Origin: Romanomermis culicivorax | Lineage: Eukaryota; Nematoda; Enoplea; Mermithida; Mermithidae | Length of the DNA stretch: 64,000 bases | Assembly: GCA_963922205.1 (NCBI GenBank) | Contig: CAWUHX010000076.1 | Span: 1 to 64,000, forward strand | Direction of reading: 5' to 3' | Shown: positions 1 to 64,000 of the stretch, in pieces | Numbering within the stretch: the stretch's first letter is position 1 | Layout of the letters: the number at the start of each line of letters is the position of its first letter | Program-made: the position numbers and the translations under genes | The notes under the pieces: model-generated | Told to the model about the DNA's origin: nothing | Database searches by the model: none | Seen by the model: only the letters and a program-made list of their open reading frames with translations

Positions 1-982
1 TTGCACATTTCAGATTTGCTTGCATCACAGTGGCACATAAGCCTCATTGAAGCTTTTGCACAAACAATTTTTAATTCCATTTCCAATAGCACACAAAAGT
101 CATACGCACCAAAAATAAAAAAATTTTCAAAATGATGGGCTTTACAACGAAATATCAAAATGGAACCTCCTCAACCAATTCACCTGGCATTTTTTCTTTC
201 CACTTTGTTCAAGCAGGGCTCACGCTCCTCAACAATTTATCAAATGGCAGCAGCAATAAACTGGTTTTTTCAAATGCTCAGCCATGCTTCCATTCTCAGC
301 CATCCGGTTTGGGCCGGGATTTTGAAATCATCTAAAAGACAAGATAGCCCACGAAACAGAAAAGAACTGTTAACTATCGAGCACTTATGACTAATGGTTG
401 CCCACATTTCAGCTTCACCAACTTTGGCTAACCTGCGAATCAAAACTATTATGCTAATTTGCTTTGGGGGTTTTTGGCGTATCTCTGAAGCACTGGACGT
501 AAGGCGCTGCGATCTAAAAATTTGCATAGAATACATTGAAGTCACAATCCCAAAAAGTAAGACGGACATTTTCCATCATGGTTCATCAGTGATTATTTCA
601 AAAACATCAAACATTACTCGCCCTTATGCAGCTTTGACTGAATATTTGCAGATGAACAATATCAAACCACATTCCTCGGAATTCATTTTCTGCAGCATTG
701 TTCCGTGTAAAGACAAAGCCTTTAGATTAGGCGATAATAAATTGACCTACACGAGAGCCAGAGAACATTTTTTTACGAATTTTGACAGAAATTGGATTAA
801 ATGCAAAAGAATACGGAACTCACAGTTTGAGATCGGGTGGTGCAGGTACAGGATCTGAGGCACGAATCCCTCATGATGTTGCTAAGGCTCATGGTTATTG
901 GGCTTCAGATACTTCTAAATTTCGTTATATCAAAACTTCAACAGCACGCAGGCTTCTTGTAGCGCAATCTATTGATTTATAA
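1..982 (+). pseudogene. Broken tyrosine recombinase (phage-integrase fold), 5' truncated by window
   Basis: Three blocks of one protein read in order on the + strand. Frame 1 from base 1 gives an N-terminal core-binding domain (helical, SAM-like), interrupted by TGA at 133-135 and TGA at 388-390. Frame 1 from 394 gives the start of the catalytic domain (FGGFWRISEAL with the first Arg, then SKTD with the conserved Lys). A frameshift near the T-run at 769-784 moves the reading to frame 2, which has HSLRSGGA (H-x-x-R), AHGYWAS (H/W) and KFRYIKT (Tyr nucleophile) and stops at 980-982. All catalytic positions of the family (R, K, HxxR, H/W, Y) are visible, so it was once active. Such genes belong to Crypton-, DIRS- or Ngaro-type transposons or to animal XerD-like repeats. 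No reverse transcriptase is visible nearby, so the class is open. Confidence 0.8.
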
Positions 983-1854
983 CATTTAAATTTTTCAGGT
1001 TCGGTTTTTTCACGGGATCATGAATACTTGTAACACTGGCGTTTCTTGTCGTACAGTTCACGTTTTGCCACTTTGTTTGTGACAGGTTGTTTGTCAATTT
1101 CATTTATCAATTTGATAATCATTCCTCAATTTTGTTAATCAATACGAGTAAAGGAAATCTAAACAAAAAAAGAAGCAATATTTGCTTCTATGCAAGTGCA
1201 GTTTGAGATTAGCAAATAAGTATGTTATTTTGGTTTCGAAGATTAGAAAATAAAAATACTTCCATAATGTAATGGCAGCTACTGTTCCACTTGAGACTGA
1301 TGCCTGGGTTAGGGCTTATTTTATTGCATGACAGGTGTTTTTACGACTTTGGGGGATACTGTATTTATTAGAAAGGTGCGTTTCAAGTAACTCGAGTGGG
1401 TTATGGGGCCAGGTGCTGATGTGCAAATTTTTTATGTAATGATTTCCTAATTGGGTCAATAGCGGTCTTCGGGTGCAAGAACGTCTAAAACAAAATACTT
1501 ATGCAACACTTCAAAAGAATGTACAGGAGTGTCAATAGGAGGGGAACCAGACACACTTGAGAAAATACTTCACGAAAATGAAATTATATACAGTAATAAG
1601 ATATACATTTTAAACACTATGAATTTACACTTACGTTTTATCACTTATCATCGATATGTAAATAATAAATAAACCAGATTAAAAAGCTGTAATATCGGGA
1701 AAACACATGCTGTAAAGCCATGTCAGAAATCTGACGATTGGTGCCACAATGTGTGACAACCCGCATCCAGCAGATCGAAAAGGAGGACCAAATGGGCCAT
1801 GTGTGCCAAAACGTCTACCCCCGCCCCAATCTCAATTTTTTCGATTCTAAAGAT
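983..1854. other. AT-rich stretch without a recognisable gene
   Basis: No convincing ORF, RNA gene or inverted-repeat boundary was found. It may be the 3' flank of the recombinase element. Confidence 0.5.
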
Positions 1855-2092
1855 AACTGTTTTGAAAAGTCGTTATTTTGAGAATCTGTTCTGATACTTC
1901 GCTGTTTTGAGAATCACTGTATTGAGACTTCGCTGAATTGAGAATCACTGTTTTGAGACTTCGCTATTTTGAGAATCACTGTTTTGAGACTTCGCTGAAT
2001 TGAGAATCACTGTTTTGAGACATCACTGTTTCAAAAATCGCTGTGTTGAATTTCGCTGTTTTGAGAATAGCTGTTGTGTGTTTAGCTGAATA
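1855..2092. repeat. Degenerate minisatellite, unit about 15-31 bp
   Basis: Variants of CTGTTTTGAGAATCA and CTGTTTTGAGACTTCG alternate head to tail for about 235 bp, with CTGAATTGAGAATCAC as a third variant. The higher-order unit of about 31 bp repeats most cleanly between 1900 and 2020 and decays at both ends. Confidence 0.8.
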
Positions 2093-2480
2093 GGGCTGAA
2101 ACCTGCGTGTTTAACATATTTAATTGTCGACACTCTGTACTGTTCTTGTGATCAGTAATCGGAAGATATCGATGTCACGCAGAGAAACTGATCGTGTCGA
2201 TCGAACTTGACAAAGATTTCATTTAATTCTACTGTGCTTGCTACACTCTCGACATTGTTTTTTAAATTATTCATTGCTGTCATCTGTGTTCCTTTCCTCT
2301 GGTTTACAACCTATCGTATGGGATTGGGAATTATCTCGTAATTTGATGCGATAGGAAAATTACAAATGGACTCCAGTGAGTTTTACAGACTCTGCTTTTT
2401 TCTCATTTTTTCAGCTTGTTCCACAGACGCTTTATCGCACTATTTTTGAGCTTTTTCAAGCCTTCCGGTGTTTTTAGAGA

Positions 2481-3115
2481 AGTTAATTGATCAAAATTGA
2501 AGAAAAAATTGAAATGTTCGACTTTGAAGCCTAATCTACAAGCATTGTTGAACAAATTTTCTAGCAAACTATCCAAGAGCATAATTAATTTGAATTACAC
2601 GAGAAATCGGTGGTCAAGTCTTCTATGATGACAAGTGAAAGTCCCAGAAAGATGGTAATCTTTCCGGCGCGAAGCGCCGGAAAATTTTTTGGTTATATTG
2701 ACATTCTGGGATGCTGGAAAATCAATTTTCCGAACATTTACTTCAAGAATTAGATTCCAGTTTCGTGTTCAAAGGTCGTAATTTCTAGAATTTTACTTGG
2801 AAAATTATTTTACGTTAGCAAAGAAATAATCGCACCAAAAAGCATAGAGACTTGACGTATTGATTTTTCTCAAAAGGAAAAAATGCGAATCTTCATTAAA
2901 TATTATGATAAAATATTGAAGATTACCAATTAAAACATGAAATAATACGTTTAAGATGATGAAAACTATTATAGATTAATTGATAAATGAAGGTAGACAT
3001 GATAGAAGCCGCGCCTGAGCTACTTGATAAATAATGATGATTATTATAGTTATAACCGGCGCGCCGGAAAAGTGAGATTTGGACCTGCTAAAATGCACCA
3101 AAATGCATCTTCTCA
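2481..3115 (+). repeat. Dispersed repeat, copy A
   Basis: Long similarity in the same order and orientation to 4630-5385. Shared blocks include CTAATCTACAAGCAT, GCAAACTATCCAAGA, the hairpin CCGGCGCGAAGCGCCGG (about 2666) and TGCACCAAAATGCAT at the 3' end. Copy A lacks about 110 bp present in copy B after the word GTCGTAATTTCT. No coding capacity was recognised, so it looks like a non-autonomous element. Confidence 0.75.
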
Positions 3116-3137
3116 ATATGAAAACCCCAAATTTTTC

Positions 3138-3275
3138 TTCCACATTTGTGGAAAGATCTCAAGATTTTTTCCACATTCCAGATTTTTTTCCACATTATCG
3201 TGCAAATGTGGAAAAAACAGTGATTTGTGCCAATTGGCACAAAAGGCTAAAAAAATTTGTGCCAATGGCACAAAC
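3138..3275. repeat. Cluster of short perfect dyads
   Basis: TTCCACATTTGTGGAA (3138-3153), further TTCCACAT/ATGTGGAA words to about 3212, then GTGCCAATTGGCAC (3227-3240) and TTGTGCCAATGGCACAA (about 3259-3275). The last two flank AAAAGGCTAAAAAAA. A further copy of the GTGCCAATTGGCAC word lies near 3845. These look like the folded end of a transposon, not a gene. Confidence 0.6.
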
Positions 3276-4025
3276 AATTTTTTTTCTAGAAACACACTGA
3301 AAACTGCGGAAAAGTAAAATGCCAATAATTTGATTAAAAGTTAACGTTCAACGCATTAATTTTTTTTAAGAATCTTGCCCTACCTATTTTTCAGCTAACC
3401 ATGTCACTGAGACAAGAAAAAACTGCAAGTAAATAGTATACGACGACTCAAAAAGAAATGGAATGCTGAAAAAATTCAAATAAATCATCTCGGATTGTTC
3501 AGGAAATTCAAATTGATTCAATTTTTGGCTACAAATGTGAATATCTATAACAACAAAGTAAAGACCAGAGAAAATAAAGTCGAAAATTGAGTAAATTTTC
3601 TGTCGAAACATTGTACCATTACCAACGATATAAATTTTTCTATTTGAATCAATCCACAAAAACTAAGAATTTTACTTTTAAATCCGAATCTGACTGAATG
3701 AACAGAGAATATTCAGAATTTTTTTTCATTCATCAGTCATTGACAGCCTATAAAGTTTACTGCAAGGATACTAATACACTGTTTGAAGCCCCAAAACGTC
3801 TAAAAATCAAGGAAATTTAATGCTTGACCAGCCAAAAATTTTGTGCCAATTGGCACAAACTTTATGACTTATCTAAGGCTAAATTTTCTAGTTTTTCAGG
3901 CATTTTAGGCGCTGAAAATGCTAAATTTTCTCGACGCTTGGCGCCGAGTCAATGCTTAATGTAAACTACTTTTATTTGTCTCGACAGCGAGCGAATTCCA
4001 TTCAAATATTATATATTATCACAAC

Positions 4026-5667
4026 TAGAGCTTCACACGACAAAAATTTCGTACCCGGGTACCCGTTTATTCATTACCCGGGTACCCGAATTACCCGGGT
4101 ATACCCGGGTACATGTTAAAATGAATTGTAATGTTAATGTACATATATAATATTAGACAGATACACTGTGAAAATAGAATGATGCATTACACACACTCCG
4201 TAGTCCCTACTACATAATATTTTTCAACACTTGTGTTGAAACACTGGTTGTGTTGTTGTATACAATAGGCTGCATAGGTAGGTATATTGCGAATATAATG
4301 CTAGAGATGATGATTGATACACATCATCGACGCACCTACGCTGCAAAATACTACACATCACATCACGATAGCTCAATATTATTGACGAGACAAAGCAAAA
4401 TTTGCATACCTCCAGGTTTTTTTTGACCTACGAGTCACAAGCCAAGTGGCCTGTTGACCTTAAATTTTACAAGCCATTCCAAATTTTTGCAAGCCAATTT
4501 TATAATATCAGTATACGTGAATAAATTCCAATGCTAGGTTATTTTTTAAAGAAATGTATATATTGAGCATCACGGCCATCGATCAAAAAAGAGATGTCAT
4601 TCAACATTCATTCAATAACATTTTAGAGCCGTTAATTCATTAAAATTCAGGAAACATTTGAAATTTTTGAGTTTGATCGAAGTCTAATCTACAAGCATAT
4701 TGGAAAAAATTTTCCAGCAAACTATCCAAGAACATAATGACTTTGAATTACATGAGAAATCGACGGTTAAGTCGTCTATGATGACGAGTGAGAGCCCAAA
4801 AAGCAATTAATCTTTCCTGCCTGAAACGCCGGAAAATTTTTTTGGGTATTGACATTCTGCGATACTGGAAAATCAATTTTCCAACCACTTGTTTGAAGAA
4901 TTAGTTTCGAATTTTCTGTTCAAAAGTCGTAATTTCTGGAATTTCATGTTTGAAAAATTTTAAAATCATTAATTTATTCACACACTCTAATGAACTTGGC
5001 CAAATAGATATGAGCAAGAAGAGTAGAAGTTTCCGAAAACTACTTCGATGAAGCTTTTGGATTGATTTTACGTTGAGAAAGGAATAATCACTTCAAAAAG
5101 TTTACAGACTTGACGTATTGATCTCTCTCAAAAAATGTGTCAAGGGAAAAATGTGAATCTTCATTAAATATCAAGATGAAATATTGAAGATTACCAATTA
5201 AAGCATGAGATAATACGTTTAAGATGATTAAAACTATTAAAGATTAAATGATAAATGAAGGTAGGCATGTTAGAATCAGCGCCTGAGCTAGGAAATAAAT
5301 AATAATGCTTGTTTAAGTTATAACCGGCGCGAAGCGCCGGAAAATTTTGAGATTATGACCTTCTAAAATGCACCAAAATGCATTCTTTCTGTATCCGATA
5401 TGATCAAACACATGACTCAAAAAATTCTGACAAGCCATTTTTGCTTGTTGGACTAAAATTCTACAAGCCATTTTGTCAGTCCAACAAGCCATGGCTTGTA
5501 AAAGGCTAAAAAAAACTATGCATACACCTCTACTCTCAAGTCTACATATTATACGTGATACAAAACGGGTACCCGAATTACCCGTGTACCCGCGGGTACC
5601 CGGGTAATGGTTTTCATTTTGTACCCGGGTATACCCGGCTAATTCGGGTACCCGGTGTGAAGCTCTA
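4026..5667. mobile_element. Non-autonomous DNA transposon with GGGTACCC-rich inverted ends
   Basis: The left end TAGAGCTTCACAC (4026-4038) is mirrored by GTGTGAAGCTCTA (5655-5667). Both ends are followed internally by runs of the palindromic words TACCCGGGTACCCG and GGGTATACCC (about 4050-4110 and 5568-5655). The same end type occurs at 32675-33416 (TAGTGCTTCACAC with GGGTACCCGGG), so this is a family. The TIR form recalls hAT elements, but the expected 8-bp target duplication is not clean (4 of 8 bases agree). The interior contains repeat copy B and a second nested inverted pair (GCATACCTCCAGG near 4405 against GCATACACCTC near 5520). Confidence 0.7.
4630..5385 (+). repeat. Dispersed repeat, copy B
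   Basis: Second copy of the 2481-3115 repeat, here inside the GGGTACCC-ended element. It includes the hairpin CCGGCGCGAAGCGCCGG near 5323-5340. It is about 110 bp longer than copy A through an internal block at about 4945-5060. Confidence 0.75.
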
Positions 5668-5877
5668 GTAGTAACTCTCTAAATAATGATAATATTTTCG
5701 TAAATCATGTTCATCGTTGATCGAAAATTTGGAATTTCATCGATTTTCGTCCGGATCGTGGTACCAATGACCACCCCTTTCCCCCCGTCTAAGTACGGGC
5801 CTGGTGGGATTGGGAATGAAATTTTCATTTTTGGTGTTTGATTCGAACAGAAAAATTGACATTGTCGGGCCAACCTT

Positions 5878-6012
5878 GTTATCCTACTACAAAATTTTTT
5901 TCAATTTGTGATCTCAGTATCCGGCTTCGCATGCTCCTTAGATTTAGGCTTAGGCTTAGGGAACGTGTGGATTGCAAGGCCAAGGTCGAAAATTTCTGGT
6001 AGTTGCATAACT
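5878..6012 (-). repeat. Short dispersed repeat with TTATCCTACTA end
   Basis: The segment beginning GTTATCCTACTAC, containing GGCTTAGGCTTAGG and GGTCGAAAATTTC, is the inverted counterpart of 35389-35512, which has TTATCCTACTA at one end and TAGTAGGATAA at the other. Here the second end is not clear. Confidence 0.6.
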
Positions 6013-7502
6013 CGGTTGGGCCACATTGTCGGCACAATTTTTCAACCAAAAATTTACGCGACGTGACTTATTCAGATCCTTAATTTAATCTTTACATCGT
6101 TGTTAGGAAAAAATTCTCAGCGGAAAATTGAAGAAAAATATAAACTTCCTGACAAATTCTATAAAAATATCTAAATTTCTGCAATATTCGATTTCTGTCC
6201 GGGGGGTAAACCCAAAATTTTGGTATGTGGCCCCCAAATTTTGGGTGGAGCTGGGGTCCAAAAAAGTCGAAAAAATTTTGAAAATTTTCCCAAATAAGGC
6301 CAAAAAAGTACACTTTTTCCCCAATTCTTTTCAATTTTTAGTTTTGGGACAGTGGCTCCTATACGACTGAAATCAGCATGGTGACATTGTTAAAAATAAA
6401 AAAAAATATGCACCCATTTTTTAAAATGCAGAATTTGGAAACATCGTTTAAACTTTTCAGTTGACATTTAAAAATAGTTTTCAGTTGCCCTTGTACCACA
6501 CCATTAAGTGGAATTGAAACTAAACTCAAAAATAACTTTATTCAATATAACGATACCACATTTAATGTTATCACGCGTTTCTTCAATTTCCGGATTATTG
6601 TTGATTTTTTAAAATGCAGAAAATTGTCAATATAGAGAACAAACAATTTCCATGCACTGAGTTCAGCAGTATTCGTTCCAATTGGTGGGTAACCACAACC
6701 AGTGGTGACCACACCATGAATGAATAAAAGCTTTCCCGAAGTCAGTATGGCCAAAAATAATACTTGGGCTGTGTGGATTGTCCATATTTGAAAGCAGGGT
6801 TTTTTGCATAGGCCAGGTTGCAATGTGCAACTTGGGGAAACATTTTGCTGCGCAGATGAATTTTTGTTTGCTCACTCTAAAATCAATAAATTAGCTTAAT
6901 TTTATCGGAAAAACCACCGAAAGCTGGTTTTATTGTGTTTCATTCGAATCGATTTGGTTTTGGGCTTTTAAAATTCAGTTTTCTGAGTTTTGAAGAGGAA
7001 ATGAAAAGGTTGGTATGAGCAACTTGTTATGCGCGTAGCGCCTAAAATTTTTCTGGGATTTTGATATTCTAGAACGCTGGAGAATAAATCTCACTTTTAT
7101 TTTTCAGACAGGAAGTTTAATTTTTCAGTGAATTCAATGAATTTTCAGTCTGGCATACTACAATTCGAAAACTACAGGGAAGCAACCAAGAATTTCGAAT
7201 CTTCAACCAGCAAGAATTTCTACTTGGACTCAAAATGTTTTAATCACACAAATGTCGAAATGTTTTTGAACATCGCACAAAAATTTCGGGAAAATAACCG
7301 AGAAAAATCTTGCTTTTCTTTGATTTCGCCGAAAAACAACACAGGACGAAACATGTATCCAAAATATGTTGCTGATTAAAAGCTATAAGCATTAGCTACG
7401 TAGAGTGACATTTTCTAACCCGAAGCTTCGGCCGAATGTCGCCTTTTTTTAGTTTTTTAAATTTCCACTGAAGGCCGACGGTTTTTCTAGTCTCAAAAAT
7501 GT
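6013..7502. other. Intergenic sequence, no firm gene
   Basis: Around 6200-6300 there are AAATTTTGGG-type blocks resembling those near 35270-35310 (repeat remnants). ORFs at 6542-6875 (minus) and 7128-7379 (plus) match nothing I recognise and lack supporting splice or start context. Confidence 0.4.
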
Positions 7503-7682
7503 GCACTCATAAATGGCTATAAGGACAGACTGACTTGTTTAATCCTGCTATTATTTTTTCAAACCGTGTGGACTATGAATAATGGTTCATTTCCATTCAG
7601 CTGCACTCATAAATGGCTGTGATGACAGACGACTTGTTTTATCCTGCTATTAGTTTTTCAAAATGTGTAGACTATGAATAGT
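7503..7682 (+). repeat. Imperfect tandem duplication
   Basis: GCACTCATAAATGGCT begins at 7503 and again at 7613. Each copy continues with a GACAGAC...CTTGTTT...ATCCTGCTATTA...TTTTTCAAA...GACTATGAATA series. Unit length is about 110 bp; the second copy is partial. Confidence 0.8.
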
Positions 7683-8375
7683 GCACTCCTCCCTCATGTA
7701 TAATGTAGTAAACGAAATGGACTAATTTAGTATTACATTTTTTGTTGTGTTAAGCAAAATTATGCTCCTTACGTATATGTAACATGGATTTGCTGTACAA
7801 CAAAAAATTAATCTCATTCGTTGTCATTTTTTATTTATAGATAGCTAGCTATCCGAGCTAAATCATGCTGAAATGTGTTAAAATTTCTGTTTGGTCATTG
7901 ATCAGAGGTCCAAAGTCAGACTTCTCAGGTAGGGGTGAAGTTGAAAATTTGTGGGGATAATGTTAGCTAAATGTTTACTAAGTACGTCATTTTGTCTCAA
8001 AATTAGGCAACCAGTGATAAATTTTTAGGACTTTAGGTAGGGGTAATACGGCAGTCTGTCATTGATAAATTTGTACATTTGAGAATAAATCTTAAATTTG
8101 CTTATTGTTTTTCTGAAGATAAGAAAAAACGTATGTTTATCATACTGAATCTCTCACTTCATGTTGTTAACGTGACAGGCTAAATTAAATCTACCTTTCT
8201 GTACAGAGGTCCCCAAGGTCGAAAATTTAGGTAGGGGTAAAATCTTAAATTTTAAGGGTAGTACTTGGAATATGCCATGACTTTTTTTTGCTCCCAACTT
8301 TTTTGCGTAGGGGGTGTGGTGGTGTAGTACTCTCATCACAAAACAATTCTCACTTAGAACTTACAAAAATGAATA

Positions 8376-8600
8376 ATGCCCCTACTTTATGCTTTTTACA
8401 GTCAAAAACATTTACTATTTCAACTCCATTTTCCAGCTCCCAATCATGAATCGGCCACAACATACTTTTGGAAACACTATTTGAACCAGCATCTTCAGCA
8501 GTATGGGCTTATTCCAACACTGATAAGGCTTGGAACAAAGCTTCCAATTGGAAGTCCTGATGCTGAATGTGGCTTTAGTATTATTAATCCCATTAGATAA
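8376..8600 (+). pseudogene. hAT transposase C-terminal fragment
   Basis: The 74-codon reading frame ends with LPIGSPDAECGFSIINPIR. This is the dimerisation-region signature of hAT-type transposases and their domesticated relatives (LP-x-S-x-x-x-C-E-R-GFS-x-x-N-x-I-K), with the usual E-R changed. The preceding 50 residues are plausible but not diagnostic. No TIRs were delimited; the surroundings (7900-9150) contain GGTAGGGGTAA words and look like decayed TE sequence. Confidence 0.5.
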
Positions 8601-9249
8601 TGAACTACGAGTTTGAAACCAAGTACCACTCCTGATCCACGTCAACAGACCTCACATGTCTCAACTCATTGCAGGAAAGTATGCCACAGCTTGGGTAACC
8701 ATATGCGCACAGAAGACCCAACGCAGAAGCGGGGAAAAGGAAAGGAGAGCAAGAAGAGGCAGAATTCCAAGAACATAATGTTTTTCTTCCCAAGGGGCGA
8801 TTTTTTGATAAATCACATATACATAAGTCATTATTTGATATCCCAATTATATATATATAATGATTTCCTACAAGTAGTATATATTAATGTGCTGATATCC
8901 ATTCCTAAAAATCGCTATATGGCACAGAAGTTGCATACTTTCCCATTATCATCTGCTCAGTAAATGTGTCAAAAAGACCAGTGAGTAATTCCTCACAATC
9001 ACACATTGTGTAATTTTTCTCGAATTACTATAACCTACTGGGGAGAGGATGAGGTCTACCAAAATTTTTTGCTATAGTGAGCTGTTTTTATTGGGGGTAG
9101 TAAATGGATTTCCAAATTTAAGACCGGGGTAATACGCCCCCATACCCCCCATGGGGTGCTCTGTTTCTGTATATCTAACACATATTGTACCGAAGCCGAA
9201 GCTTCGGCATAGGCTGTTTAACCTTCGGCCGAAGGTAATTTTAGGACCT

Positions 9250-9560
9250 TCGGTCGGGCCCTAGTAGACAATACAAAAATACTTTGTTCACTATACTTAT
9301 ATCCTCTGATTCAGTTTGATCTTCTTCATCCCCACTGCTGCTGGCCATAAAGTCATTAAATGAATCAATTTCACGTTTATTTTGTCTTTTGCTCTTTAGC
9401 TAATGCTGAAATTATGATGTGGCTTTGATCATCGAGATTATTAACTAGCTAAGGTTTTCAATATTTCATCTAACATTGCTCCAGGTTTTTCGGAAAATTT
9501 GTCATTGTACTTGGGATCAATAAAATCATAAAATCATAGCAATGATAAATTCTCTATCAA
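9250..9560 (-). pseudogene. hAT transposase C-terminal remnant
   Basis: On the minus strand, 9560 to 9450 reads FIDPKYNDKFSEKPG, resembling the LDPRYK...F motif of hAT transposases. Further 3', 9380 to 9300 encodes a serine/acid-rich stretch (DFMASSSGDEEDQTESE), also typical of hAT C-terminal linkers. Stops separate the two pieces. Palindromes AAGCTT/CTTCGG near 9195-9250 may mark an element end. Confidence 0.4.
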
Positions 9561-10116
9561 AACTGAAAATTTATGGTCAGATTATATAATGTAGTTTCTA
9601 TTTCTTAATTACTCTATCGTTTCGAGATTTCCAAGTCTGAGATCAATGTTCACCTGTAAAGCTTCTACAAATGAAGTGATTCCTCTGCTGCCTAAATTTC
9701 TGAGCATATATATATATCATGAATAATTTGACACAGAAGAAATATAAATTCATAGAACTTAATTTTAGAATAATTAAACGTAATAATACATAATTATTCA
9801 TGAGGATATATACATACACTTATGTACATGCTATCATATTAAGATCTAATCGGAATACGCAGAGGAATTTTTTTTTTGGGTCCAGGTCCACTGAACCAAA
9901 TTTTTTAGGATCCGGATCCGCTTTTGTCAAAAAAGTCGATCCGGTCCATCCCTACTAAAGCACAGATATGTCAGCAGTCTTACTTAGCTTAGTGTCGAAC
10001 TTCGAAAATTTCTCAACTAATCCATATATACTACGCAACTATATATAAATTTTCGAACCGTCCGTTCTTACGCGTTTGATGCGTGGATATGAGTATCAGA
10101 TGTTGACTTTGATTAG

Positions 10117-13100
10117 GTCATACATTTAAGGCAACTATGCCAAAAACATCCACAAAATTCTGATATCGTCTTCGCTACAGTTAAATCAGAGGCTAACTTA
10201 AAAAAAAATTTCTGTAATTTACCAGAAATATCGGACCAGAATAAATTAAAATTCATTACCCGTTGCATCTCTGGTATACGCCGTGCAAAATTCATTTTCT
10301 GTCTATGTTGACGGCATTTCTTTCCAGATGAGAAGGAATGATGCAATTGATAAATTGAATATTTTTGTGCAGTTGACATGACACTCATTTCATGAGTTCA
10401 TCATCGACACTATCTTTATGACCAAGTTTCAATTTTTTTAGGTGTCGTTCATGTCGAAGAAGTCGATGGTGTAACTCGTCGTATCAACTTCAGCGAGCAA
10501 CATTCTCTGAAAGCTTATATTTCTGATAATGTGGATCAGTTGAATGAACCAAGTAAAGAGATAAAACTCACAAAGAGAGACCAGGATTTAGGGAGACGCT
10601 TTGTGATTTTCAGCCAAAATCCAGATCAAGGAATTAGAATTGAGAAAGTATCAAGAAGAGCTCTGCGCTTCTGCTATTGAAGGCCACAATGTCGTTATCT
10701 GTGCTCCAACTGGTTCGGGTAAAACTATAGTGGCAGTGAAAATTATACAAGAGCATTTGAGACGACGGTTGAAAACTTCTGGTAAAGGAAAAGTATGAAA
10801 AAACTGATTGACTGGAGTACATGTCGTATGAATAAATATGCTTTATAGGTCGTCTTACTCGTTCCTACTGTTAATTTAATAGACCAGCAATCCAACGTTT
10901 TGAGTACATACCTGGGCAACGAATTCAAAATTTGTGTCATTAAAGGCGGCCTCAGTGGTAGGAAGGAATCACTTTAGTTGCTACTTAAGGGCCATTTATA
11001 CTTGCCTCTTTCGACTAAAAGGAACGGACCGTCAACATCTTGAAAGGTTCAGCCTGAAAATCCACTTTCGGTCGGAAGGGACAACTGCAATTTTGCGGAT
11101 AACGACCGACGGTAACGTTCAACGAACCGAACGGAAACTTCCGTTCCCTTCGGTTACGTTCCCTCGATGGCAATCCGTCCCGTTCCATCGAAAGAGGCAT
11201 GTATAAATGGCCCTTTACTTGAAACAAATTATTCCTAAAATGCAATATATTTTTTCTAAATTCATTTATCATAAGTTTCCATGATTGAATTGAAAAGTTA
11301 ATTGTAGTGTTATAGGAAATTCTGCATGTAAGAGTTGTTGGAAAAAATCAAATTGAGTGCAAAATTTTCTGGTACGATTTACTGTTGCTCATAACAATCG
11401 ACTAATCCTTGAAATTCGTTTTTTTGTTTCAGGTTCTAAAAATAAACTTCCGAAAAGTGTTTTATTGCATGATAATCACGTTTCGGTAATGACTCCGCAA
11501 ATCTTCGTAAATATGCTTTCCAATGTCGACAGCGACGAGGAAAACGATCCGGGTTTATCGGAATCTATGAAAGCCAAACTCGTCAGTGTGTCGATTGACG
11601 ATGTAACTATGATGATTTTCGATGAATGTCATCACACTGACAAAGCACACGCCTACAACGAAATTATGAATTTCTACTACGACAAAAAATATAATAATAA
11701 GAATGCGCCGCTTCCGCAGGTTCCTTACTTAGGAATATGAGTAGTGTTCATATCATACATGTGATTGGGTGAAGTGCTATGGAATCCCCCCCCCCCAAAA
11801 TCGCCGACCATATGGCCAGCCATTTGGCGACAGACCGCCCCCAGGATTTTCCAATCCGATGGCTAGCCATAGGGACCTCCATACCTTTGGTCATAAAAAT
11901 ACTGAAAAATGTCTATTTTTTTGATGAAAAATGTCAATTTTTGAACAAACAATGGTAAAAAATGTGAATTTTCTTGGCGCTTGCGCCATGAATACATTTT
12001 CTCGGCCTTTTTAGGAAAAAGTTATATTTTTTTTACTACTTTTGGGATTCTGTCGGGAAAAAATCGAATTTGACCCCTCTCCCAAAATTTTGGGATTTAA
12101 TGACCCCCGGCCCAAAAAAAGTCGCCCGACCCCACTCCAGACCTCGGGATCCAGCCGGGACAGGGGAGAAATATAAATTTTGTTTCGCTCTTGACCACGA
12201 AAAGAAGGTATCAGAAAGGTCTTCTAACTTCCAAGCATCATATTCTTCAACCTATATTAGTCAGATATGTGGAATTATTTGCTTAGATAGCACTGTTTAA
12301 AGCTTTAATGTTACTTGTTTCAAATCAAGTATGTTTTGTTTAAAAAAATTGTTAAACTACAGCGTAATTTCCATTTTCATGACGACTCTCCGTTCTTTCT
12401 TGCTCATTTTCCATTGTCATCTTCTCAATCATTGCTGAGAAGATCAAGTCTGCTGGGGGTCAAACCCCTAACCCTCAACGCGCATGATGGCTATGCTGTA
12501 TAAAAAATGAAAATTCTAATGACACACATAATTGAATATACTGAAAACTTCCGAAATCAAAATTTGTTTCCTATCCTAAAATTCCAATATCTTTTCATTC
12601 TCAAACAATAAAATTTAGATATTAATCACTGTAACGGAACGTAACGAGGTCCCTTAGGTCAGATTCTTAAGCCAGATCTTCAAAATATTTGGCGTTTCTT
12701 ATTTTAAAACGCATAAAATGCATTTTATCGTGAATGAAGGTGTCCTGCCGCAAATTTTTTTCAACGTGGAGACCTTGCACACAACTTTATATTTCATCTT
12801 GATGGAGTCCATTGTCCCCTGGCTACGCGCCTTGATGGAGTCCATTGTCCTCCTGGCTACGCGCCTAGGTTAGTCCAGTTGGTAGCGCGTCTGCCTTGTA
12901 TGCAGAAGTTCGGGTTCGAGCCCCTCACCGAGCGTTTCTTTTGACGGGCCGGCCGCGTGCATTTGGGCATACGACGGATGCGTTTTACAACCAAAATCGC
13001 GAAAATTTTCTGACGCTTTACTGATTTGTAATTCTTCATCTTATTTCTAGTTCACGGTTGAAAAATGTCTTCCTATCTTGTGCTTGTAGCTTTTAGACAT

Positions 13101-16100
13101 CAATGCTTCATGGATCAATGTTTGATTTTGTATTGTTTCTAGAAATATTTTTTAAAATCTCTTTGCCTGTCCAAATATTTGTGTGTTTTGTGATTTTTCT
13201 CATTTGGAATACGATTCAAACATGGTGCTATGCGCTGGAATTGACGATCTTCGACTAAAAGATAAAATATCCGCGACTGAATTCTTTGTAATCGGCATTC
13301 TCGCACTTTATTATTTGAAAACGGTCTCCATTGATACATTATTATAATTATTTGTGCTGAAAACAGTGAATACGATCGATAGCCGATAGTTGCAGAAGAA
13401 TAAGCTGAAAAAAGCACTTTCCGACATTTTAGAAGCCTTGAAATGAAAATTTATTCGGCGTCTAGCGCCGAATAGGCAAGTCTTGCTAGCAGACATGCAC
13501 GGCAAGAATTTTCCAGGGGGAGGGTCCTTGGACTTTTTATCCATGGGGTAGGAGGGGTGGGCGAGCAAAAAAAAAGTTTTGCAAGCGTGTTTTTCATGTA
13601 AAATATGCACAAAAATCATCCAAAAAGCTGTCTTGGAAAAAGTTCAGGGGGGCGTTTGAAGATTTTTTGGTCCAGGAGGGTGGCCCTCCTACCCTCCCTA
13701 TGTGCATGTATGCTTGCTAGACTTTATTATTATTTTCTTCCAAAACTCATGAAATCCTGTTGCCAAAGTTTAGAACTGACGTGGTTAAGAAAATGAACGT
13801 GCATTTATTTTTCTGATAATAGTAAATTTTAATTTTAAAGAGAGCAACCAGAAATTAATCTGTGCAATCAAAGTTTGCGCAAATGTTGCTCATTGCAACC
13901 TGGTCTTTGCAAAAAAAACCCTGATGAATAATCTAAATTATCAGTTTTAAACCCTTTTTTAGAATTTTTCGGGCTTAAAGTAACAAAATCTATTTCTTTC
14001 TCGAGCTTCGTCCCAAATCGCACGTGGAGGCGCGCCATTCTGAACTTCTCAGGCCTTGATTTCGTAGCTACACGAACCTCACCAGGTCGAGCTTTGTCTA
14101 ACTTGGAAAATTTTTCAATTCCCCTCCTGAAAAAAATTCCTGGGTACGGGCCTCAACGTGGGAGTACGATTTGATTGTCCTCATTTCTGCAGAAGTAACT
14201 CCTTCGTTTCAGGTGATCGGCCTCACAGCTTCGTTGGGAGTCGGCCAGGCAGATAACCTGCAGAAGGCGATTGACCATATCATCAAGATTTGCGCCCATT
14301 TAGACGTTAAAAAGTTAGCTATCATTGAAAGGTATCAGGAGGAACTCGAGCGTCACGTTTACGCACCGAAAGACGGTAATATATATAATTTAATATATAA
14401 TTTATATTGAGTTGAATGTTTAGCAGGCTAGCTAAAATTCTTCATCTGAATCTGGCAAATCGAGTGATATTATCGAAAATATTTCTTGGCATGTTCCTCA
14501 AATTCTGCCGCCGTCATTTGATCCAAGTTTCCGAAAGTCAACTTTTAGAGAGGTTTTATTCTGGCCGTGTTAACTTTTGTCTTTCACCCTGAATGTTTAC
14601 TTTGCGAATGTACAGTCTATTGCTTAATGGGTACAAAGGCATTATCCTAGCCCAATTTATGTAGTTAAAACCGTAACTTGACTCGCTGAAGACGCACTCG
14701 GTTAGTGCGTAATAATCAGTTCAGTAAGAACTTGCCCATACATTAACACATAAAAACGCGGTTAATACGCACTGTTAAAACGTACGTCGATTTAGATAGT
14801 ACGTACGGTTGCATTCCTACCATTACATATCAGGAGAATGTTTAAATCCGGAAAAAACTAGACTAGTAAGTTTTTCTCAATATATTTTAAATGCAACTTT
14901 ATGGCTTTAAAGAATCTTTTTCTGTGTGACTGCTGTTAAAAGTCAACTTTGAGCCAAAACTTGACTTATGCCTAGCACATTCATTTGAAAGTCAGCTTTA
15001 AAGTAGACTGTCGGCTAATAAAGATTCTACCTAATCATTTTCTTGATATGGCGATTGCATTGTCGGTTTTTTAAATTACATTACAGATAGTCAAAGGTCA
15101 CTCGAACTTGTCAGAAATAAACACCATAAAAAATAGAAATCTCGACTTTTTATTACCTACCTCATTTTTCCTACCTGCATACATGTAATTGGGGGAAAGT
15201 GCTACAGGAACCCCCCCAGAAATCTTAGACCATATGGCTAGCTATTAGGTGACTCCCCAGTAGTTTCCAATCCTATGGCTGGGCATATTGTAGTCGTGGG
15301 GATCCCCATACCTCTGAAAAATTTAAAGTTTTTGATGAAAAATGTCAATTTTTGAACGAAAAAAACTTGTTTGAACCGTTAATAACTAATAAAAAAATTT
15401 TTAAATCACAACAATTACAGTAGTTTATTCCAACTTTTTTAATATTCGAAAAGAGAATTTTTCTCTGCTTGGGTACTGTTGGAGCTCCTAACAGGGATGT
15501 GTCGTTTTTTCTGCAGCACTTTGTCGACTACTGTCGTAAGGAAATTATCTTGGAATTAGTGAGCAAAAGACTCTTGTCATTATAGTAGTTAACCATGAGT
15601 GTTAATGTAATCTTAATTTCAATCAAGTATTCTGAGTAACTCGAAGGTGAAAATCACAAAGATTAAAATTCAATAGACATGTTATGCAGAGTACATTAAA
15701 TAATACCACAATGAGAAAAGTGACTTTTATGCAGTTCGGACTGTGACGGAAAAAGATGAAACTTATGTTATAATTAAGAAAGGCTTAACATATTTAATTG
15801 CTAAACGGTCAGAAAATGTACACTTTTTTAAATTTCCCCGGTAGAAACGTCCAAAATTCTTCCAAATCAAAGGTTTGCCCAAAAAACATGCTCGGTGCAT
15901 TAAATAAACCTACATCTAATACCAAAAAAATTACACAGCCATCAGTCGCGTTAGCAATAACATCCGGCTCGTGAGAATATTTACATTGTAGAAATCATTA
16001 TGGTGCCGTCGACGCACGAAAACCACGATTTATCGCGAAATATTATCGCATTAATGAAAGTTATCGAAGCCGAAATGCTACCAATTTTACGTGAGTCGGC

Positions 16101-19100
16101 TTTGTGCATGTTTTAAAGTGATATGAAAATTGTTTTTTGAATAAAAACTTTTATGCTCAACTGCAAGTTTCCAGTTTTATCTTGACATGTTGTGGTAAAC
16201 ATCGTTTACAATTTCAGAAGAATTGGAAGACACCAAAATTAAAACTACGAACGAAGTGGATAGGAAAGCCCCTGAAAAGCGATGGTCATCGCAGTATACA
16301 TGTTGGCTCTTCGGATGGTATCATTATGCACCTAAAATCATAAATTCTGAACGCAAGAGACAGCTGTTGACGTTATTGGAGCATTGCATCGTAATTTGAA
16401 TGCTTTATTCTAAATTACTTGGGGCCGTATGCACGAACACCGCTAACTTTAACACATGTTAAATTGCTAACACAGCTTAAATTTCAGCGGTATGCACGAA
16501 CGTGAATCATACATGTAATTGGGGGGGGGGAAGTGCTATGGGGACCCCCCCAGAAATCGACGACCATATGGCTAGCTATTGGGCGACCGCCCTCCAGGAT
16601 TTCCCAATCCAATGGCTAGCCATATGGTAGCTTTTGGGACCCCCATACTTTTGGTCGGAAAAATACTGAAAAATGTCAATTTTTTAACGAAAAATGGTAA
16701 AAAATGTGAATTTTCTTGGCGCTTCGCGCCATGGATACATTTTTTCGGTCTTTTTAGGGAAAAATTACTATTTTTTGAACTATTTTTCGGACTTTTTTCA
16801 TGAAAAAATCGATTTTTTTTCGTTGAGGGACCCCTCCCCCCAAAATTTTGGGAATTACTGACCCCCGGCCCCAAAAAAGTCGCCCAACCCCCCCCCCCCC
16901 AGACCTCTGGGCTCCGTTCCATGTATGACGTGAATTAACGGCCGCTTACTTAACTCTGTGTTAAATTTCTTAACACTAAGTTAAAAATTTTAAGCCGCGT
17001 TAAACTTCCAAATTTAACCTTTGGGCAACAATAGACTTGCCAATAAAAACCACATGAACAAAAATTAGTCCTTCTTTCTTATTCATTTGAGTGAAATATG
17101 CTTCTCTGATTCTGTTGTTTTTCTTGTAAATGGATTCCAGTAAAAATCGCTAAAAAACACAATTCTGACGTAGAAGAAACCGAATTTTTATTGGAATGCA
17201 TTTCCAAACGTGCTGACACTATTGGAAATAAAAAACTGATTCGAAATCGATGCATGCAAAAAATTCAGCGCGGGATGCCATTAAGGAAGCGTTCAAATCC
17301 TACCAAACGTTAAAAAGCGCTCCGAAGAGCAATTATACGGCAAGTGGAGGAACTTGAAAGTGGTAATGATTTTACATTTGAATTTGATGTACTGTATCAC
17401 AGAGCTTCCAAGTGAAAACCATGCTGTAGATTAAAAGTGCTGCCACAATTCAGCCCTGAAAATAATGCAAAAATTATGCAAATTAAACTGATCGGGCAAA
17501 AATGGAACTCATTGAAATTGAAAAAGGAAATTTGAATATTATAAGAAGAAAATGGCATCTTAGGCTGGCTCGTCGTTTTCTGAGTATCCTGTGTTCACAA
17601 ATTTGACAAAATAGGTGGTCCCTTTGTATAATACATTTTTATGTAATTGTACCTGTAAAGCGGCCGAAACAGCCCGACCGCGTTTTGTGTAACGATTTAG
17701 ATTTTCTTCCAGTAAGGCTATCAATTGAATCGCGTTATTTTTGGTCAGTTTGTATCTTATCCGAAATTTAGCATCAGAATATTTTTCAAGTGGATTTGTA
17801 CTATCCGAAAAAGTCCTGATTCGAACGTAATCATCAATATCGTCTTCATCCATATCATCAAGAATGTCCAAAACATCCATCTCACAAAAGAAAAAACCAC
17901 CTATTCCAGATTTCAGAAAAAAAGTGCACTAACTCACCGTTAATCCAAGGAGAGCAGGATTGAAATCTCGTTTTAATTTAATACGGTGTCAGCACTAACT
18001 CACATTCGTGCATACCGCTTAATTTTAACACCGCCTAAAGTGCCGTTTTTAACACTGGATTAGTTTAAGCGGCGTTCGTGCATACGGCCCTTAATTTTTA
18101 TATTTCGCAGATTTATCATAAATCTTTGGAGATAAACGCTCTGACACCGACAAATTTTGCCATAGAATATTTGAAATACGAATTCAAAATTTTAGAACGA
18201 AAACAAACTTCGGCGCTAGACAAAGAATTACTTAAACTCTATCAGTGTAAGTGACAACCATCCATTTTTCATATTATTTTTTACATCAACAAGTATATGT
18301 TCACTCAGTGCCGTGCGCAGGATTTTTTCTTGGGGGGCGGACTACATTTTTTTACTGAATAGCCCCAGAAAATGTTGATTTTACGCGATACCTGTGTGCA
18401 TGCTGCCTCAATGGGGGGGGGCGCCCCCCGCCCCCCTTTGTGCACAGCCCTGCGTTCACTTATACATGAAATTCGTTGTGTGAAATAAGCCTCTTATTGG
18501 CCATTTTTTGAAATATATTCTTAAATTCCGAAAGGTATTGCCGCTCGGCTCATACATGTAACAGAGCTACAAGGTTTATGAAGGTGCGGTGACTTCTTTA
18601 TGGGTTTCTACAGATTGCCCAAAATTTTGCTGAGTCTAAGAAGGAAAAAAGTTTGTTCCTTTTGTTGAAAAAACAATAATTGTAGAATGTTGTTGTTGAG
18701 ACAGAAAAAACGGAAACGTTTCTAGATTTTCTTGGGAATCTACAGTTTTCGCTCAGTTTACATATTTTTTACACCATTTTAACTTGGAACGGAAAAAATT
18801 TATCGCGAAAAAGTAAGTCGTTTCCACATGGTGCGCATGAAGGCGTGCTGATTGCTCAGTCATAAATACCAGCAAAAAAGAAAGAAATCAGCCAGTACTG
18901 GAAATTTCAATAAATACCAAAAAACGTTGTCTGGAGACGTATTTTTAAAGTTTGTTACGATAAACCAATCGCATAAGTATGAACTACAATCAGACGCTCA
19001 GCGCGGAAAAAATTTTTTTAGGGTCTCCGGCTTTGTAGCTTGAAAATGAGTTTTCTGACTTGAAAATTCGGAGAAAATTCTTTTGTGGTGTACTTCACAC

Positions 19101-22100
19101 GACTCGAAAAATTTTTTTTACTACGCCAAAAATGTTGGTTTCGCGTTATAAAAACCGCATTGATTCATGTTCTTTTATAATGATGTTTTTCCTCCAATAT
19201 TCGCAGCTCAAAAAGATAAATTCAACTTAATTGCTGGAAATGCTAAGGAAGATCGTAAACAAATCGTTAATCAGTTAAAACTGTTACTATTGAAAGAATA
19301 CGAAGCGAAGCCCGATTCGAGAACGCTGATTTTCGTGCGTACAAGAGAATTAGCGCTGGCCGTCGAAAAATTCATTAATGAAGATTGTTCTTTATCGTTC
19401 CTTAATGCGGGTCATTTAACTGGTGTTAACGCGAGAAAAGATTCTGGGGGTAAGTGTTAATTTTTATGCATTCGAGTATGCAACGTTTACAGTTAGGGGT
19501 CTTGAAATAATCACCAGAATTAGTGATCTCACATTGCTCATGTTTATTTGATTACAGATATCAATATCAAACATTAGTAAGTTTTTCCATCCATTCGCTT
19601 TTATCTTCTCCTTCGAAGAATTTTATTATCTTGTGATTCACAACGAGTCTGATAAAGCTTTGGATTTTGGGTAATGTATTGCAGGCCAAACAGAAAGAGA
19701 ACAACAAGAATGCTTAGAACGGTTCAGGAAAGGAGAGCACAAACTCATGGTAGCCACTACGGTTGCAGAAGAAGGCTTAGATATCAGCAAATGCAATTTG
19801 GTTATCAAGTACAATCACGTGACGAACGAGATTGCGCTTGTGCAACGCAGGGGTAAATTCAGTAAACTTTATGACATATGTTACAACAAACAAATCTGCA
19901 TTACATTATGCAATATGTTAAAAGAATTTGACGAAAATTTTTATGACCCCTGTTCTCAAATATTGTATAATGTGAATATCGACTTTTACTCGTAGGCAGA
20001 GGAAGAGCTGAAGGCAGCAAATCCATCTTGTTAACGCACGAAGGTTGGATCCAGCAAAAGGAAACTGTAAACTTAATCAGAGAACGGCTTATGAAAAGCG
20101 CTATCGAAGTTATAAAAACTAAAAGCGAGGCGTGGCTATCCGAGCAAGTCGATTTGCGCGCCGCACAATTGCGACAAGAAAAATATATCGAAAAACAAAA
20201 ACTCGATATGGTCAGGCGGAAGCTGGGCAACAAAATGTGAGTAGGTAAAAGAAGTTATTAAAACCTGAGGCCCGACGATTGGTTCCGGCACTATAATTTT
20301 CTGGAATACCGATTCCGGTTCCGAAAATCAGAAACCGTACGGTTACCATTCCTAGTCGTGTACAATGTATATACTTTGATATTTTGTACTATAATACTAT
20401 TAGATAATTATCCATCTACAAGTTCCGTGTCATACGGGCGAGTGTTAGAACGCACTATAGCTATTAATCCTGTTCTCTCATTGGTCTGGGGTTTCTCTTT
20501 AGTGCTTTCAATCAGCCAGAATATCAAAAGGTGACTTGCATTGTTTTTTGTAAAATGCTTCAAAATTTAAAAATGCCAAAAATCAATACTGTCGTCCAAA
20601 TCGTTTACACAAGGCCTTCACAGTAGGATTTCTCTCTCAAAAATTGTTGAAGGTGGTTGAGCACACTCAAAAAGGCCGAGTCCTACGTGATAAACAGTTT
20701 AGCAGAAAATCGTAAAAATGAGAAGCACTTGCTTTCTGTTTTTATAATTTATAATCAGAAGCACAAACTATAGAAATCTGCCGTTTTTTATCAATTCTGA
20801 CAATGCAGCGAAAGTGATGTAGATTTTAGGCTGAAAACAGTCAAGCACACAATATGGTCTTTCCATGATAATTATCTGATCCAAAAATGTTAGACTAATA
20901 CTTCGAGTAGAATGCACTATTCACACTAAATCAGTTCACCATTTCTCCTGAGGTAATATTTTTCAGATCTCTGGTAGTTGAGTTAATGCCTCATCACACC
21001 CTATGTTGTCTGGTACCGATCAAGCGGTATCACGTAGAACGTTTATAGTTTCAACATTGATCGATTTTATATTTGTATTTTAATGCCTTATCGAATCCAT
21101 GCATCATTTTTGAAGAAATACCAAATCATAGATTGCTGTTCTTATGTTGAATGATAAACGATCAGCTGCTGACCATTCAGTGTTGAGATGTTAGTTGTGT
21201 GTTGACAAAAAGAAATCCAAAATTGACTGATTTTGTAGTTAATTAGATATGAAAACATTACATTTTTCTGCGACGTTTGTCACGTAATTATTCATCGAAT
21301 TTTGACATTTAAAAAAAAGAATGAATCTTTTTGGAAGTTGATTTTCAATAAAATACATTTTTCGAATCGATTTTCTTCTTGAAAATATGTATCACACACA
21401 GGCCCGTAACTAGGAGTTTTTTTCAGGGGGGAATCACCAAAATGTTTTGACTCACTCAAAACTCGGCAAATGGAGGTCGCGCAGCGACCGACCAGTGGGC
21501 TGAGGGGTCCATGGTGGCGCGCTTAAGCGCACCCTGGTGGGGTCTGGGGCGAAGCCCCAGAAAAAATCAATTTTTGGCACTGTTAGTGCTCGAAAAATTT
21601 CTTAAAATGCTATATTTAAAATACATAATTGAGAAAACTCAAGATCAAAATTTATTATTATTATTATTTTTATTCATTTTTATTAAACAACTAATAAAAT
21701 CTATTCAAAATTAACAAAGTGCTATGCGTCTATTACCGGTTTCGGCAAACAAATCAACAGCCATATCACAATCAACTAATTGGGCCTGTTTCTTGTGGAT
21801 TGACAATATGGCTAATGATGACAACCTCTCAATACCCATCGAAGTGCACAAATTGGTAAAAATACAATTCAAAGTAGAGAAAGATTTTAAATTATATCTT
21901 CTCGTTCACAACTCATAAGATATTTTTATCGCTTATATTACCTCTCCACTGATGCCCTCGTAACTGGAAGAGTTGCAAGTAATTTCAAAGCCGTGAACAT
22001 GGTCGGATAAGCTAATCGTAGCTTTGTATCACCGGCAAATGTTGCCAAAATATCACTAACTGATGAACCTTTTGGACATTTTTGAACTCATCCTTGCCAA

Positions 22101-25100
22101 TGCCATAATTCCGGCTCCACGACAGATTTTTCTTTGGCTTCGTTAAAAAACTTTTCATATTTCATTAATGCTTCACTAATTGCAACGAGGCGGCATGATC
22201 AGGCAAAAAGTATTGGAACTTGAAGGCCACAAGTTGGTCATTTGAAAATCGGTTCTCCAATTGGGCTAGAATTTTCGACAGATAGGCCTTGTGAACTTTT
22301 TCTTTATAATAGGCCTTAACTGACGACCAGTCATTTAAATTGTCTTTGCGAAGATGCTTTTCTCGATTTAGAAAGGCTACTGTAATGCCCATATCCTCGG
22401 CCATGCTCTTAAAAATATCCAGTGATATGATAATGATGTTTTCCTTTGATAAAAGATTATGTTGACTGATGCTCACCTTCAACTTTGCGTACAATTCATT
22501 GAATTTCATCTCCTCAATAGCTTCTTTAATCAATGTTGATGTCAGGCAAATTTTTTTATGTGCCGCTATCAAATCCATCGATTCAGTTTGCAAAATAACG
22601 GTCAGATGCTTCAAAATGCCAGCAACTTTTATCGAAACATTGAGAGAAAATATAGAATCAAATGTTGTGATTATATTAATCAAGTCTTCGCCGATTCCGT
22701 CGTTGTCAGTTTTGGATAATTGTTGTAAAGTCGCCGTTATTGGAAGAAACAATTCGCCAAAACTGACCAATGTTCTATGCCGGTCAACCCAGCGAGTTAG
22801 AAAAATTTGTTGGATCCCCTCTTTTTTTGTTTCCGGCAGCATTTGATTGATCATTTTTCTTAAAATGTCCATTCTTTTAGGCCTACCATCAAAAAATACT
22901 AAAATGTCCTGGACTCAGCTCAAAAAATGTTTGATAGGAACAACAGTCGCCACTGTTGTGCAGGTCTTTTCTTAGGATGTTTAAGAAAAGATGCTTCTGG
23001 TCTGAACTGACCTGTTAGAGCTAATTCCTTGGCAAAGCCTCGGAGATCGTGCAACAGTCCAGTTCCCCAGGCCTACAACAACAAAGATAAACTTAGTTTA
23101 AATATGGGGCCTCACGCAGAAACTGCCGCAGTCTCCTAGATGAGATAAGGAGTCCCCGCAGGGATAGACTTACCTTTCTGGATTCCCTAACAGGTCTTCC
23201 AGAGCTTGCAGTCAGCAAGCTGGCACCTGGGCCTTTGGCCCTTCGCTCTTGTCGATCAGTCCGATCTAAATAATAAACAAATATATGTAGCAATAAATCC
23301 GAGGAATAATAAAAAGAATGTGGATTGACCACTATTATTAATATGCAAATATAAAACAAGTTTGCTGGGAATAGTTTAATGGACGCCAGCAAATATCTTT
23401 CAAAAATATAATAAAAACGAGAATATAGTTAAGAATGGTTTCACTATCACTTTTTGTTCTTTCTATGGCCCTCCACTTCTATGCAAATGTCTGCGCCACT
23501 GGTCGTCCATTTCGTCAATTTGCATGGCAATTTCCTGACGCGGCTTGCCATCAACAGGGTGCCCAACACCATGTCCGTTGCCACAAAGTTGAGCTTATGG
23601 CATGAACAATCATAGTAATTACTAATTACTGACCTTACAACTCCATGAAAAACACCATCTTTTTCGTCTGATTCCTCCCAGTGTTTTTTTGTATTGGTCC
23701 ATTTGTACTGGTACAAACGACTTCTCAAAAACCGTTTGTACTCCAGAATTTGCCAAAAATTGCTGAAAAATGGACTCATTGTTATAAAATGCAACAAACA
23801 TGCTGTGAAATATGACTACGTTGACTATTTCCACGAGACACATAAGAAGGCTTCAAATTGAGACATGTAAAATACTTGATCATGAAGCACATAACATGCA
23901 TTAGTGAAATACTCCACAAATAGTTTTTATTATTATGCCACAACTGCTAGTTGGTCGTTTTCGATGTGGACGCATAACAAACAAGTCCTACAAAGTCCAT
24001 TGTTACTGAATACTGACAGCTGTTGAGTAACAATAAATTTTGTTGTCTGAAAATTTCGTTTGTACTGGTACAAACGAAACCCAAATTTTCATTTGTACTC
24101 TAGGCCCATTTGTTTGTAAAGTACAAAAAAAAACACTGGTTCCTCCAGTGAAATAGGACCATAATCTTTATCACCAGGCAATGGAAGTTGGTATCAGGCA
24201 ACAAACCACAAAACCTGTTCATTAAATAATATTTTCAAGTTACAACATTTGAATGAAATAATTCCTTCCATAGATTTACATCTAGCACAATCTTCAGAAT
24301 TTCTCAATTTTTCTTGACGTTTTCTTTATGTACAGAGTTGATTTGCTGAATGACGGTTGTTTTATTATCTTGGTTGTACTTGAAACCAGCCACTGTTATG
24401 CAGCTGTTATTGTGGTATTGGGTAGACAAATGGTTCTTCCAGTCCTCCTAAATAAAACACAATAAAAATTTTGCATAATATATAAATGAAATAATATGTT
24501 ACTTACCTCAAAATCCTTGAATGGCCAATAAGGTTGTGTCACAAATTTTCCCGCTTTATTATTCGAGCCTTGCCCGACTTCTCCTTTTCCAAATATAACA
24601 CACGTTTTACAATAAAATCCGTGCTCAACGTGACTAAAGGCCACATGGTCATTGTTAAACCATCGCTATTGTACTTTCCTAAGCCGTTTTGATTGCAACA
24701 CGAGCTTGAACACATAGTTTGGCTGAGGTTTGAACACGTGATCCAAAAAATCGATTCTCTCGCTGTCCTTTAAACACTGTTTATTTACTGCCAAACATAT
24801 ATCGTATTTTGACAACAGTTGTGGTTTCAACGCAGTTCGAATATTGATCGGTTGAGTGTAGGCGTCGGTTTCATTTTCTCGGGCAGTTATTTCTTCATTT
24901 TCTGAATTCAAAATTATAATTCATTGTGCATCGAAATTTATTGTTTGAATCGAACTAACCTGCTGAGGATACTACTGAAAGGTCTGCTGGCATCGACGAT
25001 TCTGTAGAAGTGGTAGTTGACGCTAGTGTTACAACTGGATTAACATTTAAATAAATTTTAACTCATTAGAACGATGATACAATTTTATTCTAACTAACCT

Positions 25101-27683
25101 GTTGATTCTGAAGGTTTTTGAGAATCATTCGCAGCACTAGATTCACGTGAAGAAGCTGAATTTGATGCTACACATTGACGTTTGTTGTCTAAATTTGAAG
25201 ATGTGAAATAGCTAGTGATACGCTTCATATTTTATTAGATTCAAAAGTTGAAACAATCCCGAAAAAATTTTCATAAACTTCAACCCCTACTATACATCCA
25301 ATGCAAATTATAAAATACGTACAGCAAGAAAAAGCGTAATATGTAGGAAACAGCGAAATGAAAGTCAATCAATATTCAACAAATGCATTACACTGTTAGA
25401 CATGCAAATTTTATTTTAAAATATAATATTTGTACCTTTTACCCTTCATTTTTATGATTCAATAAAGGAATAGAAAAAAATTCACAGGTGCCAAGAGTAG
25501 TCAATTGTTCACATACATGCGCTCGATCAGATACGCTAAAAATTTTTTCGGATTTCATGTCAGGGGGGAATTCCCCCTATTCCCCCCCTAGTTATGGGCC
25601 TGATCACACATCTTATTATTAAACTTCTGCTGGAATTCACCAGTGCAACTTGGCGAAAACTGCGGAAACGTTTTATCAATAATCTTTTCCATCGTTATAA
25701 GTTGAAAAAAACTTATGCTGTTTCCACACTAATTTACCTCTAAATGTGCTCAAAATCCTAAGGCGGTAGAGTTTCTCATAAATGTTACTATTAATTAGAC
25801 AGAGTGGACAGCTTGGAGCTGAAATTCAAAATGAACATTTAGAAGTAGAACAACAACGTCATTGATAGTAGCGAATTCATTCAGCAATTACAAAACTGAT
25901 TCAATTGTCATTGAATCACGTGCCGATCGCCAGAAGGGAAATCCTTGGTTTTGCGTATTTCGAAAACCAAGTGTAACAAATGATAGAATCGCTTAAAGCC
26001 TGTATTTTTAATGAAAAATATCAGTTCCAATTACTGCCAGAATTTCAACCGATTAATGTCGGTTCTAATTAACCATTGCACATTTAGTAAAAAATATTCT
26101 GTATCGTGGCTTCATTTTACTTGTCAAAATCGCTAAGTGATTAATTTACATTTTACTACAGGTACGATATATTGTGCAAAAAGTGCGACAGCTTCATTTG
26201 CAGTTCAAACAGTATGCGCACCATTCTGAACAGCCATTATGTCTCGGTTGACCCACAGATTTGGCCTCGTATGTGCGCCGAACCAAATCCAAAACCGCTC
26301 AGTTTTTTCGAATTGTCAGTTGCAGGCATACTTTCTTGTTGCAAATGCCGTCAAGATTGCGGCGTTATTATCAAGTATCGGGGGGTAGGTGTTTCATTAG
26401 TTGCATTTTATTTATCGATATTTTAAATTTTGGTACTTACTACTAGGTGAATCTTACATTACGTGATTCCCCCTGATATCGTGCAAACGTAACATCCATA
26501 CACATGTAGCGCTAAATTTCAAACAGTGAAGGCATATTTGAGCATGAATCTTATACCTTCATGTCCGACTGAACTGTAAATATCCAATGACGATTGTCTA
26601 ACATTAATTAGAACTTGAGTGGAAACATAACCCCATCATAAATACGCACAGTTGTAGTAATTCAAAACCTATCGCTGCCGATATAAATCTCAAATTATCG
26701 GAAATCGAATGAAAATAATTGTACGTCACAATGTCTCCTTGGCGAACCCTCTGATCCTCTTTGCAAGCCTATTATTGTTTTCAATATGGAATAGAAATCG
26801 AGTATGCTCTCATGGTTTTTTGACTCGAGGACATACTCAAAAAGAATTCTGGATGCATAAATAAGTTGACGGCTGTGCTGTACACTTTTACTTTGAAAGG
26901 GTCAATCCCTATATTTTTCTAGTTGACTGTGACGAATTAGCATTTTTCTAATTTTTTTATCTCAGCTTCTTTGGCTCGATTCAATCTGTTTTGAAACTAA
27001 CGTAAGCCAAAAGTTGCATTGCAGAGGAATCTCAAAAGATTAATCGAGTAATAAGTGCCACGCTTGTGTAGCACACATGCCCCGTGAAAATTCCCCAGTT
27101 GGAGAGTGCTCAGACTTTTCGTCGAGCAGGAGTGAGGTGCCAGTGAGCAAAAAACAAAAAAAGCACCACAAGCATGTTTATCATGCATGAACGAAAATAA
27201 TCAAAAAACCTGTCTTCTAAAAGGTTCAGGGGTGTTCGACGATTTTTTTTCTGGCCAGGAGGGTGTCCAGGGTCTCAAGTGTGAGGGTTCATCCCCTATC
27301 CCCTATGTGCATATATCTTCAATAGTTTTTCGTTTATTCACTGCCAATCTTGTAGAAATACAACCTGATATCCCTTTTAATCCACTTCATCGCTTCTGAA
27401 GGTATTCCTACCCGCATTGAAAGCCGGTTCTATAGTGCTCCGTGAGCATAATGGTACTACAAAATTCACCGCTAAACAATGGAAACAAATTTTGACCAAC
27501 TATTTTGTCGTCGATTCTATCAATAATGTCGACTTACCGCCAATGTTTCACGCGCTAAGTTTTACTGATCGTGAAAAGTTGGAAAAATGCTTAGAACGAG
27601 CTCAGACGATCGCCGAAAGGTACATGAACAGGTTTAAAAATCGCAAACAACAAATATTATATGCCGATTTCCCTAAAAAATGA
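10117..27683 (+). CDS. RIG-I-like RNA helicase (RLR), at least 14 exons
   Basis: Exons inferred from GT/AG sites: 10117-10273, 10442-10552, 10614-10792, 10849-10957, 11433-11719, 14213-14375, 15992-16090, 16218-16390, 18111-18246, 19207-19449, 19685-19852, 19996-20236, 26162-26384, 27402-27683. Every junction is phase-consistent; about 856 residues. Motifs by approximate residue: APTGSGKT (120-127, ATP binding), DECH (249-252), VIGLTAS (282-288), LIFVRTR (motif IV), [12 protein letters not shown] (V), QRRGRGRA (VI), then a helical pincer-like segment and a C-terminal domain with zinc cysteines C694, C697, C748, C751. This order and the motif wording are those of RIG-I/MDA5/LGP2 and nematode DRH proteins, which sense double-stranded RNA in the cytosol. 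Dicer is excluded because no PAZ or RNase III follows. Only about 95 residues precede the helicase, too few for two CARDs. The true start is not located; a TATA-like ACTATATATAAAT lies at about 10038-10050, but the first exon has no in-frame ATG. The intron from 20237 to 26161 holds a 4.2-kb hAT element. Confidence 0.9.
10988..11214. mobile_element. Harbinger-type MITE in RLR intron
   Basis: Inverted ends AGGGCCATTTATAC(T/A)TGCC (10988 and 11214) extend into CTCTTTCGA words. They are flanked by a TTA/TTA 3-bp target duplication (10985-10987, 11215-11217), the PIF/Harbinger hallmark. The interior is nearly palindromic (CCGAACGGAAACTTCCGTTC). Confidence 0.85.
11754..12165 (+). mobile_element. 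CATACATGTAAT MITE, copy 1 (3' end lost)
   Basis: Starts CATACATGTGATTGGG and follows the whole body of the family (CATATGGC, GGCGCTTGCGCC hairpin, CCCCAAAATTTTGGG-like block, GACCCCCGGCCC), but lacks the terminal ATTACATGTATG. It lies in an RLR intron. Confidence 0.8.
12864..12934 (+). tRNA. Degenerate tRNA-like sequence (Thr TGT-like), probably SINE head or tRNA pseudogene
   Basis: TAGTCCAGTTGG matches an internal A box and GGTTCGAGCCC a B box. The anticodon arm is a perfect 5-bp stem (TCTGC/GCAGA) with loop CTTGTAT, anticodon TGT. The acceptor stem pairs at 5 of 7 positions, the T stem at 3 of 5, and the D stem has one mismatch. A functional tRNA is therefore unlikely; a tRNA-derived SINE is the best alternative. 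It lies in an RLR intron. Confidence 0.45.
13479..13723. mobile_element. MITE with AGTCTxGCxAGCAxACATGCAC ends, copy 1
   Basis: The left end AGTCTTGCTAGCAGACATGC (13479) mirrors GCATGTATGCTTGCTAGACT at the right (to 13723), with about 18 of 22 bases agreeing. The body (AAGCGTGTTTTTCATG, GTTCAGGGG, AGGAGGGTG) recurs at 27062-27320. It lies in an RLR intron. Confidence 0.75.
15178..15360 (+). mobile_element. CATACATGTAAT MITE, copy 2 (truncated)
   Basis: Starts CATACATGTAATTGGGGG and follows the family through AAATGTCAATTTTTGAACGAAAAA, then diverges. It is the 5' half only. Confidence 0.8.
16508..16927 (+). mobile_element. CATACATGTAAT MITE, copy 3 (intact, nested in Harbinger)
   Basis: CATACATGTAAT at the left (16508-16519) and CCATGTATG at the right (ending 16927), bordered by an exact 8-bp duplication ACGTGAAT (16500-16507 and 16928-16935). 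The 8-bp duplication places the family with hAT-type transposons. It contains a GGCGCTTCGCGCC hairpin. Confidence 0.92.
17130..17365 (+). pseudogene. Myb/SANT-like DNA-binding protein of Harbinger, broken
   Basis: An ATG at 17130 is followed after seven codons by a stop. Shifted frames then give [20 protein letters not shown], a segment like [17 protein letters not shown], and KWRNLK, which together trace the trihelix/MADF-like fold of Harbinger Myb-like proteins that carry the transposase to the nucleus and to the TIRs. At least two frame breaks are present. Confidence 0.65.
17560..17880 (-). pseudogene. Harbinger (HARBI1-like) transposase N-terminal fragment
   Basis: 106 codons. An acidic start ([14 protein letters not shown]) is followed by [20 protein letters not shown], the helical N-terminal signature of HARBI1-type transposases (F-x-x-x-FR-L-s/t-K). 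The DDE nuclease that should follow is missing because the element is only about 1.25 kb without its nested MITE. It faces the SANT gene, as usual for Harbinger. Confidence 0.7.
18306..18452. mobile_element. Short hAT-type MITE
   Basis: Ends CAGTGCCGTGCGCAGG (18306) and TTTGTGCACAGCCCTG (to 18452) are inverted. The flanks TGTTCACT and CGTTCACT agree at 7 of 8 bases. The interior is a G-run/C-run pair (GGGGGGCGG ... GCCCCCC). Confidence 0.85.
21925..25228 (-). pseudogene. hAT transposase with TTF-type zinc finger (ZMYM/KRBA2-like), disrupted
   Basis: It reads on the minus strand from an ATG at 25228 ([12 protein letters not shown], a typical start of this group). Serine-rich small exons follow, then the region 24911-24400 with a TTF zinc finger ([14 protein letters not shown], then [15 protein letters not shown] further on), a [16 protein letters not shown] block at about 23590, the helical insertion in the 235-codon frame 22872-22165 ([13 protein letters not shown]), and a dimerisation motif ([14 protein letters not shown]) near 21960. 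Frame changes between 24666 and 24644, stops after 24330, the nested MITE and stops beyond the ASVER motif show it is dead. Confidence 0.8.
23679..24138. mobile_element. Nested hAT MITE with CAGTGTTTTTTTGTA ends
   Basis: Inverted ends CAGTGTTTTTTTGTA (23679) and TACAAAAAAAAACACTG (to 24138), with CATTTGTACTGGTACAAACG words inside both ends. Flanks ATTCCTCC and GTTCCTCC agree at 7 of 8 bases. A truncated copy of its right part is at 59128-59273. Confidence 0.88.
27062..27320. mobile_element. MITE of the 13479-13723 family, copy 2
   Basis: Shares AAGCATGTTTATCATG, CTGTCTTCTAAAAGGTTCAGGGG, AGGAGGGTGTCC and CCCTATGTGCAT with copy 1, in the same order. It ends about 80 bp before the last RLR exon. 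Confidence 0.7.
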
Positions 27684-27689
27684 AATAAA
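27684..27689 (+). promoter_or_regulatory. Polyadenylation signal AATAAA of the RLR gene
   Basis: AATAAA lies directly after the TGA stop of the last RLR exon. Such a close signal would give a very short 3' UTR; a later site is possible. Confidence 0.5.
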
Positions 27690-28391
27690 AAATTGTCGTT
27701 TGAGTTTTCACTCGTCTTGTGATATTCCAACCTGACGTCAACTTGTAGTGCCTAGTATAAGTTATGCATACACTGACTGACTGTAGTTTGTCCATCGGCA
27801 GATCGGGTTTAACTCCCATCTTCAAGGAAATTGAAGAATTTTTCCTAGATTCAGCACCCGCAAAAATTTTCTCCAATATAATTTGTAGTATTCAAAAAAA
27901 TTTTCGCCAGAATCAGTCGTCTCTATGATATCATTTTTCAAAGTGCTTATTCGCGACACGTCAACTTTTTTGTCTAATAAATACATGTCACGGAGTTCGG
28001 AGGTTTTAGGAAGTCAGCCGAGCAGTTCATATGTAGGTGAATTCATCGGTTGGCAATATTTAGCGGAGAGTCGTTGGAGGAACAAAATGTCAAATTTTCA
28101 TTTTTTTAAAAATATTTCATAAAAGATCGGAAACAATGATTAACAAAACAGTAGATAATTGCTGTTCAAAAACCAAAAAATTTGTGCGTGTGACGCGACG
28201 AAAAATTTGGAATTTTTTGACTATTTTTATTCAAAATGATTGTTTTTGCAAAAAATAGACAGTTTCTGTTTTTTTTCGTCCAAACCGACGGGGTTCCTTT
28301 GTTTATGTCCAGGAAAGCCACACGATTGGAGAATCTGGAGGTCGCCATATGGCTTGTCTCATGAACAATTTCTGGCGGTTTTGTAACACTC

Positions 28392-28743
28392 CCATTGCAT
28401 ACAAAAAACGGGGCCCCGGGGTTCGGGGATTCAAGCGACTTTTTCGGCGCTGGGGGTCACTGATTGACAAAAAGACGGATCTCTGATTGACAAAAAGGCT
28501 GGTCTCTGGGGGGAGCGGGGAATTCGTTTTTTCGCAAAAAAGTCCGAAAAACGATTTAAAATCGTAATTTTGTCTAAAAAACTGTAATAAATGCATTCGT
28601 GGCGTGAAGCACCCAGAAAATTGTCGTTTTTGACCTTTTTAGTCCGGAAATTTTGATTTTTTTTTCAAAGAAAAAAATATATATATATGGCCGGCGATTT
28701 CTGTGGGACTCCTACAGCATTCCCCTCCCCAATTACATGTATG
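28392..28743 (-). mobile_element. CATACATGTAAT MITE, copy 4 (inverted, decayed)
   Basis: Ends with CCCCAATTACATGTATG (to 28743) and contains ACGGGGCCCCGGGG, GGGGGTCACTGATT and the GGCGATTT/CATTCCCC blocks in inverted order relative to copy 3. The other end is degenerate and no target duplication was recognised. Confidence 0.65.
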
Positions 28744-28961
28744 CCCCAATGACACTATAGTACATACTGTCACCAGTGATGAGAAATATGCCATTTTAAA
28801 TAATTTTTGAACAGAAGAGTGAGTAGAACTTCTTTACTTCTTTAGGAATTAAATTTTTTACAAAGTTTCTGTTGAAAACTAGAAACTAACTTTTTATCTG
28901 TTGCGCTTTATGGCTCCTTTTTCATTTGTGTTACCTATATATAAGTACACCGATTTTTTCG

Positions 28962-29119
28962 CAGTGTTTTCTTCACTTTTAAGGAATGAACTTTTGAAGA
29001 AGCAAATAGACGATGAGTTTATCGAAAACGGGATGAAAGCTTTGCGATTTATTGAGGGAGAGCTGTCCGAGGATGCTCCAATCACAGTTGCCTTTGATCT
29101 GGTTACCATAGACGCGTAA
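28962..29119 (+). CDS. Possible terminal exon of an unidentified small gene
   Basis: After a good acceptor (TTTTTCGCAG) an open frame of about 50 codons runs to a TAA: LLRNELLKKQIDDEFIENG, then KALRFIEGELSEDA and AFDLVTIDA. The composition is coding-like (helical, acidic) and unlike the surrounding AT-rich DNA. A candidate upstream exon lies at about 27925-28122. I do not recognise the protein. It lies between the RLR stop and the ACAD9-like start, so it could also be an alternative last exon of the RLR gene or a chance ORF. Confidence 0.3.
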
Positions 29120-29711
29120 TCGGATTTTCATTTTCCTCAACAAGATTTGCAATATACATTCGGGTCACTATGTTATTGCCAACAACGTCTACTTTCGAAA
29201 AAAAGATTTTTAAATCATGAATCTTCAATCTGGAAGGAAAATGGGTGTTTGGAATTTTTTCAATCAAGTTTATTGAACCGTATAGAGATCCTCTGGGTAT
29301 TTTTTCTAAATTTATATCGAAGCCCCTCTGAAGGCTGAATTGATAGAAAGAGTCATTATTCCAACAAACAATAGACTATTCAGAAAGTTTGCTTTTGATT
29401 TTCGTACTTCTTTTAAGGTTTTTAATTTGTTTTTGCCAGCTCATTTATTTCAAATGATCCGTAGCGAAATTTTTATTCGCTTGTATCACTTTTGACCTTC
29501 TGTCTTGTAAACGAAAGAATAATCCGACTTTAATTACGCGATGATGCCATCCACAGTCGTGGCCTTCATTGAATTTTTTCTATCGCTATAATAAACCATT
29601 AGTATATTTAGTGTTTTCGTGGCGTTTGGACAGTAGGCCTTCATTCTTCCTGGTCTTACATTTTTGCGCCTAATAATTCAAATTTACCTTGATTTTCAGT
29701 TTGCCTCAAAA

Positions 29712-32700
29712 ATGCTTAACCGACTGGTGATCAACGCCAGAAAGACTTTGGGTTCGGGGAATCCTTATTTGCATGCCTGTTCTCGATGTGTCCGATTTTC
29801 AACTTTACGGCAAGAACAATCAAAACCAAACTCTGAAAATGAGTGTTCATCCAAGAATGTCAAAAACGCGGAACAGTCTTGGGAAACAGAAGCATCAAGA
29901 AATAAGGTGATCTTTCAGTCTACAGGCACAGAGGTAAAATCTATTTTTACAGGTTGCAGATCTTCTAAATAAACAGTCGAAAATATTTACCCTGTAGTGT
30001 AATAATGGAAATCCAAAATGCACGGCAAGAATATGTTACGAGGAGGTCGATTGCCCCGAGAAATGGATCTTGAAATTATTTAAATTCCTTTCATCATAGT
30101 TTTTTTGCCCTTGTGAAATTTAGGAACTTGAGGAAGTCCATTACTCCTTTTGTAAGTCTAGGTTGGAAGATACTCTGTCGTACTACACTACATTATGTCA
30201 TGCATAATTGAGATAAAAGCAGCAATGTGAAGCGAAACGTATTTTACGTTCTTTTGAGTATAACTAGCCATTTTCTGACGCACGGTAGATTCAGTTGTAT
30301 ATTGTTGAAACATTTAAAAACCAACAATCTCATTTGTACATTTCCAAAATCTATTATTAGAATGTCAATCAGTCGCAAAAATCCGAACCCGATGCGCCCA
30401 AAACGACGGGGAAGAAGCCTTTTTTGTCCAGATTTTTCGGAGGAATTCCGACTCAAATCGAAGAAGCGGCCGTCGCCGATTTGCCTCCGGAATATAAACA
30501 CCCTTTAATAAAAGGATTTGTCGTGAATAAGGTCGATACTGTAAGTATTTGTACTTCCATCTGTGAAATTATCTTTGACCATCACAGTACATTTTATAGG
30601 AAATGTTGATTTATCCTGAATATGACGAAACTTCACAGGTCATAGAAGCTGAAACCTTCGCCAAAAGCATCGAACGCTTAATTAATAATCGTAAGATTTG
30701 AATCTTTGAGATTTTTTGTGAAGAATCCTCGAAAAATCACGACAATTTTTTAATAATATGATGCGCATTCAAGTTTTTACATTCCAGTTGATAGCATCGA
30801 ATGCGATAAGAATAAACATATACCAGAAAAGATCATTCAAAATTGCAAAGAACTGGGACTGTTCGGATTGAGCATACCCGCTGAATACGGTAAGCATATA
30901 TGCTTGCGGTTGTGAGTCTCCTGATGTGTAAACGGCCAAAAATGACCATAACTGACGTTTTCACTAGAAGTTCGATAGACATCAACTTTTTACGTTAGCA
31001 CTTGAATCAGATTCCAAAAAGAAATTCTAATAAATTTTATTTTTCATGAAAATACAAGTACCTGGCTCATTGTGTACTATATTTTCTCGAGCTTATCTCC
31101 ATGGAAGAAATTTGAGTTTTTTCGGCAGGTATTTTCGTAATACATGGAAAACTTCTGAAGCAGTTGATATTTCTTATTAAAATTTTTTTCGTTATGGCAA
31201 GAAAAATGTTTTTACTTTTCATCTACGCTCCAAGATTTCTGAATCGGTGCTTTTCACGTGTTCTAGTAACCCTAGAACTGCTCAAGAGATCATTTTGAAC
31301 TTTTTTCATCAAGATTTAGTCATTTTGGTAGTCATTTGATTTATGTTTTTCAGGCGGCTTAGGTGCTAACTACAAATTTTTGGCGCGTTGTCACGAAGAG
31401 TTGAGTCGCAATTGGTCACTGTACACTCTAATCACGCACCACAACGATCTGGCCGCCAAAGCCATCCAAATTTTTGGCAATGAAAACCAAAAACGCGAAT
31501 ATTTACCCCGATTAGCGTCTGGCGAATCGATAGGTGCATTTTGTTTGCACGAAGATAGTTGTGGTCAAGACGTAGCCGCATTGGAAACAATGGCGTCGTA
31601 CAAAAATGATTCGTGGGGCAGTATTGTATTAAGTGGACAAAAGTCGTGGGTCACCAACGCGGTGAACGCCGATATTTTGATCGTTTTCGCCAAGTTAAAG
31701 AACGACGGCTGTGGTGAGGTATGTAAATATCGTAAATGCTCCTGAACAGACAACAACGCAGGACGGTAGGAAGTTTGATCCGTACCAGGGATCTGGAAAA
31801 ATATTTACTAGCCCGGGAAAAATAGTGTACTGCTTAATAGTGATGCGACAAGTACCGACACCATGGTACCGGTGCCGGGCCGGTACTGAAGAGGTACCAG
31901 TGCCGTACTCAAGTTCATAATGAAAAAAAGAAAAAACATCATTCAATAGTCGGGCATATGAAACTAAAATAATTCAGGCATTGAATTCGACTAGAACCAG
32001 TATGCCGTAGAATTGGTCAGTTTCTAGCAGAATTTTTTTTAGTTCTCTATTATTGTTGTTTATCATTTTCATTTTAGGTTGTTGTCTCTAGTGTATGCAG
32101 TTTGTTTGATGAGGATGCGTTATTTCTGCAAGGGTGCTGAAATTCTCAGATCGAGATGAATGTCTGAAATTAGAATCCATGTGGGTAACGTGAAAAATAA
32201 TTTCGAATGTCTAACAAAAGTGAAATGGGGAATTTGCCAACAACGCACAAATTTTGAAAAGTGATAATATAAAAAATCAATAAATCGTGTTGAACAGAAG
32301 TGTAGAAAATTTCCATTTTCGCTTGGAAGAGAGTACTCTAGGAGCATGTATATTGTCACATTAAGTTTTCGGAATCCATTTTAATCGCCAATGTTGATGA
32401 TTACCACATATTTCTGCTAGTATCATTATAGTCCTTTTTCCCCGAAATGTTTTTAAAAAATAATTACAGTGAAGCAAGTACTAATTTATATTTTTACGAT
32501 TTCCTACTTAACTCTGTATCACATAGGACTTAACTTTTGTTATCATACTCAATTAATCTCTGTGGCACAAAAGCTTCGAGTGAGTGATTTCGGCAAGAAG
32601 GCCAACATCTGTCATTTTCCGATTTACAAGCATTTTATAAACGGCAAACTATACATCATTCTATGCATCGAAAGTAGTGCTTCACACCGGGTACCCGGGT

Positions 32701-35700
32701 AGACCCGGGTCAATTTTCTGTATGAAACCCGGGTGGTACCCGGTTCCCAATAAGATATTGTATAAACGGAATATTTATATACTATTACTTGTATTTATGT
32801 GAAGTTACACTGAATGAACGTATTTTCCTTTAATTCAGTGCATTTACCTGCTCAACGTGTTAACAAGGCCGATTATGGCTCTCAAAAAGTTACTGTAGCG
32901 TATTTTTAGCAACAAAAATTCTATGTGTTTTAACAATGAAGCACGAAACGGAAATATTGGTACTGGATACAGTATGAGAAAACAATAAAAGTTGGAGAGA
33001 CGCATTGTGTGATTGAAGAGGCATAAAAATCGATGATGATAAGCCGGTAGAGACGGTTAAACCCGGACCTAGTGGGATATCTAGTTTGGAAATGGATTCA
33101 TCAAATAGTTGTGATGCGCGACCAGGTCACCACAATTTGCTTAAAAGTGTAAGAAATTTTGAAATATTTATTTTCTCCAAACGAAAAAAAATTTTTTCCG
33201 AAAAAAAATTTGTTTGAACAAAATGTGTTATTGGTTTTTCCTAACTTTTGTTTTGTAGCACTCCGCAAGGCTCATGCCTCAAAATTTATGAGTTTTCTGA
33301 AAATTTTCATGGAGTGCGTTCATTCACTGACTATTTAAATACCTGCATATAGAACCCGGGTATACCCGGGTACTGGAAATACCCGGGTCCTAGAATTTTG
33401 AAAGTGTGAAGCACTGCGAATGACTGGAATTTTTTTAAATGACCATAAATTATGACTTTGCGGATCAGCATATATATCTCAACGTGACACGTTATATATA
33501 TAATTAATACAGGCATATAACATTGTAATGGTACCGGTACCAGCTGAAAAAGTGGTACTGGAGCATCACTAATTGTAATGGTACCAGTACCGGCTGAAAA
33601 ATTTGTACCGGAACATCATTACTACTTAATTTAGGCTATTGATCAGTGTCTTCCAGGCAATAGCGCACAGTTTTCACTAATTCGACAGATACAATCATTA
33701 AAAAGCATATCGGAAGATAATAATTCAGCCGAGCACAAAAACAATGCGAAATTAAACGACATTGTTGGTGGATTTCCTTAGTTGTGAAATCAGTTTGCCT
33801 GCTGCGAGCTTGAAATCCGCATATGTTGTGCCGTTTCATGCCAAATTATGAAAATTGAGTGATTTACAGGCAATCGTAAATTTTGCAGTAAATTGTGTGC
33901 CTCCTCTCGAAAAAAATTCCAGGCTACAGACTTGTGTGTAACAATATTTTTTAAGTCTCCGCGTAAAAGTCACATGTGAAATCTGAGGATTTTTACAATA
34001 CAAATTTTACAATCACATAGCCTACAATAAACTCAGAATATGTTATGTTTCAGGATTACTTAAAATCATAGTAGGCAATATTTTTTATATACGCATAATT
34101 TTATGAGTCCGCGCAATAATGCAAGTAATGCACCTTCTAGCGCATTGTGAAGGACGACTGCTCTTGGACGCCACGTTTACAGCATGATTGAATCGATCAA
34201 AATTCTCCATCTATGACACAGAATAATGGTGAAGTAATCACAGTGTACAGGCATATATTCTTCACATGCACATCGTGAAAAGGTTCTGAAAGCAAAGCAG
34301 GAGGAAATGTAGTAAATCTCCGTAATGGCGTGAGCTATGGCCAGTCGGGGTTTTAATCTTGCTAGCAGACTTGGCGGAATCTGATTTGAATGAGCGATCT
34401 TAATTAATGACGTCACAGACTAGCTTTTGCCGGTCTGAGTACATACATGAGCTTTTGCGCCCATGCATGTAACGGGGCCCCGAGGTCTGGGGGTCAGTAA
34501 TTCCCCAAAATTTGGGTATAGGGGTCTTTAAAGGAAAAAAATTTCGATTTTTTCACAAGAAAAGTCCGAAAAAGGGTTCAAAAATGGTAAAAAATGTATC
34601 TATGGCGCGAAGCGCTGAGAAAATTGACGTTTTTTACCATTTTTTGTTCTAAAATTGACATTTTTCATCGAAAAAAATGACATTTTTCAGTATTTTTCCC
34701 ATCAAAAGTATGGGGGTCCCTATGACAACCATATGGCTAGCCATACAATTGGAAAATCCTGGGAGGTTCCTATAGCAGTCCCCCCAATTACATGTATGCT
34801 TTCGCCGATGTCTGAGCATAATCATTTTGGAAAACCAGGGAAATCCAGTTGATTTAACTGAAAATTTATGCGAAATATCCACTTTTTCTTGGAAAGTTTT
34901 TCCGTTGGTGAACCAAAAAAAGGCGACTGATGCTGACTTTCATAGCTTTCAAATGGATCGAGCGTTTCTATGCGGTTTGCTGCTGTCGATAGATGAAACA
35001 TCTGGCATAAAAGATGCAAAGTTTCAACCAGATCGCTCAAATGTTGACTGACCAGAATCAAAAATCGATTTTTTTGCAAATGAGAGAAATGACAAAAATC
35101 TCTATGTTCTATGACAGCATACCTGTACTTGGGGGGAGGTTGGGGGTTTGTGGCCCCACCCCCAACTCGGTCGAACCCTATACCCAAATGTCGGGACCTT
35201 CACCCCGAACTTGGTCAACCCTATACCCAAGCCCGCCAGACTCGGAACAATAGGAAAAAAGTGGCTTTTTTGGGAAAGTTATCGACTTTTTTGGGACCCC
35301 CACCCCAAAATTTTGCGTTTACCCTCCCCCAACTGGTCAAACCTCTTACAGGTATGTATAACAAGAAAAAGTAAGGCCCAACCGTCTTATCCTACTAGCG
35401 GAAATTTTCGACCTTCGCCTTGCAATGCACACGCGTTGCCTAAGCCTAAGGAGAATGCTAAGCCGGATACCGAGATCCAAAAATCAAAAAAAAATTGTAG
35501 TAGGATAACAAGTTTGGCCCAAAAGTAAAATATATCCGATCATTTGAACTTTGTAACAGCTGAAAACCACAAGCTAGCCGTCTCATTATTTCCGTTTCAC
35601 CACTAGTTTTTATCGTTTTTCGAACTGGTCAATGGATTCTCTGCACCATAACCTCGTTCAACTAATTTCAAAACGTTCAACCAATTTCAAAAAGCTCTTG

Positions 35701-38700
35701 ATTTTGGCGAAATTTTACCGAACAAAATATTTTTTACAATAGGAACTTTTACTTTGACTTCACAACTTTTATTTTTTGAAAAATTACCACTTCGACGAAA
35801 TTTCTGTTTACGTGAATACCGTAAAGGCTATGTACATAAAACTGATTGGGTAGCAGATCCTCTACCATAGGCACATCCGCTACTAGACAGCAAAAAATGT
35901 GAAAAAAGTTTTGCTATTATTTCCATAAGGGTTTTCCGAAGACAAAAGAATAAAAGAAAATGGAATACGGTAGGCATACTGCGTGGTAAAAAATATGTTG
36001 TTTGCCACTTTTATGGAATCGCAAATATGGCTAAAAAACGTAATACTACAGAGAGTCCACCTAAACATGAGTCACTAATGAGTAGAGGTAAGTAATAAAA
36101 TCATCAAGATGATCACATTCTAATGAGTGAAAAAATTTTATTTACATAACAAAGTGACCACACAAGCACCTCGAGTGACAGAACAATCAGCCTAAACGGA
36201 CGTTTTTCATTCTTTGCCTGAACCAATCCGGGTGATGAAAATATCGTTTTCGTTTTGCTTTTTAATGTTTTTCAAAGACTTTTTCCAATTATTTTCAAAA
36301 ATTTATCGTTTTGACTTCAAAATTAGAAAAAAAACTTGTTGAATATACCTCCCGAGTATGTTATTTTCAATTATGATTATTTTCAATAAACGTGGATCCA
36401 TGGCAATTGTCCCATTTCGATTCAAACTTATTGGGATAACCATGGACCGAGAACAACAAATCACTGCATCTAAGCGGGATTTGTGACACGCATTTGGCAG
36501 AACACAATTTCTTGCATTTGCTTCTAAAAAACGGGGCAAATTAAATTTTGATGCGCATCGGTTGAAACCGCGTTTTAACAAATGGAATTTATAATTTTCA
36601 ATGCGCCATCTATTTGGTAAAAAATTAAATGAGCCTAATAATCTGTAAATGCATAATATATATTCTTCCATAATGAAATCCTGCCTAGGTTATTCAACGC
36701 AAAAGCAAATGTAACATGTTACTTATATACCTCAGCAGAAAGTAGCGGATGTCCACTAGGTAACAGATCTGGCGCCGACCCTATAAAATTTAGCCCTCAC
36801 AACAAAGACAAATAGTGGATTCTAATGCAGCAATCCGCATTGAGAAAGCTTCATCCACTCGAAAGTTATGAACGTCAGCACCGTTCGCCTTTTTTTGACT
36901 CACCTTGTATATGCTGTAAATTTAAAAAACACCAATTTTTAAACTTTATTACTGTTTGGTACGAGCTTTCTATTCAATTCCCTGATTCTTGCCTGTAGAG
37001 TTCGGCCGAGATCCCGATTCCGACCGGTATTGGCCCATTATCCCGAAAAAGTTAGTCACTGTTGGGTTTTTGGCATATGTTCATGAATGTATATAAAGCT
37101 ATAATGTGCTTCGTCTCTGTGAATGATTTCTCAAACAGCATTTTAATATGAAATTGACGATTATCGTAGCTAGCACGTTAGTGCTAGACTACAATATGTT
37201 TCGTTTTGGGTACGCCGATTTTCACGTTTAAGGCAAGATTTCTAAAAAACTATAAGACATCCAAAGCTGAAATTTAGCCACAATATAGAACTCGATGCGG
37301 GCTACAATATGGTACCACTTGGAATACTGTAGACATACTGTAGCTAAAGTTATCAGACAAACTAGAGTACTGTTTTGCCACCTTTTCATAACTAACGATT
37401 ATTCTAACCGATTAGCTCGATTGTGGTATTAATATCTTCAGTAGGGTCATATCTCGGGACCACCACGAAATTTTTTCGAAATATGCAAATGCGACCTTAT
37501 TTCAGTGTAAAGAAAAATCTCAAAACTCCGACCGGTAATAACTTTTCGAATATTTAGTCTTTCTGGACGATTCTTGTTCCGTTGGATGCAGCTCCTCGAG
37601 TGGTACGAGATACTGACTGGCGGTTTGAAAATTTGCAATGTAAACTTAATTATCATAGAAAATATGCAAAATTGGCCGAGTTGGGGTAGATGACTGCACA
37701 AATAACTCGAGTTGTATAAGTCGTAGAAAGCTAATTTTTTTTTGTTCGATAGCTGAGTAAAATGCCCAGAGAAAAGCACCTTAACATCTAGTATGTGCAG
37801 TGTAAAGAAAGTGTAAACAAAGCGAACATGTCCATTTAAAAATTTTTTTGTGATTTTCAGATCTTTTGTTACACCATTGAAACGAGCTTCTTTTTCTACC
37901 CCCTAGTTTTGATATTTGTTTTTTGTAAAAATGTATAGTACGTTAAAAATTTGCATAAATGTTGTTTACAAAAAATTTTTTCGATTCATCGATTTTAAGT
38001 AGCGCTGTTGCAAAGAGCGTATTTTGCATATTTTTATTTTTCGACATATCTCAACGTACGCTAAAAATTTGCATAAATGATATATGCCAAAAAATGTAAA
38101 ATTCGCCACATTTTAGTGGCGTTCGTACTTTACTTCAGAAATACACTTTTTTAGTAAAGATTTTTTTATACCTTCCTTGCAGGAGCTTGAAAGTACGATA
38201 TTTATCTGAAAATGCCAGGAAATGTCAAAAAGGAGAATATGTTTTTCCTTTTTGCTTGTTTCACTGGCTTAAAAGTTCGATATTAGGCCTCCCCATCATT
38301 TCATTTCAGCAAAATTCTGACTGAAAAAAACTTTCAATTTTCTGGGAAACATATACGCGCCCTGTTTTTTAAAAGACAAAACGTTTTTAAGCCTCTGCGC
38401 ATGAAATTCACTTGTCTTGTAGCAATTTTTACAATCTACATGATTACTCTATGTACAATACATAATTCGTTTTCATGATAGAACACACGTGATGCCTCTA
38501 ACTGCATGTATAAAATTCATTACAGGCTTGTACAAAAAAAGTGCTATAATTGACAAAAAATATACAGAACAATAAACATTCTCTAACTTTAGGAAGTGGC
38601 AAAAGATGAATATGTTTCTCCTCGTCCCATATTTAACTGAGCATAATACTATACTTCGTTTCCGAAAACCTGGTTGTAAACTCACCGTATTCTTGATTCA

Positions 38701-41700
38701 CACGTATTGTTTTTCCGAGTTTAAAACGCGGGAATTTAAATTTCTAATACGATTCATGCTAGTTTAAAGTTATTTGAAACTATGCTTTAGCTAATTTTAC
38801 TCAAATAATGTTCGCCAGTCTCGCAAAAATCGCCGTCAACAAAAATATTGCTGTTTACTACCAAATAATTTTTCGAATTTGTTTCAAATTGCGTGAATTC
38901 GTTGTCTTGCGAATCAGGAATACTGTGGGTTTACCACCTGCTTTTCGGAAACGAGGTATAGGCCACTGCATTGTATACAGTAAGGAAAAATTCTAACAAA
39001 GAATGGCACATAAGTAATTACAAAGATTTCGGGTTTTTCATTAAACTAAAGTTTTTTCGTCTGTAAGAGTCAACTTTAATAACTGATACTGAAATTTTTC
39101 AAAGATTTTTCCATTTTTGCGCAGATGCGTTTTCAGAAATGACTAAAAAATTGGGCGATTATATGTTTCTTAGAAAATGGAAAGTAATGTTGCTGAAATG
39201 GAATGATGGAGAGGCCTAATATCGAACTTTTAAGCCAGTGAAACAAGCAAAAAGGAAAAACATATTCTCCTTTTTGCGATTTCCTGGCATTTTCAGATAA
39301 ATTATGTATGTGATGAAGTGGTAGTTAGCTAACCGAATTAGATTCTGTCGATTTTAGAATGGGATCACGTCACTTTATAAAAAAAGTCTATTTTTATCTG
39401 AATACAATTGTGTTATCAGTTCACTAAATCCGATTCAAGAACCATAGTTCAATCTAAGGCAAGCTAAATCGATTTCACTTTGAAGAGTTCTAATTTTTCA
39501 ATATTCAAATCAGTTTTCTGCAAATTTTGACCGAAGGCAACAACCGTGCGGATACTCGGCACAACTGTTTAGACAGTAATCATGCTAGAACTCAATTTTA
39601 CTAAAGCAGGCGTTCATTTTGGTTTTCAGGTGAAATCATTTGTTCGCAAAGTTCAAGACGTATGTTAGAACTAGCTTGTACTCAATCTACTCTAAGTATG
39701 TATATTTTTGCTCAAGTAGCAGTTATTTGATATGCTAAGAGTTTAGATGAGCTTGTGCTCTAGTAACATCTATCTAGCGATACTGTCCTTTATGGCCCAG
39801 GTCATTAGATAGAAACACCTCGGCAATAATAAAAATCTTGTTGATGATCAGAACCATGAACTTTGTCGTCACTTGTTTTTCTTATCAGCTAGTGAGATTA
39901 TCCAGCTCGCAATTTCGCATATTCACTTCCAGGAAAATTCGACTTGAGAGTATGAAAGTGCCAATAAATCTTGAGAAATAGTCTTTCGTTTTATATGAAA
40001 TTTTGATATCAATCCCGATCCTGACCGGATTGACCTAATCCTGATCACGAAAAAACGTGATCCTGGCCAAACCTTACTTAGCTATTATGTTCTTTTTTAC
40101 TTTCTAAAATCAGACATAATTTAGTTAGTTCCAACTACTGCTTTTATTGTGGATCGCAAGAAACACACGGTCGGTTGTATAGAAGACATTGATCGCAAAG
40201 ATACAATGGGCGTTCGAGGAGTCAATAGTAATCACTCTTTTTTGTTTTATCTTTCTCTGTACTTCTCCGTTATTTTGTATTCTATAAGTTTCCGGCTTGC
40301 GGCTCAATAAATTAGAGTTGAGATCGGAAGACATATTAGGCATCGAAGGACGCGGTTTTGAAATCGCCTTACGAACGGCGTCGGCAAATCGATTTTTATT
40401 CGCTTCGGCTGCGGCTGCGTTTTTAAAGAGATCCTTGCGTATGTGCAAAACATTATTTCTTTTGACTCGGCCTTTGAAAAGTAGCCCACGTTTTAATCAA
40501 CGTGTATGCGTCACCACTACTTCACTAAAATTCGAAACATTTAAATTTTCAAAAAGCGTCGGTGATTTTGTAGAGTGAAAGACTCGAATATTTTTTCATA
40601 ATGCTCTAAAGAGTGACTAATAGTCATCAGTTCATTTGAATTCTTATGAAGAACACTTGTTTTTTTATAGGAACTTGCTGTTGTTTGAAGATGGTGGATT
40701 TCTTTAGTAGTTATAAGATGCCAAATTAAACGCAAATTAAAAATGTAAAAGTATAAACAATCACTTTTTTAGTTAACGTTGTCAAGCATTGCCATAACAC
40801 AAAACGATGGGGTGCTATGCTATCTGATTCAAACACGGTCAAAGTAAGTACTCAGGAGGTATTTAATAATGTTTTCGCAATGGAATTTTAAAAAACAAGA
40901 ATGTTGTCGAAATGTAGATTTTAACTTTTTGATTTCTGATGATTCGGCAAAAATTCATGTTAAACTGGTAGATAATTTCAGATCAAATTATGTATTAAGG
41001 CTCAAAGGAGCTTGATGTCAACACTAACAAGAAATTATCATTCTTATTCATCGCTGTTTTTGAGGCCAGAACAGCCAAAATCGGCCACAATATTTTTGCT
41101 CTCGAAACAATGGCTTACTATATCGCTGGTTGGCTGGATGATAATCAAACGAAAGATTTCAGCTTGGAGAGCGCCGCGGCGGTAGTAAATAATAATTTTT
41201 GTCTGCTTTTATTCCGTTACTTCTTAACATGTTATGTCTTCTTTCAAGAGGTACGCCAGACGTTCGTTGAAGGAATGTGTTATGAGTATGATGGAGATTT
41301 TAGGCGCAGAAAGCCGCGTCAGCGACTCACATCTCGAAAGATCATTGAGGGATATTCTAACCTTATCAGCTGCGATGGTAAACATTTGCAATTATTCGTA
41401 GTACGCTGATAGTTTAAGATCACTCTAAAAGACGAAAAATGCACAGATGTTGCCTAGAAATAGCTCAAAGAGCACCGCAACCGCTAAAGCTCGTCTAATG
41501 GCCGAAATGTGTATTCGATAATCCTTTTTTAGAAGTGCAGTGCTTCGACTAATCTTCAGTCGCTAATACTCTGAAAACAAGTTTTTTCGAACATTTACGA
41601 ACAGTCCCTTAACACATTGCTATGTCTTTCTTTGGACATATCTCTTCCAATATTGAGTGGCCTTGGGACATGACAACGTCAAAAGGCATTGTTCAGAAAG

Positions 41701-44700
41701 TGAATTTTCGTAAAATTTGAAAGACCGTAATTCGAAAACAGTAGTCTGTCAGCGCATGATGAAATCTTTGTGTATGAGTTATTACAGATGTATCGGGGAC
41801 CTGGACGCAAGATGAGACGCGAAATTACCCGACCATTTTGTTAAACCCGGACCCGATATTCTTAAAATTTTGGACCCGCGCCCGATACATCTCCAGTTTT
41901 TATTATATATGAAGATATGCCCGTATATCACACAGATTAGCTTAGAAAAGTGTAATGGACACGAAACTACCCGATTCTTTTGGTGAACCCGGACCCAATA
42001 TTCTTGAAATTTTGGATGCTATTGAAGGCACTTTGAGATGTTTGATTTTACAAATTTTCACCTGGAGACGTGTCCTCTTCAGAATGTATTTTCGTTGCGG
42101 GACGTGCAATCGATCTAATTATTATTTGACTCATTTCTCATTTTGTTGAAATGAGACTTTGGTTGAGGTTGAGAAATATAATAAAGGAAATTAGTATCAA
42201 AAATAGACCTAATCAGCCACTCGCTAATTCACCTAATCAGGCCGAAACCTTAGGTAGAATAAGTTTGCAACAGTTCGGTCAGTCTCAAAATCAACAAAGA
42301 TCTCCTGCTTTCGTTCCAAAGAACTGCAGAAGATAAAATAACTCGCTGAGCTCAAGTAACTTCAAACCAGGGGCAAACCTAGAAGTCAGGCCGAGAACTG
42401 AGTTGTGAATGTAGACTTGCACGCTGGGTGGCACTCCAGAAATCGGGGGTCTAACCTGCGTTCCCTCTGCTGCGAGTAATCCAAAGAATGTCCGGCTGCG
42501 GGTCATTGTATTTAGGGCAGAAATTCTCCACCAAATAATAATAAAAAATATTATAAAAATTGCCCTACTGGGCCGCCGATTTGTCTTTATTATAAAATAA
42601 ACAATCAATCAAAGAATGACCAAAAACATAGACGACCAACGCTTTTATGCGCGGTGTCTATGCAAATCGGCATCGACGCGTTTTGCGTCAACTTTGGCTA
42701 TTTTTTCGCAACCTGGAGATAGACTATGTCCATCCCCGACATCCCTCGAGCCTCGAAACTGACCAACGGGAGGTTAAAAAGATTCATATTACGCCGCAAT
42801 GACAATTTAGGAACCTTTTCAGGCCCTAATACAGTCAAAGCAGTTTTCTGGACCTTTTTGGTCATTCATGCCCCCTTGCGGAAAGCTTTCCGAATGACCA
42901 CCCTCTTACGTCAAGTCTTTTTACCAGGCATACCGGAATGTTCACAAGGCCGTCCGGGTGCACTACCTCTTGGTCTGGACTCCGACGGATCAACGACTCC
43001 ACGTCGGCTTGACTTTGTTGGCCTACTGCCGAATCCAATTTGACCTACACCAGGGCCAAGGGTCTTCGGTTGCCGTCCATCCTGTGACCTTTCATTCCGT
43101 GCCATACGCTGGATGTAGGGATAGAACATTTATCTGTCTATCTCTTTCCGGTTGTGTGTTTCTCTGTGAAGTCTCCGCCTTTTTTCCAACGTAATTTACA
43201 AAATATGTACATTAGTACGAGTATCACAACAAAAACAAAAAAAAATCAAATATCCCGGCGTATCGATTGAGCAAAAAAAAAAGGAAAAATAAGGCAAGAT
43301 TATAACCGAGATTAAGTGAAAAAATAAATTTTTGTACATGCCTGTTTGGCTATGCGAGGTACGAAAACGAATAAAAATTTAAAGCACGCAACAATTAAGA
43401 AAAAAATTTTTTTTTGTATTTTGTATTTTATATTTTTTTTTGTATTTCTTTGATTTATATTTTTTTGTATTTTGTGTTTTTTATGAAAAATAAATGCAAA
43501 AAACGATATTTTTTGGCCAAAATATATGCGGCTAAATTACTGTTGCAGCTGGCCGCCTCCTTGCACCCCTCTATGGGCTCCTCCACGACCTCCATAAGGT
43601 CTCCATACCCATTGGCCCTGCTGGCCACACCTCTGCCACGCACTGCTCCACGACCACCCCTGTTGGGGTTGTGGAACTCAAACTGGCCTCGGCCGCGGTT
43701 ACCAGTCTTTTGCACCTTTCCTCGCGTACTCGGGGCTATTTCCTGGCTTCCTTGGCCTTGACCCTGGCCTTGAGGTCCGGGAACCTTCAAAGTAGCACTA
43801 CTTTTTCCGTCTTGAGCTTTACTGAACTTAACAGAGCTTTGCAAGTCTGAACTGGCACTTCTTTTGGCTCCCATCACTCCGACCTGGTGATTGCTACTGA
43901 GCATCACTGATCGAAAGGCCGTTTTGTATTCCAAGGGGGTATCTTGGTTATTATACACCCTCAACAGTCAGTTATTCGCCGCCACCATCGCCCTGGCATA
44001 AATGTTTCCAATATGCATCAGAGATAGCGGGGCACATTCCAACATGAGGAATAGCATTATAACCAAATACCTAACCGAGGAAAACGCATCAGGTGCTCTC
44101 TCCGCCTTGAGCCACCTGGGGAGAAAGTCATACATGACTCTTTCCCAGAGTTCTTCTAATAAGTTGGTCCGATCATAGAGAAAAGCTCCCTGGATTCTGA
44201 ACTGTTGTTCCTAATCCCGGTAGATTTCCCTAATGGCATCATTTACTATGAAGAAAACCCTTTCTGACTCGAATTGCTGGAAAGCAAAATACTTGGCCAC
44301 TGCACTCGTGAAAAATGATATGGGTCCAGATTCTCTGGCTTTCGGTTGATAGACATCCCAGAAGTCCAAGAGACTGTCCTTGAATTTTTCCGCAGTCATT
44401 TCCGACGTTTCAGTTGCCTGAGCAGCCTGTGCCTGCTTAATTTTACTAGGACCAGCCACTTGCACTTGACTAGCTGCCACTCCTGGTTTTTGGTCCTTGC
44501 TGGGTTTTGCCTGACCTTTCGGCGTCCGTTTCCCCATCCCAAGGCGCATTGCGCCTGAAGTTTGACTAGTTTTGGATGTACTATCTTGAGTTGCAGTTGC
44601 CACTGAAGATGTAGCCAATGATGGTGTTCCAGTTGAAGTAGAAGTAATTTGAGAAGTGGGGGTAGCAGTAGAGGTAATTGTAGAAGTTGAGGTCGATATG

Positions 44701-47700
44701 ACAGACGAAGTCGCCATCTTACTGTCTTCCTCTTTCTCTTCTACTTTTGCTCCCTTGATACCCTTCTTCCTCCTTTCCTTCTCCTTCACTCTCATTTTCT
44801 TCTTCCTTTCAGCCATAAATAATATTTTCTCGTTGTTCCAACCCTTTTCTCTCATACTCTGAACGACTTTGGCTGAATACAAACCTGGAACACCCCCATC
44901 AGCAGAGAACGCTATTACCTCCTTGCTCTCCATCATCTCTGATTCGGGCGTTTCCACCTTCATTTCGTCAATAAAGAGCTTATTGGAGGCCATATCGTCG
45001 TCTACCTTCATCAGCGATGGTGGCTCTAATATGACTACTTCCGCTTCCATTTCGGGCGCTGCGGTATCGTATTTTTGGAGTCCCAATTGAATTGCCATTT
45101 GACGAGGTTTTTCGTTGTAAATTGCCGCATTCTTCGCCAATTCTTCCTCCATTAGCTCATGTTGGAGTCGAATCCTTTCCTTCACCTCCTCTTCCATCTT
45201 TAGAATAACCTCTAATCAACGCTGGTTGTCGAGTTCGGACTGCGTCTGAGCAGTTTGAGCTTGCATCAGTTTCGTTGCTGGAACTGATTGCTCTTGCTGC
45301 TGCTCATTTCCGACAGTTCAGTCACATCCTCATCATCAAGTCCTTGGTCTTGCGATTCATCCTCAGCCGGCAGTCCCACTGCATCGCTGAAGATTTCACT
45401 TTCCGACGTTTGGACTTCCTGCAAGCGGCTTGCAGTTCCGAGAACCGCTTTTCCTCAAATGCCTTAGCATACTCCGCCAGCTGAGGCTTCCAGTGATCTT
45501 TGTCAAAATAGCCTACCCCAGGATCAATATCAATAGGCAAATGAACCAGATGATTTTTTAGGGCATCTAGTAGTGCTTGCTTTTGACGATCTTGGGGTAG
45601 TTTGACAACTTTCCTTGCTGTGTCGATGAACCAAACTAAGGACGCTGGCTGCGTAAGCTCCTGATACTGCTTCCCTTGCGCCATTTCCTCCACTAACTGT
45701 AGACGCAACTTATCCTTGGTCGAGAAGTGCTGTTCAGGCCTAATCATTTCGTCGTTGTCGGGATCACTTGCTTCATCATAGGAATTGGGCTTTAATTTTT
45801 TACCCTGACGGTAAGCACCTGGGTAGATGCCCCGCCACGGCAAATTTTCTTTCCCTTTCCTAGGATTACAGATGTCTCGGTGGCAACAAAATTTAAGCCC
45901 TATTTCTTGCACTTGTGTGGCCCATCTTGCGTACATTTCTTGGCGCATCATGTGGTAGGTGGCCTCAGGCTGCCTAACCACAATATCAGGTGTACCCACA
46001 AAGTTACTTAGTTTATAGTCCGTAACTATATATGAGTAAAACTGATAAAATTTATATGAAAGAATTCCAATCTGGGATGGATCGACTATATCGTGAGGAA
46101 AGTTAGCAACCCCCCCCCCCACATAGCTGAATCACGTACCCATAGTGAAATGCCCCCATAAAAATTGCCAAAGAAAAGTACGCATCCATACCAGCATACT
46201 GCAGTATCTCTTCGGGGACTCTTTCTTTGGCCACACTTTGGCTATTACGTAAAAGACCGTAATCAGTCTGGTGAGGACCAATATCAGCCAAATACATTTC
46301 GGCAAAGAGGCCTTTCAATTTCAATGTCTCAGGGCAGATACCTGCTTTCATGGATTTGGTAATCTCGCTTCCCATGATCTGCTTTGCCGTGACCCTTAGA
46401 TCATAGTATCTTCCGAGATTTCCATCCTTGATACTACATCTAATCGCGTCAGACAAGTCGTGACCATCGGTGCTTTTTCCGCATCCACGGACATTGATAA
46501 TCGAAACTATGTCCTCCAAAAGGGTGTAACCAACTAACAACGTCCCTGAGCGTAAAAAGTGTAATAAGATGTTCTACTCTTGCTCTTGCAGCAACGTTAA
46601 ATCGATTACGAACGTTTTACCATTTAGGTGGGCGAACGAAACTAATCTGGCAAACTGGTTGCCTTTTTCATTTTGGACCCCCCCATCTAAATAGTTTTCT
46701 AGCGTCCTTGCGGTTCACCTTCTCTACATCGAAGCCGACAATGTTCATGCCTTGGAAAGTGCTGCTTTCGAGGTGTTTTACCACCCTTTCCACACTTCCC
46801 ATGGGAACAATTATCCGCTCGATAGGGTTGGTCGGTCAGAACTCAAAAGTGGCAAAAAACCACCTTTCTAACTCTGCTATCCACATTGCCCCACGGATGT
46901 TGTGGTCTAAAAATCCAGGAGAGATTTAAATTTTTATACAGACATACTCTACTAACCCTTTATGTGCATTTTCGTGACCCTTTTTGAACTGTTTGGGTAA
47001 TTTTACCCACTACTACTCCTTTAACCTTTGGGGAAAACTCTAGCACCTTTGTGCAGAACACCGTTTAACTTTTGAAATTTTGGAGCGGGAACTTGATATT
47101 TTAGCCTTTCTGGCCGTTGGGTGTCCCTTTATAGAAACCAAAATTGATAGGCAAAAATATGTGAAATTAGGTGTTTTTCACTCTAAACCCAACACACTCT
47201 TACTACTCCATCAGCGCTTAATCGATCACAACCCTGATCTCTACAACTAATTTCTGCTAATCCCCTTCTTTGCCGTTTTGCAGAAACCAGAGGGAGCGGG
47301 AATGACAAGAACCTCCCACAATCGGATCACCTAATTCCACCTAAGTCTTTTTCGGATCACCTAGGTTCGGCCCTTGCCACCCCCTTCTACCTAATTTTTT
47401 GTGTTTAATTCTCAACTCCCAGTTGGTAGCTCGTCCGAGAAAGGGCACAGAAACAGTCTTACAAAACACCCCTGACGAGCGTAACCTCCGCTCATTTTCT
47501 TACCTAACTATTTACAAATAAAAAATGATTGCTTACCATCGATCAAAAAATATCGATTATTCTGCCGCGGGTGGGGCTCCCCAAACTGGACTTTGTCGTC
47601 TGTCTCGTTGTACGTCTGAGTACACTCGTTCGGCGTACCCATTCGAAAAATTTGGGCCCGATTCTTTGCACCGGAATAATTTTAAAAATTTTTTAAACCG

Positions 47701-50700
47701 GATTTGCAGCTGTGAAAAGTAGACAGATGTATAAAACATTTACAGTCTATTCCCTTGCGGCTGCATATTACCTTACGGGAGGGCTCTTTCATTCACAATG
47801 TTTTCAAAAAGATTTGAAAAATAAGAGCAGACGCGGGACACCAAGAAGTTGTAAAATGAAAAATTTTACGAAAACAGGTCTTTCACTTTAAAAGCTTTTC
47901 CCCCGCTCCATTAAAACACAATCCTACATATCAAAAAATATTAAAACCGATTTTAACTGTTACAAAACACAATTGGAATAAATATTTATTAAATATACAA
48001 AATAAATACACACAAATTGGCAGATTTTGCCGCTACAAAACTACATCAGGCGTTGCTCTACTCTCCGCTGATTGCGAAGGTACAGTAAGACCGTACGATC
48101 AATTTTTTACGTAGTTCTGCCATCATGTAGTCTCGTAGCAAAAAATTTTCAGCCTACTTGCCAAAACCTTTTGCTGTAGCAAAAGATTATCATAACGTGC
48201 AATTGTTATGACATTATCTTCTAACCTGGAAACATCAGTTATAATGAAGGGTCCTTCCCAAGTTAAGCCTAGTTTCTTTTGCTTATCAACTTTAAGAAGT
48301 ACCCAATCATTTTCTTTAAAAACTGAGGTTTTAATTTTCTTGTCGAAATATCTTTTGCTAGCTTCCGCTGCTTTCTGGATATTTTCGGCAATAATACCAT
48401 AAAGCCTGGTTAAGTGATCTGTTGGGATGAATTTATATGCCTCATAATTCATGGGCATTACTATTTTAAGTGCTTTTGAGAAATTCATCCCAAACTTTGC
48501 CTCATTGCCCCAAAACAACGCAAATGGTGAGGCCTTCGTCACTGCGTGTGGGGTAGCATTATAGGCAAAGACCACTGATTTGAGATATCTTGGCCAGCTA
48601 TCGGGTTCACCGATAGCTACTTTTCTCAGTTGTTTTATTAGAGTTTGGTTGAACCTCTCTACCATACCATTACCCTGAGGGTGGTAAGCAGTAGTGAAGA
48701 TCTTCTTACACTCTAATAAATCACAAACTGATTTCATTAAATCGGAAGTAAAACAAGATCCATTGTCACTTAGGAGTTTAGTTGGTGTTCCATGCCTAAA
48801 TATTATAGCTTCTAAGAACGCATTCACAACTGAATTTGCTGATTGATCTGGGATCATTTCAGCTTCAACCCATTTTGTGAAATAGTCCTGAAAAACTATA
48901 ACATAAGGTATTCTTTCTCCCAAAGGCGAAATTCCTACTATATCCACGAATACAATGTTGAATGGACCTTGTGGCACAATGGGTATCAATGGAGGAATGG
49001 ATGGCTTTCCTGCAGTTGCCATTTGACAGACAACGCAGTATTTTATCCATTCCCTGACATCTTTTTCCATGCCAGGCCACCAATAATGCATTTTCATGAC
49101 ACTCAGAGTTCTTTTGAAACCCTGGTGTGTCATTATTACAGCACCATGATGCTGATGCAGTACAGAGTCCCTGAGGTTTGCGGGTACGACCAATTGGTCT
49201 TCGCTTTCTGCCTCAGTTTCCCTATACAATACACCATTTTCTTTGTAGAACCCAGTGTGATACTTTGTTGTGCTATTTGCACCTAATCTATCCCAGATTG
49301 GCTTTAAGCTTTTGTCTGCTTTTTGCAGTTTGCTCATCAAGTCATCTGGGATCAGGCCAATAGATATCTCTTTTTCTCCTGATGTTCCCGGTTTATCAAA
49401 TTCCTCCTCCTTTCTAGGGTGTAACCACTGCACATTGTCTTGTTTCTTAGGTATCGCAGATTTATCAGTTTCCTGATTTTCTTTCTGCACCTTTTCTGAA
49501 ACACGAGCTTTGCTTCGGGTTACTACCACTTCTACTCCTTTAGAATGCTCTCTTTCATCCTCAGGACTAATTCGAGCATTCTCTTCTTCCTTCTTATCCT
49601 TGTGGGATTTATTCTTCTCGGAGATGTTGTTCCTCTCGGCCACCAAGGAAATTTGTTGCTGTTCTTGTTCTTTTATTCCTTTGACATCAGAGGAAACAAC
49701 ATCCGATTTGAACATGCTTTCCCACTTCTGTGGTGATTTCACCACATCCTCTGGCTCATCCTTTCTAGAGAGAAAGTCAGCCATAGCATTTTGTCTACCG
49801 GGCACATATTCTAACTTGTGGTTGTATTGATTTATGATCACATACCACCGTTTCAATTTGTCATTTGTTGTAGTATTGACTTTCATTGATAACAGTGGTC
49901 TGCGATCTGTCTTAATCAATACTTTCTGCCCCAATAAATAGTGCCAGTAGATTTTGAGGCTGTAGATAATCGCGAGGCACTCCCTTTCGGTTGTGCACCA
50001 CTTTTTCTCGTCCTCCTTTAGCACACGACTATTGTATGCTATGACCCACTTGTCGTCTCCAGACTCTTGATACAGGACAGCACCTAGTGCTGTTCCACTG
50101 GCATCGGTTTGCAGAATGAACTGGGCTGAGCCATCCATTACTGGGTACCTAAGAATTGGAACCGATACCCGTGCTTCTTTCAAAGCATTAAGTGCTTTGT
50201 AATGATCCTCTGTGATGAGCCATTTATTCCTTTTTTTGGCCGTCAGCTTATACGAAGGTTCTGCGTGCTTTGCCAGATGTGGTATAAATTTTTTACACCA
50301 CTGGAGGATTTTGAGAAACCTTCGCATACGCTTGACCGAGTCCGGGAATTCAAACTCCTTGATAGCTTGCACTTTTCTCGGATCGGGTGAAATTCCATTA
50401 GAATCCAAAATGTGACCAAGAAAATGTACCTTCTTTGGTAGGAATTCACATTTTTCCGGTTTAAGTGTAAGCTGGGCTCGTCTCAGAGCATCCAGGACCA
50501 ATTTCAAATTTTCTATGTGTTCCTCGAACGTGTTCGAGAACACTATGATATCCTCTATGTAAACTAGACATATCTTCCAAACATGAGGATGAAGGATTCT
50601 TTCCATCATCCTCTGGAACTCAGCTGGTGCGTTTTTCAGTCCAAAGGGCATTACTTTGAACTGAAACAACCCTTCTTGACACAGGAAAGCAGTCTTTTCT

Positions 50701-53700
50701 TTACTGCCTTCTTCCATTGGCACTTGCCAATAACCAGACTTAAGGTCAAGAGTCGTATAAACTTTTGCTCTCTCGAGGCAGTCCAGATAATCATCCATTC
50801 TTGGTATTGGATATCGATCATCCTTCGTAACCTCGTTCAAGCCTCTGAAATCAACAACCGGCCTGAGCGACCCATCTTTCTTCCCTACTAGGAATAATGG
50901 CGCCGCCCAGGGCGATCTTGATGGCTCTATGACTCCTTTGTCCAGCATTTCTTGCACATGTTGTCTGATATATGGTCGGCGTTCAATGGCAGCTCTGTAG
51001 TAATGTTTTGCCACAGGGCTAGCATCACCTGTATTAATTTTACAAGTAAGATGGGGAGTAGTTGTCAGAGGATCATGAGGTAGGCTAAATACATCCCGGT
51101 ATTTCACGAGTTGCTGTATCGCCATCTCTTTCTGTTCCTCCGACACTGTAGCTTTAGAGGTCATTTTGTACAATGCTTCCAGAAACACAATTCTATTGAA
51201 TTTTGATTCTTTGGCATCGAAAATGCCCTCTAGGCTACTTTCTCCACTATTTCCTGCTTGCAAAATTGATACACTTGATTCTCCCGGAAATACAGAGTTA
51301 CAGTAGCCAAGAACTTGATTAGGTTCTATCAGGCAACCGGAACCCATATTATTGGAGATCATCAATACAAAGTCCTCCTTTGAACCGTCAACTATAGTAT
51401 CATCTATTCTGAATCTCGTTTCTGAATCATCTCCTTGTATGATGATTCCATTTATTCTATTTGCCGAGGATTTATTCCACAATTTAGCTTTCACTAGCTG
51501 ATCTGTTCCGTGTGGAATGTAAATTCTATTACAAGCCACTACTGGAACTAGATCTTTCAGTTGCTCGATTGTCGAACATTGATCTTCTTCAATAGAATCT
51601 TCTTGTATTGATTCTGCTATCATCAGATTATGCATCCCCACTATTGGAATTGCTTTCTTATCAGATGTTAGCAAATCAATACTTTTCTTTACACCCATCA
51701 TAGTCATTGAACCTTTTCCAAAATCTATTACCGTATTGACTTCCGGATGCGCTAGGAAGTCTGTTCCCACTATTAAATCCTCTGCAGACCCTGGTATTAT
51801 GATAGCTTTAACTGGAAAATGACCATAATCACATTGCATTTGAAATTGAACGTAACCATGCGCACTAACTACTTTACCATTGGCGACAGTGACTTTTAGG
51901 ATCTTAGGGTCCCTGTATACTCCAGTCCAAGTGATTTTTTCAAGAAATCACCCGACATCACCGAACACTGAGCTCCCGTGTCAATCAGTGCCTTTGCAGT
52001 AGTAGAACACACAGTTACCTCAATGTGAAATGGCTGTGTTCTAGGATATCTTGCTAACATATCCAGTTCCTCTGCAGTTGCCTTCCTACCATACTCGGCA
52101 CTGCATTCCATTTCTGGCACATTTTCCTCTTTCTCCATGGCACAATTATGCAGGCCACACAACTTCATCTCCATCATTGGTTCTTGCTGTACACTATTGA
52201 CACCACTAGTCGGCGGTTGGTCTGTCTGCCTGGAGGCTTGCGACGGACTAACTACCTTTTGTGGAACCAACAGGGTATTTGAACTCTGATTTGCGATTAC
52301 TGGTTGTTGGTCCATTAGATTTGGTCCTGGTAACATCAGCTGGGTGGTAGCCTGTAACAATCTCATCTGCTCCCTGAGCTTCTTCAACTTTACGTATTCC
52401 TGAAACTCGGCATATTCTTGCAAATTTTCCGCCTCGTCGTCAGGAAACGAAACTTGATAAGCTCCCCTTTCGCCTTCATTACCAAAACCTCCTCTACTTC
52501 CTCCATAATTTCCTCTGAAATTACCTCTGAAATTTCCTCTACCTCGGAAATTCCCAAAACTTCCTCTAGGACTTCCTCTTCCAAAGCCTCTTCCACTATT
52601 TCCACCCCTTCCACGATTTTGTAGACCTTTATAAAAATTCAAGGTTCTACAGTCAATCGTGTTGTGAGTGTTATTTTCGTGGTAAGTACACCATTTTCGC
52701 TGCTGAACCTCTTGTTGACTTTTCGCTTTCACTTTATCAACTTTCTGAGTTAAAGCAGTTATGGCTTCCTCTTGAGCTTTGGTCGAGTTCCTAATCTCTT
52801 CATAACATTGTGCCATTTTGATAAATTCTTTAGATAAAGCCACCATGAGGGAGTCCTTTTTTGGCTCCTCAACAGGCTGTTGCCGAGGCATTATGGCCTG
52901 TTGCGGAGGTACTTCAAGTACTTCATCATCTGCTATATCTATCAATTGATTTTGCGAAGATTGCATTGGAGTTTGCCTTTCTGTGTTTGGTCTTCTAAAG
53001 TCCCTATTGCGCTTTTGGACGCTTTCATAAGGCCTTTGGATTACATTCACATCGGCTTGCTGCTCCTCAGCAATTTCCGTTTGTGCCGTGTTTATCATCA
53101 TGGGCTGCTCTCTTGGCCCAAATGTTCTAATTGCATTCCGGTACTTTAACTCTATCTCATAGACTGCCTGCGAAAGATCATACCAATTTTTGGATTTTGC
53201 TATGTCTTTCTGCAGTTCTAATTGATAAGTTAAAGAACTTCTATAGAAAAAGGTTTCAATGATTACTTTATTTTTAAACTCTTTTGTTTCACTCTGGTAA
53301 ACGAGATTCACATGTGCTCTAACCCTTTTTAAAAATTTGGTTGCTGCTTCATCGGGTTCCTGTTTAATATCCAATAAATCCCCTTTGAGCATGTCCAGGT
53401 TACAGTCTGGAGCACAATAATTCAAAATCTTGTCTCGGGCCTCCCTATATGTCGTTGACTCTTCGGCCAATTCTTTCGGCAAGTCCCTTGACAAACTGGT
53501 TAATGCTTCTAGCTTCACCTCATCGGGAGTATTCTTTCAAAACTCGCCTTCTAGCTCCACTAGAAAAGCAAGAACCTGTTTACTTGGCATATCAGATTGC
53601 AGTAATTTCGGTTTGATTGCCCTTTCAATGTCATAGACAGTTGGGCCTACTTGAGCGGGATTGACCCATAAGGCTGGATCAATCGGAATCATTGTAGGCA

Positions 53701-56700
53701 TAACCTGCTGCCTGACACTTGGTGTCTCTCCCCTAATACAACTGCTCTGTTGTGAGATAGTTGGATTTATCAGACTCGGGTTTTTTACGCCTTCGTCAAA
53801 ACCACAACTACTCACTCTCTGCTCCACTTTTGAGGTAGTGGGCAAATGAGGCATAAACTGCTCTTTAGGACCGAGACTTGACTTTTGGTCTTTCCATCTA
53901 CAGTCTTGCTGAAGAGTGATACCATCGTTTTGTCACACTAACTCTTCCTGGGCCTGCTCAAACTTCAATGCACCACCTTGTTCCAAACAACCAGCATTGC
54001 TTTGCCTTGATTCATTTGCCTTACTGGCTTTCTGTGAACCTGTATTAGCAATGTTGGCAAATATGCTATCATAAACATCTAACCTGTTCATGATTTGGTC
54101 CAGTTTATCCTCCAATGAGCTCTTTCGAGGATTTTCGCGGTGTTCTTCCTGCTCATTGTCCCAATAGAATCGATGGTAAGTATCGAATAATTGGGCGGGT
54201 TTATTTATCGGCCCGCGCTGCTGTTGATCGAAAACTGGAATGTTCATCTTCGGTAATGGACGCGCCAGTCCCGTCATAGGTGGTTGTAAATATTCGCCTC
54301 TCTCCGGGAGGTTCGTCGATGACGGAATTTTAAAAATTTGATCTTCGTTGGCCGATAATATGGCGTCGTTGTCCTCCCTCTCGACAGCTGTCGAGGTCGT
54401 AGGTCGGTTGCCTTCATTTTCCACGGATAAAGGCCTATGATCTGAGCAATTGTCCTCTTCAGCTGAAGTTCCAGCTGAAGTTAGGACAATTAACTTTTCT
54501 GTATCACGGGCCTTTTTTCCCGGTGGTGTTCTGGGCAAACCGGAACTCTTGAGGCCACCTAGGTTGTCTTTATTCATTTTGTAACCTCCCAGTTCTCTAT
54601 GGAAACCAATAGGTTTTTTGACTCCTCGAGTTTGCCTCTGATTTTCCATTACTTTGAGAGTCAGAAGCCACGACTTGTTGAAATGAGACTTTGGTTGAGG
54701 TTGAGAAATATAATAAAGGAAATTAGTATCAAAAATAGACCTAATCAGTCACTCGCTAATTCACCTAATTAGGCCGAAACCTTAGGTAGAATAAGTTTGC
54801 AACAATTCAGTCAGTCTCACAATCAACAAAGATCTCCTGCTTTCGTTCCAAAGAACTGCAGAAGATAAAATAACTCGCTGAGCTCAAGTAACTTCAAACC
54901 AGGGGCAAACCTAGAAGTCAGGCCGAGAACTGAGTTGTGAATGTAGACTTGCACGCTGGGTGGCACTCCAGAAATCCGGGGTCTAACCTGCGTTCCCTCC
55001 GCTGCGAGTAATCCAAAGAATGTCCGGCCGCGGGTCGTTGTATTTAGGGCGGAAATTCTCCACCAAATAATAATAAACAATATTATAAAAATTGCCCTAC
55101 TGGGCCGCCGATTTGTCTTTATTATAAAATAAACAATCAATCAAAGAATGACCAAAAACATAGACGACCAACCCTTTTATGCGCGGTGTCTATGCAAATC
55201 GGCGTCGACGCGTTTTGCGTCGACTTTGGCTATTTCTTCGCAACCTGGAGATAGACTATGTCCATCCCCGACAATTTCATCATTATATTCATTTCATTTT
55301 TAGTCTACAGATGACGTTTATTCGGGTTACATTGCCAACGAAGCTTTCAAGGTTTTCGCAGATGAACATCAGACCACGCTCTAGTGAGTAGATACTGGAC
55401 ATAACGTAGACTACATAAATGCCCAAAATTCAAATCGTTAGTTTATAAAGTATCATCACACCAACTTTTGAATCATATCCAGCGCTCGCTTTTGGAATGG
55501 TTTGTGATGCATACTTCAAGAATTTCATAGTCTGATTATTTACTGCAACCTGCCATGATTGAAGATTGAGGCCTAGCATGTTCCGCCATATTTACTAATT
55601 CTATAAGTATTCATGTCACAATTAATGTGTATTTTTATGCAACAAGTTATCATGCGGAAGTCAAAGTCGCTTACTGAATTTCCTATGTATGACATTTTCT
55701 TAATTTTTAAGCAAAGCCAGAAACTACATGCAATTTCCTTGGGATCACTACCGTGATCGAGCAAGACGACAAGTGTTATACACTGACAATATCAGATTGC
55801 AGCATTATTTAGAGGAACACGTGCATCCGTCGTTAGAAGTATTCGTTTACAAATTGTGTATATGTTTTTTAGAGGTTTTACACAAAGAATGTGCATATAA
55901 TTTTTCGATCAAGTTGTCTGATTAGAACAAGGTTATTTCATTAATTTTAATGTTGATCAGAATTACGAATTCGTTAGTACCAGCGAAGATTTCGCGCGTG
56001 GAATGACCAATGTGATTCAAAAATCCGTTCTCCAGCACTTCGTCTACCATAAACATTCTCCATGACATTCATTACGCTTAAAATTTATCTTTAGCTCGCG
56101 TGTAGGAGCATCGAATCTGCGATGGCTAAATTTGAAGAAGTCTTCAAATCTGTCGTATATTCTACCGGAAAAGTAATGTTTTTTAGAGAGTCTGGTGGCT
56201 TGTAAATTATATTCACTTATTTTAATTAGGCCGTAGAAGAAGAGTCGATAGTTTTAGAACGTGTAACTGATATTTTGACAAATCTGTTCGTCATGACTAC
56301 GGCTATTAGTAGAGCTTCAAGAAGCTACTGCATAGGATTGCGAAACAGTGACATAGAGGTGAATTTTTCATATCATCTCAAGTTTCTTTTCTTAATAGAG
56401 AAATTTATGCTCGTTCTGTTAATGTTTTGGCCACTGGCGAATAGTCAGGTTCACAATTTATATGCAGTTCCATTTATAGAATATTCTTACCGGAAAATAG
56501 CACAGTTTAATTCAGATTCTTAGCACATCTTTGAGTATATGTTTAACATGATTTTCTACTATCTCATATGCTATCTTACGTTATTCACATAGGTTTTCCT
56601 TTTTACAGTTGACTGTCACCGACGGTCTGTGCTGGGACTTAAAAGTGAAAACGGCGCACTTGTTAACGGAGCTTATTGACCGTGAGATTTAAATGCATTT

Positions 56701-57054
56701 ATATGTGAAAAAAGTTCTTGGAAATGGGTCCATAATTAATCGCTACTCAATCCGTCTGGGACTTTTCAACAAATATGAAGGGTTTTGGGTATTTTTTAAT
56801 TGAATTTTTTTCGTAAAATATTTAAAGAAAAAATGGTCAACCCATTCTTTAACGTATCTAAAAATCTGCAATTGTTATAAGATTTTTTCGAGTCTGTTAA
56901 CTGTAGAAATGAGATCGGCTGTAATAGCATACACGAAATCGATGTTTCAGTTCAAGCGCCGCATACAATCGACCTTTTCGCTAAAGAGTTTGGCACTGCT
57001 TTAATGGAACATCGAGGTTACCCATTGGAGAGGCCAACGGCGAGGAATTGGTAG
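29712..57054 (+). CDS. ACAD9: ACAD9-like acyl-CoA dehydrogenase (mitochondrial), about 17 exons over 27 kb
   Basis: Exons: 29712-29933 (or -29906), 30373-30540, 30600-30690, 30788-30889, 31354-31718, 40125-40227, 40289-40438, 40773-40843, 41065-41181, 41249-41377, 55304-55383, 55712-55838, 55961 to about 56010, 56095-56172, 56230-56358, 56609-56681, and about 56895-57054. Phases agree up to exon 12; the ends of exon 13 and the exon 16/17 junction are uncertain. About 640 residues. The N-terminus ([14 protein letters not shown]...RFSTL) is a basic mitochondrial leader. ACAD landmarks follow: [73 protein letters not shown], then the VLCAD/ACAD9 C-terminal extension ([15 protein letters not shown]-like [15 protein letters not shown]). 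The C-terminal wording fits ACAD9 (fly Enigma), a complex I assembly factor, better than VLCAD. The catalytic Glu of the FEGTN motif is replaced. Intron 5 is 8.4 kb and intron 10 about 13.9 kb, both TE-filled. Confidence 0.87.
31838..33621. mobile_element. hAT-type non-autonomous element with nested insertion
   Basis: Left end TAGTGATGCGACAAGTACCG (31838) and right end CGGAACATCATTA (to 33621) are inverted, each followed inside by GGTACCGGTACC-type palindromes. The flanks CTGCTTAA (31830-31837) and CTACTTAA (33622-33629) agree at 7 of 8 bases. The right terminal 50 bp is duplicated in tandem (33522-33571 and 33572-33621). A GGGTACCC-ended element is nested at 32675-33416. No coding region was found. 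It lies in ACAD9 intron 5. Confidence 0.87.
32675..33416. mobile_element. GGGTACCC-ended element, second copy (nested)
   Basis: Ends TAGTGCTTCACACCGGGTACC and GTGTGAAGCACTG are inverted, with CCCGGGTAGACCCGGGT and CCCGGGTATACCCGGG arrays inside each end, as in 4026-5667. Flanking CGAAAG/CGAATG agree at 5 of 6 bases; an 8-bp duplication is not clear. Confidence 0.8.
34462..34798 (-). mobile_element. CATACATGTAAT MITE, copy 5 (inverted)
   Basis: CATGCATGTAACGGGGCCCC at the left and CCCCCAATTACATGTATG at the right (to 34798). Flanks TTTGCGCC and CTTTCGCC agree at 6 of 8 bases. It contains the variant hairpin GGCGCGAAGCGCT. It lies in ACAD9 intron 5. Confidence 0.85.
35389..35512. mobile_element. 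Small MITE with TTATCCTACTA ends
   Basis: TTATCCTACTA near 35389 and TAGTAGGATAA near 35512 form inverted ends around a body that matches 5878-6012 in opposite orientation (CCTAAGCCTAAGG, GAAATTTTCGACC). It sits next to C-rich remnants at 35140-35340. Confidence 0.7.
35513..38199. other. ACAD9 intron 5 sequence without recognised features
   Basis: No exon, TIR or RNA gene could be supported. A 122-codon minus-strand frame at 36303-36671 matches nothing I know. Confidence 0.4.
38200..39302. mobile_element. Fold-back element (1.1-kb imperfect palindrome)
   Basis: ATTTATCTGAAAATGCCAGG at 38200 is mirrored by CCTGGCATTTTCAGATAAAT ending at 39302. The arms stay complementary inward: GGCTTAAAAGTTCGATATTAG near 38270 against CTAATATCGAACTTTTAAGCC near 39218, and TCGTTTCCGAAAACCTGG near 38657 against CTTTTCGGAAACGA near 38940. 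The whole unit folds on a centre near 38750. It lies in ACAD9 intron 5, transcribed with that gene. Confidence 0.85.
42144..42741 (-). repeat. 3' LTR of the gypsy element
   Basis: 598 bp, same length as the partner LTR and bounded by TG...CA in + strand terms. It lies downstream of the extra ORFs in element orientation. Confidence 0.93.
43455..44210 (-). pseudogene. RGG-rich C-terminal part of the gypsy extra protein
   Basis: It continues in the frame of the 328-codon ORF after its stop: a helical region ([18 protein letters not shown], then [20 protein letters not shown]), a TGA near 43968, then a 169-codon frame ending in a GQGQGQG and RGG/RGRG-rich tail suited to RNA binding. The helical-plus-RGG layout recalls a second gag-like protein; this is inference. 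Confidence 0.45.
44211..45197 (-). CDS. Coiled-coil and Ser/Thr-rich protein of the gypsy extra region
   Basis: 328 codons. Residues 1-35 are a charged coiled-coil ([20 protein letters not shown]). About 120-160 is strongly basic ([20 protein letters not shown]), 165-215 is a Ser/Thr repeat ([16 protein letters not shown]), and the last 60 residues ([14 protein letters not shown]...[11 protein letters not shown]) are folded-looking. It probably continues the protein upstream and runs in frame past the TAG at 44211-44213 into the next segment. No known function. Confidence 0.55.
45200..46122 (-). pseudogene. Unknown protein segment downstream of the exonuclease domain
   Basis: An open frame of 266 codons (46122-45322) starts inside the G-run that ends the exonuclease frame, so the two were probably one protein. 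It has aromatic-rich helices ([19 protein letters not shown]), a basic block ([19 protein letters not shown]) and a basic KSKRRKVK end that may be a nuclear localisation signal. A shifted frame from about 45390 to 45240 continues with an acidic stretch (DEDVTELS) and then a Q-rich stretch. I recognise no family. Confidence 0.5.
46103..46905 (-). pseudogene. DEDDy 3'-5' exonuclease-like domain inside the gypsy element, broken
   Basis: Reading on the minus strand, three exonuclease motifs appear in order and at family-like spacing. Exo [11 protein letters not shown] (D-x-E), is at about 46745-46710. Exo [14 protein letters not shown] (D about six residues after a glycine), is at about 46535-46500. 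Exo [16 protein letters not shown] (Y-x3-D), is at about 46200-46160. Between I and II the strand [20 protein letters not shown] matches the conserved beta-hairpin of RNase D/WRN/EXD2-type nucleases. Breaks: a stop in the leader near 46850, a frame change at the G-run near 46680, a stop near 46590, and a frame change at the 10-G run (46112-46121). The family removes nucleotides from 3' ends of DNA or RNA. I do not know of it as a standard part of gypsy elements. Confidence 0.7.
46930..48122. other. Gypsy spacer between pol and the exonuclease region
   Basis: About 1.2 kb with no supported coding region. It may hold a splice acceptor or internal promoter for the extra ORFs; none could be identified with confidence. 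Confidence 0.4.
48123..51839 (-). CDS. Gypsy pol: protease end, reverse transcriptase, RNase H, integrase
   Basis: 1238 codons, uninterrupted. Order with approximate residues: second half of retropepsin ([13 protein letters not shown], 18-30), reverse transcriptase (about 290-480; [40 protein letters not shown], and YIED where YxDD is expected), RNase H (about 570-700; [31 protein letters not shown] where TDH is usual), zinc-binding integrase N-terminus (H-H-C-C within [12 protein letters not shown] to CVVCQ, about 895-945), DDE core ([26 protein letters not shown]) and a GPF-like C-terminal module ([10 protein letters not shown]). The order RT-RNaseH-IN defines Ty3/gypsy. It copies the element RNA and integrates the cDNA. 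The frame is one base back relative to gag. Confidence 0.95.
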   Translation of the reverse strand: MQCDYGHFPVKAIIIPGSAEDLIVGTDFLAHPEVNTVIDFGKGSMTMMGVKKSIDLLTSDKKAIPIVGMHNLMIAESIQEDSIEEDQCSTIEQLKDLVPVVACNRIYIPHGTDQLVKAKLWNKSSANRINGIIIQGDDSETRFRIDDTIVDGSKEDFVLMISNNMGSGCLIEPNQVLGYCNSVFPGESSVSILQAGNSGESSLEGIFDAKESKFNRIVFLEALYKMTSKATVSEEQKEMAIQQLVKYRDVFSLPHDPLTTTPHLTCKINTGDASPVAKHYYRAAIERRPYIRQHVQEMLDKGVIEPSRSPWAAPLFLVGKKDGSLRPVVDFRGLNEVTKDDRYPIPRMDDYLDCLERAKVYTTLDLKSGYWQVPMEEGSKEKTAFLCQEGLFQFKVMPFGLKNAPAEFQRMMERILHPHVWKICLVYIEDIIVFSNTFEEHIENLKLVLDALRRAQLTLKPEKCEFLPKKVHFLGHILDSNGISPDPRKVQAIKEFEFPDSVKRMRRFLKILQWCKKFIPHLAKHAEPSYKLTAKKRNKWLITEDHYKALNALKEARVSVPILRYPVMDGSAQFILQTDASGTALGAVLYQESGDDKWVIAYNSRVLKEDEKKWCTTERECLAIIYSLKIYWHYLLGQKVLIKTDRRPLLSMKVNTTTNDKLKRWYVIINQYNHKLEYVPGRQNAMADFLSRKDEPEDVVKSPQKWESMFKSDVVSSDVKGIKEQEQQQISLVAERNNISEKNKSHKDKKEEENARISPEDEREHSKGVEVVVTRSKARVSEKVQKENQETDKSAIPKKQDNVQWLHPRKEEEFDKPGTSGEKEISIGLIPDDLMSKLQKADKSLKPIWDRLGANSTTKYHTGFYKENGVLYRETEAESEDQLVVPANLRDSVLHQHHGAVIMTHQGFKRTLSVMKMHYWWPGMEKDVREWIKYCVVCQMATAGKPSIPPLIPIVPQGPFNIVFVDIVGISPLGERIPYVIVFQDYFTKWVEAEMIPDQSANSVVNAFLEAIIFRHGTPTKLLSDNGSCFTSDLMKSVCDLLECKKIFTTAYHPQGNGMVERFNQTLIKQLRKVAIGEPDSWPRYLKSVVFAYNATPHAVTKASPFALFWGNEAKFGMNFSKALKIVMPMNYEAYKFIPTDHLTRLYGIIAENIQKAAEASKRYFDKKIKTSVFKENDWVLLKVDKQKKLGLTWEGPFIITDVSRLEDNVITIARYDNLLLQQKVLASRLKIFCYETT
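51896..54649 (-). pseudogene. Gypsy gag with start of protease, two in-frame stops
   Basis: One frame runs from ATG 54649 to the stop at 51896 and is interrupted by stops at 53933-53935 and 53537-53539. The N-terminus is polar. The central part (about 53500-53000) resembles a retrotransposon capsid region (YREARDKIL, then [16 protein letters not shown]). The C-terminal part has a zinc knuckle of the form C-x2-H-x4-H-x4-C ([14 protein letters not shown]) common in gypsy gags, followed by an RGG-rich nucleic-acid-binding stretch (about 52620-52480). Near the 3' end the aspartic protease active site [12 protein letters not shown] appears, so gag runs into protease. The protease is completed in another frame after a -1 shift. 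Confidence 0.85.
54676..55273 (-). repeat. 5' LTR of the gypsy element
   Basis: 598 bp, immediately upstream (minus strand) of the candidate primer-binding site and the gag start codon at 54649. It should hold the element promoter. Confidence 0.93.
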
Positions 57055-57111
57055 TTATGTGCATTTGTGTTGTTTTTTGGTCGATTTAAATATTTTATCC
57101 GTCTTAGTATC

Positions 57112-57117
57112 AATAAA
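57112..57117 (+). promoter_or_regulatory. Polyadenylation signal AATAAA of the ACAD9-like gene
   Basis: AATAAA lies 57 bases after the TAG stop at 57052-57054. Confidence 0.55.
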
Positions 57118-57199
57118 CTTGTGAGCAAAAGCTTTTTGTTATTTTTTTGACGACAAGTCTTTGTGTCATTTTCTTTTTAACCTCGTTCACACCTGGATA

Positions 57200-57720
57200 C
57201 ACTTCCTTGAACTTGACAGTGATTACAGCTGACGCGTTAGCGACAGCCTTTAATATACTTGGACCACAAAATTAATGTCCCCCCTAGAGCCAAAACGGTA
57301 AGAGCTAGAACAAGGGGGTTTTTTCCATTATTTCGGGCATAAGGGCGAACTATTGGGTACCTGTTATCATTTCGCCTCTATCTGCAAGCGGTGCTTTTTG
57401 AGTCCCAGTTCCACCATGCCCCACAATGAGGATGCCATATCTTATCTTCTTACTTCGGCCTAAGCATCTCGGGGATGCAATCTCAAATGATTTTTTTCAC
57501 TTTTAAAAATATAACCTCCATCCAATTATACCGTGTTCCAAAGTCCCGGGAACCGCAAAATTTGACAATTTTGTTACATGATACCTATGGCTTCAAAAAA
57601 ATAATTCTTTTCAGTGTAATTTTGGCCACGCGGTTACTTTACACACAATGATCTTGAGTGTGGACAAACATATTTCCGCAATTTTTCATGGAAGGGATTT
57701 TCAACCCCGAGAAATTCGAG
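57200..57720 (+). repeat. Dispersed repeat with one minisatellite unit, copy 1
   Basis: Contains CTTGGACCACAAAATTAATG, TAGAGCCAAAACGGTAAGAG, CCTCTATCTGCAAG and CAAAGTCCCGGGAACCGC, then one unit of the array seen at 59738-60440 (GGTTACTTTACACAC ... TTTTCATGGAAGGGATTTTC). It parallels 59070-59735 along its length. Confidence 0.8.
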
Positions 57721-57863
57721 CCGACCCGTTAATCTTACTAGTATTCTGGGTAAATGGTCTGAACGAACGTTTTTCTATACGAACGGCCATGTGGCAATTT
57801 TGGACTGAACGAGCGTTTCTCCATGAGGGAGGATTATGTGCACCTGTGAGCACATAACCAGGT

Positions 57864-58942
57864 ACCGCGCGACGCCGGTTGTCCTATTCATACTAACAAG
57901 CCGTACCGCGCGTTGGCTTGTCATACTTCGCCGCGCGGCGCCCAGCGGCGCCGCTTTTTTACTTTTGGATTTTTCTCTTCTCAAAAAATGTGTATTGCTT
58001 GTCTCGACAAATGCAAAATACGAAAAAAATCGAAAAATAAAAAGCGCAAAAGAAAAATTAAAATCAATCATTCCTGCACGGTGCCGATAGAAGCTTGCAA
58101 AAAGTCTAGTCTAAAGATTTTGTGCTCTTGCTTCAATTTGCTTCTTATTCCAACGATTAATAGCTCTTCAACTGCTCAGAAATATCAATTTATAAAAATT
58201 GATTTTGAAAAATTGAATATATACACATAATAATTCATTCACATATGCACAGGATCTAGATTATATTCACATATATACAGGATCCAGATCTGACCTAGGT
58301 CCGGTCGGACCTGCTGTCTGGGACCCAGATTCAAAGTGTATCCATCTCCTTTCCCTAGTATTCGGGAAATCGGGACGTTCAGGGAATAGAGACTAATGCA
58401 TGTTTCGGGGAATTAGGAAATTTATTCATTATTCGGGGAATCGAGACCTACGGGGAATATGGATTTTCGGACAATTGGAATATTTGCGGAAAAGGGACGT
58501 TGGGGGAATAAAGACAATCGAAATGTGCGAGTACACTTGCTGTAGGAACATGTTTCCACCTACTTTGCATATTCATAATTTTTACACATTAATGTCTTCA
58601 TTGCAAATTGAGTGATCAACTTCTTAGTAAATCTTCATTGAAAATAAAGTAATCAATTTGGTAAAATAATTTGACAAGTGTCAGAATTCAACATTCAAGT
58701 GAAAAATATGATTCAACTACATGTATAGATGTCACAGTATGCAACAATATGTTACAACAACAGTATGCTGCAACTTTAGAACACATAACCTGTTCGAAAA
58801 TTTCGGTTCAATTGCAACTTGATGGCGGCGCCGCAAAAATTACAAAAGCCTATTCATACTTCAAAGGTGGTACCACGCAGTAACGCGCGGCGCCGGCCGG
58901 CGCCGCTTCTTAGTATGGATAGAACAACCGGCGCCGCGCGGT
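57864..58942. mobile_element. Inverted-repeat element with GC-rich hairpin ends
   Basis: ACCGCGCGACGCCGGTTGTC at the left is mirrored near 58900-58942 (GAACAACCGGCGCCGCGCGGT). The arms include ATTCATACTAACAAGC against GCTTCTTAGTATGGAT. Additional GGCGCCGCGC-type palindromes lie just inside both ends. The interior is AT-rich with no gene. Confidence 0.75.
58355..58520 (+). repeat. Degenerate GGGGAATxGAGAC tandem motif
   Basis: Variants of GGGGAATAGAGAC, GGGGAATCGAGACC and GGGGAATAAAGAC recur irregularly every 13-30 bases for about 165 bp. Confidence 0.6.
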
Positions 58943-59069
58943 GAAGTGACAGGGCTTTAATCATACCAATTAAAATGTAACAGACGAATCAATGCGCAAA
59001 AAACCCAGACTGATTAAAATGCAACAGAGTAAACATCCAATAAAGAATATCAATCATAGGTGGCGCGAC

Positions 59070-59735
59070 AGCGTCAACCTATAATATACTTGGCCCCCAA
59101 ATTTCATGCCCCCCCCCCCCCCTAGAGCCAAAACGGACGCATAACAAACAAGTCCTACAAAGTCCATTGATACTGAATACTGACAGCTGTTGAGTAACAA
59201 GAAATTTTTTTGTCCAAAGATTTTCGTTTGTACTCTGAACCGTTTCGTTTGTAAAGTACAAAAAAAAAACACTGCTTGGCCCCCAAATTTCATGCCCCCC
59301 CACCCTAGAGCCAAAACGGTAAGAGCTAGAACCTTCGGATTTTTTGCATAATATTGGGCATAGAGGCAAACTAATGGGGTGCCTTTTGTCATTTTGCCTC
59401 TATCTGCAAGTGGTGCTCGGTGGGCCCCAAAAACAGGTAAAAAACGCACTTTTCAAGGCCCTCCAGTTCCACCACGCCCAGCAATCGGTGTGCCATATCC
59501 AACCTCCATACTCCCGTCTAAGCATCCTTGGGGTGTAATCTCAAATGCGATTTTTTAAAATATGGCTTCAATTCAATTATATGGTTGTCCAAAGTCCCGG
59601 AAAACGCCAGATTCCCCAATTTTGTTATATAATACTTATGGGTTCAAAAAAATAATTTTTTGCAGCATAATGCACTACTAATTTTTTTGCAGTTTCAATT
59701 GAATCTGTAGCCTTATTTGGATTTTTGGGATGCTA
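59070..59735 (+). repeat. Dispersed repeat, copy 2, with an inserted MITE fragment
   Basis: Counterpart of 57200-57620. At 59128-59273 it contains the right part of the 23679-24138 MITE. The words CTTGGCCCCCAAATTTCATG and TAGAGCCAAAACGG occur on both sides of the insert (about 59088 and 59276). Confidence 0.8.
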
Positions 59736-59737
59736 GG

Positions 59738-60440
59738 TTTTTCGACCATTGGGAATTTGATGGACGCGGTCACTTTACACAAAAAATTATCCCGGGTGTA
59801 GACAAGCGTATTTCCGTGATTTTTCAGTGGAGGGAGTTTTCGACCGTGGGGATTCAATAGATGTGGTCACTTTACATAAAAAAATTATCCAATGTGTAAA
59901 CAAGCGTATTTTCGTGATTTTTTGCTGGAAGGGGTTTTCGACCACGAGGAATTAAATAAATGTGATCACTTTACACAAAAAAATATCCCGTGATTAAACA
60001 AGCGTATTTTCGTGATCTTTCAGTGGAAGGGGTTTTTGACCACGGAGAATTTGATGAATGTGATCATCTTACATAAAAGAACTATCATGGGTGTGAACAA
60101 GCGTATTTTTGTGATTTTCTATGGAAGGGGATTGCGACTGCTGGGAATTCAATGAATGCATCACTTTACACAAAAAATTATTCTGGATTTAACCAAGCCT
60201 GTTTTCGTGATTTTTTGTGGAAGGGGTTTTCGACCATTGGGAATTTAATGAATGCGATCACTTTACGCAAAAAAAAATTTTTTCGGGGAGGGGGGGGGGG
60301 TCGATCACTGAGAATTTAATGAATGTGATCACTTTACACACTAATTCATATCGAGTGTAAACAAAGGTATTTCTGCGATTTTTTGGGTTGGAGGATTTTA
60401 GACCATGAGGAATTCAATAGGTATGGTCACCTTTCAGTCT
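59738..60440 (+). repeat. Minisatellite, unit about 98 bp, about 8 units
   Basis: The phrase TTTTCGACCAxxxGGAATT recurs at about 59738, 59836, 59934, 60032, 60130, 60226, 60300 and 60395. Each unit continues with ATGxGGTCACTTTACACAAAA, TATCC, GTAAACAAGCGTATTTTCGT and GGAAGGGG. The unit at 60226-60299 is shortened and ends in a long G-run. Confidence 0.9.
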
Positions 60441-60627
60441 GTTTACAATATTTTTTAAGTGCTATGCAGTTTATACATCTTTTACTTTTGCAAGTGAGAA
60501 TTCGTAGCTTGAAGGTGGTTTTTTATTGTTTTTTTTGACGTGAAGATGACCAAATTTAAAACTTCAATGTGCTTCTATGAAGGTTTTCGTGCATAGTAGA
60601 GGCCCACTAAAAAAGAGGTGAACTAAT

Positions 60628-62039
60628 TTATTAGAAAATGCCTCGATGGGGCAGAAAAAAGGCGAATATACTTGCTTCGACAGTTGCCATGCTAGAAAAG
60701 GAAGTGGACTAGATTTTTGAGAACTTAAGTCAAAGTTGGAAAAAATCCACTTTCATTATATTGGATTTTCGTTCTTTCTCAAAAAAATTTTCTATGTCTG
60801 TGAAAAAGTATATTCTGCAGCTGAGTTCATCAACACACTTTCCAACCAAGCATGTGCATCTCTGAAATTTTTAGGATGGTACAGGCGTGGACTTTGGTGT
60901 TTTGGCATTTTGTGAGACAAAAAATTCACAAAAAGTTGACAAAAAAATTTTTTATAACAAATTTTCCAGTTTCAAAACCCTTGTGGAAGTTTATACCCTA
61001 TGTCCCCTCTCACACATGTTTGCTTCCAACTGTGTTAAACATTTTTACTGAATTTGGTGTCAACAAAAGGAATCAACTGAGGGAAAGTGGCACATAAAAT
61101 CCCATTCAGCTTTTTTAGAAAAAAGAGCTACAGCACAAAGTCTTCTAAGAACTAAATTGATTGTGCAAGATACGTTTCATGCAGGCCTAAATCAGGTGCA
61201 TTTTTGTATGCTTTACCCTGTTCTCCCATTTGCAGATCGGTGCCCAATCACTGTAACCAAATCCCAGTTGCACTAAAGGGGTCTGAGCTCGAGCTCAAGG
61301 TAATCTCGAACAAAAAGGCCACTCGGTTTGATCTCAAGTTCGGTATAATTTGAATGTCATCCGGATCATAACGAGCCCAATGTCGAGAATATACCCAGCT
61401 GGAGGTGTCGGGTTGCACTAAAATGTTCGTATAATTTTCTTATCTCTAAAGCAAATAAATATAAAAATTTCTGCAATTCCCAAACCCGAACTTAAACCTC
61501 AGTTTTAGTTAATCCTGAAGTGAGTATGGCTTGTGCATTGGAAGAAAATAATTTGAACATTGCGATTAGCTCAAACTCAGGATCATCAATTTGATCCCGA
61601 TGTTGAGATTATCCTCATGTTGGGTTAGTGCAACCAATCTCAGGTTCCTTTATAGTTCTGAAAATGACTATAATATGCCTCCCTCACTATTTTTCAGCCA
61701 GTGTGAAAGGCGTGAGTTTTGAATTGGTCGGGAATTAGAATGCTATTGGTTTACCATTTCTTTACACTTGAAGTCAGATGCATATAATTTTCATACAGAA
61801 AAATTTTACTGTAGTTGATGCCAGTTGAAGGACAAAATGCACGATGCTGCAGAATATACTTTTCCACAGACATGGAAAATTTCTTTGAGAAAGAATAAAA
61901 ATCCAATATGAAGAAAGTGAATTTTTTCCAACGTTGACCCAAGTTCTCAAAAATCTAGTCCACTTTTTTTCCTAGCATGGCAACTGTCGAAGCAAGTATA
62001 TTCTCCTTTTTTCTGCCCCATCGGGGCATTTTCTAATAA
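60628..62039. mobile_element. Element with long inverted arms (about 220 bp each)
   Basis: TTATTAGAAAATGCC at 60628 mirrors GGCATTTTCTAATAA ending at 62039. The arms stay complementary through GGGGCAGAAAAAAGG, ATACTTGCTTCGACAGTTGC, CATGCTAGAAAAGG, TCTAGTCCACTT and TATTCTGCAG to about 60850/61830. The spacer of about 1 kb has GTTGCACTAA / TTAGTGCAAC words near 61273 and 61625 that may mark a nested element. No coding region. Confidence 0.85.
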
Positions 62040-62402
62040 TCTAGTTGTGAACTTTTCGGTCTATATTCAAGAATCAAGATTTGATACACATTCCACTGCA
62101 CACTGTTGCATACGTTGGAAGATTCGCAGTGGAAAAAATTGTGAGTGTGTGACGTGTTTTCCAATATTATATACAGTGGTCATTGTTCACCTCGATTCGG
62201 CCAGATGAGGAAAAAGCCAATAAAATGACAGTTGCTAGAAAAAAACAATTATACTCATCATGGGTCAGGGAGAAAAACCCTTGTATTCACACAATTTCCT
62301 CGTGTGTGGCTAACTCTTTCGTGCTTTGGGTTGGTCTAGAATTTTGGAAGAGGTGTGGAAAAATTACGTTAGAAGAATCGAGACAGCTACAGTAAATAAT
62401 GT

Positions 62403-62815
62403 CATACATGTAATTGGGGGGGGGAAGTGCTATGGGAACCCCCCCCCCAGAAATCGTCGACCATATGGCTAGCCATTGGGCGACCCCCCAGGATTTTCCA
62501 ATCCTATGGCTAGCCATATGGTAGCCCTAGGGACCCCCATAGTTTTAGTCGGAAAAATACTGAAAAATGTCAATTTTTGAACAAAAAATGGTCGAAAACG
62601 TCAATTTTCTCGGCGCTTCGCGCCATAAGTACATATTTTATCATTTTTAGATAAAAAATACTACTTTTCAAACCGTTTTTCGGACATTTTTCATGGAAAA
62701 AATCGAATTTTTTTTCCTTCAGGGACCCCTCCCCCCAAAATTTTGGGAATTAATGACCCCCGGCCCCAAAAAAGTGCTCCAACCCCCCAGACCTCGGAGC
62801 TCTATTACATGTATG
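62403..62815 (+). mobile_element. CATACATGTAAT MITE, copy 6 (intact)
   Basis: CATACATGTAAT (62403-62414) and ATTACATGTATG (62804-62815) are perfect inverted ends, flanked by identical 8-bp AATAATGT (62395-62402 and 62816-62823). Body as in copy 3, with the hairpin GGCGCTTCGCGCC near 62613. Confidence 0.95.
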
Positions 62816-64000
62816 AATAATGTGAGTTCAGTATTTTTAAGGCTCGATCAATATGCACGTTGCTCGATGAAGGCCTTCTATAATTTGGTAAGAAAACAAT
62901 CTTGTTAGTTTGCATTTTCCATGCAATTTCTTGTCAAAAGACTGGTGGAGAAAAACCCCAAGTTTTAAACAGACCGAGGACGGTAGTACTGAAGAAATAT
63001 TACCCATTTATCAGGTCATTGAAAAAATAATCAACTTGTCTGATCACTCCAACCCATAAAAAATTTTCTTTAATGACTGGAGTAATAAGCTTACTAATTT
63101 TTCATTGCTGGACTTAATTTGATAGGATCATTGCATCAGATTTCAGAATAAAGGGAGTATATAGTGAGCCTGATGACATATAATACAATCAGGTATAAAA
63201 TAAATCATGTCTGAAATTTTGGAGCAAAAACATCCACAGTCATGGCGTGAACGATTAACAAATCAGACACATTTCTGTCATTATTCTTCCATTAGAATTC
63301 TACAAGATGATTTTATGAAGAAGGGTCAGTTATTTTTTACTGTAATAAGAGGTTAAAACGATTTTGTGGGGAAACTATCTTGGTTGAAATTATTTGTTTC
63401 TTGTAGTTGGAGTGAATCAAACAAATAAGTCTACATAGTATTCAAAGAAAAAAGAAGTAAAAAGAGTGGAAAAGACTAAACACGCATAAATCAAGCGGAC
63501 AAACATTAATTTCTAATGAGAAAAAATAATTGGGTCATTATTTTAGACAAAACTAAAATAAATGATGGAATTGCGAATAAATGAGGAAATGAATTTGATA
63601 AAGCCTGAAGAAACCTCATACATAAAGAAAAACATGCCAAATAGAAAAAATTGATGCGAAACATAAAAATATAATACAAAATAGAAAAATGAAAATCGAT
63701 ATGCGAATTGGAGAAAAGGGAGAGAGTCTTTCTCGTTTAGTCCGTCCAGCCATAAGGAAATATTATGGAGGAAACGTTCAGGCTATTCAGCCAGTAAGCC
63801 ATTGAAATTTCGTTCCATCCGTTCAGTCCATACAGTCCAGTCCAAGAGTTGGAGAAACTTGGTTTCATCCGTTCAGGCCATTCAGTCCATTCAGTTCACA
63901 AAGCCTTCCAGGTCATTGAGCCATTGAGACTCTTGGCCTATAACTTTCACTCATCCGGTCATCACACGTCAGCTAACTTCTATGCTCCCATTCCCTCGTA
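62816..64000. repeat. AT-rich flank ending in CAGTCCATTCAG-type degenerate repeats
   Basis: From 62824 to about 63740 nothing was recognised. From about 63770 to 63950 the words CCATTCAGTCCATTCAG, CCGTTCAG and CCATTGAG recur in a purine/pyrimidine-skewed stretch, a low-order tandem pattern. Confidence 0.5.

Follow-up and report, generated by a model that had tools for sequence, protein, structure and literature searches.

Here, we have analysed a 64,000-nucleotide stretch of the genome of the mermithid nematode Romanomermis culicivorax (the window) and found that it holds a Ty3/gypsy LTR retrotransposon copy that has decayed and whose third open reading frame (ORF3) lies in the position of env. 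We consider it quite probable, judging from sequence comparison, that this ORF3 encodes a DEDDy exonuclease followed by about 1,100 further residues, that it is maintained by selection, and that its product, which would be expressed by splicing, trims 3′ ends for the benefit of the element. We show that the exonuclease belongs to the element, that numerous copies and several families have it, and that it falls into the same two Ty3 clades as the integrase. In keeping with a nematode host, a ribosomal protein L3 exon of this genome has its best PDB match in 9bh5, a C. elegans ribosome; an SL1 RNA search matched neither this genome nor any control genome and is uninformative.

The element occupies positions 42144..55273 on the minus strand (13,130 bp). 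It is bounded by two LTRs of 598 bp that begin with TG and end with CA, the 5′ LTR at 54676..55273 and the 3′ LTR at 42144..42741 (both minus strand), which differ by 15 mismatches over 599 aligned bases. A target-site duplication, AAAT, is read from the flanks at 55274..55277 on the 5′ side, in the orientation of the element, and at 42140..42143 on the 3′ side. The gag/protease region (51899..54748, minus strand) consists of three open pieces (54748-53936, 53932-53537 and 53536-51899) and ends in an aspartyl-protease-like stretch, upstream of the reverse transcriptase, that matches PF13650 at E 0.0034, under the Pfam cut-off. The pol open frame of 1274 aa (48126..51947, minus strand) has the domain order of Ty3, with reverse transcriptase at residues 355-514 (RVT_1, E 4.2e-36), RNase H at 607-708 (RT_RNaseH, 8.8e-29), the integrase zinc finger at 921-977 (Integrase_H2C2, 1.1e-18) and the integrase core at 994-1090 (rve, 3.8e-13). 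By its LTRs, its short target-site duplication and the order of reverse transcriptase, RNase H and integrase, the element is a Ty3/gypsy LTR retrotransposon, as an earlier note on this DNA had proposed.

The same note had claimed that D-x-E, G-x5-D and Y-x3-D motifs lie in this order between the integrase and the 3′ LTR. They do, on the minus strand and in two frames: GFDVE (Exo I) is located at 46736-46722, downstream of the integrase, GYTLLED (Exo II) at 46531-46511 and YAGMD (Exo III) at 46198-46184. The first piece of the exonuclease (46671..46835, minus strand) holds GFDVE and by itself has no match to PF01612. The second (46577..46714, minus strand) is in the other frame, covers the stretch between Exo I and Exo II without a Pfam match of its own, and ends at a stop at 46576-46574. 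The third, a piece of 156 aa (46106..46573, minus strand), continues the second frame and holds both GYTLLED and YAGMD. Since the motifs are spread over two frames and the second frame contains a stop, the ORF3 of the window copy is broken. It continues in an open piece of 269 aa (45325..46131, minus strand), which has no Pfam match and has its counterpart inside a 1398-aa open frame of another copy, L039, and in a C-terminal part (43458..45215, minus strand; open pieces 45215-44214, 44210-43971 and 43967-43458) made up of a charged and low-complexity stretch, a stretch with no known domain and a tail rich in glycine and arginine. The ORF3 of the window's family, which we call family A, likewise extends for about 1,100 residues after the exonuclease, part of it charged and its end rich in Gly and Arg, and a Pfam search of this continuation gave no match. 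A late, weakly similar stretch of ORF3, also with no known domain, may be common to families A and C (L039 1795-2844, minus strand, against L050 3040-3528, plus strand; BLASTP E 4e-5).

When the 156-aa piece was searched against the genome (359,112,060 bases in 595 contigs), 150 places, the window included, were scored among 2379 first-look candidates, and the other 149 were 84-93% identical to it. At 39 of the 150 places the frame ran without interruption for 1396 or 1398 codons, and stops lay inside the matched stretch at 22. With this many places, 39 of them intact, the exonuclease segment is no unique insertion. The earlier note had held that copies lacking the segment would speak against its proposal; instead, the domain is found behind integrase in further copies and in further families as well, some of them with intact frames. 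Searches with the exonucleases of families C and B returned at least 136 and at least 151 matches, respectively, with identities falling as low as 23-43%, and several of these lay in long open frames. Genome-wide, PF01612 exceeded its cut-off at 80 places, some of which could be host exons. Pol lay upstream of ORF3 in all four ten-kb stretches of family A (L039-L042), and an integrase frame lay upstream of the exonuclease at seven of eight divergent loci; at the eighth, L061, there was none of at least 120 aa. As we group the copies, the exonuclease lies behind integrase in nine families (A, B, C, F59, F60, F62, F63, F64 and F65). On contig C158 of the same assembly (G000), three exonuclease fragments with the same scores and stops are regularly spaced by 5,778 bases (182059-194068), as though a decayed piece of an element had been duplicated in tandem.

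The assignment of the domain as exonuclease-like came from the relatives of the window copy. Relative to the curated cut-off of PF01612 (23.6 bits), the 156-aa piece was sub-threshold (E 0.29), and so were two intact copies of family A (E 0.033, 14.4 bits, and E 0.034); the divergent family A copy L044 had no match to this model. Family C exceeded the cut-off in L050 (E 1.5e-7, model positions 20-166; 31.8 bits) and L054 (4.5e-7; 30.3 bits), with three shorter pieces of the family at 0.12, 0.033 and no match, and family B exceeded it at 5.2e-11 and 1.7e-13 (43.1 and 51.2 bits). Under the cut-off were F65 (0.0028 and, for L066, 1.4e-4; 17.9 and 22.1 bits), F60 (1.4e-4; 22.1 bits), F62 (0.012; 15.9 bits) and F59 (0.068; 13.4 bits), and F61, F63 and F64 alone had no Pfam match. 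The profile check suggested by the earlier note was thus passed by the sister families B and C but not by the window's own family. Families A and C align by BLASTP at E 2e-15 with all three motifs aligned, family A and F64 at 1e-75 with the motifs in register, and a profile of the clade I families (A, C, F63, F64 and F65) aligns with family B at 4e-6 by hhalign. The DEDDy motifs are in register across an alignment of 16 rows. Because the homologous sister families B and C reach the cut-off of PF01612, we assign the window's family to DEDDy; through these relatives the homology is firm, and at the level of sequence it is confirmed that the ORF3 of the window starts with a DEDDy-type (RNase D/EXD2-like) 3′-5′ exonuclease-like domain.

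Searches of the PDB gave no significant structural match. The sole match listed for the 156-aa piece was an unrelated shikimate kinase (E 1.8), an intact ORF3 of family A found nothing relevant, a profile of families A and C had 0 hits, and the clade I profile had EXD2 as its best match (E 0.096) next to an unrelated chain (0.21). An AlphaFold2 model of the 156-aa piece alone, from a single sequence, had a pLDDT of 36, too low for any statement on its fold. All NCBIfam matches were below the cut-off; they included models of bifunctional exonuclease/polymerases for L066 (0.001) and L047 (2.3e-5), RNase D for L047 (0.0043) and an unrelated shikimate kinase for L039 (0.16), and L050 had none. A scan of IMG/VR with family B found no relative.

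Pairwise comparisons support purifying selection on the exonuclease domain, with dN/dS of 0.05-0.17. The ratio was 0.12-0.17 in family A (five pairs with a finite dS among the 14 listed, all including L044), 0.05-0.11 in family B (14 pairs listed) at dS above 1, and 0.16 in the one pair of family C, while pairs between A and C were saturated and gave no value. For comparison, pol of family A gave 0.07-0.24 (six pairs) and the other parts of its ORF3 0.08-0.31. Counted over 34 rows of family A, which are 30 distinct copies (four of them under two locus names), there were 62 synonymous and 34 nonsynonymous distinct codon changes, with one stop set aside (P 1.3e-18 against neutrality), and 50 and 20 when L044 was left out. 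The copies in this test were the best protein matches, which lowers dN and biases the result towards conservation; the deep comparisons within family B are less affected.

In 37 rows of family A (32 distinct copies), the catalytic E, D, Y and last D were unchanged and the first D was replaced by N in one row, a constancy that alone is weak, as 189 of the 245 columns of this alignment are invariant. All five motif residues are kept in A, B, C, F59, F63, F64 and F65 where the rows cover them. F60 lacks an aligned Y, and F61 lacks both the D of Exo II and the Y. In F62, which is otherwise an ordinary Ty3 family, D-x-E and the last D, that is, three of the five catalytic residues, are replaced, and the D of Exo II and the Y are kept. 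The domain of F62 is nevertheless free of stops over 230 codons in all seven copies (L062, L067-L072), with 13 synonymous and 12 nonsynonymous distinct changes (w about 0.29, P 2.1e-3). It is likely that the domain of F62 has been kept in a non-catalytic form, possibly as a pseudoenzyme lineage. Since it has been kept without three of the five catalytic residues, binding would be a more likely role for it there than cleavage.

Two trees were compared, one of the exonuclease (17 rows, with E. coli RNase D as the single outgroup) and one of the integrase (12 rows). Clade I is made up of A, C, F63, F64 and F65 in both trees, and clade II of B, F59, F60 and F62 in both, together with F61 in the exonuclease tree. 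Support was 100/99 for clade I and 96/95 for clade II in the exonuclease tree and 100/100 for both in the integrase tree; several branching points inside the clades are unresolved, and there are some long branches. Because the same two Ty3 clades are found with either protein, the exonuclease has most likely been inherited together with the integrase. With one outgroup, the split between the clades fits one or two captures alike.

How ORF3 could be expressed is suggested by the sequence at its start. Where the conserved peptide of ORF3 begins, there is a T-rich run ending in AG in ten of ten rows from five families, which were picked by the peptide (the window, L039, L040 and L044; L063; L064; L065 and L066; L052 and L053), and the G of the AG together with the next two bases reads as Asp. 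In the window, this candidate 3′ splice site lies at 46907..46920 on the minus strand. In all six rows of family B, a T-rich stretch is followed by an AG that precedes the first ATG by two bases; L050 of family C has no clear AG boundary. A search by eye for a splice donor in gag gave several candidates, none of them decisive. The recurrent boundary suggests that ORF3 may be made by cis-splicing, from a spliced subgenomic RNA, in the manner of retroviral env.

We argue that the ORF3 protein probably trims 3′ ends of RNA or of single-stranded DNA. Such trimming could serve the replication of the element itself, or it could counter silencing by host small RNAs, in either case to the benefit of the element. 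In lineage F62, the domain would more likely bind than cleave. A more far-reaching proposal is that in mermithid nematodes a spliced exonuclease in the env position has become central to two Ty3 clades, is under selection there and has diversified into catalytic and catalytically decayed forms, and that it trims or binds host small RNAs against silencing, or processes the 3′ ends of element RNA or cDNA; we regard this as distinctly speculative and would not expect it to hold in full.

It is conceivable, if rather unlikely, that ORF3 is mainly a structural or RNA-binding protein by virtue of its C-terminal part and Gly/Arg tail, with the exonuclease serving as a binding module in which catalysis is dispensable. 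The stop-free but catalytically altered domain of F62, the losses in F60 and F61 and the Gly/Arg-rich end of family A ORF3 would all fit such a role, and Rodriguez et al. 2017 (PMC5408684) describe Maelstrom and EXD1 as DEDD derivatives that are inactive but still bind RNA. Against it, the seven families with complete motifs have kept all five residues, where covered, even though the families of clade I are only 20-44% identical to A. We find it very unlikely that the exonuclease is a passive passenger that was captured by template switching and kept by hitch-hiking alone. The broken frame of the window copy and the stops at 22 of the scored places are what a passenger would show, and no significant departure from neutrality is reported for the bdelloid ORF3s (PMC5408684); but the low dN/dS of family B at dS above 1, the 39 intact frames and the retention of the domain across two Ty3 clades speak against it.

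In env-bearing Ty3/gypsy elements of the errantivirus type, ORF3 also lies in the env position and may be expressed by splicing. That the present ORF3 could be an env-like membrane protein that merely resembles an exonuclease would agree with its position, with the candidate splice acceptor and with a borderline hydrophobic window (1.61) at residues 1215-1233 of family A ORF3. However, the highest of the 19-residue hydropathy windows (1.68) falls on Exo II, within the core of the exonuclease, hydropathy revealed no convincing transmembrane segment in family A ORF3, no env-type Pfam match was found in the window pieces or the intact copies, and the sister families match PF01612. The ORF3 studied here differs from that of the errantivirus type in having an enzymatic domain and no convincing transmembrane stretch, and we give the env-like reading hardly any credence. 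It would be just as surprising if the three motifs were chance matches in a non-homologous protein. The sub-threshold score of the window piece alone and the lack of a significant PDB match by profile would allow this, whereas the alignment of A with C with the motifs aligned, the matches of C and of L066 to PF01612 and the hhalign match to B all argue for homology.

We would like to point out that LTR elements of this kind have a precedent. The earlier note had contrasted the element with canonical gypsy elements, and an exonuclease domain is indeed present in the position of env; the arrangement as such is already known, in that DEDDy exonuclease ORF3s were described in the Juno and Vesta LTR retrotransposons of bdelloid rotifers (Rodriguez et al. 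2017, PMC5408684). From that description, Juno and Vesta share with the present elements a DEDDy/RNase D-like ORF3 downstream of pol and its occurrence in more than one LTR lineage per host. The present elements differ in their nematode host, in the ORF3 of the window's family, whose length of about 1,398 codons includes a long additional C-terminal region, in a motif that is DEDDy where DEED is reported for the rotifers, in the presence of catalytically decayed lineages, and in the purifying selection detected here, where neutrality was not rejected for the bdelloid ORF3s. In the same publication, the activity of the bdelloid ORF3s is called yet to be shown, and processing of the 3′ ends of element RNA is suggested. 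Related DEDDy exonuclease ORFs are described for Terminons, which are Athena Penelope-like elements and not LTR elements (PMC6431247, PMC5408684), and retroelement-borne DEDDy ORFs are also mentioned in PMC6338049 and PMC5718144. With the cellular DEDDy exonucleases (RNase D, WRN, EXD2, MUT-7 and RRP6), the domain shares the order of motifs, PF01612 and weak PDB matches; it differs from them in its low sequence similarity, in being borne by an element and in its fusion to a long C-terminal region with no known domain.

Our literature search, whose coverage left subscription journals and preprints mostly outside, found no report of exonuclease-carrying LTR elements in nematodes. Relative to the bdelloid precedent, what is new is the nematode host, the radiation into two clades, the signal of selection, the lineages with decayed catalysis and the recurrent splice-like boundary, and exonuclease-carrying LTR elements are thereby extended beyond rotifers. 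Rodriguez et al. 2017 (PMC5408684) left open whether enzymatic ORF3s benefit the elements that carry them. The several families, intact frames and selection signal in R. culicivorax make this question testable, and the catalytic and catalytically decayed versions provide a natural contrast.

Elsewhere in the window, a 249-aa open frame at 22168-22914 on the minus strand is by eye reminiscent of the proteins of hAT-type transposons, but matched no Pfam model within an E-value limit of 0.01. At 391-855 on the plus strand, a 155-aa open stretch has weak similarity to tyrosine recombinases (PF00589, E 0.0024, under the cut-off) and may belong to an element of the Crypton or DIRS kind.
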